A program made the translations under genes and the position numbers. From Candidatus Woesearchaeota archaeon (GTDB taxonomy: Archaea; Nanobdellota; Nanobdellia; SCGC-AAA011-G17; GW2011-AR18): DNA of 59,649 nucleotides. The stretch is taken from assembly GCA_018302105.1 (NCBI GenBank), contig JAGWAD010000011.1, forward strand, positions 11,087 through 70,735. The letters run 5' to 3'. This document shows, piece after piece, positions 1-59,649 of the stretch (positions are counted from its first letter, which is position 1; each line of letters starts with the position of its first letter). Below the pieces are notes generated by a model. The model worked only from the letters and a program-made list of their open reading frames with translations. It searched no databases and was not told where the DNA came from.

Positions 1-59
1 AGAATTAGATAAATTACTTTGGAAATAAGAATTAGTTTTTTTATTTATACACAGAGTTT

Positions 60-1205
60 ATGAAAAATAAAATAAGAATTGGTTTAGTAGGTCATTTTAG
101 ATATAGAAATGGAAATATTCCAGATGGTGTAGCAAGATGGACAGAATCAATTTTTAATTATCTTCTAAATAAAGATTATAATGTTGAAGGTTATGCTTTT
201 TGTGGAGATTCAAGAAATAATGAAAAAGAAAAAGTAAATTTTTATACTGATAAAGAAATAGCAAAAAGAATAGAAGAAACAAATTTAGATATAGCAATAA
301 TAAGGGGCAGTGCAAAAGTCTCAAATGAACTTTTAGATTCGTGTATTAAAAAAGGAATAAAATCAATATTTGTTATGCCATATTGGGGATTATGGCAAGG
401 CACTTTTGATTTAGCAAAAAAGAGTGATATATTAATAACAGGTACTAAAGATTATGCAGAAGAACTAAGAAATTATACAAAAAGAGATTGTAGATATATA
501 CCTTGGCCAATAGAAACTAATTTCTGGACACCAGGAAATTCCCAATTTATAGAAAATTTAACTAAAAAAGATATTAAGAATAAATTTAAGATCATATATG
601 CTGGAAGGTTAGGCAAAACAAAAAAAGTACATAGATTTATCGAACCATTTAAAAAACATTTTTTAGACAAGAACAAGAAAGATTTTTTATTTATTATATG
701 TGGTCAAGCAGAAAACGAAGATACAAAATTTGCAATTGAAAATGAAATTAAAAAAAATAATTTAGAAGAGCAAGTATTGCCAATATTTAGGGGATTTACA
801 ATGGAAGAAATGAGAGAAATATATAGATCAACAGACGTATTCATTTTTCCCAGTTCAGGAGATACTTATGGTCAGTCACATTTAGAATCAATAAGTTGTG
901 GTATTCCTGCGGTCGTTCCAGTAGGAAAAGATTGGACAGATAATGCAGTACCATCTATGGCAAATCTTCCAAATTATCTATTTGGATTTAAAGCAGGAAA
1001 AATTTGGGACGAAATTGGAAGAAAGATTGAATATCCTTCGCATGATTGGGAAGAAGCTTGTCAAAAAATTGAATGGATATACAATAATAGAAAGGAATCA
1101 AAAATTATAATTGAGGAATATCAAAAAATAATAAAAAGAGATATGTCATTGGAAATAATAGGAAAAAGTATTGAGAAAACAATCGAAGATGTTTACAACA
1201 AATAA
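60..1205 (+). CDS. Glycosyltransferase family 4-like (GT-B fold)
   Basis: Predicted to transfer a sugar from an activated donor in the cytoplasm, probably in glycan or glycolipid assembly; the substrate cannot be read from sequence. The 381 residues are full length for a GT-B enzyme. The C-terminal half opens with the donor-domain strand 'IIYAGRLG' near residue 178 and carries the motif 'DTYGQSHLESISCGIP' near 268, matching the E-x7-E region of GT4 enzymes. The N-terminal half has the acceptor-side pattern 'GLVGHFRYRNG'. No membrane segment is seen. The gene stands alone and converges on the FEN1 gene, with the two stop codons almost touching. The start is ATG at 60. Confidence 0.85.
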   Translation: MKNKIRIGLVGHFRYRNGNIPDGVARWTESIFNYLLNKDYNVEGYAFCGDSRNNEKEKVNFYTDKEIAKRIEETNLDIAIIRGSAKVSNELLDSCIKKGIKSIFVMPYWGLWQGTFDLAKKSDILITGTKDYAEELRNYTKRDCRYIPWPIETNFWTPGNSQFIENLTKKDIKNKFKIIYAGRLGKTKKVHRFIEPFKKHFLDKNKKDFLFIICGQAENEDTKFAIENEIKKNNLEEQVLPIFRGFTMEEMREIYRSTDVFIFPSSGDTYGQSHLESISCGIPAVVPVGKDWTDNAVPSMANLPNYLFGFKAGKIWDEIGRKIEYPSHDWEEACQKIEWIYNNRKESKIIIEEYQKIIKRDMSLEIIGKSIEKTIEDVYNK

Positions 1206-1207
1206 TT

Positions 1208-2136
1208 TTAAAAAAATTCTCCCAGTCCTTTCTGTCCTTTTAATTTATTTTCACTAGAATATTTATCCAACAAACTTTGTATTCTTTCTAAATTAAAATC
1301 ATGCCTCTTAATTAAAATTTCTTTTACTTTTTCTTCATCAAGATCATTCCATTTTAATTTATAATTATTGTCAACAGGTAAATTTTTAAAAATATTATAA
1401 ACCCAATTCCCTTTACACCTTTAAGATTAAAATCTGTACCTGAAAGTATTCCCAAAACTATTAATTGATTATGGGATATATTTAATTCTTTCAAAGTTTT
1501 TTCAAGTTCAACAAATTCCAGAAATGTAAAAACAGTCCTCCCACCATTTATTTTTCTCTTCTGACTTAAAGTCAAATTTCTAATTAATTTAGGTGCACCA
1601 AATAAAACAGAATCATAATCTTGAGATGCAGCAAAATCTATATCTTTATTTTTACACATAAATGCAACTTGTCCTTCAGCTTCACTTGGAGCTTGCACAA
1701 CAGGAATTCCCATAGCAATTATTAATTCTTTACTTTCATTTATCATTTCACTATTTAGTCTTAAAAATTGCTTGCTATATTTATACATCAATTCAAGATC
1801 TTCTTCATCTTTAGCTTCATTATAATTATGTTCAGCTGCAATTTTTCTATTATCTCTCGCTTGTCTCTGCTGCGATTTCAATTCCGGTGCTTTTCCATCA
1901 AATACATAAACTAATTTTATTCCTTTTCCCATTAAATTTAAAGTTCTTGAAAATAATCCCTGAAGATGTGATGTTACATTACCTCGCGAATCCTGTAATA
2001 AACTTCCATCCTGTCCCCTAATAGAACTTAAAAATTGGTACAGCGCATTAAATGCATCTATTCCAACTACTTTATTCTTTAAATCTTCAAATTTAATCTC
2101 TTCCTTCGGAACTATATTTCCTAAATTTACACCCAT
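1208..2136 (-). pseudogene. fen: Flap endonuclease FEN1 with an internal frameshift and deletion
   Basis: FEN1 removes 5' flaps during Okazaki-fragment maturation and repair. The N and I domains are present and in frame from ATG at 2136, with the acidic catalytic motifs visible ('GIDAFNALYQFL', 'VFDGKAPELK', 'PSEAEGQVAFM', 'SQDYDSVLFG', 'SGTDFN'). Immediately after 'GVKGIG' in the helix-hairpin turn (about 1413) this frame runs into unrelated sequence and stops at 1354. The true C-terminus continues in another frame to 1208 and ends in 'QKGLGEFF', a canonical PCNA-interacting (PIP) box. About 25-40 residues of the usual linker also seem missing, so a small deletion plus frameshift is likely. 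It could be a real mutation or an assembly error. An upstream extension to 2220 is open but unlike FEN1. Confidence 0.8.
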
Positions 2137-2192
2137 AAAAAATAGAACAATAATAAGTTTAAAAAATGTTCTAAATTTATTAGTTTCAAATA

Positions 2193-2211
2193 AAAAAAGA
2201 TAGTGTACAAT
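2193..2211 (+). repeat. 19-bp direct repeat, left copy
   Basis: AAAAAAGATAGTGTACAAT here and the same word with one change (GTGCAAT) at 2872-2890 flank the toxin-antitoxin-like pair. This may mark the edges of an inserted cassette, although the word is short and A-rich. Confidence 0.45.
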
Positions 2212-2318
2212 AGCAATCAATAATATTATTCAACAAGGGTGAATAAATTTATATTATATAAATACTACAGAAAAATTTATATATTACATGTAATTACATA
2301 TATTACGGTGATTACAAC

Positions 2319-2525
2319 TTGCTGAAATACAGTAAACATGCAAGAGAAAAGATGATAGAAAGAGGAATATCTGAAAGTGAAATAGAACAAGCAATAAAAG
2401 TAGGTGCTAAAGAACTGCAAAATCCAAATAAAATATTATTCCATTTTAGATATTTCACAGCAGTATCAAAAAAAATAAATGAAGATTACTTTATAATTAC
2501 AGTTAAGCCGAGGTGGAAAAAATGA
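2319..2525 (+). CDS. DUF4258-like small protein, putative toxin
   Basis: A 68-residue protein of DUF4258 type: 'KHAREKMIERGISESEIEQAI' followed by a short beta-rich C-terminus ending 'VKPRWKK'. Such proteins commonly sit next to zinc-finger antitoxins and are regarded as RelE-like toxins, but no catalytic residue can be assigned here. No ATG lies at the N-terminus; TTG at 2319 gives the complete domain. The stop overlaps the next gene in an ATGA junction (2522-2525), so the pair is translationally coupled. Confidence 0.65.
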   Translation: MLKYSKHAREKMIERGISESEIEQAIKVGAKELQNPNKILFHFRYFTAVSKKINEDYFIITVKPRWKK

Positions 2526-2848
2526 AATGCCCCATATGCGAGAAAGGAAATTTAGAAAAGCAGGAAATTAAGGAATATATGTTTGGAGTCTATTTAGGAA
2601 AATTTTCAGCAGAAGTATGTACAAATTGTAATGAGTCATTTACAGATTCAGAGACAACAAAAAAAATAGAAGAAAGTGCAAAAAAAGAAGGAATATGGGG
2701 TTTAGGGCTTACAACAAAAATTACAAAAGCAGGAAATTCATCAGTTATTAGAATACCAAAAAAAATAGTTAAATATTTAAAATTAAAAGAAGGAAAAGAG
2801 GTATACATTCATCCTGATGGAAATAAAATAATAATTGAATCAAGTTAA
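2522..2848 (+). CDS. YgiT/MqsA-type zinc finger plus AbrB-like antitoxin
   Basis: A 108-residue protein in two parts. Residues 1-55 form a two-CxxC zinc finger ('CPICEKG' and 'CTNCNESF') of YgiT/MqsA type. Residues 60-108 form an AbrB/SpoVT swapped-hairpin DNA-binding domain ('TKITKAGNSSVIRIPKKIV'). This is the expected layout of an autoregulating antitoxin for the upstream DUF4258 protein. Start chosen at ATG 2522 because it overlaps the toxin stop as ATGA; a GTG nine bases upstream is less likely. A second zinc finger/AbrB fusion lies before cdc48 at 10050-10439. Confidence 0.75.
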   Translation: MKCPICEKGNLEKQEIKEYMFGVYLGKFSAEVCTNCNESFTDSETTKKIEESAKKEGIWGLGLTTKITKAGNSSVIRIPKKIVKYLKLKEGKEVYIHPDGNKIIIESS

Positions 2849-2871
2849 CTATAAAAATAATTTATACCCAT

Positions 2872-2890
2872 AAAAAAGATAGTGTGCAAT
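2872..2890 (+). repeat. 19-bp direct repeat, right copy
   Basis: Partner of 2193-2211 (18 of 19 bases identical). It lies just after the antitoxin gene and directly before the DUF2283-like remnant. Confidence 0.45.
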
Positions 2891-2892
2891 GA

Positions 2893-3372
2893 AAAGATAA
2901 AAATTTCACAATCATTAAATATATTAATAAGCATTTCTTAATTATAAATGAAAAATATTTAGATTCAAAAGGAAAGGGGGAATATATTTATTATCCTAAA
3001 GAAGATAATCTAAAATTAAAGATAAAGGATAAAAAAGAAAATTATTCAATATTATTAAGATCAAAATTTTGTAAATCAGAACCAGGAGAAGGAGATATAA
3101 TATTAAACATTGATTCAGAAGGATTTGTAATTGGAATATCATTCTTAGAAGCATCCCAAATATTTAAAATTTCAAAAGATTCGCTTGAAAAAATAAAGAA
3201 ATATGAATATCAGGCAAAAATAATTAAAAAATCAATTTCAATTAAAGTAGAAATAGAAGCAGAACAAAATAATAAGTCAATAACAAAGAAATTTTCAATA
3301 AAATCTAAAACCCGCGAGGAAAGAGAAACTGAAGTAGATTGTAGTATGATTTCTTATGGCCTTGGGTTCTAA
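2893..3372 (+). pseudogene. DUF2283-like reading frame without a usable start
   Basis: The frame is open for 160 codons after an in-frame TGA at 2890-2892, and its composition is clearly protein coding. The segment 'IILNIDSEGFVIGISFLEAS' is typical of DUF2283 proteins. No ATG, GTG or TTG occurs in this frame until near the 3' end, and an ATG in another frame (2889) is followed at once by a stop. The gene has either lost its 5' end, has a frameshift near 2890, or uses a rare start such as ATT. It lies right of the short direct repeat at 2872-2890, so loss of the start may relate to insertion of the neighbouring cassette. Confidence 0.45.
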
Positions 3373-3431
3373 AATAAAAAGTATAAAAATATTAGTTTTT
3401 ATTTAGAAAACAATTACTTAAAGAAATATTT

Positions 3432-3731
3432 TCAGTAATTTTTATTAACTAAGCAATTTATACCATAAGAATAAGCATTAGATGTTCCAGGAATATAATT
3501 AAAAAATTTCACAGTAATACCTTTACGTTTCTCACACATATTTTTGCATTCCTCATCATACATTTTTTCAGTATAAATAATATCTTCTCTTGTAACTCCA
3601 GATGTAAAACCCCTGTGTTCAACAGAACAAAGAATCTCATGATCAAAACTCATTGTTTTAATTTCTAATGAAATCTCATTTGTATAAGAACATTCAGACA
3701 AAATAAAAATTATAGGAAAAATTATAAACAT
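3432..3731 (-). CDS. Small predicted lipoprotein, unknown function
   Basis: A 99-residue protein with a short hydrophobic N-terminus ending in 'ILSEC', which could serve as a lipoprotein processing site. The rest is hydrophilic with further cysteines ('DEECKNMCEKRKG', 'GINCLV'), suggesting a secreted, disulfide-bonded protein. I do not recognise the family. It is transcribed away from map, and the two starts are only about 20 bases apart. Confidence 0.5.
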   Translation of the reverse strand: MFIIFPIIFILSECSYTNEISLEIKTMSFDHEILCSVEHRGFTSGVTREDIIYTEKMYDEECKNMCEKRKGITVKFFNYIPGTSNAYSYGINCLVNKNY

Positions 3732-3750
3732 TACTAAAGTCTAAAAATCA

Positions 3751-4656
3751 ATGGAAAATGAAATTTTAGAGTCATGGAAAAAAGCTGGAAAAATTGCAGC
3801 AGAAGCAAGAGAATATGGTAAAACATTAATTAAACCAGAATCAAATTTTTTAGAAGTTTCAAGAAAAATAGAAGAATTTATTGTAAAAAAAGGAGCAAAG
3901 CCGGGTTTCCCAGTCCAATTATCAATTAATGGAATAGCAGCGCATTACACAGCATTTCCAGAAGATAATTCAGTTTTCTCAGAAGGGAATTTAGTTAAGC
4001 TTGACCTTGGCGCACATATAAACGGTTATATTGGAGATACAGCCTTGACTTTGGAAGTATCTACAAATAAAAATCAGGAATTAATAAAAGCAAGCAAAGA
4101 AGCATTGGACGCAGCAATAAAATTAGCAAAACCAGGAACAAAAGTTTGTGAAATAGGAGAAGCAGTAGATAATGTAATTACAAAATATGGCTTTCATCCA
4201 ATTAAGAATCTATCAGGGCATAAAATTGATCAATATATTTTACATAGTAACTTAAGCATTCCAAATTACAACAATAAGGACAAAACAGAATTAGAAGAAG
4301 ATATGATAATTGCTATCGAACCTTTTGCATCAACAGGAATGGGATTAATTAAAGAAGGAAAAGCATCAAGCAATTATCGTCTTTATGAATTTAAGCCAGT
4401 AAGAGATTCTATTACAAAAGAAATTTTATTATTTATCAAGAAAGAATTTTCAACATTGCCATTTGCTAAACGTTATTTAGTTCCAAAATTCCCATTAGCG
4501 AAAGTAAATTATGCATTATCAAACCTGGAAAAATTAGGAATTATATATCAATATCCACAATTGCCAGAAAAAGAAGAAAATTGTTTAGTATCACAGCATG
4601 AACATACAATTTATATTAAAGACAAGCCAATTATATTGACTAAAGTAGATGATTAA
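3751..4656 (+). CDS. map: Methionine aminopeptidase, type II
   Basis: Removes the initiator methionine from nascent cytoplasmic proteins. The 301-residue length is right for an archaeal type II enzyme (M24 'pita-bread' fold). Visible metal and active-site motifs in order: 'NGIAAHYT' (His), 'KLDLGAHINGYIGDTA' (two Asp ligands), 'NLSGHKI' (His), 'IAIEPFA' (Glu) and the terminal 'SQHEHT' (Glu). The helical insert that defines type II enzymes lies near residues 200-270. The start is ATG at 3751. Confidence 0.95.
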   Translation: MENEILESWKKAGKIAAEAREYGKTLIKPESNFLEVSRKIEEFIVKKGAKPGFPVQLSINGIAAHYTAFPEDNSVFSEGNLVKLDLGAHINGYIGDTALTLEVSTNKNQELIKASKEALDAAIKLAKPGTKVCEIGEAVDNVITKYGFHPIKNLSGHKIDQYILHSNLSIPNYNNKDKTELEEDMIIAIEPFASTGMGLIKEGKASSNYRLYEFKPVRDSITKEILLFIKKEFSTLPFAKRYLVPKFPLAKVNYALSNLEKLGIIYQYPQLPEKEENCLVSQHEHTIYIKDKPIILTKVDD

Positions 4657-4706
4657 TAATTTGTAGTTCTTGTATGATGATAAGCTTTATTTCTTAAAAC
4701 TCTTAA

Positions 4707-4832
4707 CTAAAAATAAAATATCATTGCAAATATCTCAATTCCTAAAACTAAACTATTAAACAAAGCACCATAAATAATCATAATTAAAATAAAGTAAGTT
4801 AAATATTTTTTAAAGCCATTTTCTCTTTTCAT
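4707..4832 (-). CDS. Possible small membrane protein overlapping the surface-protein gene
   Basis: A 41-codon frame starts at ATG 4832 inside the last codons of the upstream surface-protein gene and overlaps it in a different frame. It encodes 'MKREN' and then one long hydrophobic stretch ('YFILIMIIYGALFNSLVLGI'). The overlap suggests translational coupling, but the frame is short and the call is tentative. Confidence 0.3.
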   Translation of the reverse strand: MKRENGFKKYLTYFILIMIIYGALFNSLVLGIEIFAMIFYF

Positions 4833-7434
4833 GAGGAGGTTTATTCCTTCTGTTTAAAAAATAATATCCACTAATAAACATAAAAACAATTAACGCAAAA
4901 ATGAATAATAATAATTTAATATTTGATCCGCTTTTTTCCTCTTCAGGATTTAAATTTTCTTGATTATTTGTATTTATTTGAGAAACACCTTCCCCTTTAG
5001 GAACAGATCCAGTTGTATCCTTTGGGACTTCTTTAATTAATTCAAAAATTTTCCTTACAATCATCTCTGCTTTGTTATTACCTAAAGATTTTAAAGTTAC
5101 ACTTAAGTCATAATTGCCATTATTATCCAATTCAAATTTCTTAGTATCTCCAACAAATAAAGTTGCATTTTGCGGATTAGATTGTACTATAATCTTTACA
5201 TAAGAAGACCCAACTTCTGCTAATCTCACATTATGCTTTTCTCCAGAAATAGTCACCTCTATCTGTTCATTCACTTTTAAAATTTGTGTATATCCTAAAC
5301 TTAATTGTTCTCCAGTAGGTTTAAATGTAAGAGCTGTTTGATTTGAACCGCCACTTGAACCAGAACTGGATGTTGTAGTAGAACTGCTTGAAGCAGCAAC
5401 GCTGCCTTTGACATTTGGTCCAGTCCCGGAAAAATGAGGCAATCTTATCCATATTTGATTATTTGCAGTATCAATGTAACAAGGATAAGTTGCATTAAAG
5501 TTAGAGACAGACGTTACACATGTAGTTAAACTCATTAGAGTAGACCAGTCAGTTGCTTTGTTGCTATAGTGAGAATAATTTCCTGCTAAAGAAGTCGAAG
5601 ACGTTCCATTGGTTGTAGTATTCCACGCTATATTCCAGTTATCATCATATAACACAGGTATAGACATATTTACTTCTCCATTTTCATTTAAACCAGATCC
5701 TGCAGTTTCAGAATATGGAATTGAAACTAAAACATAATCATAAATTGTCGGACCTCCAGATCCAAATCTCAAGGCTTGATCAAATGAAGAAGAAGAACCT
5801 GCATTTGTAGTCGAATCATCAAACAACGCATCCGGCGGACCTGAAGCAATCATATCTACATTTACATAATGAATTTTCACATTACCAATACCCATTCTAA
5901 AACTTATTGCTCCACCACCAAAAACCGATCTTATAGGATTAAAACTATCCATTGTTGCTGAATTTCCAAGATTACAGGCAGTCGGAGGACTTGGAACATC
6001 ACAAGTTGAATTGGAAATATACAAAGCAATACTCACACTTGACTGACCAACTGTCCCATCTATTTCTCCAGGATTAAATGTTGTCATAGTTACATTGTTA
6101 TTTAAATTAATTTCTGCAACTGTTTTGGTTAATCTTTTCGGAGCATAATTATTAGAATAAACATTCATTTCTTTTACACCTGTGACATTAAGCAATGGAA
6201 TTATAATACCACTGGATGCAGAATTTTGGTCTACATCAACAGCCAGTTTAAATTCAATCGCATCATAACCAGAATAATCAACTGTTAATTCAGCAAAGGC
6301 AGATGCCTGAGACAGAGTAGAATTTGTTGAATTCACCAGATTAAATGTTTGCAGGGAAGTAGAAATATTTACTAAATTCCAACCATTTAAATTATTCATG
6401 GATATATTCAAAGGATTCCCAAATAAACCCTGCATAGAAAAATTTAGTTGCTGCGATGCATCACCCAAAGACAGGCTAAGATTTCTAAAAGCTCCATAAT
6501 AAATTGAAGAATTAGCTGCTGTTGCAAAAAGTATCATATTTGAAACTTCTGCTGCTGCTGGAAGTGAAATATTATAAAATCCATTCGTAACATTGTAAAA
6601 ATCGCCATGCGCATTAGGCATACTAAAATTATAAGGCATTGGCTCTCCTGCAAAAACCGTATTTCCTGGTTCTAATACATATGGAACTATAGTTATACTA
6701 TTTGTATTCCATCCTACAATTCCAGTTTTATTTATATAACCAGTCAATCTCAATAACTGGTTAGTTATATTAAATTGTTTATTTACAGTCTTAGTTGTAT
6801 AATTATAATTAGATAAAATTCCAGTTAAAGCAGTACCAAATGTATAAGAAGTTATTGCTGAAAAATTATTCCAGTTGAAATTTGCCGGCATATTTTGCTG
6901 AGGAAATATCACAGTCGAATAATTTCTATTTAATGGTACATTAACTACTGCTTCAGAAACATAATTATCAAATTCTTCAGCTATAGGAAATCCAAGCTTT
7001 GTGTCCTTTATTTCATATTCAAAAGTTATTCTCTGACCTGTAGAATTAATTACTGTAAGATTTATTGTACCCGCAGTATCCAAATAAAAACTCATAGGTG
7101 CAATTGTAGAAAATTCACCATAGGGTAATGCAGGCAAACTCTTTCCAACATAATCTACAAAACTACCATTTTTATGATATAAACTTACTTGGTACATCCA
7201 CGCCTGATTTTCTGATACAGTAAAATTAAAACCACCAGTTTCATTTGAAGTTGAACTATTATATCCAATAACTGAAAAATCAGAACTCCTTATTGTAATA
7301 TTTATTATAGTACCATTCAAAGTTTTTCCATCTAAAGTGTAAGTCAAACCATTAAAATTCAAGGCAAAGACAATACTAAGATAACAAAGAAAAGTAATCA
7401 ATAAAATATAAATCCTCAAATCCCTCTTTTTCAT
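4810..7434 (-). CDS. Large secreted, C-terminally anchored surface protein
   Basis: An 874-residue protein beginning with a signal peptide ('YILLITFLCYLSIVFA') and ending with a single membrane helix near 840-862 followed by the basic tail 'RRNKPPHEKRKWL'. The ectodomain is rich in Ser, Thr and Asn with many N-x-S/T sites, and has a Ser/Thr linker near 680-700 ('SSSSTTTSSSGSSGGS'). It may be an S-layer or other envelope glycoprotein; no enzymatic motif is seen. A TATA-like 'TTATATTTATT' lies about 30 bases upstream of the start. The gene appears monocistronic apart from the possible small overlapping frame. Confidence 0.75.
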   Translation of the reverse strand: MKKRDLRIYILLITFLCYLSIVFALNFNGLTYTLDGKTLNGTIINITIRSSDFSVIGYNSSTSNETGGFNFTVSENQAWMYQVSLYHKNGSFVDYVGKSLPALPYGEFSTIAPMSFYLDTAGTINLTVINSTGQRITFEYEIKDTKLGFPIAEEFDNYVSEAVVNVPLNRNYSTVIFPQQNMPANFNWNNFSAITSYTFGTALTGILSNYNYTTKTVNKQFNITNQLLRLTGYINKTGIVGWNTNSITIVPYVLEPGNTVFAGEPMPYNFSMPNAHGDFYNVTNGFYNISLPAAAEVSNMILFATAANSSIYYGAFRNLSLSLGDASQQLNFSMQGLFGNPLNISMNNLNGWNLVNISTSLQTFNLVNSTNSTLSQASAFAELTVDYSGYDAIEFKLAVDVDQNSASSGIIIPLLNVTGVKEMNVYSNNYAPKRLTKTVAEINLNNNVTMTTFNPGEIDGTVGQSSVSIALYISNSTCDVPSPPTACNLGNSATMDSFNPIRSVFGGGAISFRMGIGNVKIHYVNVDMIASGPPDALFDDSTTNAGSSSSFDQALRFGSGGPTIYDYVLVSIPYSETAGSGLNENGEVNMSIPVLYDDNWNIAWNTTTNGTSSTSLAGNYSHYSNKATDWSTLMSLTTCVTSVSNFNATYPCYIDTANNQIWIRLPHFSGTGPNVKGSVAASSSSTTTSSSGSSGGSNQTALTFKPTGEQLSLGYTQILKVNEQIEVTISGEKHNVRLAEVGSSYVKIIVQSNPQNATLFVGDTKKFELDNNGNYDLSVTLKSLGNNKAEMIVRKIFELIKEVPKDTTGSVPKGEGVSQINTNNQENLNPEEEKSGSNIKLLLFIFALIVFMFISGYYFLNRRNKPPHEKRKWL

Positions 7435-7761
7435 ATATTTTAAGAGTAAAACTGATTAATAAATATAATTATTTAACTTGGTTTTGCCTCCGTAGATAAA
7501 AATTTTGATTTTCTTTAATATTTTTTGCTAAAACAAAGTAATTTTTAAAGTCTAAAGACAATAACCACATTAAAATGTCCCTTTCATGTTTTTGGAACTA
7601 AACAATTGTCAATAATTCGGAATCTGGTTTTGCTTCTAAGAAAAAAATGTTTGAATGGAATGTAGACATAAAGAGAAGATAGAATTAATACTACCATATT
7701 CTATAGAAATATGTGGTACAACCTATTTAGAATTTAATCCTGTCCCAGATTCGTTCATAAC
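7435..7761. other. Intergenic region with no gene seen
   Basis: 327 bases between cdc48 and the surface-protein gene. The left end holds the surface-protein promoter. A related word occurs twice about 145 bases apart (TTGGTTTTGCCTCC near 7480, CTGGTTTTGCTTCT near 7624). No coding frame or RNA gene is evident. Confidence 0.5.
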
Positions 7762-10049
<2,288 letters not shown>

Positions 10050-10053
<4 letters not shown>

Positions 10054-10439
10054 TGTTCAATGTTATCTTCTTTGTTATTATAAAACTTTTTGCTATAAAA
10101 AAACATACTTATTTTGCCTGGACCATCTAAATTCATTCTTACTAAGTCATTAAATTCCTTTTCAAATTCTTTATGAAAATCAATAAACTCTTTAGGTATT
10201 GATACACAAAAACTATTTCCAACCATCCTTAATTTAACATTAAAATCCCTTGTCTTTAGTTTTTTATATTCCTCATATTCCTTAATATCTCCAGGATGAT
10301 AAACTATCTCAGCACATTTCGGACATTCTAAAACCCTGATCTTAAATCCTTCTAAAGAAGTGTAATTCTTTATAGTTCTGACATTGCACTTCTCACATAA
10401 AACAACTTGGTCAAATATATCTTTCATTTTTATATTCAT
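10050..10439 (-). CDS. Zinc finger plus AbrB-like protein in operon with cdc48
   Basis: About 129 residues. The N-terminal half carries two Cys pairs ('CEKC', 'CPKC') forming a zinc ribbon; the C-terminal half ('LRMVGNSFCVSIPKEFIDFH') matches an AbrB/SpoVT-type DNA-binding strand. It is probably a transcription regulator, perhaps of this operon. The start is taken as ATG 10439 because a TATA-like 'TTTATATATTTT' lies about 25-30 bases upstream (10463-10475); the longer TTG-initiated frame would run into that promoter. ATG 10427 is an alternative. It resembles the antitoxin at 2522-2848 but has no adjacent toxin. Confidence 0.7.
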
Positions 10440-10554
10440 TGTATATATTAGTGGTATACACAAAATATATAAATATTTCGCTAAAGAAAAGATTTCACAA
10501 AAACCAAATAATTTTTAAGAAACAAATATAAACAGAATTTCCTTATTAATTATT

Positions 10555-11181
10555 ATGATTCAAACAGGATTAAAAGATTTAGATAATTTACTGGAAAATT
10601 ATAACAATTTAACAGCAATTTATGGTGAAGCAGGAACAGGAAAAACTACTTTATGTTTATTAGCTGCAATTGAACAGGCATTAAATAATAAAAAAGTTTT
10701 ATTCTTAGATTCAGAAAACAATTTTTCAACAGAAAGATTTACACAATTATTAAACAACAGAGATAAAGAATGTATAAAAAATATATTAATCTTAAAAATA
10801 AAAAACTTTAATATACAGCACACACAAATAAAATCATTAGAAAAAATAAAAAATATTTCTCTAATAATTATAGATTCCCTGACACATTATTATAGGAGAT
10901 TATATTCTAAAGAACCAGAAATAGCAAAAGCAATGCTTGGAAAACAACTAAAAATATTAAATGAAATTTCAAATTCCGGAATTCCAGTTATAATTACAAG
11001 TCAGGTTTATTCAAATATGGAAAATAAAATAACCCCATTGGCAAAAGAAATAATAAAAAGATTCTCAAAAAAAATAATAAAATTAGAAAAAGATCCAAGA
11101 AAATTAATAATAGAAAAACCAGAATTAAAAGAATCTAAATTTGAAATTATTAACGAGGGAATAAAATTATCCCGAAATTAA
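10555..11181 (+). CDS. radB: DNA repair and recombination protein RadB
   Basis: A RecA-family ATPase paralogous to archaeal RadA, thought to assist recombination. The 208 residues make up only the ATPase core, as usual for RadB, without the N-terminal helix-hairpin-helix domain of RadA. Walker A 'GEAGTGKTT' lies at about 24-32 and Walker B 'LIIIDS' near 102; 'VIITSQVY' corresponds to the L2-proximal strand. The start ATG 10555 follows a promoter shared divergently with the zinc/AbrB-cdc48 operon. The 3' end overlaps the convergent gene by 15 bases. Confidence 0.9.
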   Translation: MIQTGLKDLDNLLENYNNLTAIYGEAGTGKTTLCLLAAIEQALNNKKVLFLDSENNFSTERFTQLLNNRDKECIKNILILKIKNFNIQHTQIKSLEKIKNISLIIIDSLTHYYRRLYSKEPEIAKAMLGKQLKILNEISNSGIPVIITSQVYSNMENKITPLAKEIIKRFSKKIIKLEKDPRKLIIEKPELKESKFEIINEGIKLSRN

Positions 11182-11889
11182 TTTCTCAAGATTTTCTCCC
11201 TGAACCGCATGCAATGTCGGAGTATTTGGCTGGTGGTAAATTATTGGGATTTTATTTTTATATAAAGCACGGAGAATATACAAATTCTCTTCAACATAAG
11301 ATCTAAAGAAAAAATCTGCATTCGTATTTCTAATATTTCTGAAATAATCTTGTATGGTCATTTCTTGTTCGTAACTTTTCAATAAAATCTTTTTATTTAA
11401 GTCAGCATTTTTAAGAATTTGGTTTTTTTGTTCATCAGTTATTAGAATTTTAGGTATAAGAAGTAAAGATGCACCAAATCCTGGAAATAAAAATTCTTGA
11501 CAACCATTTTCACCCCAAAAAACAAATTCATTATCAGAACGTTTCAATAATGCAAGTGTAAATAATCTATGATTTTCTTCAAATCCAAAATCACCAATAT
11601 AACAACTATTTCTTGTAACCCCATAAGCGAATCCATATTTCTTATCAACACCTCTCAAACACCAATTAAATTTTTTCTCATCAAACTTATATCCTAAAGA
11701 ACTAACAAAAGATTGTGCTTCATCAAAAGGAATCTGCAAATGTAAAAGCATGTTGGCTGTTGGCCTCTGATAATCTTTCATAGTCGCACCAGGAACAACA
11801 ATACTTCTGTTATTTAAACAAAAAGGATCATTTTTCAACCCAGTTTCTATAAATTCTATATAATCTTTCAGGGATTTCGCAATTGTCAT
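11167..11889 (-). CDS. Unknown protein
   Basis: About 240 residues, globular and soluble, with several aromatic and cysteine-containing segments ('FNWCLRGVDKKYGF', 'NSCYIGDFGFEENHRL') but no motif I recognise. ATG 11889 is preferred over a GTG seven codons upstream, because that GTG lies inside the GC-rich palindromic element. It converges on radB with a 15-base overlap of the 3' ends. Confidence 0.55.
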   Translation of the reverse strand: MTIAKSLKDYIEFIETGLKNDPFCLNNRSIVVPGATMKDYQRPTANMLLHLQIPFDEAQSFVSSLGYKFDEKKFNWCLRGVDKKYGFAYGVTRNSCYIGDFGFEENHRLFTLALLKRSDNEFVFWGENGCQEFLFPGFGASLLLIPKILITDEQKNQILKNADLNKKILLKSYEQEMTIQDYFRNIRNTNADFFFRSYVEENLYILRALYKNKIPIIYHQPNTPTLHAVQGENLEKLISG

Positions 11890-11904
11890 AAAAGAAGTGA
11901 ACCT

Positions 11905-11956
11905 CCCCACCCCAAGGGTTTGCCTGCTGGCAAATCCGTCTGCTGACGGAGTGGGG
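11905..11956. repeat. GC-rich nested palindrome (REP-like element)
   Basis: A 52-bp block far richer in GC than its surroundings, with nested symmetry. The outer arms are CCCCAC (11905-11910) and GTGGGG (11951-11956). Inside are two perfect hairpins with the same TGCT loop: TTTGCC-TGCT-GGCAAA (11919-11934) and CCGTC-TGCT-GACGG (11936-11949). It lies between topA and the unknown gene, overlapping that gene's 5' flank. It looks like a repetitive extragenic palindrome or a structured RNA/DNA element; no tRNA features are present. Confidence 0.7.
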
Positions 11957-11978
11957 CATCAAAAGAAATTGACTAACT

Positions 11979-14093
11979 TCAACTGATTACTTTTTGAGAT
12001 TTACAATTAGGACACTTTTTTCCTTCAACCAATTTGTTTAATCTTTCTTCCTCAGCTTTTTTACTTTCGCAATTAGGATTAATGCACAATTCTTGTGGTT
12101 TTCTTTTAGCTCTGAATATTAATACTTTAGGATAAGAACAAACTTCGCAAGATTTATTTGCACTTTTAACTAATCCATTTCTGGGAAGAGCAAATGTTGT
12201 TTTGCATCCTTCTTCATATCTATTACATGCAGCAAACATTCCAAACTTTCCCCTTCTAATATGCAATTCTCCTTCTTTACATGAAGTGCACTTGCCAATA
12301 TAAGATTCCTTGTCTCTTGTTTCAATTGCAGCTTTTCCAAGTTCTTTTCCAATTTCCTTTTCATGTTTTTTGAATTTAGCAAGGGTTTTATCTAAAAATT
12401 CTTTAGCATTTTCTACAACTTCTTCACCTTTTTTCTTTGCTTCTTGAATTGCATCCATATCTTCTTCAAATTTCCTGGTCAATTCTACATCCACAACTTC
12501 AGGACAATATTTTTCTAAAGTATTTACAGTTGCTTTTCCAAGATCAGTAATTTTTATTGGTTTATCAACTAAATAATTTCTGTCGAATAAATTTTGTACA
12601 ACAACAGATCTGGTAGCCTTAGTTCCTAAATTTTCCTTTTCCATTTCTTTTATTAAACTTGCTTCATTATATCTTGCAGGAGGTTTAGTTTCTTTATCAT
12701 ATAATTTAATTTCTCGAACTTTTATTTCTTCATTTTTTTCTAATTGTGGTAATTCCTCTTCTTCAGATTTAACAAATCTTCCATATAATTCATACCATCC
12801 TTTTTCCTTGGTAGTTGTTCCTTTCAATAAAAATAATTCATCATTAATATTAATAGTAACAGTCATTGTCTCTCTTATCGCATCTTCTCCAAATACTGAA
12901 AAAAATCTTCTGGCAATTAATTCATAAAGATCAGCAGATTTTCCTTCTAATTTTTTAGGGATTTCTCCAGTTGGAAATATAGAAGGATGTGCAGCATCAG
13001 TTTTTTGTCCCTCATTAGGTTTCAATAATTTTTTACTTAACAGATATTTGCATTCTTTATTAAATATTTTAGACAAACTCTCAATTATTTTTTTATAACC
13101 TATACTTTCTGGTAATTTTTGGGAGCTTGTTCTTGGATAGCTGATATATCCATTTGTATATAATTCCTGTGCAATCTCCAGAGTTTTTTGTGGACTAATA
13201 TTAATAACAGAATAAGCTTCTATCTGTAAAGAAGTTAAATCAAACGGAATTGGAGGTTTTTGTTTAAATTCTTTTATCTCAATTTCTTTTATTATTGCTT
13301 TTTTTCCATCTGTAATTTTTATTATCTGTTCAGCAATTTTTCTTTCTAAAATTTTTCCCTTAACATGCCAAGCACTTATCTCTTCTCCAGTTTTCACATT
13401 TCCAATTAATTCAATTTCCCAGTAAGGAGTAGGTTTAAATTTTTCAATTTCTTTTTCCTTTTCTTCTATAAGTTTTAATGTTGGTCCCTGAACTCTTCCC
13501 GTACTTAAAAGTGAAAAGGTATTCGTAGCATTTTTGACACTCAGCGTTAATGCTCTCGACAAGTTAATGCCCCACAACCAATCTAAAGAATGTCTTGTCA
13601 CTCCTGCTTCTATTTGTGGAAAATCTAAATGTTTTGAAGCATTATTATAACTTTCAACTAATTCTTCTTTTGTTAACGTACTAAATTTCATTCTCTTTGC
13701 ATCTTTTCTATTACAAATATATTTTACAATATTCCAACCTATAGTAGAACCTTCCAAGTCATAATCTGTTGCAACTGTAATTTCATCTGCATCTTTAGCT
13801 AAATTTTTTAAATTATCAACATAAGCTTTTGTATATTTTGCATCTTTGTTTGCTAAATAACTTGCCTTCCATTCATAATTAAATATTGGATAAGTCCATG
13901 CTTTTTTGTCTTTTTCAGCAATAGTAAACAAATGACCAACAGCACAACCAACAACAATTCTTTTCCCTTTATGTTCTAATTCATAATAGCTTATTTTACC
14001 AACAGATTTTTTAACTGTTTTTTTATCTGCCAAAGCTTCAGCTATTTTCAATGCTGCATTCGGCTTTTCCGCAATGATTAATTCATATTTCAT
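11979..14093 (-). CDS. topA: DNA topoisomerase I (type IA)
   Basis: Relaxes negatively supercoiled DNA by single-strand passage. The 704 residues begin with the TOPRIM domain ('LIIAEKPNAALKIAEAL', acidic motif 'TDYDLEG' near 113). The catalytic region has 'YISYPRTSSQKLP' near 315, whose Tyr is the active-site residue, and the downstream motif 'KDKETKPPARYNEASLIKEME'-like segment typical of the family. The C-terminus carries Cys clusters ('CTSCKEGEL', 'CEVC', 'CINPNC', 'CPNC') forming zinc ribbons. Length and layout match archaeal topoisomerase IA. No reverse gyrase helicase domain is present, so the gene alone gives no sign of a hyperthermophile. Confidence 0.95.
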   Translation of the reverse strand: MKYELIIAEKPNAALKIAEALADKKTVKKSVGKISYYELEHKGKRIVVGCAVGHLFTIAEKDKKAWTYPIFNYEWKASYLANKDAKYTKAYVDNLKNLAKDADEITVATDYDLEGSTIGWNIVKYICNRKDAKRMKFSTLTKEELVESYNNASKHLDFPQIEAGVTRHSLDWLWGINLSRALTLSVKNATNTFSLLSTGRVQGPTLKLIEEKEKEIEKFKPTPYWEIELIGNVKTGEEISAWHVKGKILERKIAEQIIKITDGKKAIIKEIEIKEFKQKPPIPFDLTSLQIEAYSVINISPQKTLEIAQELYTNGYISYPRTSSQKLPESIGYKKIIESLSKIFNKECKYLLSKKLLKPNEGQKTDAAHPSIFPTGEIPKKLEGKSADLYELIARRFFSVFGEDAIRETMTVTININDELFLLKGTTTKEKGWYELYGRFVKSEEEELPQLEKNEEIKVREIKLYDKETKPPARYNEASLIKEMEKENLGTKATRSVVVQNLFDRNYLVDKPIKITDLGKATVNTLEKYCPEVVDVELTRKFEEDMDAIQEAKKKGEEVVENAKEFLDKTLAKFKKHEKEIGKELGKAAIETRDKESYIGKCTSCKEGELHIRRGKFGMFAACNRYEEGCKTTFALPRNGLVKSANKSCEVCSYPKVLIFRAKRKPQELCINPNCESKKAEEERLNKLVEGKKCPNCKSQKVIS

Positions 14094-14165
14094 ATGACAA
14101 AAAATAAGAAAGAGTATAAAAGATTTGTGATATAATAAAAATTATAAAATATTGTATTTAATTTT

Positions 14166-14516
14166 CTAAAGATATTCAATTTCTATAGATATTTGAGGAA
14201 TTTCTTTTGTTTCTTCAGCAATTGCAGGAATTAATTTCATTTCTTTTATTTCAATTTGATATCTTACAGCAATTGCTCTTGATGTCAATAAGCGATAATA
14301 GTCTTCATCTATAATTAAATCATTTCTATTTATTCTTAAAACAGTACATAAATTACCCCTCAAAATTTTTAATTTTTTGATTTCTTCTCTTTTATCTTTC
14401 TTTTTCAATTCTTCAATATAATTAAAAGAAGGTTTTTCAGTATAAATAATTCCGTGTATTATATTTCTTTTATTATTAACAATATCAAATTTTTTTAATT
14501 TATATTCTGTTTCCAT
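14166..14516 (-). CDS. Unknown small protein
   Basis: A 116-residue soluble protein with mixed charged and beta-prone segments and no recognised motif. It sits between the phosphoesterase gene and topA on the same strand, 23 bases after the former, so it may share a transcript with both. The start is ATG 14516. Confidence 0.5.
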   Translation of the reverse strand: METEYKLKKFDIVNNKRNIIHGIIYTEKPSFNYIEELKKKDKREEIKKLKILRGNLCTVLRINRNDLIIDEDYYRLLTSRAIAVRYQIEIKEMKLIPAIAEETKEIPQISIEIEYL

Positions 14517-14539
14517 TTTATTATCAATTAATTAAATAA

Positions 14540-15148
14540 TTAAAATTCTAAAATCTTGCCATTTCTTCCAACATTTATAACTTTAGTTTTTCCAATAAAA
14601 TCTTCAATACCTGCAGCTTCATGAACATGTCCACATAAAACAAAATCTGGTTGATATTTTTCAATAAAATTTTTTAATCCCAAAGATCCAAACCCGGGAG
14701 CTATTTTCTCAACAATAGTTCCATCAGGATGTACATGAGTAACAGCTATTTTTTTCTTTATATTTTTTACATATCTAAATCCATTTTTCAAAGTGCTAAA
14801 AATTTCCTCTTCAGACATAGCATCCAAACCAACATTTGCACCCCCGCATCCAAAAAATCCAACATCATAATATATACTATGTTGAGCATGTAAATTCTTA
14901 ACTTTATAAAAATCAGATAAAAATTGACCCAATACCAAACCATCGTGGTTTCCATGCACTAATAATACTTTTTTACCTTTATCTTTAAATGGTTTTATTA
15001 TATCTTTAGTTTGTAATTGACTTGTTAAATCACCACATAAAACAACCAAATCAACATTTTCATCTTCTGCTTTTTGTGCAAGTTTTTTAAATTGTCTTGA
15101 ATCTCCATGTACATCACTTGCTGCCAAAATCTTTAACTTTTTATCCAT
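14540..15148 (-). CDS. Calcineurin-like metallophosphoesterase
   Basis: A two-metal phosphoesterase of 202 residues. All five metal-binding motifs are visible: 'ASDVHGD' (10-16), 'VLCGDLT' (about 37), 'VHGNHDG' (about 63), 'THVHPDG' (about 138) and 'CGHVHEA' (about 172). It is related to small archaeal phosphodiesterases; the natural substrate is unknown. It is divergent from orc1 across the predicted origin. Confidence 0.88.
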   Translation of the reverse strand: MDKKLKILAASDVHGDSRQFKKLAQKAEDENVDLVVLCGDLTSQLQTKDIIKPFKDKGKKVLLVHGNHDGLVLGQFLSDFYKVKNLHAQHSIYYDVGFFGCGGANVGLDAMSEEEIFSTLKNGFRYVKNIKKKIAVTHVHPDGTIVEKIAPGFGSLGLKNFIEKYQPDFVLCGHVHEAAGIEDFIGKTKVINVGRNGKILEF

Positions 15149-15431
15149 ACAATTATCAAAAATTCCTTGAATATATAAAATAGCTTTTATTTATAAATAT
15201 TACTAATAAGTAATTACAAAAAGAAAGATTTATAATTTGCGAACTTTTGCGCTATGGGTCTTGGTGAACTCCTATTTTGGAATAACTTGTTTTGGATATA
15301 ACAATATTTAGTTTATGTAGGCAACAAAGAAAATGTATTAATTTTTAATTCTTTATATTTTCAACACTCAAAAAACCAATAAAAATTCTAAATAATTTTA
15401 ACTGTAACTACTAATAAAATTATACACCACT

Positions 15432-15450
15432 GTTTCCTATGGACCCCCAC
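15432..15450 (+). promoter_or_regulatory. ORB-like element 1
   Basis: GTTTCCTATGGAC followed by a C-rich run; the flank ACACCACT also matches the reverse complement of element 3. Candidate Orc1/Cdc6 binding site. Confidence 0.72.
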
Positions 15451-15597
15451 CCCATCACTTCTTATGGAATAACAATATTAAAAAACTTCTCATGGAATAA
15501 ACAAAAATCTCAAATTTAATGTATAAATAAAAAACCATAAACTTTAATTAAAACATTTAATCAAAAAACAATTTATAACAATTTACAAATTTTATAT

Positions 15598-15656
15598 TAT
15601 AAATTTTTCTATAATATAATATAATAATAATATAATATATAATATATAATATATCT
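15598..15656. other. AT-only DNA unwinding region
   Basis: About 60 bases made almost entirely of TATAATA repeats, centred between inverted ORB-like elements. It is a strong candidate for the site of initial duplex melting. Confidence 0.7.
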
Positions 15657-15678
15657 CAAAAACATAATATTATTTTAA

Positions 15679-15690
15679 TTCCATAGGAAA
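15679..15690 (-). promoter_or_regulatory. ORB-like element 2 (mini-ORB)
   Basis: TTCCATAGGAAA, identical in core to element 3 but without the G-rich flank. It lies at the orc1-proximal edge of the AT-rich region. Confidence 0.68.
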
Positions 15691-15747
15691 TCAAGCAATC
15701 ACTATAAAGTAAAAAACTTAAATTATTTCAAAATTCTAAAAAATATA

Positions 15748-15775
15748 GTTCCATAGGAAACATAGGTGTAGGTGT
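15748..15775 (-). promoter_or_regulatory. ORB-like element 3 with G-rich flank
   Basis: GTTCCATAGGAAAC followed by GGTGTAGGTGT. In reverse complement it matches element 1 including the ACACC flank, giving a pair of inverted full-length elements around the AT-rich core. Confidence 0.74.
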
Positions 15776-15827
15776 ATATTTTCCATAATAAAAATCTTTA
15801 TATTCAACATCATAACCTAATAAAGTC

Positions 15828-17036
15828 ATGAGGGGTGACAGTTTAACTAAATTTTTCAACAATTACCTAGAGAAACCCTCAATATTTCTAAATAAAAAAG
15901 TTTTGCAATCAAATTATACTCCAGACATGATTCCACATAGAAATGAACAAATAGATTACATAGCAGGGATATTGGCACCATGTCTAAGATTAGAAAAACC
16001 ATCTAATTTGTTTCTTTATGGAAAAACCGGGACAGGAAAAACAGTAGTTAGTAAATATGTTACTTCTCAAATTCTAAAAGTTGCAAAACAAAAGAATCTA
16101 AGTATTGAAATTATTTATTTAAATTGTAAATTAAAAAAAGTAGCTGATACAGAATATAGATTAATTGTACAATTAGCAAAAGAATTTGGAATAGAAATCC
16201 CACCCACAGGGTTACCAACAGATGAAGTATATAAAATTTTTATTAAACATTTAGAACAAAGAGAGCGTTTAGTTATTTTAATTTTAGATGAAATTGATCA
16301 ATTAGTAAAAAAAACAGGAGACGAAATTCTTTATAATTTAACAAGAATAAATTCAGAATTAAATAAAGTAGAATTATCAATTATAGGTATTTCAAATGAT
16401 TTATTATTTATGGATAATGTAGATCCAAGAGTTAAAAGTTCATTAAGTGAAGAAGAATTAGTTTTTGCGCCATACAATGCCTTGCAAATTCAGGATATTT
16501 TAAGAGAAAGGTCAAAATTGGCATTTAGGACAGATGTTATACAAGAGGGGGTAATAGAAAAATGTGCAGCATATGCAGCAAGAGAACACGGTGATGCAAG
16601 AAGGGCTTTAGAATTATTGAGAGTTGCAGCAGAATTGTCAGAAAGAAGAGGAGATAGTAAAATTTTAATTAAAGATATAGATGATGCAGAAGAAAAAATT
16701 GAAAAAGACAAAGTTTTAGATATAGTTCATACACAGCCAAAACAATTTCAATTAACATTGCTTGCTATTTTAGACTTGTGTGATAAAGCTGTTTCACCTT
16801 TATTTACAGGTGATGTTTATGAAATATACAAAGATTTTTGTTCAGTAGTTAAATTAAAACCATTAACCCAAAGACGTGTTTCAGATATTATTGCTGAATT
16901 AGATATGCTTGGAATTATTAATGCAAAAGTAATTTCAAAAGGAAGATATGGGAGGACTAAAGAAATTAGGATGGCTATACCTCAATCAACAGTTCCAACA
17001 ATTAGGCACACATTAAAAGAAGGATTAAATTTATAA
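15828..17036 (+). CDS. orc1: Origin recognition/initiator protein Orc1/Cdc6
   Basis: Binds ORB elements and loads the MCM helicase. The 402 residues comprise an AAA+ module with Walker A 'GKTGTGKT' near residue 67, Walker B 'LILDEIDQL' near 147 and sensor 1 'IGISND' near 187. The C-terminal winged helix (from about 295) ends in 'TKEIRMAIPQ'. The start ATG 15828 lies just after the predicted origin. The DNA polymerase D small subunit gene begins 1 base after its stop, so the two initiation and elongation factors form an operon. Confidence 0.96.
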   Translation: MRGDSLTKFFNNYLEKPSIFLNKKVLQSNYTPDMIPHRNEQIDYIAGILAPCLRLEKPSNLFLYGKTGTGKTVVSKYVTSQILKVAKQKNLSIEIIYLNCKLKKVADTEYRLIVQLAKEFGIEIPPTGLPTDEVYKIFIKHLEQRERLVILILDEIDQLVKKTGDEILYNLTRINSELNKVELSIIGISNDLLFMDNVDPRVKSSLSEEELVFAPYNALQIQDILRERSKLAFRTDVIQEGVIEKCAAYAAREHGDARRALELLRVAAELSERRGDSKILIKDIDDAEEKIEKDKVLDIVHTQPKQFQLTLLAILDLCDKAVSPLFTGDVYEIYKDFCSVVKLKPLTQRRVSDIIAELDMLGIINAKVISKGRYGRTKEIRMAIPQSTVPTIRHTLKEGLNL

Positions 17037-17037
17037 A

Positions 17038-18603
17038 ATGAATAAAAATGAGGCAATAACAAAAATCTTAGAATTAGGTGTCTTAGTTAGTCCTGAATTT
17101 TTTGAAAATATACCAGAAGCTTTTGATTATGTTTCATTTCTCACAAAAGCAAGACAAAAATTACAATCCCAGTCAATTTTAATAGAATCTGATTTAAATG
17201 AAATAATAAATGAATCAAAAAATAATTCAGGATTATATGTTCAGCAACTATCAAAACAATCAGCAGAATTAACAATAGGAAAACCAGAAATAACTGGAAA
17301 AGTGATAATAAAAAAAAATTATACAAAAGAAGTCAAAAAAAAAGATGTTCAGTCATTTGTTTCTTATTTTAGAAGAAGATATGATTCTTTAAGAAAAATT
17401 TTAATGTCAAGGCAGGAATTGCAGGATAGTCTGTCAATAAGCAGATTACAAAGAAAAGAAGAGAGACAAAGTGTAAGTGTAATTGGTCTCGTTTTAGATA
17501 AATCAGAAACTAAAAATGGAAATATTAGAATAAAGATGGAAGATACAACAGGAACAATTGATATTATTATAAATAAAACAAAACCAGATTTATTTGAAAT
17601 TGCAAAAGATTTAGTTTTAGATGAAATAATTGGAATAACAGGCATTACAGGAAATAAAATTATTTTTTGTAATAGTATCTTTCTTCCTGAAATACCAGTC
17701 AATCATGAATTTAAAAAAGCACCAGGAGAAGGATATGCTGTTTTTATAAGCGACATTCATTTCGGGATTAAAAATTTCTTAGATTCGGATTTTATGAAAT
17801 TTATTTCTTGGTTAAGTGGGGAATTTGGTACAAAACAGCAAAGAGAGATTGCAAACAAAGTAAAATATTTATTTGTAACAGGAGACATAGTTGAAGGAGT
17901 AGGTATCTATCCTGGTCAAGAACTAGATTTAGAAATTAAAGATATTTATGCACAATATGAAGAAGCAACAAGATATTTTAAAATGATACCTGAAAGAATT
18001 AAAGTTATTATGTGCGGGGGAAATCATGATGCTATTCGCATGTCAGAGCCACAGCCAGTATTTGATAAACAAATGGCTAAAGGATTATATAACTTGCCGA
18101 ATTTACTGATAGTAAGCAATCCTGCAGTTGTTAATATTGATTCTACAGATAATTTTCCAGGCTTCGATGTACTAATGTATCATGGTTTTAGTTTCCCATA
18201 TTATGCAGAATCTGTTCCAAGTCTCAGAAGCAAAGGTGGATTAAAAAAATGTGATTTAATTATGAAATTTTTATTACAAAGAAGACACTTAGCGCCTTCC
18301 CATGGTTCAACATTATATGTCCCGGATGACGAAGAAGATTCCTTAGTTATTGATATTGTTCCCGATATATTTGTTTCCGGACATATACACCAGATCACAA
18401 TTGGAAATTATAGGAATGTATCTTTGATTAATAGTTCTTGCTGGGTTGTTCAAAGTGAAGACAATGCAAAGCGTGGAATAATTCCAGAGCCTGCAAAAAT
18501 TCCAATAATTAATCTGCAGACTAGGGAAGTAAAAATTATGAATTTCTTAAGTGATGGTGTAAAAGTCTTGGTTGAAGAAAGGCTTGCTGCTAAAACAAAT
18601 TGA
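17038..18603 (+). CDS. polB: DNA polymerase D small subunit DP1 (proofreading exonuclease)
   Basis: The 3'-5' exonuclease subunit of replicative polymerase D. The 521 residues have an N-terminal helical region, an OB fold (about 140-195, 'VSVIGLVLDKSETKNG') and a calcineurin-like nuclease domain. The metal motifs are all intact: 'FISDIHFG' (about 237), 'VTGDIVEG' (about 281), 'CGGNHDAI' (about 327), 'YHGFSFP' (about 381) and 'SGHIHQIT' (about 446). The gene is one base downstream of orc1. The large subunit lies downstream on the same strand beyond a short decayed gene. Confidence 0.96.
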   Translation: MNKNEAITKILELGVLVSPEFFENIPEAFDYVSFLTKARQKLQSQSILIESDLNEIINESKNNSGLYVQQLSKQSAELTIGKPEITGKVIIKKNYTKEVKKKDVQSFVSYFRRRYDSLRKILMSRQELQDSLSISRLQRKEERQSVSVIGLVLDKSETKNGNIRIKMEDTTGTIDIIINKTKPDLFEIAKDLVLDEIIGITGITGNKIIFCNSIFLPEIPVNHEFKKAPGEGYAVFISDIHFGIKNFLDSDFMKFISWLSGEFGTKQQREIANKVKYLFVTGDIVEGVGIYPGQELDLEIKDIYAQYEEATRYFKMIPERIKVIMCGGNHDAIRMSEPQPVFDKQMAKGLYNLPNLLIVSNPAVVNIDSTDNFPGFDVLMYHGFSFPYYAESVPSLRSKGGLKKCDLIMKFLLQRRHLAPSHGSTLYVPDDEEDSLVIDIVPDIFVSGHIHQITIGNYRNVSLINSSCWVVQSEDNAKRGIIPEPAKIPIINLQTREVKIMNFLSDGVKVLVEERLAAKTN

Positions 18604-18787
18604 AAGATAATTAATTTGTCAAATTTCTTTACTTATCACAAAAGATTTTAATTATAATAAACCAATCTTAATCTAAGAATTTATGTAATTTATTGTTATT
18701 ATTTGTTGATTGACTATGAAAATAGTTATAATTATTAGTATATTCAATTTGATAAATACTTAAAAATAGATTTAATAATAAAAGATT

Positions 18788-19209
18788 ATGGATTTAGAAC
18801 AAATATTTTGGGATTCATAAAATTTAGATTCAAAATTATATTCTTTAAAAAATGATTTAGATAAAGAAAATTAATTGAAAAATTAGAATTTAAATTAAAA
18901 ACTATAGATCTAATTCAAAGAAGTTTAAAAGGTTTAGAACTAATACCAAATCAAGAAGACCCAGGTAAATATACTCCTGTCTTTTATTTTGTATCTGAAA
19001 TAAATTCTGATGATATTATTAGATCAAATAATCCAACTTTATATAAGCCATGTCCAGAATGTGGAAAAGATAAACCAGTTATAATAACTTATGGACAAAT
19101 ACACGATTCTCCTGATGGAGACAAATGGAAAAAAGAAGCATATATTATATATTTAGAAGAAGTAGAAGTATATTTTTTAGCACAATTTATAAAAGATGGA
19201 AGATTTTAG
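18788..19209 (+). pseudogene. Decayed gene between the polD subunits
   Basis: From ATG 18788 the frame reads 'MDLEQIFWDS' and then meets a TAA; it continues as 'NLDSKLYSLKNDLDKE' and needs one frameshift near 18873 to join 'KLIEKLEFKLKT', after which it is open to TAG 19207-19209. The intact part includes a zinc-like 'CPECGKDKP' pair and 'YIIYLEEVEVYFLAQFI'. One nonsense codon and one frameshift in a coding-like sequence indicate a pseudogene. I do not recognise the family. The 184 bases before it (18604-18787) hold no gene. Confidence 0.6.
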
Positions 19210-19275
19210 ATAATAATACAAAATATTCTCTTTAGTATAATTATTATTATAAACACTGCAAAATTAATTGTATTA

Positions 19276-22200
19276 ATGGTCGAGATGAACCAACAAATCC
19301 AGAAATATTTCTCTGATATAGATAAAGGAATTGCTGTTTGTTATGATGTTGCTAACAAAGCAAGGCAAAAAGGTTTTGATCCAGATACAAAAGTAGAAAT
19401 TCCATTAGCCAAAAATATGGCAGAACGTGTAGAAGGGCTTATAGCCGTAGTTTGTCCACAAATTAGAAATAGTGGTTTATCGCAAAGAATAAGAGAACTA
19501 GAATTAAAATATGGAAGCCAGAATTGGAGGGTTGCATTTTTAATTTCAGAAGAAATAGCAAATGAAAAATTCTGCAAATTTAAAGATAAAAAAGAAGCAA
19601 TAGAAGTTAGTTTAAGAGCAGGTTTAGCTTACATTACAAATGGTGTTGTTTCATCTCCTTTAGAAGGATTCATAAGACTAGAATTAAAGAAAAGAAAAGA
19701 TGACGGTCGTGAATATTTCTGTTTATATTTCGGTGGTCCAATAAGAAGTGCAGGAACAACAGCAACTTGTATTTTTCTGGCAGTCTGTGATTATATTCGT
19801 ATGAAAACAGGTTACGCAGTGTATGACCCAACAGAAGAAGAAATTAAAAGAACATTTTCAGAATTAGAACATTTTCATGATAGAATAACAAATCTCCAAT
19901 ATTATCCTTCAGAAAGGGAAGCAGCATTTATTACAAGACACCTTCCAATTCAGATTGATGGCGATGCAAGTGAAAAAATAGATGTTCCAAATTATAAAGA
20001 CCTTCCAAGAGTGTCAACAAACAAATTAAGAAATGGTTTTTGTTTAGTAATGGCTGAAGGACTATGCCAGAAATTTGCAAAATTTTGGTCTAAATTTTCA
20101 AAATGGTATACTGAAATGGGAATGGATCATTGGAAATTTTTAGATGATTATGTTGCATTACAAAAAGAAATAAAATCAAAAGGAACAGTTAAAAAAGACA
20201 CATCTGCAAAAGTTACTCCAGATTATACTTATATTAAAGACCTAGTGGCAGGACGTCCAGTTTTAGGATACCCATTACGCATCGGTGCCTTTAGAGTTAG
20301 ATTTGGGAGAGCTAGGACAGCAGGATTGAGTGATGATGCAATTCATCCAGCTACAATGGTTGCTTTAGATAATTTCATTGCTTATGGAACTCAATTAAAA
20401 ACCGAAAGACCTGGAAAAAGTACAACAATAAGTTCTTGTGATTCTTTAGAAGGTCCAATTGTAAAATTAAAAAATGGCGATGTATTATTATTAGAAACAG
20501 AATCGCAGGCAAGACAGGTAGTAAAAGATATACAAGAGATAATATTTATGGGTGACATTCTTATAAATTATGGCTATTTTCTAAATCGTGGTCATATTCT
20601 TGCTCCAGTAGGATATTGCGAAGAGTGGTATGCCTTGGAATTAGAAAAAGCCTTGGGAGAAAATAAAGGGATTTATACAGATTTAATAAAAAATCCAAAT
20701 AAAATTAAAATTAGTTGTGAAGCTGCAATTGCAATAAGTAAAGAATATAGTATCCCATTGCATCCGCGTTATACTTTTCATTTTGCAGACCTTTCGCATG
20801 AACAATTTATTGATTTATTAGACTGGTTAAATTATGCAGTTGTAAAAGATGACAAGATAATACTCCCAATAACAGTATTAAAATCACCAAAACGAATATT
20901 GGAATTAATTGGTTGTCCGCACATATTTGCAAATAATGAATATGTAGTTATTGAAGGAAATTGGGCATTGGCATTGAGGGTAAGTCTTGGTTTCTATTCT
21001 CAGGAATTTAATTTAGAAAATATAAAAAAAGAAATTTCTAATGAACTTCCAATTTTAGATATTATAAATAAAATAAGCGAAGTAAAAATAAGAAATAAAT
21101 CTGGTTTATATATTGGTTCAAGAATGGGGAGGCCTGAAAAAGCAAAGATGAGAAAATTAACAGGTTCCCCACATGCCTTATTTCCTGTAGGTGCAGAAGG
21201 TGGAAGATTAAGATGCTTTCAGGCAGCATTAGAATCTGGAAAAGTAACAGCAGATTTCTCAAATTTATTTTGTAAAAATTGCAATTCAAATACTGTTTAT
21301 CCTCATTGTCATAAATGTGGCCAGGAAACAATTAAGAAATTTATATGTAAAGAATGTTCTGATACAACAGGAAATTGTAAACACGAATCCTCTATTGCTT
21401 TCTCCAAGCAGGAAATTAAAATCCAGGAATATTTTCAGGATGCCTTAAAAAAATTAGGAACCAATAATTATCCTGAATTAATAAAGGGTGTTCGTGGAAC
21501 TTCAAATAAAGAACATATTCCGGAACATCTGTTAAAAGGAATTCTTAGATCTATCCACAATATTCACGTAAATAAAGATGGAACAACAAGGTACGATATG
21601 ATCGAAATGAGCTTGACACACTTCAAACCAAAAGAAATAGGAACAGACATAGAAAAATTAAAATCTTTGGGATACACTCATGATGTCTATGGCAATGAAC
21701 TAACAAATGACGAACAAATTCTTGAGTTAAGATGCCAGGATTTAGTTTTACCCTCATGTCCTGAAAGTTTGGATGAAGGTTGTGATTTCATTTTGTCAAG
21801 GGTTGCAAATTTCATTGACGATTTAATGGAAAAATTATATGGCATGCCAAGATTCTATAATTTAAAGAAAAAAGAAGAATTAGTTGGGCATTTAGTTGTA
21901 GGTTTATCTCCTCACACAGCAGCAGGAATAGTTGGAAGAATTATTGGTTTCTCAAAAACACAGGCAATGTTAGCAAATCCTTTATTTCACAGTATTATGA
22001 GGAGAGACTGTGTTCATCCTAATACAAAATTATTATTTTTTGACAAAGAAAATAGCCTGAATTATAATAAAATTGGTAAATTTGTTGATGAATTAATAGA
22101 AAAAGGATGTAAAACAAAAGTAATTGATATGGTTGGAACAAAAGCAGTTTATCCAAATCAGGAATATTATACTTATGGTGCAGATCCAAATACAAAATTA

Positions 22201-24291
22201 TTGGTAAAAAAGAAAATAAAATATTTTATCAAAGGACCAAAAACCCAAAAATGGGTTAAGATTACAACTTCCACAAATAGAGAATTTGCTATGACACCAA
22301 CTCACGATTTTATGTGCTTAGATGAAAATAATAAAATTAAATCAAAAAAAGCCAAAGAAATAGTTGTAGGTGACAAAACATTAGTTATGGATTATTTAGA
22401 ATTTCCAATAAAAAATATAGAAAAATTAGATTTAATCAAAGAATTAATAGAAAAATTACCTGAAAATATAAAAAATAAATTTAGAATAATTAATTGCACA
22501 GATTTTTTCAAGAATTTGGTAAAAATAAATGGAAGAGATAAAATTATTTCAGTTATAAATTCATCAAAATCAATTATACAAAATTTGAATAGGTGGTATA
22601 AAGCAATTCCTTTAAACCACATAGAAAAACTAATTTTAGAAAACATAATTTCTTATGAAAATTTACCAGAAAATTCTAAAATAAAATATTGGTTTAGTAA
22701 TAAAAGCTTTGATAGGTTTTTAAATATAAATTTGGATTTATGCAGGCTATTGGGAACCTACACAGCAGAAGGGCATTGCAGAGAAAATAAAACTACAAGA
22801 CAAGTAAGTTTCAGAATTTGTCATCCAATTCTGGGAAATGATACTTACGATAGAATAAAAAGAGTTTTTAATATAATTTCTGCTCTTGAGGAAAATAATA
22901 CAAAAATTACAATTTCTCATTCTTTAGTTTATTATTTATTTAAATATATTTTAGGTACTGGATTTAATGCAAAAAATAAAAAAGTACCGCAAATAATTTA
23001 TTCATTAAAAGATAATTTAGTTTCAGAATACATCTCAGGTTATGTTGATGGTGATGGAAGTATTGATCCGGAAGATTTAATTATTCATTTTTATTCAGCT
23101 AATAGGTCGTTGCTTGACGATTTTGCTTTACTAATCTCTAGATTTCATGCAATTGGAAGATATGTAAAAATTCCTCCAAGATTGCCTGGCAAAACAGTTT
23201 TATATAAATATCTTGAATTGGGGCACAAACCCAAAAAATTTGGTTTATTCCATTTAGTTTTTAGAGGGGAAGACGCTAATATTTTATCTTCTAAATTATC
23301 ATTGTATCATCCTGAAAAAGAGTTAAAAGCTAATTATCTTTTACAAAAAGAATATGGAGAAAAGTTAATAAAAGTAAATAATCATTTGATTGCAATTAAA
23401 TCTTTTGGAGATTCATTTATTGATTATATTAAAAATGTAGAAATTATAGAAGATGAAAAAAATTCTTATTGCGTTGAAGTTGAATGGAATAAAAAAGAAG
23501 AGAGAAGTGTTGTATGGGGAGAACAAATTATAAATTTTCGTTGTGATGGCGATGAAGCAACAGTAATGTTATTAATGGATGCATTGTTAAATTTTTCACC
23601 AAAACTTTTAAGTGATCACCGTGGAGCAACACAGGACGAGCCATTAGTTTTAACTTCTATGATTTTACCAACAGAAGTAGATGATATGGTTTTTGATATG
23701 GATATAGTTTGGAAATATCCTTTAGAATTATATGAAGCTTCATTACAATATAAACCTGCATATGAAATCCCAATTAAAACTCTAAAATCGGAATTAGGAA
23801 AAGAAGGACAATATGCTGGTTGGGGATTTACACACGATACAGATAATTTTAATGCAGGAGTAAGATGCAGCAGTTATAAAACAATTCCAACAATGCAGGA
23901 GAAAGTAGAAAAACAAATGATATTAAGTGAAAAAATTCGTGCAATCGATATCTCTGATGTTGCAAGACTGATTATTGAACGTCATTTCATTCGCGATATA
24001 AAAGGTAATTTAAGAAAATTTTCCCAGCAGCAGTTTAGGTGTGTTAGTTGCAATGATAAATATAGAAGACCACCATTGAAAGGAAATTGTATTTCTTGCG
24101 GTGGTAAAATTTTATTTACAATATCGCATGGGTCAATCATAAAATATCTGGATGCAAGTTTGATGTTGGCTGAAAAATATGCAGTGCCTTCATACTTAAA
24201 ACAGACTTTAGATTTAGCTAAACAAAGAATTGAAATGTTATTTGGTAAAGAAAAAGAAAAGCAGGAAGGATTGACTCGCTGGTTTAGTTAA
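19276..24291 (+). CDS. polC: DNA polymerase D large subunit DP2 with an in-frame intein
   Basis: Catalytic subunit of replicative polymerase D. The frame encodes 1671 residues, of which residues 912-1422 are an intein; the spliced protein would be about 1160 residues, the normal size. The N-terminal domains ('YFGGPIRSAGTTA', 'RIGAFRVRFGRARTAG') and the C-terminal zinc motif ('CVSCNDKYRRPPLKGNCISCGG') are intact. The intein sits directly before 'CDGDE', whose two Asp residues are the catalytic pair known for DP2, so the unspliced protein should be inactive. Start ATG 19276 gives 'MVEMNQQIQKYF', which matches the family's short N-terminus. Expression probably shares control with orc1-polB, though a pseudogene separates them. 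Confidence 0.96.
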   Translation: MVEMNQQIQKYFSDIDKGIAVCYDVANKARQKGFDPDTKVEIPLAKNMAERVEGLIAVVCPQIRNSGLSQRIRELELKYGSQNWRVAFLISEEIANEKFCKFKDKKEAIEVSLRAGLAYITNGVVSSPLEGFIRLELKKRKDDGREYFCLYFGGPIRSAGTTATCIFLAVCDYIRMKTGYAVYDPTEEEIKRTFSELEHFHDRITNLQYYPSEREAAFITRHLPIQIDGDASEKIDVPNYKDLPRVSTNKLRNGFCLVMAEGLCQKFAKFWSKFSKWYTEMGMDHWKFLDDYVALQKEIKSKGTVKKDTSAKVTPDYTYIKDLVAGRPVLGYPLRIGAFRVRFGRARTAGLSDDAIHPATMVALDNFIAYGTQLKTERPGKSTTISSCDSLEGPIVKLKNGDVLLLETESQARQVVKDIQEIIFMGDILINYGYFLNRGHILAPVGYCEEWYALELEKALGENKGIYTDLIKNPNKIKISCEAAIAISKEYSIPLHPRYTFHFADLSHEQFIDLLDWLNYAVVKDDKIILPITVLKSPKRILELIGCPHIFANNEYVVIEGNWALALRVSLGFYSQEFNLENIKKEISNELPILDIINKISEVKIRNKSGLYIGSRMGRPEKAKMRKLTGSPHALFPVGAEGGRLRCFQAALESGKVTADFSNLFCKNCNSNTVYPHCHKCGQETIKKFICKECSDTTGNCKHESSIAFSKQEIKIQEYFQDALKKLGTNNYPELIKGVRGTSNKEHIPEHLLKGILRSIHNIHVNKDGTTRYDMIEMSLTHFKPKEIGTDIEKLKSLGYTHDVYGNELTNDEQILELRCQDLVLPSCPESLDEGCDFILSRVANFIDDLMEKLYGMPRFYNLKKKEELVGHLVVGLSPHTAAGIVGRIIGFSKTQAMLANPLFHSIMRRDCVHPNTKLLFFDKENSLNYNKIGKFVDELIEKGCKTKVIDMVGTKAVYPNQEYYTYGADPNTKLLVKKKIKYFIKGPKTQKWVKITTSTNREFAMTPTHDFMCLDENNKIKSKKAKEIVVGDKTLVMDYLEFPIKNIEKLDLIKELIEKLPENIKNKFRIINCTDFFKNLVKINGRDKIISVINSSKSIIQNLNRWYKAIPLNHIEKLILENIISYENLPENSKIKYWFSNKSFDRFLNINLDLCRLLGTYTAEGHCRENKTTRQVSFRICHPILGNDTYDRIKRVFNIISALEENNTKITISHSLVYYLFKYILGTGFNAKNKKVPQIIYSLKDNLVSEYISGYVDGDGSIDPEDLIIHFYSANRSLLDDFALLISRFHAIGRYVKIPPRLPGKTVLYKYLELGHKPKKFGLFHLVFRGEDANILSSKLSLYHPEKELKANYLLQKEYGEKLIKVNNHLIAIKSFGDSFIDYIKNVEIIEDEKNSYCVEVEWNKKEERSVVWGEQIINFRCDGDEATVMLLMDALLNFSPKLLSDHRGATQDEPLVLTSMILPTEVDDMVFDMDIVWKYPLELYEASLQYKPAYEIPIKTLKSELGKEGQYAGWGFTHDTDNFNAGVRCSSYKTIPTMQEKVEKQMILSEKIRAIDISDVARLIIERHFIRDIKGNLRKFSQQQFRCVSCNDKYRRPPLKGNCISCGGKILFTISHGSIIKYLDASLMLAEKYAVPSYLKQTLDLAKQRIEMLFGKEKEKQEGLTRWFS
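22009..23541 (+). other. DP2 intein with LAGLIDADG endonuclease and atypical C-terminal residue
   Basis: A 511-residue intein (residues 912-1422 of the precursor). It starts with Cys in block A ('CVHPNTKLLFF'), has block B 'MTPTHDFMC', and carries two LAGLIDADG motifs ('LLGTYTAEG' and 'YISGYVDGDGS') with their acidic residues, so the endonuclease looks intact. Block F is 'SYCVEVEW' and block G 'GEQIINFR', followed by Cys+1 of the extein. The terminal residue is Arg and the penultimate Phe, where inteins normally have His-Asn or His-Gln. Asn or Gln cyclisation at the usual position is therefore impossible, so splicing must use an unusual route or be impaired. Confidence 0.9.
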
Positions 24292-24308
24292 TATAATAAA
24301 TTCCACGC

Positions 24309-24331
24309 GGTTTACTGTTAGTCAACAACAA
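24309..24331 (+). repeat. 23-bp dispersed repeat, copy A
   Basis: Core TTACTGTTAGTCAA (24312-24325), located just downstream of the DP2 stop. The same 23-mer with two changes lies in reverse orientation at 46697-46719, upstream of argS. Confidence 0.5.
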
Positions 24332-24379
24332 ACATTCGAAAAATCTAATTATTTTATTGGTTGACTATATTATAAATTT

Positions 24380-24649
24380 TCATAGATTTAATTTTTTAAT
24401 TTCTTCAGTTATATTTTTCAAATTATATTTTAGCTTAAGTAAAACTGAAAGTATTACAAGGAAAAATATCAAAGATATAAATGTTAAAAATAAAAGTTCA
24501 TTAGTTTTTGATATATCAATTTGTTTTATAAATATTGCTACCAATAATCCAATTATATAAATAAAAATTATTATAATACATGTATTAAAATATTGCAAAT
24601 ACTTATTATAATCCAAATCAAATAAATTCTTTTTTATTTTGTCATTCAT
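24380..24649 (-). CDS. Small two-helix membrane protein
   Basis: About 89 residues with two predicted membrane helices ('CIIIIFIYIIGLLVAIFI' and 'LLFLTFISLIFFLVILSVLL') and basic or acidic ends. Function unknown. ATG 24649 is chosen; its start lies three bases after the stop of the preceding small membrane gene (24652), indicating an operon. Confidence 0.55.
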   Translation of the reverse strand: MNDKIKKNLFDLDYNKYLQYFNTCIIIIFIYIIGLLVAIFIKQIDISKTNELLFLTFISLIFFLVILSVLLKLKYNLKNITEEIKKLNL

Positions 24650-24651
24650 TT

Positions 24652-24822
24652 TCAATCACCAAAAGCTATTGCCAAAAATATTAAACCAAGAATCATCAAA
24701 ACTGCAGATGCAACAGCAAGCCAGTATATTTCCTTAATAAAAGAATGTATCAAAAAAGCAGTTCCTAAGACTGTGCTTATAACTCCAGCCATTAAAATAA
24801 AATTCTTTTGGATTAATTTCAT
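24652..24822 (-). CDS. Small two-helix membrane protein
   Basis: A 56-residue frame from ATG 24822 to TGA 24652-24654. Two hydrophobic segments are visible ('FILMAGVISTVLGTAFLI' and 'WLAVASAVLMILGLIFLAIA'), giving a hairpin membrane protein. It sits directly upstream of another small membrane gene on the same strand, spaced three bases from its start. Function unknown. Confidence 0.5.
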   Translation of the reverse strand: MKLIQKNFILMAGVISTVLGTAFLIHSFIKEIYWLAVASAVLMILGLIFLAIAFGD

Positions 24823-24890
24823 ATTAATTATAATAATTTTGACATTTACTAATCTTGCTTAAAAACATTTCAAAATTTCAGAAAAATATT

Positions 24891-26090
24891 TCACAAACTA
24901 AAATATAATATTACAGGTAGTATCAAAGTTCCCATTAAATGTATTCTTTCAATGTTTGTTAATAAACAAAATATTCCAACACAAGTTGAAATTACTAACA
25001 CAATTATTCCTATCCCTCCAGATATTAAAATAGTTAATATTAATAAAAAACCAATTATACAAGAACATAATCTTTTATAGTTCAGTCTTGGCATAAATTT
25101 AGAAAATATTCTTTCAAGTTTTAAAGTTAGGAATATGGCAATAAAAGCAGTAATTAAACAAACAGCAGTAAAATAAAGAATTTGTAATTTCCCTACACTC
25201 ATTATATTGGATAATGTAACAATTACTCCGCTTCTCGCTTTATCAATTGAATACAATGCAATTAAACTTAGAAACATAGAAATTGTATTTATTGCACTAT
25301 TAACAATAATATAATCATTCTCATCTTTAATCTCATTTATCGCAGATGCCACAGCAGTTGTATGCGAAGAAGTTAAACCAGGTAAAAAGCTTGTAAATAA
25401 TGAAGCAATGCAGCTTACAATAATATTAGTGAATATCTTTAAATTATCAATATTTAATTTTAAGTCTTTAATTTGTTCTGGAATATTTATTTTATTTTTT
25501 ATTCCAAGTATTAAAGCACTTATTCCAAATAATCCAGATAATAAAGGAAATAAAGGTTGTTCTAAAGTTTTTAATGAAAAGACTACAACACCTAATACAC
25601 CAGATAAAATAAATACCAAAATAGCTATTTTAGGTTCTTTACTCTTCTTTATTATAATTATGCTTATTCCTATGAGAATATACTGAATATAATCTTTTAT
25701 TATCTCATAAGCAGCAGTAATATGCCCAATTATAACAGGAGTTAATATAATAATTGCAACTAATCCAAAAAAACTTCCAAATATAGCAAGTTTAATTGAT
25801 TCCAATCCTCTTCCTTCCATCAATAATCTATGACTTGGCAAAAGTGTTAAAGCATTATCAGAATCTGCTGCACCTAAAAAAGTAGTTGGAATTATATCAA
25901 GAAAAGTATGGGTAACAGCCATTGAGATTAAAGTTGTTCCAATATATAATGCTGGAAAATATTCTAATAATCTTGAAGAGCCAGCCATTACAATTGCAGC
26001 TATTAAATTAATATGTATTCCGGGAGTTAATCCAGTTATAGTCCCTAGAATAATCCCAATTATAATTGCTATTCCAATTTCTAAAATCAT
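24891..26090 (-). CDS. TctA/DUF112-family membrane transporter
   Basis: A 399-residue polytopic membrane protein with about ten hydrophobic helices. The N-terminal motif 'GTITGLTPGIHINL' and the internal repeat 'FTSFLPGLTSSHTTAV' match the archaeal branch of the TctA family (tripartite tricarboxylate transporter permease homologues). These archaeal proteins occur without TctB/TctC partners, and none is seen here. The substrate is unknown. The gene is monocistronic; the next small genes start about 70 bases downstream. Confidence 0.8.
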   Translation of the reverse strand: MILEIGIAIIIGIILGTITGLTPGIHINLIAAIVMAGSSRLLEYFPALYIGTTLISMAVTHTFLDIIPTTFLGAADSDNALTLLPSHRLLMEGRGLESIKLAIFGSFFGLVAIIILTPVIIGHITAAYEIIKDYIQYILIGISIIIIKKSKEPKIAILVFILSGVLGVVVFSLKTLEQPLFPLLSGLFGISALILGIKNKINIPEQIKDLKLNIDNLKIFTNIIVSCIASLFTSFLPGLTSSHTTAVASAINEIKDENDYIIVNSAINTISMFLSLIALYSIDKARSGVIVTLSNIMSVGKLQILYFTAVCLITAFIAIFLTLKLERIFSKFMPRLNYKRLCSCIIGFLLILTILISGGIGIIVLVISTCVGIFCLLTNIERIHLMGTLILPVILYFSL

Positions 26091-26233
26091 AATTAAAATA
26101 AAGATTTACATTTAAAATGAGTATCCTAAAAAGTTTTCAAAATTATGGAAATTATTTCTAATTAAAAATATAAATTACAAATCAAAAGAATTTAATACAA
26201 GTAAAAATATAAAAAATAGTTGAAAATTAGAAA

Positions 26234-26527
26234 CTATTTATTTTTATTTTCTTGATTTTGTGTAGTGTATTTTCTTTTTGTTATTAAATAATATCCCATT
26301 AATAGTAACATATAATTTCCTGCATTCCAAAATGTCCCTACTTCACTTGCATCAAATCTTGCTTCTTTGGCAGCAGTATTTTTTAAATGACACATTTCTG
26401 GGTGTTTTGTATAATATTCTTTTTTATCATTATAATAGTCTATAGTTATGTATGGCATTGCTATTGTTGAATATGTTGCTAGTAATAATGCAGTTAGTCC
26501 CCCAATAATATTTTTTTTATTCGTCAT
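26234..26527 (-). CDS. Small membrane protein, unknown
   Basis: A 97-residue protein with an N-terminal hydrophobic segment ('IIGGLTALLLATYSTIAMPY') and a second near the C-terminus ('GNYMLLLMGYYLI'), separated by a short polar loop. It is divergent from the TrmB-type regulator gene, with the starts about 50 bases apart. No family recognised. Confidence 0.5.
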   Translation of the reverse strand: MTNKKNIIGGLTALLLATYSTIAMPYITIDYYNDKKEYYTKHPEMCHLKNTAAKEARFDASEVGTFWNAGNYMLLLMGYYLITKRKYTTQNQENKNK

Positions 26528-26567
26528 TTTAAATAATTTATTTAATAATAAGATTTAAATATTGGTT

Positions 26568-26582
26568 GTCATAACTTATGAC
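26568..26582. promoter_or_regulatory. Perfect 15-bp palindrome at the regulator start
   Basis: GTCATAA-C-TTATGAC spans the start codon of the TrmB-type gene. It is a good candidate operator for autoregulation, placed where a bound dimer would block initiation. Confidence 0.5.
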
Positions 26583-27327
26583 TACTATGGAAATTGAAGA
26601 TTTAATAAATTTGGGATTTAATAAGAATGAATCAATAGTATACTTATCTTTGATAAAATTTGGAATTTCTGAAGCTAGTGCAATAATCAAAGACACAAAA
26701 TTTCATAAAAATATAGTTTATGATAATCTAGAAAAATTAATAGATAAAGGGCTAGTAACTTATATTATAGAAGGTGGAATAAAAAAGTTCAAAACAGCAA
26801 ACCCCAAAACATTAATACAATTATTTGAAGAAGAACAAAAAATTCTAGAAGGGAAAAAAATATTAGCAAAAAAGATTTCTGAAGAAATAAACAAAACAAT
26901 AAACTCAAAGAAGGAAAAAAGTTCAGCAGCAATATATAGAGGAATTAAAGGAATAAAATCATTCTATGAATCCACATTAGAAGAAGGAGATTATGTAGTA
27001 TTTGGAGCTCCTGAAAAATCAATAAAAATAATGGGGGAAATATTCTGGAAAAATTATACAATAAAAAGAATAGATAAGAATATTAAAGTAAAAATGATAT
27101 TCAATAATACAATAAAAAGTTTTGGAGAAAAAATAAAAAATAATAAAACTTTAATAAAATATTTTGATAAAGAATTTGAGCCATTAACAGAAACACACAT
27201 ACAAAAAGATAAAGTTGCAATAATAGTATGGAACGATGAACCAACATTAATATTGATACAGGATAAAACAGTAGCAGATTCTTATATAAAATATTTCAAC
27301 AAAATGTGGAAAGAATCAAAAAAATGA
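26578..27327 (+). CDS. TrmB-like transcriptional regulator
   Basis: A 249-residue regulator with an N-terminal winged helix-turn-helix ('LGFNKNESIVYLSLIKFG', 'KNIVYDNLEKLIDKGLV'), a short coiled-coil region (85-120) and a C-terminal effector-like domain beginning 'AAIYRGIKGIKSFYES'. This matches short TrmB-family proteins, which often sense sugars or other small molecules. A perfect palindrome at its start suggests autoregulation. A paralogue lies at 42923-43690 inside the split lon locus. Confidence 0.82.
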   Translation: MTTMEIEDLINLGFNKNESIVYLSLIKFGISEASAIIKDTKFHKNIVYDNLEKLIDKGLVTYIIEGGIKKFKTANPKTLIQLFEEEQKILEGKKILAKKISEEINKTINSKKEKSSAAIYRGIKGIKSFYESTLEEGDYVVFGAPEKSIKIMGEIFWKNYTIKRIDKNIKVKMIFNNTIKSFGEKIKNNKTLIKYFDKEFEPLTETHIQKDKVAIIVWNDEPTLILIQDKTVADSYIKYFNKMWKESKK

Positions 27328-27384
27328 ATTCAATTTTAAACAGTTAATTATTATAGCAAAAAAATTATAATTTCAAAGATTTTC

Positions 27385-27786
27385 TTAAATCAAATTAGCT
27401 TCAATAAAGCTAGTCATTTCAGAATTCTCAGCTTTCTTAAAAGCCTTTAATGCAGTTTTGACATCAGGAATTTGTAATAACCTCTCTCCAATCTTATTTA
27501 GTTCGTTTTTAGATTCAGAATAATAAAAAGCATAAAAAGCCTCATAATGCCTATTTTCATTCAGACACATGTTTCCAGTCAATATCAACCTATTCTTGTT
27601 TCCAGTAATAACAAATACTTTTATTGCATCTAAATAATTTTTATTTTTAATATAAGTTTCAGCAGTTTTCTCAAATTCCAGTTTCATATTATCAGTAAGC
27701 GAACTGACATTTAAACTATCTAAATCTCTTGAAATTAAATCTTTAAGAATTAAATTAAAATCATCCATAGAGTCATCCGATATCAA
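27385..27786 (-). CDS. TPR-like repeat protein, short paralogue
   Basis: A 133-residue all-helical protein. Its C-terminus ('ALKAFKKAENSEMTSFIEANL') is clearly related to that of the upstream gene ('ALRSFEAADNQMMVQFIREN'), so the two are tandem duplicates, this one with fewer repeats. Its ATG overlaps the stop of the upstream gene (27783-27786), so translation is coupled. Likely a protein-protein interaction scaffold. Confidence 0.6.
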   Translation of the reverse strand: MISDDSMDDFNLILKDLISRDLDSLNVSSLTDNMKLEFEKTAETYIKNKNYLDAIKVFVITGNKNRLILTGNMCLNENRHYEAFYAFYYSESKNELNKIGERLLQIPDVKTALKAFKKAENSEMTSFIEANLI

Positions 27787-28517
27787 ACATACACTTTCGA
27801 TGCCAAGTCCCTGTCACCAAAGTTTTCTCTTATGAATTGAACCATCATCTGGTTGTCAGCAGCTTCAAAAGACCTCAATGCATTAGCAAGCAGTCCAATC
27901 CTCATAAATTCTTCAGCTACAGTATTTAATTTTGTTTTTTCTCCAGCTAATTCATAAGCTTTAGCAGATAAAGGATATTGTTTCTCTCCAAAGCAATGAT
28001 CTCCAAGTTTAATTAATTTAGCTTTATTATCTAAAGCACTAAAAACTTCAATAGCAAATTCAATTTTTCCCTTTTGTAAACAATAGTCACCAACAGCATT
28101 TAATTTATCCTGATTGCCAACAATTTTAAAAGCTGCAATTGATTCAGCTATATGTCCCTCTTCTAAACATCTCTCACCAACACGCATTAACTTATCCCTT
28201 TCATCTGCTAATTTATATGCTTCAATTGCATAAGAAAATAAGCCCAATCTTGCATGTTCATCACCAATTGCAGTTAATCTAATTCTATTGCCAGTCATTT
28301 TAAATACTTTCATTGCATCGCCAATCTGGTTTCTTTTAAAATATTCTTCAGCTGCAGCATTTAGAAGTTCTCTTTTTTTATCTTCACTAAACATTGAAAG
28401 ATTAATATTTTCTAATCCTTTTTTCATTAATGCAGGAATTACTTTACTAAACGGATTGTCTTCTGTTTTGGCTTGTTCTTCAACCATTCTCGATACATCT
28501 CTTTTTATGTGATCCAT
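27783..28517 (-). CDS. TPR-like helical repeat protein
   Basis: A 244-residue protein built from about five helical-pair repeats of roughly 30 residues, each with a pattern like 'AIEAYKLADERDKLMRVGERCLEEG', 'SIAAFKIVGNQDKLNAVGDYCLQKG' and 'AIEVFSALDNKAKLIKLGDHCFGEK'. These resemble TPR or clathrin-type repeats. The role is probably scaffolding. It forms a two-gene operon with its shorter paralogue downstream. Confidence 0.65.
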   Translation of the reverse strand: MDHIKRDVSRMVEEQAKTEDNPFSKVIPALMKKGLENINLSMFSEDKKRELLNAAAEEYFKRNQIGDAMKVFKMTGNRIRLTAIGDEHARLGLFSYAIEAYKLADERDKLMRVGERCLEEGHIAESIAAFKIVGNQDKLNAVGDYCLQKGKIEFAIEVFSALDNKAKLIKLGDHCFGEKQYPLSAKAYELAGEKTKLNTVAEEFMRIGLLANALRSFEAADNQMMVQFIRENFGDRDLASKVYV

Positions 28518-28606
28518 CTTTAATCCAATTTGTTCAGCTTTACTAATTTAAATAGTTTTGTGTGTTTTATTTCTATTTCTTCAGATTATATTGTCTAAAA
28601 TGTATT

Positions 28607-28951
28607 TTAGCTTAATACTTTTATACTATCTGCATTAACTTGTAGTTTATTTTCATATTTAGAAACCCTCCCATTAACCTCGATTAAGCTTCCCTTAACA
28701 ATCCTGGCTTTGCCATAAAGAATAACATCAATTACTCCTGTGTCATCTTTTATAGTAACAATCTGCACAACACTATTGCTTTTAACAATCTCAACATACC
28801 CCTTAATTTTGATATTTTTCTCAATTATTTTATCATTTATTCCATTTATGTCTGAATTTTTTAAATCAATCTTATCTGCTAAAATAAATATTCCTGCAAT
28901 GCCTAACAAAGCAAGAATAAAGCTGAATTTCATTAATTTATTATCATCCAT
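28607..28951 (-). CDS. Membrane-anchored OB-fold protein
   Basis: A 114-residue protein with one N-terminal membrane helix ('FSFILALLGIAGIFILA') and an OB-fold nucleic-acid-binding-type domain (about 45-112, 'VVQIVTIKDDTGVIDVILYG', 'IEVNGRVSKYENKLQV'). Membrane-tethered OB domains of this type are frequent in archaea; the ligand is unknown. It is monocistronic and divergent from pan. Confidence 0.65.
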   Translation of the reverse strand: MDDNKLMKFSFILALLGIAGIFILADKIDLKNSDINGINDKIIEKNIKIKGYVEIVKSNSVVQIVTIKDDTGVIDVILYGKARIVKGSLIEVNGRVSKYENKLQVNADSIKVLS

Positions 28952-29045
28952 ATATTAAAAAGAGATTTTAACCTTTAAATTAGTAACTTGTATAAATTTC
29001 CAAAAATTAGTAAATTTTATTAATTATTCTATCTTATTTTTTAGT

Positions 29046-30182
29046 ATGAGTATTCTAGTTAATGAAAAAAAACAGACTAAAGAACCCTATCTAAGAGTAG
29101 AACCAAGCTCGATAAATGAAGAAAATCAGCTGCTTAAGAACAGTGTTAGTTATCTTAAAGCAGAATTAAATAAATTTAAAGAACTACCTTTGTTAGTTTG
29201 TGAAATAAGGCGTGTTTTTAAAGGAAAAGCAGTTATTCGTATTCCAAATGGAAGTTATTTTTATGTAAATGTTTCAGGAAATTTGGATTTAAGTATTGGG
29301 GATTCTGTATTAGTTGAGCAAAGGTCTTTAACTATAGTACAAAAACTAGACAAGCTTGGGAATTTTGATATAGAAGATTTTATCATAGTAGAAAGGCCAA
29401 ATACCTCTTGGCAGTCATTAGGGGGTTTAAATAAACAAATACAGGAGTTAAAAGAAGTAATTGAACTCCCATTATTAAAACCAGAATTATTTGAAAAAAT
29501 AGGAATAGATCCGCCAAATGGCGTTTTGTTATATGGTCCTCCAGGCACAGGCAAGACTATGTTGGCAAAGGCAGTTGCAACTAGTACAAATAGTACTTTT
29601 ATAGAAATTGTAGCTTCAGAATTAGTACAAAAGTTCATAGGAGAAGGTGCCAAACTTGTTAAGGATATTTTCAGAATCGCAAGAGAAAAAGCACCTTCAA
29701 TTATTTTTATAGATGAAATTGATGCACTGGCAGCAGACAGGTTAGACATAGGAACAGGCGGAGAAAGGGAAGTACAGAGAACATTCATGCAGTTATTAAC
29801 TGAAATGGATGGCTTCAAATCTTTGGATAATGTGAAAGTTATAGCAGCAACTAATCGCATAGATATTATTGATGAAGCAATATTAAGGCCAGGAAGGTTT
29901 GATAGATTAATAGAAATATCCTTGCCAGATAAGGAAAGTAGAAAAAACATTTTATCAATACATTCAAAATCTATGAGTTTAGATAATATTGATTTTAGTC
30001 ATGTTGCAGAACAAACAGAAGGAATGAGTGGGGCAGATTTAAAAGCAGTTTGCACAGAAGCAGGGTATTTCGCATTAAGGGAAAATAGGTTTCAGATAAG
30101 CAGCGATGATTTTATCAAGGCAGTAAGTAAAGTTTCGCAAACAGACCAGGAAGATAATTCATTCGAATCTATGTTTGGTTAA
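29046..30182 (+). CDS. pan: Proteasome-activating nucleotidase (PAN)
   Basis: AAA+ ATPase that unfolds substrates for the 20S proteasome. The 378 residues have a short N-terminal coiled coil (about 20-45), an OB domain (48-110), and an AAA module with Walker A 'GPPGTGKT' (about 161), Walker B 'IIFIDEID' (about 219) and 'RPGRFDR' (about 280). The C-terminus ends 'SMFG', a hydrophobic-Phe-X variant of the HbYX motif that opens the proteasome gate. No proteasome subunit gene is in this window. Confidence 0.93.
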   Translation: MSILVNEKKQTKEPYLRVEPSSINEENQLLKNSVSYLKAELNKFKELPLLVCEIRRVFKGKAVIRIPNGSYFYVNVSGNLDLSIGDSVLVEQRSLTIVQKLDKLGNFDIEDFIIVERPNTSWQSLGGLNKQIQELKEVIELPLLKPELFEKIGIDPPNGVLLYGPPGTGKTMLAKAVATSTNSTFIEIVASELVQKFIGEGAKLVKDIFRIAREKAPSIIFIDEIDALAADRLDIGTGGEREVQRTFMQLLTEMDGFKSLDNVKVIAATNRIDIIDEAILRPGRFDRLIEISLPDKESRKNILSIHSKSMSLDNIDFSHVAEQTEGMSGADLKAVCTEAGYFALRENRFQISSDDFIKAVSKVSQTDQEDNSFESMFG

Positions 30183-30212
30183 CTTTAAAAGTTTTTAGTC
30201 GCTCGTTATTTT

Positions 30213-30422
30213 ATGACGAAAAATAATTTAGAAGAAATTGTAAATAAAAAATTATCAGATTGGATTCCAATATATGGAATTATAAACTATTATTATAGGA
30301 GAAATGAAAATCCCAGTACAAGTAACATATCTCAAGAAAATTATGGAATAAAACTTGCATTCTATCAAGCATTAATGTTTGCATCAACAGGAGAGGTATT
30401 ATACTCTTTATTTTTTAAATAA
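30213..30422 (+). CDS. Small unknown protein
   Basis: 69 residues: polar N-terminus, then 'IPIYGIINYYYRRNE', and a weakly hydrophobic C-terminus ('LAFYQALMFASTGEVLYSLFF'). It may associate with the membrane. It starts 30 bases after pan and could be cotranscribed with it. No family recognised. Confidence 0.45.
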   Translation: MTKNNLEEIVNKKLSDWIPIYGIINYYYRRNENPSTSNISQENYGIKLAFYQALMFASTGEVLYSLFFK

Positions 30423-30462
30423 GATTCCAAAGATTTTTATAATAATATACTTATAAATTATT

Positions 30463-31005
30463 ATGAAGCTTTTTATAGGAATCGATTTACCAGAAGAAAT
30501 AAAAAATTATCTTTACGAAATACAAAATAAAATAAAAAATAATAAATTAGCAAAGATTAATTGGGTTTTTAAAAAGAATTTGCATTTAACATTAAAATTT
30601 CTTGGAGAAATGGAAGAAAATAAACTTTCATTATTAAAAGAAAGATTATCAAATATTAAAAATCAAAAATTTAATTTGACATTATTACCTATGGGAATAT
30701 TCCCAGACGTTAACAATCCAAGAATTATGTGGGTTGGAATAAAAAAAGAAGAAAAATTATTTGAACTACAAAGAAAAATTGATGAATCAACAATTGACTT
30801 GTCAAATGAGTCTATGAGTTTCGCAGCCCATTTAACATTAGGAAGAATAAAATTAATTAAAAATAAAAAAGAATTTTTAAAACAATTCGAAGAAATAAAA
30901 ATAGAAGATTTAAACTTTAAAATTAAGAAATTTGCCTTATTCAAAAGCAAAACCATGAGGGAAGGTCCAAGATATGAAATATTGGAAGAGTATAGTCTAG
31001 AATAA
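30463..31005 (+). CDS. thpR: RNA 2',3'-cyclic phosphodiesterase (2'-5' RNA ligase family)
   Basis: A 180-residue 2H phosphoesterase that opens 2',3'-cyclic phosphates on RNA ends. Both catalytic HxT motifs are present: 'LHLTLKFLGE' near residue 45 and 'AHLTLGRIK' near 125. The N-terminus 'MKLFIGIDLPEEIK' is typical. The start is ATG 30463, following a TATA-like 'TATAATAATATACTTATAAA' region. Confidence 0.92.
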   Translation: MKLFIGIDLPEEIKNYLYEIQNKIKNNKLAKINWVFKKNLHLTLKFLGEMEENKLSLLKERLSNIKNQKFNLTLLPMGIFPDVNNPRIMWVGIKKEEKLFELQRKIDESTIDLSNESMSFAAHLTLGRIKLIKNKKEFLKQFEEIKIEDLNFKIKKFALFKSKTMREGPRYEILEEYSLE

Positions 31006-31044
31006 CAATATTTATTAATATGAATCTTGAATATATTATTTTTA

Positions 31045-31350
31045 ATGGAAGAATACCAAATCAAATTTTTTCTTAATGAATTATTGGATTTTTATAATTC
31101 TGGTGGAATATACAGTTTTTTAACAAAATACCCAGATAGAAAATCATTCGAAAAAGCAGGTATAAGTACAAACATAACTCCAGATCTTTGTAATGAGATT
31201 TATAAAGGAATCATTCCATTATTAGAGAAACATGCAAAAGAATGTAGGTTTGGTTTATTTACGCATGAAAGAAAAGAAATTCTGGAAGTTATTTTAGAAA
31301 ACTTAAATCTTGAGGATAAAATAGAATTATCCAAAGCATCTAATTTTTAA
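31045..31350 (+). CDS. Unknown small helical protein
   Basis: About 101 residues, mainly helical and charged, with no recognised motif ('FFLNELLDFYNSGGIYSFL', 'EILEVILENLNLEDKIELS'). ATG 31045 is preferred over an in-frame TTG six codons upstream. The 3' end overlaps the convergent Hef nuclease gene by 4 bases. Confidence 0.5.
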   Translation: MEEYQIKFFLNELLDFYNSGGIYSFLTKYPDRKSFEKAGISTNITPDLCNEIYKGIIPLLEKHAKECRFGLFTHERKEILEVILENLNLEDKIELSKASNF

Positions 31351-32003
31351 TTATAATCTTTTTCTAAAACTTCTTTAATAAGTTTAGCCTTTATTTTTCC
31401 AAGTTTATCAATTTTCATTAAATCATTTTCAGAAGCATTAACAATATTTTTAATATTCTTAAATTCCTTAAGCAAATCTTTTGATATTGTTGGTCCAATT
31501 CCAGGCAAACTTTCAATTAAAAATTCCTGCATTTCGCTTAAGCTTAAATGTTTTTTCTTAACAACATAATTTAATGGATTTCTGGATTTTTCTAGTCTAT
31601 TGGCAATTATTTCAAGAATTGCAGCAGTATCGCCTTGGCCAAGAGAATGAATTATTGGTATTTGGAAATCAATTGCTATTGTTGCGAGCATTCCCCTGAT
31701 AGAATTTGGGTGAAAATTTCTTAACGAATAAATATTTTGATTGCCTTCTATTATTAACAATGAAGAATCAAAATTTTCCTTTAAAAAAGAAATTTGGTTT
31801 AATATTCTTTTGTCAATTATAGAATTTAAAAAATCCAATTGTGTTTTTCTTTCAATGCCAACATTTAATATTTTTCCATTTAATGTTTTTGTTTCAATTA
31901 TAAAATCTGTAGCTAATTGTTTTACTTCAGTCTCAATACCTCGCTTTTCAATTTGTCGCAATAGCGATTTCGGCTCCCTGTGATCAATTATTATCTTCGG
32001 CAT
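31347..32003 (-). CDS. Hef/XPF-type nuclease (ERCC4 domain plus HhH)
   Basis: Structure-specific endonuclease acting on flaps and stalled forks. The 218 residues contain an ERCC4 nuclease domain with 'IDHREP' (6-11) and the catalytic 'IERKTQLDF' (about 50), then a tandem helix-hairpin-helix domain (about 165-215, 'LPGIGPTISKDLL', 'IDKLGKIKAKLI'). In euryarchaea this is usually the C-terminal half of a single Hef protein. Here it is separate from the helicase, overlapping that gene's 3' end by 20 bases in another frame. Confidence 0.9.
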   Translation of the reverse strand: MPKIIIDHREPKSLLRQIEKRGIETEVKQLATDFIIETKTLNGKILNVGIERKTQLDFLNSIIDKRILNQISFLKENFDSSLLIIEGNQNIYSLRNFHPNSIRGMLATIAIDFQIPIIHSLGQGDTAAILEIIANRLEKSRNPLNYVVKKKHLSLSEMQEFLIESLPGIGPTISKDLLKEFKNIKNIVNASENDLMKIDKLGKIKAKLIKEVLEKDYN

Positions 32004-33504
32004 AGTCTAAAATTGTTTTTTCATTTTTCATTTTATTTAATAAATTTTTCATTTTTTGTTCCTTTTTTAGGCTACTATAATGATATCCAATATCTCTCGT
32101 ATCATTAGTCATTAAAAATATTATTTTTCCAGGCTTGGTTCTTCCAGTTCTGCCGCTTCGTTGTATCTTCCTCAATTCAGAACCAATTGATTCATAAAAT
32201 ATAACAGAATTAACTTCTGGAATATCTAATCCTTCTTCACCAACAGAAGAAGCTACAAGCACATTAAACTTTCCATTTTTAAAATTTTCAATTATTTCTA
32301 TTTGTTCTTTCTGTTTTAATCCTTTATCTTGTCTATCTGCCTGGCCTACAAATTTAATTGCACTTATTCCGGATTTATTTAATTCATCAACAATTTCAAC
32401 AACAGTATTTCTAAAATTTGCAAACACAATTGATTTATAATTAGAATTAATTTTCATTTCTTTTTTTAAAATTTCAAGAAGTTTGTTTAATTTTGGATGT
32501 TTTGTTTTTTTATCAATTAATTTATATGATAATTCAATTGCTTCTTTAACATTTTCACTTGCTAATATTGACTTAGCAGCTTTTGATTCATCATTTTTCA
32601 ACCCAGTTAAAAAATTGTGCATTGCATTTGGCGTTTGTGTTTCCAGTAAATTAAGACAATAATCCAATTTTAATAATTGGGAAACCAAAGAAATTCCATA
32701 AAAAGCAGACTTGTTTCCATTCCTTATTTCTCCTTGCAGTCTTTTTTGCAGCATTAACAAATCTGTTTTATTTATAACTGAAATTGGTTTGTGTATTCCA
32801 AAACTTTTTACCCCTTCAAGTCTTAATTTATATTCTTGTTTAATTAAATCATGAATTGCTTTAAAATCTTCAGGAAAGTCTACAAATATTTTTTCAACAT
32901 CTTTTTTTTGTATAAATTCTTTTAAATCTTCATCATTCTCAGTTCTTATTTCAATTGATTCAATACTTAGATTTTTGCAGATTAAATCTATAGAATCTTT
33001 TGAGCTGCTTGGAGACGCAGTTAAAGCAAGTATTCTTGGAAATTTTGATTGTTCAGAATAAAACTTAGAAACTTTCGTATTTGCATAGTTTTCTTTAGAC
33101 CTATGACATTCATCAACCATTAATAATGAATATTCACTAAGTGTACAACGATTATTAATCAAATCTTCATTTATTGTTTGCGGTGTTGCAACAATTACAG
33201 TAGCATCATTATAAAATTTCATTCTTTTTTCAGGAATTATAGAACCAGTAAGCAAAATAATTCTATCTTCATCTATTGTTGTATTATCTTTAAATTCTTT
33301 GCATATTTGTGCAGCTAAAGGTTTAGTTGGAGTAAGAACTAGGACTTGTGATTTCTCATAACTATTCAACCGTTCAATAGATAATAATATTCCAATCTTT
33401 GTTTTTCCTGTTCCAGTAGGTAAACAAACTAAAGTATTTTTTTCTTTACAAGTTTTTACAATGCTTAATTGATAAGTTCTCGGTTCAAAATTTTTTATTT
33501 CCAT
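31984..33504 (-). CDS. Hef-type superfamily 2 helicase
   Basis: ATP-dependent DNA helicase related to the helicase half of Hef and to FANCM. The 506 residues show motif I 'LPTGTGKTKIG' (about 29), motif II 'VDECHR' (DECH variant, about 133), motif III 'ALTASPS', and the C-terminal motifs 'SSVGEEGLDIPEVNSVIFYE' and 'QRSGRTGR'. The gene precedes the separate nuclease gene, with a 20-base overlap, so both are made from one transcript and may reassemble functionally. Confidence 0.92.
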   Translation of the reverse strand: MEIKNFEPRTYQLSIVKTCKEKNTLVCLPTGTGKTKIGILLSIERLNSYEKSQVLVLTPTKPLAAQICKEFKDNTTIDEDRIILLTGSIIPEKRMKFYNDATVIVATPQTINEDLINNRCTLSEYSLLMVDECHRSKENYANTKVSKFYSEQSKFPRILALTASPSSSKDSIDLICKNLSIESIEIRTENDEDLKEFIQKKDVEKIFVDFPEDFKAIHDLIKQEYKLRLEGVKSFGIHKPISVINKTDLLMLQKRLQGEIRNGNKSAFYGISLVSQLLKLDYCLNLLETQTPNAMHNFLTGLKNDESKAAKSILASENVKEAIELSYKLIDKKTKHPKLNKLLEILKKEMKINSNYKSIVFANFRNTVVEIVDELNKSGISAIKFVGQADRQDKGLKQKEQIEIIENFKNGKFNVLVASSVGEEGLDIPEVNSVIFYESIGSELRKIQRSGRTGRTKPGKIIFLMTNDTRDIGYHYSSLKKEQKMKNLLNKMKNEKTILDYAEDNN

Positions 33505-33528
33505 TATAATAAAATGATTTTAAAGTAT

Positions 33529-34662
33529 TTAAGATTTTAGATTAATTATTCTATTAGCAGCATAAACTCCAGTTATAAAAGAATCTTCCAATCCGCCAAT
33601 ATTATGATCACCAATTAAATAAAGATTATTTTTTATTTCACAGTCTAATAATTCATTACCTCTTATATTAAAAGCAGGATTCCAGTATTTTTTAGCTAAA
33701 ATCTTATATTTTTTGAAATATTTATAAAAGTTAATATTTGGATGATTTGAATAAAATAAATAACTTCCATCATTTTGGTATGCAAGATTAAAAAGTTCAT
33801 AACCTTCATGGAATAATTCAAAATCAACATCATGAAAATTATCAACAATGTTACCATTAACGTGGTACATATAACAATTAGTAGGTTTTTTAATTTTCTT
33901 TAAGTTAAGTAAATTTTTTGAAATATTTGGAGAAGTAGCAACAACAACATTCTTTGCAAGATAATTCTTTCCATTTAATGTTTTTATATTATAAAATAAT
34001 TTATCCTGTTTTATAGAAACAGCAGAATCAAAAACTATTTTCTTCTTAAATCCATTAATGATCCTATCTTTAAGGAATATAAACTCATAAATTGAAAAAA
34101 TAAAATATTGCATCCATCTTAAAAATTCAAAAGAATAAACTTCATTAATTTTTGAAAAAGACAATGCATAAAAAGCTTCTCCAAGATATTTATCAACAAA
34201 ATCAAAAACACCATTATCTTTAATAAACTTATCAGCTTTTTTATTATACAGTTCAAATAAATATTTGTCAGATTCAATTGCTTCTTTTTGAGACATTGTT
34301 TCGCATTTTTTCTTCATATTATTATAATGAAATCTAAATTTAATTAAAATAGAAATAAATTTTATTACTTGTAATAAATATTTTATACAACTAAAAATAA
34401 AATAAGAATTTTTTTTATTATGAAATTTAATATCAAAAATACTAATCCTCCTTCCAATTTTAACAAAATTTTTTACATAACCATAATCAGAACCAACAAA
34501 ATAAGCACCATAATTTATTTTTCCATCTGATGATGAAATAATTCTACCACCAATATTTTCAGTAATTAATAAAAATTCTTTTTCATTATCCTTTAATTTT
34601 CTTGCACAAGATAATCCGGAAATGCCACCACCTATAATTATTGTTTCAGCAAATTTAATCAT
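33529..34662 (-). CDS. FAD-dependent oxidoreductase (amine-oxidase-like)
   Basis: A 377-residue flavoprotein. The N-terminal Rossmann motif is 'IIGGGISGLSCARKL' (8-22), followed by 'GGRIISSSDGKINYGAYFVG', typical of amine oxidase/protoporphyrinogen oxidase-like enzymes. The C-terminal FAD motif is 'LIGDHNIGGLEDSFITGVYAANRI'. It resembles archaeal dehydrogenases acting on lipids or amines; the substrate cannot be assigned. Confidence 0.8.
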   Translation of the reverse strand: MIKFAETIIIGGGISGLSCARKLKDNEKEFLLITENIGGRIISSSDGKINYGAYFVGSDYGYVKNFVKIGRRISIFDIKFHNKKNSYFIFSCIKYLLQVIKFISILIKFRFHYNNMKKKCETMSQKEAIESDKYLFELYNKKADKFIKDNGVFDFVDKYLGEAFYALSFSKINEVYSFEFLRWMQYFIFSIYEFIFLKDRIINGFKKKIVFDSAVSIKQDKLFYNIKTLNGKNYLAKNVVVATSPNISKNLLNLKKIKKPTNCYMYHVNGNIVDNFHDVDFELFHEGYELFNLAYQNDGSYLFYSNHPNINFYKYFKKYKILAKKYWNPAFNIRGNELLDCEIKNNLYLIGDHNIGGLEDSFITGVYAANRIINLKS

Positions 34663-34717
34663 AAAATAAATAAAATCAAGAAGTTAATAAAATTAATTAA
34701 AAAAGAAATAAAAAGAT

Positions 34718-35002
34718 TTATCTCAGATTTTCTTCTATCTTTTCAATAAATTCAGCTATTTTATTTCCAGAATCAGTTAAAGCAATAGTTTTAATTCTTC
34801 CATGTTTTTCAAAAGTAACCAATTTAGCCTTTTCCATTTCCTGTAAAATTTTCACAGCATGAGAATAAGTACAGTCAACTTCCTTTGCCAATACTGAACC
34901 ATATCTATTTCTCTGATTTTTTCTTAGAGCCACAAGTATCATTGCAGGCTTTCTTCTAAAAAACACCTCAAATATATCTGTATCTGCTTTTTTAACAACC
35001 AA
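34718..35002 (-). CDS. Winged-helix transcriptional regulator
   Basis: A 94-residue MarR-like winged helix: 'RKPAMILVALRKNQRNRYGSVLAKEVDCTYSHAVKILQEMEKAKLV' spans the HTH and the wing follows. No ATG is present at the N-terminus; the start is TTG 35002, supported by a strong purine-rich site (AGGGGGAG) seven bases upstream, unusual in this mostly leaderless genome. Probably an autonomous regulator of nearby genes. Confidence 0.75.
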   Translation of the reverse strand: MVVKKADTDIFEVFFRRKPAMILVALRKNQRNRYGSVLAKEVDCTYSHAVKILQEMEKAKLVTFEKHGRIKTIALTDSGNKIAEFIEKIEENLR

Positions 35003-35311
35003 TTTCTAACTCCCCCTAAAAATATACACCCTTTTTCCTCTTTTCTATAATAAGGGTAGAAAAACTAATATTTAAAGCTTTTCTTACTAACCTATATTTT
35101 AAAGTTTATATATTTATAACTACTACAAAGATGTTAAAATAAAAATTTAATGTTTTTACTGTATATTAATTTTATAAAGAGGTTTTGAAAGAATAAAATA
35201 TTCACGGATTTTATCTTTTATCAAATGATAAATCCATAACACTTTTTGTAAAAATCTATTGATAATGTGTTAAATGCAATAAAAAAGGCCAAGTTGTATT
35301 TCAAATCTTTC
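35003..35311. other. Intergenic region with an inverted repeat, no gene
   Basis: 309 bases between the winged-helix gene and a lipoprotein gene. It contains the regulator's promoter and an imperfect inverted repeat GGATTTTATC...GATAAATCC at 35206-35235, possibly a terminator or operator. No coding frame stands out. Confidence 0.5.
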
Positions 35312-35725
35312 TTAATATTCATCAATTTCTTTTCTAACTCCTTCAATATCTCTCTTAAGCCAAGCGAAGTCATAACCTCTTCTATTTAAACCTGATAAAA
35401 TATTTTCTGCTTTTTCTAAAGGTTCTCTTGCTTGTTTTTTATATCGTTCTATATCTTGATCTATAAGATAAGCTCTCACATCATTAAGCTGGGGTAAAAA
35501 TCTTGCAGCAATATTTATTAATTCTATAGCATTGTCAAGTTGTTGATTTACTTCAAATTGTGATAATTTCCTATTTTCTCTTATTACTTCTACGCTTCTT
35601 ATTCCATCTTTTCCCAAAACTTTAGAATCATCCTTGCTTATTTTTCCAGTCTGTGCACAATTTGCTAATGTTCCAAGCAATAAAGTAACTATTGTTAATT
35701 TCTTGATCGCTCGCTTTATTGTCAT
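35312..35725 (-). CDS. Predicted lipoprotein, helical
   Basis: 137 residues with a signal peptide ending in the lipobox-like 'GTLANC' (about 18-23). The mature part is mostly helical with many charged residues ('EVNQQLDNAIELINIAARFL'). No family recognised; probably an envelope protein. An SD-like site is absent, so it is likely leaderless. Confidence 0.55.
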   Translation of the reverse strand: MTIKRAIKKLTIVTLLLGTLANCAQTGKISKDDSKVLGKDGIRSVEVIRENRKLSQFEVNQQLDNAIELINIAARFLPQLNDVRAYLIDQDIERYKKQAREPLEKAENILSGLNRRGYDFAWLKRDIEGVRKEIDEY

Positions 35726-35847
35726 ATATTTTTTAGTTCAGTGTTGTTTATATTATTTTAGGTACTATAGTTGGTTAAAATCCAGAATTCTTCAATATCC
35801 ATATTTGTAAAATAAATATTATTCAATTTTAGGAAATCAGTTAATAA

Positions 35848-36271
35848 TCATATAAAAACTTTAATTTTTCTGGCAGCTTCTTCAATTTCTTTTATTTCTG
35901 GTTTATTTTTATAATTCTTTGGAAATTTAAACCCAAAATCATCATTCTTGAATCTTGGAATAACATGCAGATGAACATGAAAAACTTCTTGACCAGCAGC
36001 TTCCTCATCAGCTAGAAAGAAATTAATCCCTTGACATTTTATTTTGGATTTTCTTATTGCAGAATTAATTCTTTCAACTATTATCCTAATTTCACCAAGA
36101 GATTTTTTATCCATGTCAGAAACAAGTTCATAATGCTTTTTTGGGATAATTAAAACATGTCATTTATTCACAAGTTGAATATTCATAAATGCTAAAAATT
36201 TATTATCTTCGTAAACTTTACTGCTTTGCAATTCGCCTTTAACAATTTTTGTAGAATATACAATCTTTTAT
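35848..36271 (-). pseudogene. HIT-family nucleotide hydrolase, decayed
   Basis: The C-terminal part is open and carries the histidine-triad signature 'HVHLHVIPR', so the ancestor was a HIT (Hint/FHIT-like) nucleotidyl hydrolase. The 5' part shows three lesions. The expected start codon of 'MKDCIF' is ATA (36269-36271); one extra A in a run of A breaks the frame after 'CIFYK'; and the conserved Gly of 'NKGHVLIIPK' is a TGA. The first in-frame ATG (36114) would make an 88-residue remnant. Three independent defects point to a pseudogene. Confidence 0.8.
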
Positions 36272-36378
36272 ATTTAACTATTTTTTAAGATATTTATTAA
36301 TTTTATGAGTTATAACAATAATTCAAATTTAACAAAATAAACAAAAATTAATAAAGCAATTAGAATCTTAAATTATTC

Positions 36379-37653
36379 ATGCTAGATATAAATTTTATAA
36401 GAGAAAATAAGAATTTTGTAAAAGATAATTTACATAAAAGACAAACTTATGATTCTTCAATAATAGATAAAATTCTTGAACTAGACAAGAATTGGAGAGA
36501 ACTAAAAGGAAAAAATGATAATCTTAGAAGAGAAAGAAATGAACTAACATTAGAAATAACAAAATTAAGCAAAGAAAAAAAAGATATCTCTCAATTAGTA
36601 AAGAAAGCAAAATTACTCCCAGATGAAATAAAACAAAATGAAGAAAATCTGGAAAACCTAAGAAAAGAACTAAATCTAAAATTAATGAACTTGCCAAACC
36701 TATTACATGATTCAGTTCCATTTGGCAAAGACGATTCAGAAAATAAAACTGTTAAGTTATTTGGGAAAAAACCAAAATTTAAATTTAATTTACAAAGCCA
36801 CGTAGATATTATAGAAAAAAATAACTGGGCCGACTTGGAAAGAGCTGCAAAAATTTCAGGAGCAAGATGGTATTTTCTAAAAGGAGATTTGGCACTTTTA
36901 GAACAAGCTATAATAAGATATGCAATTGATTTCATGCTAAAGAAAAAATATGAATTTATTAATCCCCCTCATATGATCAACAGGAAAGCTTACGAAGGAG
37001 TTACATCTTTAAATGATTTCGAAGAAATGTTATATAAAGTTGAAAACGAAGATCTATACCAGATTGCAACCTCTGAACATCCAATAACCGCAATGTACAT
37101 GAATGAAGTAATAGATAAAAGTCTTTTACCAATGAAGTTTGTAGGATTAAGCACAAATTTTAGAAAAGAAGCAGGAGCACATGGAAAAGACCAAAAAGGA
37201 ATATTTAGGGTTCATCAATTTAACAAAGTTGAACAAGTAATTTTATGCAAACAAGAAGATTCATGGAAATTTCATGAAGAATTAATCAAAAATGCAATAG
37301 AATTCTTTAAAAGCCTAGGATTATATTTCAGGCAGGTTAATGTCTGCACAGGGGATATAGGTATAGTAGCAGCTAAAAAATATGATTTAGAAGTTTTCTA
37401 TCCTGTTCAGGATAATTTTAGAGAAGTTGTAAGTTGCAGTAACTGCACTTCTTATCAATCTGTAAGATTAAATATGAAATATAATACAAATAAGGGGAAT
37501 GAATACCTGCATACATTAAACAGTACAGTTGTAGCAACAACAAGGGCATTAGTTGCAATTATTGAGAATTACCAGCAAAAAGATGGTTCAGTTAAAGTTC
37601 CTAAAGTCTTAGTTAAATATATGAATGGAAAAAAAGTAATAGGCAAGAGATAG
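36379..37653 (+). CDS. serS: Seryl-tRNA synthetase
   Basis: Charges tRNA-Ser with serine. The 424 residues begin with the antiparallel coiled-coil arm (about 25-100, 'LDKNWRELKGKNDNLRRERN') that contacts the tRNA long arm, followed by the class II core with motif 2 'FVGLSTNFRKEAGAHGKDQKGIFRVHQF'-like region near 255-285 and motif 3 'STVVATTRALVAIIENYQ' near 385. This is the common SerRS form, not the rare methanogen type. The start is ATG 36379. Confidence 0.96.
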   Translation: MLDINFIRENKNFVKDNLHKRQTYDSSIIDKILELDKNWRELKGKNDNLRRERNELTLEITKLSKEKKDISQLVKKAKLLPDEIKQNEENLENLRKELNLKLMNLPNLLHDSVPFGKDDSENKTVKLFGKKPKFKFNLQSHVDIIEKNNWADLERAAKISGARWYFLKGDLALLEQAIIRYAIDFMLKKKYEFINPPHMINRKAYEGVTSLNDFEEMLYKVENEDLYQIATSEHPITAMYMNEVIDKSLLPMKFVGLSTNFRKEAGAHGKDQKGIFRVHQFNKVEQVILCKQEDSWKFHEELIKNAIEFFKSLGLYFRQVNVCTGDIGIVAAKKYDLEVFYPVQDNFREVVSCSNCTSYQSVRLNMKYNTNKGNEYLHTLNSTVVATTRALVAIIENYQQKDGSVKVPKVLVKYMNGKKVIGKR

Positions 37654-37732
37654 ACTATTGCAGAATCCGACAAGTCGATAATGCGATAATTATGACCGAA
37701 AATAATATAAAACTTAAAATCTAAATAACAAT

Positions 37733-38050
37733 ATGGCAAAAAAACCTTTAGACCAGGATCCTGACTTTGAAGAAGGAAATCACGAACCTGATATTTATGA
37801 TAAAGAAGGATTAGAAGAATTAGAAGAAAATGATGAAATTACAGAAGTTGAGGAAGGATTTATGGAAGGTTATGAACATGGAGACAAATTAGCTGTATGT
37901 GCAGAATGTAGCATAGAATTAGTAGATAAAGATATAATAGAAGAAGAAATCGAAGGAAAACACTATCATTTTTGCAGCAAGGAATGTGCATCAGCTTTTG
38001 AAATAGGAAAAAAGAGAAAACAAGGTAGATTAAATAAAAAGTATAAGTAG
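37733..38050 (+). CDS. Acidic protein with TRASH/MYM-like zinc site
   Basis: A 105-residue protein with a strongly acidic N-terminal half and a metal site 'CAECSIEL...HYHFCSKECASAF' (about 56-88), the spacing of TRASH-type zinc domains. The C-terminus is basic ('KKRKQGRLNKKYK'). Such domains bind metals or mediate contacts; the role here is unknown. It sits between serS and the PRC-barrel gene. Confidence 0.7.
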   Translation: MAKKPLDQDPDFEEGNHEPDIYDKEGLEELEENDEITEVEEGFMEGYEHGDKLAVCAECSIELVDKDIIEEEIEGKHYHFCSKECASAFEIGKKRKQGRLNKKYK

Positions 38051-38126
38051 TTACTATTTAACAATAATATAATTTTAAAACACAAATATTTATAAATAAG
38101 TAATCTACATTACCATTAAGATAAAC

Positions 38127-38387
38127 ATGGATGAAGAAAAAAGATATTCTAAACAAATTGTTGGTAAAAAAGTCGTATCTAAAAGCGGAAAAGTATTTGG
38201 TGAAGTAAATAACTTAGTTTTCGATATAAAAACTGGAGAAATACTTCAGGTTTCATTAAAAAACCCCACAGGTTACTGTGAAGGCTTGGATTTGGAAAGA
38301 ACAAAGCAAGGCGAAGTATTATTGCCTTATACTGCTGTAGTAGCAATGGGTGACTTTATAGTTGTAGCTGAAGAAGAGATCATATAA
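38127..38387 (+). CDS. PRC-barrel domain protein
   Basis: An 86-residue protein that is a single PRC-barrel: 'VGKKVVSKSGKVFGEVNNLVFDIKTGEILQV' and 'LPYTAVVAMGDFIVV'. Archaeal stand-alone PRC-barrels of this length are common and linked to cell division or ribosome maturation contexts (the latter from the RimM relation). The start is ATG 38127, with a TATA-like 'ATTTATAAATAAG' about 30 bases upstream. Confidence 0.85.
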   Translation: MDEEKRYSKQIVGKKVVSKSGKVFGEVNNLVFDIKTGEILQVSLKNPTGYCEGLDLERTKQGEVLLPYTAVVAMGDFIVVAEEEII

Positions 38388-38461
38388 ATCGTCTGTCGGA
38401 AAGCGCAATGGGTCAATATTTAGCCTAAAGATTTTTAAACTCTAAATTTCTAAATAGAAGA

Positions 38462-39559
38462 ATGGTTTCAAAATCAGGAAATAAAATTAAATTAGAACAA
38501 AACACTTCTAAAGGAAAAACTTCAACTTCCGTGAATTCCACAGCAAACGACTTACAATACTTAGATACTTCTCAGATAAAAGTTCCTGAAAAAATTGCAG
38601 ATCAGATTATTGGACAGGAAGAAGGATTAAAAATAATGAAAAAAGCTGCTTTACAGCGTCGCCACGTGCTTTTAATTGGTGAGCCTGGAACAGGCAAAAG
38701 TCTAATAGGTCAGGCATTGGCAGAATTGCTTCCAGCAACTAAACTTTCAGATATTTTGTGCTTGCCAAATGATCAGGATGAAAATAATCCATTAATCAGA
38801 ATAATGCCAAAAGGTAAAGGAAAAGAATTAGTTAATAAAATAAAAATGAAAAATGCAGATTCATTTAAAAATCAAAATATAATCTTCTTTATATTAGTAG
38901 GAATTGCAATTATAACTCCTTGGTGGGTTAGAAAACAATACGGAGATATTTTAGCAGCAGCTTCTCTAATAGGTTCAATGATTTTTCTAGGAATTTTTGT
39001 TATATTTATGAATTTAAATAGAAGAATGTCAACAAACAAAATAAAAGTTCCAAAATTATTAGTTGATAGTTCAGAACAGAAAATTGCACCATTTATAGAT
39101 GCAACTGGTGCACATGCTGGCGCTCTTCTCGGAGATTGTCTTCACGATCCTTTGCAGTCACTAGACAGTAGTAACACAATTACATTTATTGAGGAAAACA
39201 ATTATTCAAACAATAAACAATTTTCTTTTCAAGAAAAAAATATTTCTGATGTCATAAATAAAATTTTAAAAGATAAGCAAAATATTATTAAAAACAAAGA
39301 AGGATATGAAGCAACATTTATCGATAAAGGAGAAGTATCGATTGTTGCTGAAAAAGAAAATGTAATAATAAATTCTCAAGTATTATCAGTAAATCGTTAT
39401 CCTAAAGAGGGAAAATTGATTAAATTAACAACAGAAACAGGAAAAGAATTAATCATAACACCAGAGCATAAAGTTGCAACAAAGAATTTATTTAATAAAA
39501 TAAAATATCTTAGGGCAGATAAAATTAAATTCTGGCACAAACTGATTACCATTGAATAA
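38462..39559 (+). CDS. lonB: LonB protease N-terminal part fused to an N-terminal split intein half
   Basis: Membrane-anchored ATP-dependent protease, N-terminal portion. Residues 1-232 are LonB: Walker A 'GEPGTGKS' (about 75-82), the two membrane helices of archaeal LonB ('FFILVGIAIITPWWV', 'SLIGSMIFLGIFVIFM'), then 'ATGAHAGALLGDCLHDPLQ'. From residue 233 the protein becomes an intein N-half to its stop at 365. The remaining LonB sequence resumes exactly at '[12 protein letters not shown]' in the gene at 43722-45113, after an intein C-half. The two proteins must be joined by trans-splicing to restore the ATPase and protease. The start is ATG 38462. Confidence 0.93.
   Translation: MVSKSGNKIKLEQNTSKGKTSTSVNSTANDLQYLDTSQIKVPEKIADQIIGQEEGLKIMKKAALQRRHVLLIGEPGTGKSLIGQALAELLPATKLSDILCLPNDQDENNPLIRIMPKGKGKELVNKIKMKNADSFKNQNIIFFILVGIAIITPWWVRKQYGDILAAASLIGSMIFLGIFVIFMNLNRRMSTNKIKVPKLLVDSSEQKIAPFIDATGAHAGALLGDCLHDPLQSLDSSNTITFIEENNYSNNKQFSFQEKNISDVINKILKDKQNIIKNKEGYEATFIDKGEVSIVAEKENVIINSQVLSVNRYPKEGKLIKLTTETGKELIITPEHKVATKNLFNKIKYLRADKIKFWHKLITIE
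39158..39556 (+). other. N-terminal half of a split intein (133 residues)
   Basis: Begins with Ser1 of block A ('SLDSSNTITFIEENN') directly after 'LHDPLQ' of LonB. Block B is 'ELIITPEHKVAT' with the conserved Thr-x-x-His. The frame ends about 25 residues later, where a continuous intein would carry an endonuclease or blocks F and G; those lie in the gene at 43722. No LAGLIDADG motif is in this half. Confidence 0.9.
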
Positions 39560-39569
39560 TTTTCTAAAA

Positions 39570-39700
39570 TTGTAAAAATATTTCTAATGTCCAATGCCCA
39601 ATCTATAAATATAAAATGTTGTACTTATACAAAGTATTAAGGCACTGGACACAATGGACGCACTGGACAACCATCCACACAGGATTTATAAAGAAAAATT
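39570..39700 (+). promoter_or_regulatory. Shared homing-endonuclease promoter module, copy 1
   Basis: Two blocks match the region before the other endonuclease gene (54391-54478). The first is a 17-base identity (TTGTAAAAATATTTCTA, 39570-39586). The second is a 60-base gap-free match (39641-39700; 50 of 60 identical by hand count) with three TGGAC words at 9-bp spacing, CACACAGGAT, and a TATA box about 30 bases before the start codon. An inverted copy of the word (ATGTCCAATGCC) lies at 39587-39598. Confidence 0.8.
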
Positions 39701-39714
39701 TCTAAGTAATTTAA

Positions 39715-40821
39715 ATGGAACAAATAATTTTAGAACAAGATATAATTAATACTTATCCAGAGAAAAATATAAAATTATCAGAAGATTATATTAAATATTT
39801 AAAATTAAAAAATGAAAATCCAAACTTAGGTTATAAAAAATTATCAAAATTAATGAACGAGCCAATCCATAGGACAAGATATTGGCATCATGGAAATGCA
39901 ATTCCTCAACCAGTAAGAACTGTTAATTGGTTAAAAGAAAAAGGCTTGCTGCCATTAAATTCAGATAATCCAAATATAAATTTAATAACTAAAATATTTG
40001 GAGCAACATTTGGAGATGGTGGCATATTTGGAAATTTAAATGCAATTTTTATTTCAAGTTCAGAATTAGAAGCAGTAAAAGAATTTGGAGAAGATCTTAA
40101 AAAATTATTTGGAGAAGAAATAGAAGAAAATTTTAGAATAATTGAAGGTGGAGAATATGGTCATTCCTGGTGCTATCAGAACACAAATAGGAATATAATA
40201 AGGTTTTTCATGGCTTTAGGCGCGCCTATTGGGGATAAATCATTTACATCGATGTTAATACCAAATTGGATTAAAACTGAGAAAATTGAAGATGAATTTT
40301 ATGGTTCATTGTTTGGGGCTGAAATAGGAATACCAAAAGTACATATAAACAAAAAAAATTTAGATAGTTTATCTTTTGGGATAACCGGAACAGAAAAATT
40401 TGCAGAAAATAGAATAAGGTTTTTATCGCAAATGGCAAATTATTTGAACAATAAAGGAATTAAAACAGGGACAATTAATATTAACGAACACAAAAAGGTA
40501 AATAGGGGAGGAGAACCAACCAAAATTTACAGATTGTTAATATCAATAGAATTTGACAATGTAACAAATTTCATGACTTTGACAAAAATGAATTATTGTA
40601 GATATAAAAAAGAAAAACTAGCAAATACAATGAATGAATTTTCAGAGATAAAAAGACAAAGAATAAAAGAAATGTTGGAATTAGGATACGGACTTAAATC
40701 AATATTAAATCTGTTAAATTTATCAGAAACCTCTTTAGAAATAATAGAAAACTATGAAAATTTTCACGCAATATATAATGATAGTGTAAATCAGTATTTA
40801 GTGCCAGAAATTTTTTCATAA
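39715..40821 (+). CDS. Free-standing LAGLIDADG homing endonuclease
   Basis: A 368-residue DNA endonuclease. An N-terminal helix-turn-helix-like segment ('LGYKKLSKLMNEPIHRTRYWH') precedes two LAGLIDADG-type motifs ('IFGATFGDGGIFG' near 90 and 'FYGSLFGAEIGIP' near 197), each with an acidic residue at the catalytic position. A second HTH-like stretch occurs near 310. It lies 155 bases after the N-half of the split LonB intein, on the same strand, and could be the endonuclease that once resided in or mobilised this intein. It has its own TATA promoter with TGGAC repeats. The start is ATG 39715. Confidence 0.88.
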   Translation: MEQIILEQDIINTYPEKNIKLSEDYIKYLKLKNENPNLGYKKLSKLMNEPIHRTRYWHHGNAIPQPVRTVNWLKEKGLLPLNSDNPNINLITKIFGATFGDGGIFGNLNAIFISSSELEAVKEFGEDLKKLFGEEIEENFRIIEGGEYGHSWCYQNTNRNIIRFFMALGAPIGDKSFTSMLIPNWIKTEKIEDEFYGSLFGAEIGIPKVHINKKNLDSLSFGITGTEKFAENRIRFLSQMANYLNNKGIKTGTININEHKKVNRGGEPTKIYRLLISIEFDNVTNFMTLTKMNYCRYKKEKLANTMNEFSEIKRQRIKEMLELGYGLKSILNLLNLSETSLEIIENYENFHAIYNDSVNQYLVPEIFS

Positions 40822-40925
40822 AAAATAAAATTTTCTCCCAATATTTATTAAACTTCTTTGTACAATTCTTAAAACAACATACAATGCAAAAGCAAGCGAT
40901 GCACATTTGTATGTCGGAGGTAAAA

Positions 40926-41276
40926 ATGATAAACGTAAATGTTTGGTTATATAGAAAACCTGCTTGGGATATGGATATTGAAGGAGAAGAAGAAATTTAT
41001 CCTGAAATGTTGAAGGAACAAGGCAATTATCTGAAAAAACATCTTGATAAAGTTGCAGATATTGTAAAAAAATTAAAATCTGCAGGTTGGGATTGCCATG
41101 GTACACTTTATGATTTAGACTTTCTAAATAAAACTATTAAAACAGAAGAAGAAGCCAAACAAGAATTAAAAAGATTAGGGATTTCCTTAAAGGAAGTAAG
41201 TATAATGGAATTTGAAGATGAAGAAGAATTCGGGGAAGAAGATTTAGGTGAGGAATACGAAGAATTAGAAGATTGA
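40926..41276 (+). CDS. Acidic protein, unknown
   Basis: 116 residues ending in a very acidic tail ('EFEDEEEFGEEDLGEEYEELED'). The N-terminal part ('INVNVWLYRKPAWDMD', 'VADIVKKLKSAGWDCHGTLYD') looks like a small alpha/beta domain. ATG 40926 is preferred because GGAGG lies six bases upstream, a rare Shine-Dalgarno here; a longer frame starts at 40884. First cargo gene after the endonuclease within the split lon locus. Confidence 0.6.
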   Translation: MINVNVWLYRKPAWDMDIEGEEEIYPEMLKEQGNYLKKHLDKVADIVKKLKSAGWDCHGTLYDLDFLNKTIKTEEEAKQELKRLGISLKEVSIMEFEDEEEFGEEDLGEEYEELED

Positions 41277-41366
41277 TTTTTATTTTCTTATTTTTTATGA
41301 TTACCTGAATAAATTTAAGAATAGCAATAGAAATGTTTTTATTTTTAAATTAATAAGAAATAAGTT

Positions 41367-41489
41367 ATGTCATTTAATAACAAATCAAAATCAGAAATCC
41401 AAGTCTATGAAATTTACTTGCCAGAATATAAAATAAATAAAGAACCAGTTTTTCATAAGAATAAACTTTTAAATCTTTTTATTATGTAG
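41367..41489 (+). CDS. Possible 40-residue peptide
   Basis: ATG 41367 opens a 40-codon frame ('MSFNNKSKSEIQVYEIYLPE') that ends at TAG 41487-41489. It overlaps the likely promoter of the next gene (CTTTTAAAT near 41466), which lowers the likelihood that it is translated. Confidence 0.25.
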   Translation: MSFNNKSKSEIQVYEIYLPEYKINKEPVFHKNKLLNLFIM

Positions 41490-41494
41490 GTTTC

Positions 41495-41932
41495 ATGATA
41501 GACTTAGTTTTTACTGAAAAAACAACAGATGTTAATAGAAGAATAGTTAGAGTAGATTTGGGAGAACTTGTTCTATTTACATCAAGAATGGGAAGGAAGA
41601 GTCATCCGCTAAAATTAGGAGTTATTCATGAAGTTCATAAATTTGATGAAACAATACATAAAGTACAGAGAGGTTGTCGTAGGGGAGATAATATAACAAT
41701 AAATCCTGTGTATATGTTGCAAAATCAAAATGTTTTTGGTGTTGGTATATCATACTTTTATATTATAGACCCTAAATGTAATAACAGAAATACTTATAAC
41801 GTTGGAGACATAGATTTCTTTCGCATGGGAACACCAGAAGAAATAGCAAGAACATTGAGAACAGAGTTCAAAGGTTATGAAGGGCATGCCACAATAATCG
41901 AAAAAATGAGAAAACCATACATTCAGCTATAA
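41495..41932 (+). CDS. Unknown protein in the split lon locus
   Basis: A 145-residue soluble protein with beta-rich pattern ('RRIVRVDLGELVLFTSR', 'YFYIIDPKCNNRNTYNVGDIDFFRMG'). No family recognised. A TATA-like CTTTTAAAT lies about 28 bases upstream. The 3' end overlaps the convergent gene by 6 bases. Confidence 0.5.
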   Translation: MIDLVFTEKTTDVNRRIVRVDLGELVLFTSRMGRKSHPLKLGVIHEVHKFDETIHKVQRGCRRGDNITINPVYMLQNQNVFGVGISYFYIIDPKCNNRNTYNVGDIDFFRMGTPEEIARTLRTEFKGYEGHATIIEKMRKPYIQL

Positions 41933-42475
41933 TAACAAAACATCCCCGACATAAAAAGGTGTTTTCATAAGAAGATCTAAAACATCTTTTTTAATTTTTG
42001 CTGAATCCTCTTTTGCATATTCTCTTTCAATCCAATCGTATTTTTCATCATCTTTCTCATCTTCACATTCATTATAAGAAATTCCATAAATTATCCTAAC
42101 TACCTCAGAACCTATAGTTGTCTTTGTTATCGTAGGTCTAAAAATATTTGGTAATAAATTAATAAGTTGAGGATGAAAATCTATAGGATCTGAATTTCTA
42201 GGGTAACTTAAATCATGGATTATATCAACAAATTCTCTTGTTAAATCTTTATTTATCCCAATACCATATCTTAAATGAACAGGAATATCAACATTTAATC
42301 CCATTACATTTCTTACAACTTTTCCAATATTAAATTTTTGTTCAATAAGGCTGCAAAATTCTCTCTCAGGATTACAAAATGAATTATCTTCTAAATAATC
42401 ATGAAGTTCAATATAATATGGTTTTAATACACCAATTTCTTCATATCTTAATATTGATTCTAATCTTTCATTCAT
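41927..42475 (-). CDS. Unknown protein, second gene of a two-gene operon
   Basis: About 182 residues beginning 'MNERLESILRYEEIG'. ATG 42475 is chosen because it overlaps the stop of the preceding gene (ATGAATGA), showing translational coupling; the longer frame to 42541 would run over that gene. The sequence is soluble and mostly helical ('EFVDIIHDLSYPRNSDPIDF'). Function unknown. Confidence 0.5.
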   Translation of the reverse strand: MNERLESILRYEEIGVLKPYYIELHDYLEDNSFCNPEREFCSLIEQKFNIGKVVRNVMGLNVDIPVHLRYGIGINKDLTREFVDIIHDLSYPRNSDPIDFHPQLINLLPNIFRPTITKTTIGSEVVRIIYGISYNECEDEKDDEKYDWIEREYAKEDSAKIKKDVLDLLMKTPFYVGDVLLL

Positions 42476-42836
42476 TTTTACCCAAATCTGAAACTTCATA
42501 AGCTCCAATTGCTCTTTCCAAATGATGCATTCTTGACGCAAACGAAAATTTTAAACTCCCATAATATACACTAAGTACCAAATGTGCTAAAGCATGGGTC
42601 TCATAATCAAAATTATCTCTTCTATCAATAAGTTGTCTTGTAGTTAGTAATAAATATTGTTTAACTAAATTCGAAATAGGTTTAGTATAATCTTCAATTT
42701 TTCTATAATCTAACTCGTTTCCTAAATATTTTTCATATTTTGTTATAGGGTCAGGCTTTAATATTTCTAAAAATCTAATTTTAATATCTTTTAATTTTTT
42801 TTCAAGCTCAGAAAGTTCATTTTTCTTGTTTGTCAT
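42468..42836 (-). CDS. Unknown helical protein, first gene of the operon
   Basis: 122 residues, helical, starting 'MTNKKNELSELEKKLKDIKIRFLEIL' with a coiled-coil-like N-terminus, then 'THALAHLVLSVYYGSLKF'. It is coupled to the following gene and divergent from the TrmB-like gene. Together the pair runs opposite to lon. Confidence 0.5.
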   Translation of the reverse strand: MTNKKNELSELEKKLKDIKIRFLEILKPDPITKYEKYLGNELDYRKIEDYTKPISNLVKQYLLLTTRQLIDRRDNFDYETHALAHLVLSVYYGSLKFSFASRMHHLERAIGAYEVSDLGKNE

Positions 42837-42922
42837 AATTTAAAAAAATATAGAAAATTATATTAAGTTAATTTACCCCTTTTGGCAGTAATACTTATAT
42901 ATCTATCTAAATTATAAATCTC

Positions 42923-43690
42923 ATGGAAGATATACTAAAAAGCATTGGATTATCAGAAAGAGAAATAAAAGTATATCTGGCATTATTAGAGTTAGGACAA
43001 ACAACAGTAGGACCAGTAGCAACAAAAACAAGAATCCAACACCCGAAAATATATCAAACTTTAGAAAAATTAATAGACAAAGGATTAGTAAGTTTTATTA
43101 TAATATCAAAAACAAAACATTTTCAGGCACAGGATCCTAAGTATATATTAAATATAATAAAAGAAAAAGAAAGAAAATTTATAGAAATCTTGCCAATTCT
43201 AAAACAAAAACAAAAATTTTCAAAAGATAAGCAAACAGCAACAATCTACGAAGGCTACGAATCAATTAAGTCAATGTTCAATAATATTATAGAAAATTTA
43301 ACTAAAAATAGTTATTATTATGTATTTGCATTTAAAGAAGAATATATTAATTCTCAATTAGCCTCAAGATTTCTAAGAAATATCCACATTAGATTGTCAG
43401 AAAAGAAATTAGACGACAGATTAATTGTTCACAGTTCCATAAAAAAAGAATTTATTAAAAATTATTCACATATTAAAGGAATAAAATACAAATTTTCAAA
43501 TATTAATATTCCTTTTGGTTTAATCATAACAGACAATAAAATTATTAATTGGGTATGGGAAGAAAGACCAACTGCTGTAGAAATAACTTCTAAAAAAATA
43601 GCAGGGCAATATAAACTCTTCTTTTTAGATATATGGAATAGTATAAATAAACAACAATACCAAAAATATATTAAAAAATCCAACCACTAA
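42923..43690 (+). CDS. TrmB-like transcriptional regulator inside the split lon locus
   Basis: 255 residues with an N-terminal winged HTH ('LSEREIKVYLALLELGQTTVG', 'HPKIYQTLEKLIDKGLV'), a central helix and a C-terminal domain starting 'ATIYEGYESIKSMF'. It is paralogous to the regulator at 26578-27327. It ends 31 bases before the start of the LonB C-terminal gene. The short symmetric word AGTAATACT lies upstream near 42884. It may regulate the adjacent cargo operon or the second lon half. Confidence 0.8.
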   Translation: MEDILKSIGLSEREIKVYLALLELGQTTVGPVATKTRIQHPKIYQTLEKLIDKGLVSFIIISKTKHFQAQDPKYILNIIKEKERKFIEILPILKQKQKFSKDKQTATIYEGYESIKSMFNNIIENLTKNSYYYVFAFKEEYINSQLASRFLRNIHIRLSEKKLDDRLIVHSSIKKEFIKNYSHIKGIKYKFSNINIPFGLIITDNKIINWVWEERPTAVEITSKKIAGQYKLFFLDIWNSINKQQYQKYIKKSNH

Positions 43691-43700
43691 ATTTAAAAAC
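43690..43700 (+). promoter_or_regulatory. TATA box of the LonB C-terminal gene
   Basis: AATTTAAAAAC lies about 25-30 bases upstream of ATG 43722. It supports independent transcription of the second LonB gene with a leaderless or near-leaderless mRNA. Confidence 0.5.
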
Positions 43701-43721
43701 TAGAACTCTTCAAATAATAAA

Positions 43722-43856
43722 ATGCCAGAAGAATTGCCATTTAAACTAAAAACAGAAAGAGTAAAGAAAATAGAAAAAATACAATATGATGGTTATTTAT
43801 ATAATCTTACAACAGAATCAGGAAATTTATTCGCAAATAAGATATTAGTAAAAAAT
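43722..43856 (+). other. C-terminal half of a split intein (45 residues)
   Basis: Contains intein block F ('[19 protein letters not shown]') and block G ending 'ILVKN' before Ser+1 of the extein. The terminal Asn is canonical; the penultimate residue is Lys rather than His, a substitution tolerated in some inteins. With the N-half at 39158-39556 it makes a 178-residue mini-intein. Confidence 0.9.
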
Positions 43857-45113
43857 TCAGGCGGTTTAGGAACACCAGCACATGAACGTGTTGTTGCAGG
43901 AATGCTTCAAAAAGCAAATTCAGGGGTTCTTTTCATTGATGAAATTGGATTATTAGATTATCATTCCCAGCAGGAATTATTGTCAGCATTACAGGAAAAA
44001 AAATATAAAATTACAGGCCAGTCAGAAAGATCTTCAGGTTCTATGGTAAGTACAGAAGCAGTTCCAACTGATTTTATTTTAGTTGCAGCAGGAAACCTGG
44101 AAATACTAGAAAAAATGCACCCCGCACTAAGATCAAGAATTCGTGGTTATGGTTATGAAGTTTACATGAATGAAACTATGGATGATAACGTAGAAAATAG
44201 GAATAAATTAGTCCAATTCGTTGCTCAGGAAGTAGTAAAAGATAAAAAAATTCCTCATTTCAAAAAAGAAGCAGTAGATGAAATTATTAAAGAAGCAAGA
44301 AAAATGGCAGGAACATCAGGAAAACTTACAGTCCGTCTGCGTGAACTAGGAGGACTCATTCGTGCAGCAGGTGATTTAGCCTTAGAATCAAATTCAAAAT
44401 TAGTAGAAAGAGAACATATAATAAAAGCAAGACAATATGCAAGACCATTAGAACAACAATTAGCAGACAAATATATTGAAAATAAAAAGAAATACGAAGT
44501 AATAATAACATCAGGGTCTCGTATAGGTCGTGTCAACGGTTTAGCTGTTATTGGTTCAGGCGCTGCTTTATCAGGCTTAGTCTTGCCAATTGAATCTGAA
44601 GTAACAAAAGGCGGAGAAAAAGCAGAATTTATAGCAACAGGCCAGTTAGGGGACATAGCAAAAGAAGCAGTAAAAAACGTTTCAGCTATAATTTTGAAAG
44701 TATTTAATGAAGATATAAAAGAAAAACATGATATATTTATTCAGTTTATTCAAACCCATTCCGGTGTTGAAGGAGACTCTGCATCAATAGCAGTTGCCAC
44801 AGCAATAGTTTCAGCTTTAAAAGATATTCCAGTAAGACAGGATACAGCAATGACAGGTTCTTTATCAATTCGTGGAGAAGTCCTTCCAATTGGTGGAGTT
44901 ACTGCAAAAGTAGAAGCTGCAATAGAAGCAGGTTTAAAACAAGTTATAGTTCCAAAAAAGAATTACAATGATTTGGTATTATCTAAAGAACAGCTTGAAA
45001 AAATAAAAATTATTCCAGTAGAGCGTTTTAGTGAAGTTCTAAAAAATGCTTTGATTTGGGAAGGCAAAAATAAAATTGTATTAAAAAAATTATTAAACAC
45101 TAAATCAAATTAA
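43722..45113 (+). CDS. lonB: C-terminal split intein half fused to the LonB ATPase/protease part
   Basis: 463 residues. Residues 1-45 are an intein C-half; residues 46-463 continue LonB from '[12 protein letters not shown]'. The LonB part holds Walker B 'GVLFIDEIG' (about 68), the AAA sensor region ('[25 protein letters not shown]') and the C-terminal serine protease with the catalytic dyad: Ser in '[12 protein letters not shown]' and Lys in '[14 protein letters not shown]'. Without the N-terminal gene it lacks Walker A and the membrane helices. ATG 43722 with a TATA box about 25 bases upstream shows it is expressed separately. The precise join with the first gene restores a full-length LonB of about 650 residues. 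Confidence 0.93.
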
Positions 45114-45222
45114 AAAATTCATTCGGTATATATAGTAGTTGAAATTATAATTGTTCATGGTAAATTTTAAAAATTTAGCAAAAATATAAATAATTTGACT
45201 TGTTGAATTTCAGCAAAATTAC

Positions 45223-45885
45223 TTATGCTATCACATCTTTTGGTTTCTTTTCTTTATCCAAAAAGAATTTGTTATTTTTATATGTCAAAGAATACAGTTT
45301 TCCGTTTAATAATCCGTAAACTGAAAGTTTATATTTTTGTGCCTTTTCTTGAATATCTACATAATCCGTATATTGAGGTTTGTATATTCCATTCCATTTC
45401 GGTCTTTCTTTTTTAGGAATTAATTTAAACTTATTTATGGTATTATTAATAACGCCACCATCATCTTCTATTTTATTAATATTAATACAAATTCCCACCA
45501 CTTTAGGATTGAATATATGAACTTCATTCATTCCTTGACTTTCAAGAATTGCACTTTCTATATTCCAGTCTTCAAATTCAGGAATTTTAATTCCTAGTCT
45601 ACTAGACCATACATCACTATGATATGCAAATGTTATAATTCCATCACCAATTATCACATTAATATCTGCCCATGCTTCATCTGTTTTGTTATCAAATCTT
45701 ATTGTTCTACAACTAATATGTGGCTTGTCTTTTAATAGTTTAATTAAACTAATTCCCCAATATGTATAAAAATTTTTTAAAGGAATTTCATGTGTATCAT
45801 GCAGCAACCCATGCAAGAAATAAACATTAAACCTTTTGATAGTAAATTTTAAATTTTCAAATTTTTTGAATTTATATTCATTCAT
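45223..45885 (-). CDS. Unknown protein
   Basis: 220 residues, soluble, beta-rich in the middle ('DINVIIGDGIITFAYHSDVWSSRLGIKIPEF'). No motif or family recognised. It converges on the LonB C-terminal gene and lies just downstream of another unknown gene on the same strand. Confidence 0.5.
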   Translation of the reverse strand: MNEYKFKKFENLKFTIKRFNVYFLHGLLHDTHEIPLKNFYTYWGISLIKLLKDKPHISCRTIRFDNKTDEAWADINVIIGDGIITFAYHSDVWSSRLGIKIPEFEDWNIESAILESQGMNEVHIFNPKVVGICININKIEDDGGVINNTINKFKLIPKKERPKWNGIYKPQYTDYVDIQEKAQKYKLSVYGLLNGKLYSLTYKNNKFFLDKEKKPKDVIA

Positions 45886-45930
45886 TACTTTTATGGAAAA
45901 TATAAACTATAAAAATTTAACTTGGATTAT

Positions 45931-46569
45931 TTATTGGTTTACATTTAACAATTTCTCAGCCAAAATATAAAACTGTTCAGGATTTAATTCAATTCCCACC
46001 ATTCTTAATTTCTTCATTAAATGCATTCCCTCATCTCTTCCTCCAACCTTGTCAATCTTAAATAATTCTTCCAAACTTAAAGAACACAAATAACCACTTC
46101 TTTTACTAATCTTCAAAACAACATCTTCTTTCCCATTATGCACAATCAACCTGTTTAAATCCACAAAAAATCCATCCTTATACAGTATATTATATTTATA
46201 ACTAAAATTTCTGCACAACAACTCAAAATCTATCAGTTTTTTATAAATCTCATTTATATTACTAGAATTTACAAAATCCTTAAAACTAATACCAAACATA
46301 TCTTCAAATTCTCGCTTGTCTTTATCTCGATAATTATACACTCTCCCAAGAAATTTTTTATATTTATGTAATGAATTGTTGAATTTTCTAAATTTATAGT
46401 TTTTCTTTGTTTGATTTATTGCCAAAGTCTGTGGACTCATTTCGTTAGTCTGATATCTTAGATTCGGTCTTACAATCCTTTTCTTTCTCCAAATTCCTTC
46501 AACTAAATGAGCATATTCGTAAACCTTACCACTATTCTTTTTTACCTTTTTTATTCTTATGAATGCCAT
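45931..46569 (-). CDS. Unknown basic protein
   Basis: 212 residues. The basic N-terminus ('AFIRIKKVKKNSGKVYEYAHLVEG') resembles the opening of some transposase-like or nucleic-acid-binding proteins, but no catalytic motif follows. The start is ATG 46569. The downstream gene at 45885 begins about 45 bases after its stop. Confidence 0.5.
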   Translation of the reverse strand: MAFIRIKKVKKNSGKVYEYAHLVEGIWRKKRIVRPNLRYQTNEMSPQTLAINQTKKNYKFRKFNNSLHKYKKFLGRVYNYRDKDKREFEDMFGISFKDFVNSSNINEIYKKLIDFELLCRNFSYKYNILYKDGFFVDLNRLIVHNGKEDVVLKISKRSGYLCSLSLEELFKIDKVGGRDEGMHLMKKLRMVGIELNPEQFYILAEKLLNVNQ

Positions 46570-46696
46570 TATTGCCTAATTAGTCTGTTGTCTATTTTAC
46601 TATATTAAGGTTGGGCACAATGTAAATATTAAACATTTCTAATCATTAACCTGTAATAACACAATAAAAAGATAAATATAAAATTCAATGTGAAAG

Positions 46697-46719
46697 TTGT
46701 TTTTGACTAACAGTAAGCC
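46697..46719 (-). repeat. 23-bp dispersed repeat, copy B
   Basis: Reverse-oriented partner of 24309-24331 with two mismatches (core TTGACTAACAGTAA at 46703-46716). A further word following it (AATCTAAGAATTT, near 46729) also recurs at about 18669 before the decayed gene near polD. Confidence 0.5.
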
Positions 46720-46775
46720 AATTCCAATCTAAGAATTTTATATAACTTACTATAAATTAGGACATTATAAATCAA

Positions 46776-46872
46776 GATTCTCTTTAATCTTCGGTTGATA
46801 GATTTTTACGATGTTATTTTCATGGTCTGGCTCTTCGATATATTTTTGTTAAAAAAATATTTTCTACATCAT
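46776..46872 (+). repeat. 97-bp exact direct repeat, left copy (forms the argS 5' end)
   Basis: Identical over 97 bases to 52571-52667. This copy covers the region before and including the first 26 codons of the argS frame. The 3' part can fold as ATATTTTT/AAAAATAT. The other copy is in non-coding sequence. Confidence 0.95.
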
Positions 46873-48474
46873 TTAGAAGTCCCACCAAATCCAATATTAG
46901 GTGATTATGCTTTGCCTTGTTTTAAACTATCCAAAAAACCCCATGAAATACAAAAATTATTAAAATTACCAAAATTCATAGAAAAAACAGAAATAAAAGG
47001 TCCATATCTTAATTTTTTCATAAATAAAACATTTTTAGCAGAATTAACAATTAATCAAATCCTAAAAGAAAAAGAAAAATATGGTTCAAAATTATTAAAA
47101 GAAAGAGTGGTTATTGAGTTTCCAAGTCCTAATACAAACAAGCCGCTCCATATCGGGCACGCACGAAATATTATTTTAGGTCAGGCAGTATGCAACTTAT
47201 TAAAATTCATGGGTAATGAAGTAATTGTAGTAAATCTAAATAATGATAGGGGTGTGCATATCTGTAAATCTATGTTAGCCTATGCATTATTTGGAAATAA
47301 TGATAGTCCAGAGAAATCTAATAAAAAATCAGATCACTTTGTTGGTGATTATTATGTTAAATTTGCTAAAGCAGCAAAGGAAAATCCAAAATTAGAAGAA
47401 GAAGCACAGGAATATCTAAGAAAATGGGAAGCAGGAGATAAAAAAATTTTAGAATTATGGAAAAAGATGAATAACTGGGCTTTTGAGGGTTTTAGAGAAA
47501 CATACAAAAAATTTGATCTAAAAATAGACAAAGAATATTTTGAGTCAAATATATACAAAAACGGAAAAGAAATTATTTTAGAGGCCCTAGAAAAACACCA
47601 AGTACAAAAGAAGCCAGAAGGTGCAATATTCATCGATCTTTCAAAAGAAGGACTTGGAGAAAAGATATTATTACGGGGAGATGGGACATCAATTTATATA
47701 ACACAAGACATTTACTTAGCTATATTGAAATATAAAGAATTTAAATTTGATAAATCAATTTTTGTAAGTGCAGTAGAACAAAAACACCATTTTAAAGTTC
47801 TTTTTACAATACTTAAAAAATTAGGAAATCTATGGGCAGACAAACTCTATCATCTTAGTTATGGGATGGTTAATCTTGAATCTGGAAGGATGAAATCTCG
47901 TGAAGGTAATGTTGTTGATTCTGATGACTTAATTGAAGAACTAAACAAAATGGCAATTGAAGAAATAGATAAGAGGTATAATGAAATTACAAAAAAGGAA
48001 AAAGAAAAACGTTCAAATTCTATTGCAATGGCTGCATTAAGATATTATTACTTAAAAATTGACCATGAAAAAGATATCACATTTAAACCAGAAGAATCAA
48101 TCCGTTTCGAAGGAGATACAGGCCCATACATACAATATACACATGCAAGGGCATCAAGTATAATAAAAAAATCTGAAAAAACCTTAAAAATAAAGAATTA
48201 TCAATTGGGAGAAAAAGAATCTAAATTAATTAAAGTTTTATCAGAATTCCCACAAGCAGTAGAAAATGCCCACTCGCAATTGAGCCCACACATTATAACC
48301 AATTATTCATTTCATCTAGCTCAAACGTTTAATGAATTCTATCATTCTTGCCAAGTTTTAAATGAGTCTAACAAAGATGTAAGATTATCAAGATTAGCTT
48401 TAGTAAAAGCAGCAAAGCATGTCTTGAAAAATTCTTTAAACTTATTAGGAATTGAAGCCCCTGAACAAATGTAA
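46795..48474 (+). CDS. argS: Arginyl-tRNA synthetase with an atypical N-terminus
   Basis: Charges tRNA-Arg. From 'PPNPILGDYALPCF' onward the protein is a normal class I ArgRS: HIGH motif 'PLHIGHARN' near 117, KMSKS-like 'GRMKSREGN' near 364, and the C-terminal DALR anticodon domain ('YIQYTHARASSI'). The first 26 residues are hydrophobic and come from the 97-bp repeat, unlike the charged helix that normally opens ArgRS. Starts available in frame are TTG 46795 and ATG 46822. Either the repeat replaced the original 5' end or the true N-terminus is shorter. The catalytic core is intact. Confidence 0.9.
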   Translation: MIDFYDVIFMVWLFDIFLLKKYFLHHLEVPPNPILGDYALPCFKLSKKPHEIQKLLKLPKFIEKTEIKGPYLNFFINKTFLAELTINQILKEKEKYGSKLLKERVVIEFPSPNTNKPLHIGHARNIILGQAVCNLLKFMGNEVIVVNLNNDRGVHICKSMLAYALFGNNDSPEKSNKKSDHFVGDYYVKFAKAAKENPKLEEEAQEYLRKWEAGDKKILELWKKMNNWAFEGFRETYKKFDLKIDKEYFESNIYKNGKEIILEALEKHQVQKKPEGAIFIDLSKEGLGEKILLRGDGTSIYITQDIYLAILKYKEFKFDKSIFVSAVEQKHHFKVLFTILKKLGNLWADKLYHLSYGMVNLESGRMKSREGNVVDSDDLIEELNKMAIEEIDKRYNEITKKEKEKRSNSIAMAALRYYYLKIDHEKDITFKPEESIRFEGDTGPYIQYTHARASSIIKKSEKTLKIKNYQLGEKESKLIKVLSEFPQAVENAHSQLSPHIITNYSFHLAQTFNEFYHSCQVLNESNKDVRLSRLALVKAAKHVLKNSLNLLGIEAPEQM

Positions 48475-48518
48475 TACATTACCAAAATCTTTAAATATTA
48501 AACATTCAGATCAAAACC

Positions 48519-48944
48519 ATGGCAATAGTGGGTTTTAATTTTACAAAAATAAATGTTGAAAGAACAGGCAAATTAGATCCTAAAGATAAAATTGCAAATT
48601 CTATTAATTTACTAGAAATCCAGGAAGAAAAATTACCATTCAGTGAAGGCAAAGGTCTTTTAAAATTAGATTTTCAATTTGACATTACATATGGAAAAGT
48701 AGGTAAAATGTCTTTAAATGGTGTAGTCTTACTTATGGATGAACCAAATAAAACAAAAGAAATTCTTGAATCTTGGAATAAAGACAGGAAATTAGAACAA
48801 AAAGTTTCTACTGAAGTTTTTAATACAATCTTATTTAAGTGCAATATAAAAGCCTTACAATTAGCAGATGATCTTAATTTACCTGCCCATTTCAGAATAC
48901 CATTAATAAGAATAAAAACTGAAGAAACTTCTAAAAAAGAATAG
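48519..48944 (+). CDS. Conserved-looking unknown protein
   Basis: 141 residues, alpha/beta, soluble ('MAIVGFNFTKINVER', 'LLKLDFQFDITYGKVGKMSLNGVVLLMDE'). The compact beta-rich pattern with an alternating strand core suggests a small chaperone- or translocation-like fold (SecB-like is one possibility), but I cannot assign a function. It lies 44 bases after argS and probably shares its transcript. Confidence 0.6.
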   Translation: MAIVGFNFTKINVERTGKLDPKDKIANSINLLEIQEEKLPFSEGKGLLKLDFQFDITYGKVGKMSLNGVVLLMDEPNKTKEILESWNKDRKLEQKVSTEVFNTILFKCNIKALQLADDLNLPAHFRIPLIRIKTEETSKKE

Positions 48945-49046
48945 TCGCATTAGACTTCATTCTAATAACTATTTTATTATTTAATCAATCAAATAGCTAT
49001 TCTTAACATCCATAATGCTTTTATAATTCTTTTTTAATTTTAATTT

Positions 49047-49802
49047 ATGCTAAATGAGGAAAACATCAAACAATCCTTTTCAAAAGTTAAAGAAGATATG
49101 AGTTTATTGAGCAAGGAAGTGAAACTACAAAAAGAAGTAATAACTATTCAAAATGAAGCAATAAAGAGATTAAGTCAATCAATTAGTGATCTTTCTTTAA
49201 GGATTAATAAAATATTAAAGAATTTAGAGCCAAAAACTCCTGAAAATCCACCTAATCATTTAATCAATCAATCATTTAATCATTTAATCACTAATCAATC
49301 ACCTAATCAACAGAATAGCCTAAAAGAGCCTATAAAGCCTAATAATGAGGTTTCCATTGGAAACAATGGGGTTAATCAATCATTTAATCATTTAATCAAT
49401 CAACAATCAATCAACAATCAATCATTTAATCAACCAAATAATCAAATAACTCTTCAAGATCCCAACTTTTTGGCATTAAGGTCCAATTTAGAAGGGATTT
49501 TTAGACGTCTTTCTAAACAGGAATTGAAGCTTTTTTTGACTGTTTATCAACTAGAAGACGAGAAAAACGAAACAAATTATACAAATATAGCCCAAAAGAT
49601 GGAACTTTCAGAACACTGTATTAGAAGCCATATTAGTGCTTTAATAAAGAAAAATGCACCTTTGATTAAGAAAAGATTGAATAATCGTACGAATTTAATG
49701 TTTATAAGGCCGGATTTCAAGGCTTTAAACTTAAAACAGCGTTTAATTAACATGTTTTATGAAACTGACCCCTATCAAACTACTCTTTTTGATATTAAAT
49801 AG
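49047..49802 (+). CDS. Coiled-coil and winged-helix protein with Asn/Gln-rich linker
   Basis: 251 residues in three parts: a coiled coil (about 1-65), a low-complexity linker rich in Asn, Gln, Ser and His (about 68-140, 'NHLINQSFNHLITNQSPNQQ'), and a C-terminal winged HTH (about 155-225, 'LEDEKNETNYTNIAQKMELS', 'IRSHISALIKKNA'). The linker is encoded by iterated AATCAATCA-type DNA words that also occur before and after the gene. It is likely a DNA-binding protein that oligomerises. It resembles in layout the gene at 50417-51034. Confidence 0.65.
   Translation: MLNEENIKQSFSKVKEDMSLLSKEVKLQKEVITIQNEAIKRLSQSISDLSLRINKILKNLEPKTPENPPNHLINQSFNHLITNQSPNQQNSLKEPIKPNNEVSIGNNGVNQSFNHLINQQSINNQSFNQPNNQITLQDPNFLALRSNLEGIFRRLSKQELKLFLTVYQLEDEKNETNYTNIAQKMELSEHCIRSHISALIKKNAPLIKKRLNNRTNLMFIRPDFKALNLKQRLINMFYETDPYQTTLFDIK
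49251..49450 (+). repeat. Iterated AATCAATCA/TTTAATCA words inside the gene
   Basis: Two exact 25-base copies (49266-49290 and 49374-49398) lie 108 bases apart within arrays of shorter related words. Between them is a small palindrome CCATTG-GAAA-CAATGG (49354-49369). The same word appears upstream at 48981-48993 and downstream at 49879-49892, so it is not only a by-product of the coding sequence. Confidence 0.65.
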
Positions 49803-50286
49803 TCTCATTTTAATAAAAATTTTAAAATTTTTCAATTATTTATCAAGAATTAACCTCTTATTTTTCCCAAATTTATTATTAATCAATCAATCACCAGAAT
49901 TTAACACTCATTTTTCATAAAATCTAACAAATTTCAATAAATTAGTTCTCATTTTCCTCCAAAAACCTATTTTTCTCAGCCGCCCATTAAAATTAACTCT
50001 CACTTTTGATAATTTTAGACTCTTTATTCAAAAATACTACCATTTTTCACATTTTTTTCGGAAAGTTCTCATTTATTCTTAAAAATTAACTCTCACTTTT
50101 GTGAAATTTAACAAATTTTGACCAAAAACTTCCATTTTCTAATCTCATTTTTATAAAAACTTAGTCTTTTAGCGCATTTTCACCAAAAATATTCAACTTT
50201 GCGATCCTCACTTTTGATAAAATATTTAATTTTTCATAGAAATTGCTCAATTTATCCTTAAAATCTAAGGTTTTTTTAATTCTCAC
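49803..50286. repeat. Non-coding array of CTCAYTTTT repeats
   Basis: A gene-free stretch with at least eight imperfect copies of CTCACTTTTGATAAAATTT-like units, at about 49804, 49905, 49947, 49998, 50067, 50091, 50143 and 50207. A 17-base exact repeat (ATTAACTCTCACTTTTG) occurs at 49992-50008 and 50085-50101. Spacing is irregular. It lies between two coiled-coil/winged-helix genes and may be an iteron- or centromere-like binding array. Confidence 0.6.
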
Positions 50287-50374
50287 CGTTCTACGAAGTT
50301 CGAAGACGTCTACGAACCGTTCGATAGAGTTCTACGAACCGTTCGTCGAACCGATCGAACAATCATCGAACAAT
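50287..50374. promoter_or_regulatory. Cluster of CGAAC/GTTCG inverted motifs upstream of a regulator
   Basis: Eight occurrences of CGAAC or its complement in about 88 bases, including two copies of TACGAACCGTTCG (50311-50323, 50333-50345) and a related TACGAAGTTCGAAG (50292-50305). Its GC content is much higher than that of the surrounding DNA. A TATA box (CTATAAAAGC, about 50383) and the start codon at 50417 follow directly, so it fits an operator cluster for the downstream gene. Confidence 0.7.
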
Positions 50375-50416
50375 ATAGAAAACTATAAAAGCTAGATTAA
50401 ATCTTATATTTTATCA

Positions 50417-51034
50417 ATGGTATTTTGGTTATTCAAAAGAAAAGAGGACAAAGAAGCACATAGAAAAATAGACCAGGTGCATAGAATTCTAAAAAATTCT
50501 TTTGAAAATGTAAAAAATGATATTGAAGAATTAGGAGAATGGCATAGAACATTACAAGTTTCTCATAAAGAACATAGATACAAAATTGAAGAAATAAATG
50601 AAAGACTAAAAAGATTAGAAAATCTAATTTTCTCAATGAACTACAAATCAAGAGAGATTATAAAAGAAACTCCAAAAATAGAGAAACAAATAGAGAAAGA
50701 TGAAGATGAGAAAATGGAACATAATGATGAAGATATTTTGAACATTCTTACAGCAACACAAGTAAATATGTTTGTTAAATTGTATCATTTACAAAAACAA
50801 GTGGGATCTAAAATTTCATACAAATCCTTGGCTGCAATAATATATAGGGATAAAAAATATTCAGAAGTAAGATCAACATTATCAGAATACATTTCCTTTT
50901 TAGTAGATCACAATTTAGTTAGAAAATATAGAAAAGGTAAAGAAAGTTATGCAGGAATAACAGAAAGGGGATTAGAATTATTAAAACAATTAGATAAAGA
51001 TGAATTAGAAGCTATAGACAAAAAAGAGGATTAA
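50417..51034 (+). CDS. Coiled-coil and winged-helix DNA-binding protein
   Basis: 205 residues: an N-terminal coiled coil (about 12-75, 'DQVHRILKNSFENVKNDIEEL', 'KIEEINERLKRLENLI'), a charged linker, and a C-terminal winged HTH (about 115-195, 'LTATQVNMFVKLYHLQKQVG', 'VRSTLSEYISFLVDHNLVRK', 'YAGITERGLELLKQL'). It follows a dense CGAAC operator-like cluster and so is likely autoregulated. XerA is next, convergent. The layout resembles the gene at 49047-49802. Confidence 0.7.
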   Translation: MVFWLFKRKEDKEAHRKIDQVHRILKNSFENVKNDIEELGEWHRTLQVSHKEHRYKIEEINERLKRLENLIFSMNYKSREIIKETPKIEKQIEKDEDEKMEHNDEDILNILTATQVNMFVKLYHLQKQVGSKISYKSLAAIIYRDKKYSEVRSTLSEYISFLVDHNLVRKYRKGKESYAGITERGLELLKQLDKDELEAIDKKED

Positions 51035-51047
51035 AATATTTAATCTT
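51031..51047. repeat. GATTAAA-ATA-TTTAATC inverted repeat (dispersed family)
   Basis: An inverted repeat with 7-base arms, overlapping the stop codon of the upstream gene. Close copies lie at 52689-52705, 52966-52982, 53013-53028, 53656-53672 and 55616-55632, all intergenic or at gene ends. Possible terminator or operator family; AT-richness limits the strength of the call. Confidence 0.45.
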
Positions 51048-51064
51048 TAACTAAATTACATAAA

Positions 51065-51910
51065 TTATTTCTTCTCCCATGGATCTCCCGCCTTATCAAA
51101 AGCTAATTTGCCCTGGAATTTAGAAGCTTTAACATAAATTTGTGTAGTCCCGATATCTGAGTGTCCAGCATAAGATTTTATTGCAAAAGAGTCTATTCCT
51201 TCATCAGCCATATGTTGTAATCTGGAATGTCTTAACATGTGTGGATGTAAATCTCTATTCAATAATTCTCTTCCATATTTCTTTAAATTATACCAGACAG
51301 TCATTGGAGTTACTCTAAAAACTTCAGAATTTGGTAATAAAATATTTTGATCTTTAATATAATTTTTTAATAACTCTAAAGTTGAATTATGCATATAAAC
51401 TGTTCTAGGTTTTCTTCCTTTACCCATAACTTCTATCTCTTTTGTTTCTAAATCTATATCTTTCAAAGTTAGTTTTGTTATTTCAGAAACCCTGGCTCCC
51501 GTGTCGTATAACATTTTGACTATTATTTTGTCTCTTAAATTTGGAATATTATCAACTAAAAATAATAATTCTTTTTTACTTAAAACAGATTGTGCTAATT
51601 TTTCTTCATCACTTAAAGCACTTAAATTTCTTTTCTTAAAACTAATTAATTCTTTAATAAACTTATCTTGGTAGTTTAAAGATTTTAAATATAACCATAA
51701 ACCATACTTTGCTATAGGATAATCTCTTTCTTTTAGGTAAGTCGCATAACGCTTGGCAAGTATTTCTAGTTTCTCCCAGTTAGATGATTGTTCTACGAAC
51801 TTAGCCAACGTTAGAATTCCATGAATGGTTCTTTCTCCTATCTTTTTACCACTTCTTTTAGTAAAATTCTTTAAAAAATTCTCAAATTTATTTAGTTCTT
51901 GTTCATCCAT
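51065..51910 (-). CDS. xerA: Tyrosine recombinase XerA/XerC-like
   Basis: Site-specific recombinase that resolves chromosome dimers at dif sites in archaea. The 281 residues have an N-terminal SAM-like core-binding domain and the catalytic domain with Arg in 'DTGARVSEITKL', Lys in 'GKGRKPRTVYM', 'HPHMLRHSRLQHM' (HxxR), His in 'YAGHSDIGTTQIYVKA' and the nucleophilic Tyr in the same segment. The full catalytic set is present. Length matches archaeal XerA. It is convergent with the coiled-coil/winged-helix gene. No clear dif site was recognised nearby. Confidence 0.9.
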   Translation of the reverse strand: MDEQELNKFENFLKNFTKRSGKKIGERTIHGILTLAKFVEQSSNWEKLEILAKRYATYLKERDYPIAKYGLWLYLKSLNYQDKFIKELISFKKRNLSALSDEEKLAQSVLSKKELLFLVDNIPNLRDKIIVKMLYDTGARVSEITKLTLKDIDLETKEIEVMGKGRKPRTVYMHNSTLELLKNYIKDQNILLPNSEVFRVTPMTVWYNLKKYGRELLNRDLHPHMLRHSRLQHMADEGIDSFAIKSYAGHSDIGTTQIYVKASKFQGKLAFDKAGDPWEKK

Positions 51911-51995
51911 CTTTTTTCTATAATTTTAAGAGTATAATTTAATTAAATAGTTTGCTATAACAAAGATTATAAGTGGAAGAATCAATATTTAAAAG

Positions 51996-52211
51996 ATGGT
52001 TAATTCAAATCAGAGAGAACAGATTAAAGTGAATAAAATCTTGGTGATTGGGGGAGTAATTCTTGCAGGGATCTGCATCACCGGAATTATTTATCTCCTA
52101 AATCAGAATATCTCTGGAAAAGAAATTCCGCAGTTTGGTATTGCCACACTTGCATCTTTAGCATCAGGTATAATTGGATATCTTTTTGGAAGGGGTACAA
52201 ACAATGTCTAG
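51996..52211 (+). CDS. Small two-helix membrane protein
   Basis: 71 residues with two hydrophobic segments ('ILVIGGVILAGICITGIIYLL', 'IATLASLASGIIGYLFG'). The stop overlaps the next start (ATGTCTAG), so the two small membrane genes are coupled. Unknown function; the pattern is holin-like only in size. Confidence 0.55.
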   Translation: MVNSNQREQIKVNKILVIGGVILAGICITGIIYLLNQNISGKEIPQFGIATLASLASGIIGYLFGRGTNNV

Positions 52212-52398
52212 AGATTTAGAAAAATTTATTGGTGCATTAATTGGGGCAGGTATTTTGATCTATGTTTCCTACCTTATTTTTGGAGAATTAAGTAAAACCA
52301 GTCAATTAAGCAGCTGGTTTTTTTATGTAATGCTTGGTCTTATGATCCTTGCGGTAATAGTTGAAGTTTACAGGTTCATAACTAAGGGGCATTATTAA
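52204..52398 (+). CDS. Small two-helix membrane protein
   Basis: 64 residues from ATG 52204 with two hydrophobic segments ('FIGALIGAGILIYVSYLIFG', 'FFYVMLGLMILAVIVEVY'). ATG 52204 is preferred over the upstream TTG because GGAAGGGG lies about 10 bases upstream and the start overlaps the previous stop. Function unknown. Confidence 0.55.
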   Translation: MSRDLEKFIGALIGAGILIYVSYLIFGELSKTSQLSSWFFYVMLGLMILAVIVEVYRFITKGHY

Positions 52399-52703
52399 AT
52401 TATATTTTCTTATTATAGATGGTATATAATCAGATATTAATAAAACCCATTAATAAGCCTTATAAAGGCATTTTAATCCTTTAAACAATCTTTTGTTATA
52501 TTTCGTAGTTTAGAGTACACTTCTAGATTTAAATTTTTCCTAAATAACCTAAATATCATTTTGATAAAACGATTCTCTTTAATCTTCGGTTGATAGATTT
52601 TTACGATGTTATTTTCATGGTCTGGCTCTTCGATATATTTTTGTTAAAAAAATATTTTCTACATCATAATCTAAATAATATTATCTTTGATTAAAATATT
52701 TAA
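52399..52703. other. Intergenic region holding the second 97-bp repeat
   Basis: Contains the exact repeat copy at 52571-52667 and one GATTAAA inverted repeat at its right end. No other gene is evident. Confidence 0.6.
52571..52667 (+). repeat. 97-bp exact direct repeat, right copy (non-coding)
   Basis: Identical to 46776-46872. The frame that begins argS in the left copy is open here too but ends 11 codons after the repeat, so this copy seems to have no gene of its own. The two copies are 5.8 kb apart and flank argS, the repeat-rich locus and xerA. Confidence 0.95.
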
Positions 52704-52925
52704 TTAGCTATTATTTGGTTCACATTCTGGAAAAATTTCTCTTATTTTCCTTAAAAAAATAAAGAGTAGATAATATATTATTCTACATAAATTCCAAATC
52801 CCATTAATGCCAGCTTCCCAAAGTCCTCCAAAAGTTAAATAAGTCCAACTTAGTTCTTTGTCATCAACTTTTAACCTTATTTCAAAAGTATCTTTCCATC
52901 AGTATCAAGTTTTCCATTTGAACCA
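52704..52925 (-). pseudogene. Frameshifted gene fragment
   Basis: The reading frame ends at 52704 and contains 'DTFEIRLKVDDKELSWTYLTF', 'GGLWEAGINGIWNLCRIIYYL' and 'LRKIREIFPECEPNNS'. A frameshift near 52890 separates it from an upstream piece 'CCGSNGKLDTDGK'. No start was found. It is a degraded protein gene of unknown family. Confidence 0.45.
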
Positions 52926-53073
52926 CAGCATAACGTAATTTGTTAATCTAAATATTATAATTATTGATTAAAATATTTAATCTAACACTTGAACTAAATA
53001 ATTTAATATAAAACTAAAATATTTAATCTCAACTTAACATAAAATATATAAATAAGTGAGTTCACTTAATATT

Positions 53074-53304
53074 ATGACAAATGTTACATTATCTATAGAA
53101 GACTCAGTATATGAAGAGATGCATAAATATTCAGAGATAAAGTGGAGTGAATTCATAAGAAAGATGATAAAAGAAAGGCTAAAAGAATTAAAAAGTCTTG
53201 ATAAGAATAAAAATAAAGAAGGAATATTAACAATGTTGGCTTCAGAAGAAGTATTAAAAAAGGATTGGGATAATGAAACAGATGAAAGATGGAATGATGT
53301 TTGA
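53074..53304 (+). CDS. Ribbon-helix-helix antitoxin
   Basis: About 76 residues from ATG 53074. The N-terminus 'MTNVTLSIEDSVYEEMHKYSEIKWSEFIRKMI' is a ribbon-helix-helix DNA-binding domain; the C-terminal tail 'LKKDWDNETDERWNDV' would bind the toxin. Start 53074 is preferred because the RHH strand follows directly. The stop overlaps the next gene. Together they form a typical type II toxin-antitoxin module. Confidence 0.78.
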   Translation: MTNVTLSIEDSVYEEMHKYSEIKWSEFIRKMIKERLKELKSLDKNKNKEGILTMLASEEVLKKDWDNETDERWNDV

Positions 53305-53632
53305 ACAAAAGGAAATTGTTCTTATGCCTTTTCCTTACTCAGACTTAACAGGATCAAAACAAAGACCTGCATTAATAATCTCAAATAGAAAATTAAATAA
53401 TAGTGAAGATAGGATATGCTGCTTAATAACAAGCAACAAACCAAAAGAAGGCATATTAATAACAAACAAAGACATAGAAAATGGAAAAATACCATTTGAA
53501 AGTTGGGTAAAACCACAAAGATTGTTTACAATAAATGAAAAGATAATAAAAAAGAAGTTATGTTCTATTACAAATGATTTTCATAGTAAAATAATAAGTG
53601 AAGTTAATAGATACATCAAGAATGAAGATTGA
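53294..53632 (+). CDS. MazF/PemK-type toxin
   Basis: About 112 residues of the MazF/PemK endoribonuclease fold: 'FEQKEIVLMPFPYSDLTGSKQRPALIIS' is the characteristic N-terminal strand and turn, and 'SWVKPQRLFTINEKIIKKKL' the later part. The gene overlaps the antitoxin stop by 11 bases. Likely cleaves mRNA when not bound by its antitoxin. Start is ATG 53294 or ATG 53297. Confidence 0.8.
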   Translation: MMFEQKEIVLMPFPYSDLTGSKQRPALIISNRKLNNSEDRICCLITSNKPKEGILITNKDIENGKIPFESWVKPQRLFTINEKIIKKKLCSITNDFHSKIISEVNRYIKNED

Positions 53633-53854
53633 TATATCTAACTAATACAATCTTTAATTAAAATATTCAATCTCGATTATTTGCAATAATTTCTTTAAAA
53701 TATTTATTATACATACAAATGTGTATAAAGATCAGATAGATAATAATAGAACGCATGATATGAATGGTTTAGAAGATTCTTCTGTGATTGTTAAAACATA
53801 AAATTTTATTTATATAAATTATTAATAGATAAAAAATTTTTAAAAATCTAAATA

Positions 53855-54264
53855 TTATTTTTCAATTCCCAAATGTTTAAGATAACCTTTATCTGCAAAA
53901 GAATAAAGATCTAAATGTACAAAAAATTGCCTTAATGATAACATATCCATAGTGATCATGCTTATAGCTGTTAAATAATTTCTAGTATCTACACTAGAAT
54001 CTATTCTACTAACCCTTCTGGACCTTAATGATTCTTCTAAATTATTCTGCAAATATAAAAATTGTTCATTAAGACTTTCATAAATACTGTCACATATGTC
54101 TTCAACATCTTTTTTATTTTTAGCTTCTTTTTTTATTCTATAGAACTACGAACGCTCTTTGCATATTTGGCTATTTCAAGATTTATTTTTTCATAAAATT
54201 TAAAACTTTGTCCACTAGAACTCTTTCCTATATTATATATTTCTCTAAAATCTATTAAATTCAT
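53855..54264 (-). pseudogene. Unknown gene with one frameshift
   Basis: ATG 54264 opens 'MNLIDFREIYNIGKSSSGQSF' and reaches a stop after 'YAKSVRSSIE'. In the next frame, from an A-run near 54135, the protein continues as 'KKEAKNKKDVEDICDSIYESL' and then to 53855 ('FADKGYLKHLGIEK'). A single A-run indel separates the two parts, which may be a real mutation or a sequencing error. Helical, no family recognised. Confidence 0.6.
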
Positions 54265-54390
54265 AAACTTTTTATGTCAAACTTATATATATTTCGATTA
54301 ATAATTTTTACCTTTAGAAATTCTTAATAAATAATTTTCAAAAATTAATATATAACTAGATAAGATAAAAGATTAGAATAATTTCCATTT

Positions 54391-54478
54391 TTGTAAAAAT
54401 ATTTCTAAATTTTGGAAAGGCAGTGGACACACTGGACGCATTGGACATATCTGCACACAGGATATATAAATAAAAATT
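54391..54478 (+). promoter_or_regulatory. Shared homing-endonuclease promoter module, copy 2
   Basis: Matches 39570-39586 (17 bases identical) and 39641-39700 (50 of 60 identical without gaps). It holds three TGGAC words at 9-bp spacing (54424, 54433, 54442), then CACACAGGAT and the TATA box ATATATAAAT. The start codon of the Vsr/EDxHD-type endonuclease follows at 54493. Confidence 0.8.
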
Positions 54479-54492
54479 ATTAAATCAACTAT

Positions 54493-55230
54493 ATGAAAGA
54501 AGAGATTAAAAGAAAAATAAGCGAAACAAAGAAAAGAAAATATGCAAGTGGAGAAATAATTGTATGGAATAAAGGAAAAAATAGGCCGCCATTTTCAGAA
54601 GAATGGAGAAAAAATCTATCAAAGGCTCTTAAAGGAAAGAAAAATTCTTCTTACGCTATATCAAAATTAATTGAAAGAAATAAAACTAGAAATCCAATGT
54701 GGGATCCAGAGATTGTTAAAAAAGCTACAGCTAAAAGGAATTATCAAGAAATTGCAAAGAAAACTACATTAACCAAATTAAGAAATGGAGTATTTATAGA
54801 ATATTCAAAAAGGATGAAATTAAACAATCCAATGAAGAATCCAATAATAAACGCTAAAGTAAACAAGAATCCTGAAGTAATAAAAAAAAGGATTCAAGCT
54901 TTAATAAAAAACCCAAACAAAAAAGAAAGTTTACTTTTAAACTTAATCAAACAAAATAATCTTAGCTATAAATTCGTTGGAGATAGTAAATTTATTTTGG
55001 GAACAAAAAATCCTGATTTTGTTGATATTAAAAATAAAAAAATAATTGAAGTTTTTGGAGATTATTGGCATACAAAAAAAGCAAGATGTTATGAAGAAAC
55101 TGAAAAAGGAAGGATTGAATATTTTGCCAAATTTGGTTATAATACCTTAGTGATATGGGAAAAAGAATTGAAGGATATAGAAGCTGTTTTAATTAAGGTT
55201 TTAAAATTTAACGAAAATAAAAACATTTAA
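54493..55230 (+). CDS. Vsr/EDxHD-like homing endonuclease with NUMOD3-type repeats
   Basis: A 245-residue endonuclease. The N-terminal part has NUMOD3-like DNA-binding motifs ('FSEEWRKNLSKALKGKK') and repeated 'NPM[KW]' units near 77 and 116. The C-terminal part is a Vsr-fold nuclease with 'NPDFVDIKNKKIIEVFGDYWH' near 175-195, containing the Asp, Glu and His expected at the active site, and a later 'LVIWEKEL'. This nuclease type is known to accompany split inteins and introns. Its promoter module is shared with the LAGLIDADG gene in the lon locus. No intein-bearing gene is recognised nearby. Confidence 0.78.
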   Translation: MKEEIKRKISETKKRKYASGEIIVWNKGKNRPPFSEEWRKNLSKALKGKKNSSYAISKLIERNKTRNPMWDPEIVKKATAKRNYQEIAKKTTLTKLRNGVFIEYSKRMKLNNPMKNPIINAKVNKNPEVIKKRIQALIKNPNKKESLLLNLIKQNNLSYKFVGDSKFILGTKNPDFVDIKNKKIIEVFGDYWHTKKARCYEETEKGRIEYFAKFGYNTLVIWEKELKDIEAVLIKVLKFNENKNI

Positions 55231-55288
55231 ATAGGACTTCACCGACGATATTATATCATATTAATAAGTTAAAAAAGGGAGGTGTAAA

Positions 55289-55442
55289 ATGGGCACAGTT
55301 TTAGTAAAGAACGCAATTAAACGTAAGCCTGGATTCTTATACTACGTCGACGGATCAGGAAATCTATTCTAACTTAGAGTAGACCACATACGTCTGCGAA
55401 GCAAAGATGGCACGTGGCGGTAAAAAGAAAAAGAAAAAGTGA
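55289..55442 (+). pseudogene. Small basic-protein gene interrupted by a 28-bp insertion
   Basis: ATG 55289 follows a strong GGGAGGTG site and reads 'MGTVLVKNAIKRKPGFLYY' 'VDGSGNLF' before a stop at 55370. The expected C-terminus 'CEAKMARGGKKKKKK' lies in another frame from 55395 to the TGA at 55440. Removing 28 bases (55367-55394) joins them in frame as '...SGNLCEAK...', giving a 41-residue protein of a type I believe is conserved in DPANN archaea. The insertion starts with a hairpin (CTATTCT-AACTT-AGAGTAG, 55364-55382). It could be a small insertion, an intron or an error. Confidence 0.6.
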
Positions 55443-55660
55443 ATTTTTAAATTAAGGGCTAGCCAAAAGTTAGTTCCATTATTTTTTTATTTATATTTTA
55501 CAGCTAATTTATGGATCTAATAAAATTAAGTGAGTTAAACAATGGATTTTATTGCAGAAAGGTTATATTTTATTTAATTACTTATCAATAATTAATTTTG
55601 GAATTAATAATCATTGATTAAATAGTTTAATTTATCTATCTTTTGTTTATTCTAAATTTA

Positions 55661-56207
55661 TGGCTGACTTAGAATATATGTTAAGAAACCATGGATTAGA
55701 TGGTTTTATCTTAGTTTAATATCCCATAGCTTGCTGTGGGGATAAACCTATTTTGTGTATTAAGTACAGAAAAGATTTGTTTTTAGAAGACAAGTATGTT
55801 GAAACTGTGAAACAAATCTGTCTCACAATAATTTATATTTATTGAATTACTTACAAGAATTAGGTTTTGATTATAAATTTTTAACCCTTGAAGAAATTTA
55901 TTTAAGAGATAAGGCTAATGAATCAAGGGAAATAGCAATTTCTCTATTAATTAAATCATTTGATAGATCATTTTCTAAAGTAATTATTGATGGAAATCCG
56001 CCTTTGCAAAGTTCTATTGATAATATTTCTAATTATTCAGGTATTGAAAAATCAAGAATAATATTTGAAAAAGATGGAGACAGAAGATTTCCATTGTTAA
56101 ACATAGCGGACACAATAGCCTATGGTTTTTTAAAAGCTCACAGGCATAAACGAGAGAATTTCTTAAATTCATATGAAAGAAAAAGAATATATTTTCCCAA
56201 TTCTTAA
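55661..56207 (+). pseudogene. Degraded gene, possibly DUF3800-like
   Basis: ATG 55661 opens 'MADLEYMLRNHGLDGFILV', then a TAA. The reading frame resumes as 'YPIACCGDKPILCIKYRKDLF', shifts near 55825 and continues as 'NYLQELGFDYKFLTLEEIYLR' to 'SYERKRIYFPNS' at 56207. 'GDRRFPLLNIADTIAYGFLKAH' has the ring of a DUF3800-type C-terminus, but this is weak. One nonsense codon and one frameshift mark it as a pseudogene. A hairpin (TATCCCATAGC..GCTGTGGGGATA) lies at 55720-55745. Confidence 0.6.
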
Positions 56208-56214
56208 ATTAATT

Positions 56215-56444
56215 ATGAAAATTTCCAAAGAAAGAAAAACAGAAATAAAAAGGATGAAAGCCTCATTTAATAGTTTAGAAAATTTAAAAACAAAAAAACC
56301 AGATCTTTTGAAATGTTTGCTATGTAAAAAAGATGCAGGCAAGAATTTTACCATGATCTATAAAAAAATAATGAATTAAAAGGCAAATTTTGTATTTCTT
56401 GTGGTTCTAACTATATTCATATTGATAATAATACCAGGCCATAA
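56215..56444 (+). pseudogene. Zinc-ribbon protein with an A-run frameshift
   Basis: ATG 56215 opens 'MKISKERKTEIKRMKASF' and runs through 'LLKCLLCKKDAGKNFTMIYKK'. A shift at a 7-A run (about 56362) would continue into 'NELKGKFCISCGSNYIHID', adding the second Cys pair (CISC) that completes the zinc ribbon begun by CLLC, and ending at 56444. In the uncorrected frame the protein ends early at 56379. The corrected 3' end overlaps the convergent gene. Confidence 0.5.
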
Positions 56445-57141
56445 TTGAAAATGCAAGAATTGCTGCACCAATTATAGAAAATAATATTCCTATACTTAAG
56501 AATATATAACTAGATATTAAAAATAAACATGTAAATACCCAAAGTAATCTTGAACCAAAAAATATCTTTGTTCCATCCAATGCGCTAATTGGTATTAAAT
56601 TAAATAAGATTAATAATAGATTCATATTAATTAAAAAATTTAAATTTATTCCAAAATATTTAGATGCAAAAAATGCAATATATACTATTAATAAATTTGC
56701 AAATATTCCTGATAAGGCTATTAAAGCAACTTCAAAATCTTTTATAAAAATATATTTTCTTCCTGTCCTTGCACTTTTATTCTCTTTTATATCATGAATT
56801 CCAATTGCTGTAAAAAAGAATTTCCCTTGTGAAACTATTATGCCAATAAAACTAAAAATTATTCCAAATGGAAAAGGAAATTTTAGATTACCATATTTTC
56901 CAAAAAATACCCTTTTTACATTCCAGATTTTATATTCGCTTTCAGCATTATTTCTTTTTGCATATAATTTGATTACAGCCTCTCTGAATAATACAGAGAT
57001 AATAACAAAAAGAGTTATTTTCAAAAAATTTGATAACCATAAACTTCCAACAAATTCTTTTCTTCCATCATTAAATCCAAATACAAAACTTAATACTAAT
57101 ATAGAAATTATTAAATCTCTGATCTCTTTTTTATTAAACAT
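56407..57141 (-). CDS. M50-like membrane protein, predicted inactive protease
   Basis: 244 residues with about six membrane helices, aligned to the site-2 protease (M50) fold. The third-helix motif that should read HExxH is 'REAVI' at residues 53-57, so both metal-binding His are missing. The later NxxPxxxLDG motif is retained as 'NLIPISALDGTKIFFG' near 190. The protein should therefore lack zinc-dependent proteolysis but may keep a scaffold or regulatory role. Confidence 0.7.
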   Translation of the reverse strand: MFNKKEIRDLIISILVLSFVFGFNDGRKEFVGSLWLSNFLKITLFVIISVLFREAVIKLYAKRNNAESEYKIWNVKRVFFGKYGNLKFPFPFGIIFSFIGIIVSQGKFFFTAIGIHDIKENKSARTGRKYIFIKDFEVALIALSGIFANLLIVYIAFFASKYFGINLNFLINMNLLLILFNLIPISALDGTKIFFGSRLLWVFTCLFLISSYIFLSIGILFSIIGAAILAFSIMAWYYYQYEYS

Positions 57142-57181
57142 ATTCTAACCATAATAAAACAATATTTAATACTTTCTAAAT

Positions 57182-57694
57182 TTAGACATTAAACGATAAA
57201 CTCACAATACTAACCAATAAGATTCCTGCAGCTAAAAATATAGTATCGTCAATTGTTAATTCGTATTGTTTAAAAAAATCTTTTTCAATATCATAATTAT
57301 TTATTTTATATTTATAGATATAACAGTCATCCAAATAACCATATTTATCTTCTTCTAATTCGCTAAAATTAACCTCATTTCCATTAATATCATAATAAAA
57401 ACTATTATCTGGATTCAAGCTATAATGTTTTTGACTGTTAAAATCATCATCAAGATTATATCTTTTTATAGTTCCAGCCTCAATAACATAAATATTTCTG
57501 ATTTTTGATTTTCCAGTCCAGAAACAGAAATTTAGAAACGCACTTTCATTTTCTGCTTTATATTCTTCAGTTAGTTCATTATATTTTTTATTTACATTTT
57601 CTGGAACATTTCCCATTTCTTTGTTTAGAATTTCTTTACTGTTAGTGCAGGAACTAATTAAAATAAAAAACAAAATTAAAATCTGTTTTCTCAT
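57182..57694 (-). CDS. Predicted lipoprotein with C-terminal membrane helix
   Basis: 170 residues. An N-terminal signal peptide ends in a lipobox-like 'LISSC' (about 12-16), and a hydrophobic C-terminal stretch ('TIFLAAGILLVSIVSLSF') may add a second anchor. The middle is acidic and soluble. No family recognised. Confidence 0.55.
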   Translation of the reverse strand: MRKQILILFFILISSCTNSKEILNKEMGNVPENVNKKYNELTEEYKAENESAFLNFCFWTGKSKIRNIYVIEAGTIKRYNLDDDFNSQKHYSLNPDNSFYYDINGNEVNFSELEEDKYGYLDDCYIYKYKINNYDIEKDFFKQYELTIDDTIFLAAGILLVSIVSLSFNV

Positions 57695-57866
57695 AAAATA
57701 AAAAAATTCTTATTATTAATTATATTTGTGAATTTGAAATCTGATATTATAATTATTTTCTACTTGTTTTCATTAATGTGGGTTTTCACAGTTAATTAAC
57801 AAATTTATTATAAAAACCATTATGAAAATACATATATTTTTAAATTTGCTTGAAATATAAATAACA

Positions 57867-58385
57867 ATGGAAATTAAATCTAAAAAGTTTACATTAAGAT
57901 ATTTCAAAAAAGGTGATGAAATCTCTTTACAGAAAAACATCAACAATAAAAATATTGCAGATATGGCCTTAACAATTCCTTATCCATATAAACCAAAAGA
58001 TGCAAAAAAATGGGTGAAAGAAAATTTACAGGGATATAGACATAAAAATAAAGAAAAAATAAATTTTGTTATTGATATAAATCGAGAAGTTGTAGGATCT
58101 ATCGGACTTATAGATATAAAGAAAGACCATAAAGCAGAAATTGGTTATTGGTTGGCTGAAAAATATTGGGGGCAAGGGATTATGACTGAAGCAGTGAATT
58201 TAATATTAAATTATGGTTTTAAAAAACTTAAATTAAAAAGAATTTATGGGAAAGTTTTTACTTTTAATAAGGGATCTCAAAAAGTCTTAAAAAAAGCAGG
58301 TTTCTCTTATGAAGGCTATCTTAAAAAAGATATAATAAAAAACAAAAAATTAATAGGTGTCTATGTATTTGGTAAAATTAATTAG
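57867..58385 (+). CDS. GNAT-family N-acetyltransferase (RimJ/RimL-like)
   Basis: 172 residues. The acetyl-CoA-binding segment 'GYWLAEKYWGQGIMTEAVNLILNYGFKKL' (about 92-120) has the Q/RxxGxG/A signature in 'WGQGIMTEA', and 'VFTFNKGSQKVLKKAGFSYEGYLK' is the RimJ/RimL-type C-terminus. It probably acetylates an amine, with a protein N-terminus or polyamine as plausible substrates. The start is ATG 57867. Confidence 0.85.
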   Translation: MEIKSKKFTLRYFKKGDEISLQKNINNKNIADMALTIPYPYKPKDAKKWVKENLQGYRHKNKEKINFVIDINREVVGSIGLIDIKKDHKAEIGYWLAEKYWGQGIMTEAVNLILNYGFKKLKLKRIYGKVFTFNKGSQKVLKKAGFSYEGYLKKDIIKNKKLIGVYVFGKIN

Positions 58386-58443
58386 TTTTCCAATTTTAAT
58401 ATCCAATCTCAATAAACAAAGTCTAGAATTTTTTAATAATTAA

Positions 58444-58767
58444 TTATAAAAATTCAGAAAATTTTTCAATATATTCTTTAGTAGAACAGTTTTCATAATC
58501 AAAATTATTAGGATTACAATTTTTGAAACAATCCAAACATTTCTTATATTCAGGACTTTCTATTAAATTGCGCCCATTGCATGAAACAAATTTTCCACAA
58601 AAATCAGTAGGTTTTAAATCTGAAGTACATTGCAAATTAGACTTTTCACAATTTAATTTATATTCTTCAAAATGACAGCTTTGGACAAAACATTTTTCTT
58701 CTAAATTCTTATTGCAACCAATTAATAAAACCAATGTTAAAATAATTATTAATCTTGTATAAACCAT
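58444..58767 (-). CDS. Cys-rich predicted lipoprotein
   Basis: 107 residues with a signal peptide ending in 'LVLLIGC' (lipobox) and ten further cysteines in the mature part ('KCFVQSCHF', 'CLDCFKNCNPNN'), so probably disulfide-bonded at the cell surface. Unknown function. Confidence 0.6.
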   Translation of the reverse strand: MVYTRLIIILTLVLLIGCNKNLEEKCFVQSCHFEEYKLNCEKSNLQCTSDLKPTDFCGKFVSCNGRNLIESPEYKKCLDCFKNCNPNNFDYENCSTKEYIEKFSEFL

Positions 58768-58850
58768 ATAAAAAATAATTTGTATTAATACTTAACATTT
58801 GTGATATATTTCATTAGATATATAAACATATTAAAATTGAAAAGTTATGT

Positions 58851-59649
58851 ATGAAATATAAAGAAAAAACATTGTTCATCATTTTTGCAATAATATGTAT
58901 TACATTAATAAAGAATCTGAAAATAACAGTATAAATGCAAGTAACCAATTTACTTTTAACTTGTATTCAAAATATTTAATAGAAGAAGAAAATATTCTAT
59001 TTTCACCTTATAGTTTATCTTCGGCATTTGTAATGGTTTATGAAGGTGCAAAAGGAGAAACAGCAGAAGAAATTCAATCAGTATTAAATTTCCAAAAAGA
59101 GGATAACATTAGAAGAAAACAATTTGCAGAAGATTATAAAAAATTTAATGACGAAGATAAAAAATACGAATTAAATATAGCAAATGCAATATGGATTCAA
59201 AAAAATTATAAATTATTGAATAGTTATTTAGAAATAATAAAAGATTATTACTCTGGGCAGATTGAAAATTTAGATTTTTCAAATAAAGAAAAGTCAAGAT
59301 TAACAGTAAATAATTGGGTTAGCAAAAAAACAAAAGAAAAAATAAAAGAATTATTGCCAAAAGGTTCTATAAATCCAGATACAAAATTAATATTAACAAA
59401 TGCAATTTATTTTAAAGCTAACTGGCTAAAAACCCTTCAATAGTGAATTTACTAAAGAAGCTAAATTTAAAACAAATAAAAATAATGAAATAAATGCTAA
59501 AATGATGTTTCAGACTGGAGATTTTAATTATGCAGAAACAAGAGATATATAGATTATTGAATTGTAATATGAAGGAAGTAAAATTTCAATGTTTATAATT
59601 TTGCCAAAAAACAAGTTAAAAGATATAGAAAAGTCCTTCAATCTTGAAA
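58851..59649 (+). pseudogene. Serpin pseudogene, cut by the window end
   Basis: Serine protease inhibitor of the serpin fold. An N-terminal signal-like peptide (from ATG 58851, 'MKYKEKTLFIIFAIICI') is out of frame with the body, which starts near 58895 with 'NSINASNQFTFNLYSKYL', 'ILFSPYSLSSAFVMVYEGAKGETAEEI' and 'LILTNAIYFKANW'. After a frameshift near 59432 the frame continues as 'EFTKEAKFKT' but meets TAG at 59550 and TAA at 59565. The reactive-centre loop would lie beyond the window. At least two frameshifts and two nonsense codons mean it is decayed. Confidence 0.82.

Follow-up and report, generated by a model that had tools for sequence, protein, structure and literature searches.

The DP2 gene and its intein

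The window, by which we mean the whole analyzed stretch of 59,649 nucleotides from a Candidatus Woesearchaeota archaeon, carries a gene for DP2, the large subunit of polymerase D (PolD), at positions 19276 to 24291. This gene and its parts described below lie on the plus strand. It is an uninterrupted frame of 1671 amino acids (aa) with three Pfam DP2 domains, and it harbors an intein of 511 aa (22009 to 23541) that has a HINT fold, contains an endonuclease and matches Pfam Intein_splicing and LAGLIDADG_3. The N-extein (19276 to 22008) ends in HSIMRRD, the same flank as in intein-less relatives, in which MRRD runs directly into CDGDE. The C-extein starts with Cys+1 and the catalytic motif CDGDE (23542 to 23556).

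An earlier note, made from the sequence, had described this intein as ending in Phe-Arg before CDGDE and as otherwise complete. Direct reading confirmed both statements, and the coordinates were exact. Cys1 (TGT, 22009 to 22011), the nucleophile of step 1, is followed by block B with Thr96-Pro-Thr-His99 (22294 to 22305), by two LAGLIDADG motifs, LLGTYTAEG (22747 to 22773) and ISGYVDGDG (23032 to 23058; Pfam LAGLIDADG_3 at residues 338-402), and by block F with Ser-Tyr-Cys488, the F:4 Cys (23464 to 23472). The final codons AAT TTT CGT (23533 to 23541) encode Asn509 at position -3 (23533 to 23535), Phe510 and the last residue, Arg511 (23539 to 23541); then follows TGT GAT GGC GAT GAA, with Cys+1 as its first codon. 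The genome has a size of 1.15 Mb, is 98% complete and consists of 42 contigs, and a search of these contigs revealed no second DP2.

Other intein-like elements were also seen. In the same genome, a Top6B-like protein (topoisomerase VI subunit B; L002, G000 contig C41, match at 3353-4354) contains an intein with the canonical end AILCHN followed by Ser, so that canonical inteins are not generally lacking in this genome. The LonB protease in the window (38462 to 39559 and 43722 to 45113, both plus strand) apparently contains a naturally split intein. Its first open reading frame (ORF) encodes the N-half of LonB and an intein N-fragment, apparently with Ser1 and the block B sequence TPEHK, and then stops. 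The second ORF starts with the intein C-fragment, which has the canonical end VKN followed by Ser, and continues as the C-half of LonB. The approximately 4.2 kb between them contain a LAGLIDADG-like ORF (39715 to 40821) and a gene for a TrmB-like regulator (42923 to 43690). In another genome, a single frame of 2046 residues (G033 contig C15) has three separate intein-like matches.

The Arg ending is shared by inteins of ten families

Relatives were searched in the order (103 genomes), in a set in which each GTDB species is represented by one genome and in 371 genomes of the phylum. Complete copies were collected by the motifs RR[DN]C and CDGDE; this survey of one phylum yielded 35 complete and distinct inteins inserted at this site of DP2. 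Fifteen of them, including that of the window, end in Asn-x-Arg directly before Cys+1, an ending found in 0/20 of the sister inteins, of which most end in Gln (16/20) and fewer in Asn (4/20). A 16th Arg-ended copy is split over two contigs of one genome (G058). The Arg type is spread over 16 genera and ten families of Nanoarchaeota/Woesearchaeota, and in all inteins of the survey, Arg type or not, the flanks are RRD (once RRN) and CDGDE, unchanged in comparison to intein-less relatives. The C-terminal block of the Arg type was not detected in any other host gene among the 371 genomes. Furthermore, no viral carrier was found by a protein scan; a scan with a DNA pattern led to two contigs with unrelated context.

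Arg-type inteins share a mean pairwise identity of 43% (minimum, 33%), and their strictly conserved residues include Cys1, Thr96, His99, Cys488 (F:4), Gly504, Ile507, Asn509 and Arg511. Cys1 is also present in 20/20 Gln/Asn-type inteins, and both the block B Thr and His and the Tyr-Cys of block F are invariant in 35/35. Asn(-3) and the terminal Arg are each invariant in 15/15 Arg-type inteins, whereas position -3 is T, V, A, S or N in the Gln/Asn type. The residue x between Asn and Arg varies (T, F, L, M or A). According to the summed branch lengths of the tree, the Arg clade has accumulated approximately nine changes per average column, but positions -1 and -3 have not changed at all. Four different codons encode the Arg (AGA in six cases, CGA in four, AGG in three and CGT in two), and thus selection acts on the amino acid and not on the DNA. 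The four Arg codons together with the free x codon rule out selection on a DNA homing site.

In the tree, a branch with a support of 100/100 separates all Arg-type inteins from the rest, and therefore the ending probably arose once. Among the nearest neighbors of the window's intein is one from another order (L113), a sign that Arg-type inteins may move horizontally between orders. Three members are mini-inteins without endonuclease (169, 191 and 204 aa; L023, L014 and L111, respectively). All three are still in frame and retain Cys1, Thr-x-x-His and Asn-x-Arg. The 169-aa one is located at L023:1501-2007; the 204-aa mini-intein does not group with the other two, at forks that are weakly resolved.

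Arg takes the place of the terminal Gln or Asn

When Arg was aligned to the terminal Gln/Asn of the sister inteins, the last 12 columns summed up to +4.4 (mean BLOSUM62 per column) with a hydropathy correlation of 0.70. When Asn(-3) was aligned to the Gln/Asn instead, the values were -9.6 and 0.06, and all other registers tested scored below 0. AlphaFold models were made for two precursors, that of the window (pLDDT 88.4) and one of the Gln type (L036; pLDDT 88.0), and both models have a final strand from -5 to -2, followed by Arg and Gln, respectively; the input alignment already had these two residues in one column. Since the sequence register and both models agree, it is predicted to be Arg, and not Asn(-3), that occupies the usual place of Asn/Gln. 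In a Foldseek search, the window model matched intein structures with E values down to 1.9e-28 (best PDB matches, 2cw7 and 7qsu). HHalign aligned the Arg type with the Gln/Asn type over 458 columns (E = 1.7e-58); this alignment stops at block F and by itself does not fix the C-terminal register.

The two types differ in more than the last residue. Between YCxxV and the last hairpin, the Arg type has approximately six more residues. The block-F His (F:13), which is thought to aid Asn/Gln cyclization (PMC4031507; PMC8175363), is present in 16/20 Gln/Asn-type inteins but is replaced by N, S or T in 15/15 of the Arg type. Because this His is also gone, the sequence suggests that the cyclization apparatus is missing as a whole. 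The NCBIfam model intein_Cterm (TIGR01443) matched 0/15 Arg-type inteins but just 2/11 of the Gln/Asn type, and is thus no discriminator.

The interrupted DP2 is the only one in its hosts

In 16/16 host genomes, the DP2 catalytic domain was detected once, as two highly conserved halves around the intein. A second, intein-free DP2 copy was not found in any of these 16 hosts. PolB was detected in 14/16. Because of this, the essentiality of DP2/PolD in these hosts rests on other archaea, by analogy with which the enzyme would be essential. In one genome (G250 contig C1:141833-144232), a PolB frame of 1226 residues was matched in two separated pieces, suggesting an intein in PolB.

Proposed splicing with an Arg-dependent release

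We see about an even chance that the DP2 insert is a working, mobile, class-1-like intein, in which the cleavage between Arg511 and Cys+1 would depend on Arg(-1) and Asn(-3) and leave a tracelessly joined polymerase; both the splicing and its chemistry are what we infer from conservation and models. In line with a working intein, Arg and Asn(-3) are invariant in 15/15 despite the mean identity of 43%, and the mini-inteins are kept in frame. According to this proposal, the terminal Gln/Asn would have been replaced by Arg in a DP2 clade of single origin, in which the block F-G hairpin was also rewritten and Asn(-3) became invariant. Steps 1 and 2, for which every residue is in place, would proceed as in class 1: a thioester at Cys1, aided by the block B Thr/His, and transfer of the N-extein to Cys+1. 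Step 3, the release from the branched intermediate, cannot proceed by Asn/Gln/Asp cyclization at this junction; instead, the Arg511-Cys+1 bond itself would be cut, relying on Arg(-1) and Asn(-3). Such direct cleavage is the likeliest route because Arg and Asn509 are invariant and because, according to the register, the residue at the junction is Arg. Traceless joining to RRD-CDGDE is favored because the flanks around the catalytic loop are unchanged.

The release could take two forms. The Arg side chain might close on its own carbonyl, giving a six-membered lactam as the counterpart of the glutarimide of Gln. Against this form, a guanidinium is only weakly nucleophilic without deprotonation, and we know of no precedent for Arg side-chain cyclization among inteins. 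Alternatively, the Arg511-Cys+1 bond might be hydrolyzed after activation by Arg/Asn. That the Arg-ended DP2 inteins constitute a mechanistically new group, with a traceless release that needs Arg and Asn(-3) and bypasses Asn/Gln/Asp cyclization, we hold with somewhat less than even confidence.

A different and unlikely course is that Asn(-3) cyclizes and cuts two residues upstream of the junction. The x-Arg would then either stay in DP2 as a two-residue insertion, after the acyl group has shifted from Cys+1 to the newly formed N-terminus, or leave as a diketopiperazine, so that the amine of Cys+1 becomes available for a native join. Asn cyclization is known intein chemistry (PMC4031507). As an invariant residue, Asn(-3) is specific to the Arg type, and its strict conservation may just as well mean that the chemistry is the task of Asn. 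The earlier note had suggested an unusual C-terminal route or help from Asn(-3), and the conservation in 15/15 speaks for this idea. However, its simplest form, with Asn at the usual terminal place, fits badly: the register has Arg there, and after such a cut the DGD loop of the catalytic center would contain two additional residues, which it is unlikely to tolerate. Furthermore, the block-F His that would assist the cyclization is missing, and an invariant Arg next to a variable x would be left unexplained. To our knowledge, diketopiperazine release does not favor Arg. A variant in which the intein would end at Asn(-3) and x(-2) would act as the +1 nucleophile was ruled out by the nature of x (T, F, L, M or A).

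It is improbable that the intein itself proceeds to the branched intermediate and that an Arg-specific host protease then cuts between Arg511 and Cys+1, with an acyl shift joining the exteins. The strict Arg with a free neighbor does look like a P1 site for proteases that are trypsin-like or specific for Arg. However, the invariant Asn(-3) and the rewritten hairpin suggest intein chemistry, and the predicted structure places the junction at a strand end within the fold. Since the clade covers ten families and moves between orders, the protease would also need to be a general one.

We regard it as equally improbable that no true splicing takes place, so that the intein would be retained or cut at its N side only, DP2 would be nicked, branched or inactive, and PolB would replicate the genome. 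The known step 3 residue is indeed absent, and PolB is present in most of the hosts. On the other hand, Cys1, TxxH and Cys+1 are invariant over a deep divergence, the mini-inteins are in frame, both DP2 halves are highly conserved, and the insert sits in the catalytic loop, directly before CDGDE. The argument of the earlier note that the enzyme is essential and the intein must be removed stands insofar as the genome's only DP2 is interrupted, and a nonstandard release is needed if the enzyme works; its premise of essentiality holds by analogy, and PolB offers another polymerase in 14/16 hosts. Finally, an error of sequencing or assembly at an Asn or Gln codon has next to no probability: the window does come from a single fragmented assembly, but the comparison with related DP2 inteins, which the note had called for, refutes an error because the ending is common to 15 complete inteins and the split copy, and recurs with different codons in the 14 other complete inteins and the split copy, from other genomes.

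Comparison with known inteins

In the open-access papers searched, we found no Arg-ended intein. Of all steps of protein splicing, release by a cyclizing C-terminal residue varies least. If cleavage dependent on Arg(-1) and Asn(-3) is true, a conserved family without the cyclizing residue, in the active site of the probable main replicase, would mean that this step can run differently. The natural mini-inteins of 169-204 aa can be expressed, and the Arg family might be a source of new C-terminal cleavage tools.

Class 3 inteins share the F:4 Cys with the Arg type but lack an N-terminal nucleophile, and this class is ruled out by the Cys1 in 15/15. Bacterial intein-like domains (BILs) are, like the Arg type, HINT-type domains that depart from the standard mechanism. 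However, BILs lack a +1 nucleophile, whereas the Arg type, at its conserved replicase site, has Cys+1 in all members and is therefore not a BIL.

The Gln-ended Pol-II (PolC) inteins of Pyrococcus abyssi and P. horikoshii (PDB 2lcj and 5bkh) are located at the same DP2 site before CDGDE; these two inteins require heat and reducing conditions. Together with the Gln/Asn-ended DP2 inteins of Nanoarchaeota, they share Cys1, the block B TxxH, Cys+1 and the HINT fold with the Arg type, and the nanoarchaeal ones are its full-length homologues, endonuclease included. The Gln/Asn-ended DP2 inteins use Gln/Asn cyclization and mostly keep the block-F His, whereas the Arg type has an Arg end, Asn(-3), no block-F His and a longer F-G hairpin. 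Like class 1 inteins, the Arg type has Cys1, the block B Thr/His, the F:4 Cys, Cys+1 and the splicing fold, but it lacks the C-terminal Asn, the standard last residue, as well as the variants Gln, Asp and Glu (review, PMC4031507). Also absent is the F:13 His, which is frequent, though not universal, in class 1. Because the fit with class 1 covers the N-side residues, the fold and Cys+1 but not the C-terminal residue, we classify the Arg type, on its sequence features, as a class-1-like variant and not as a plain member of class 1.
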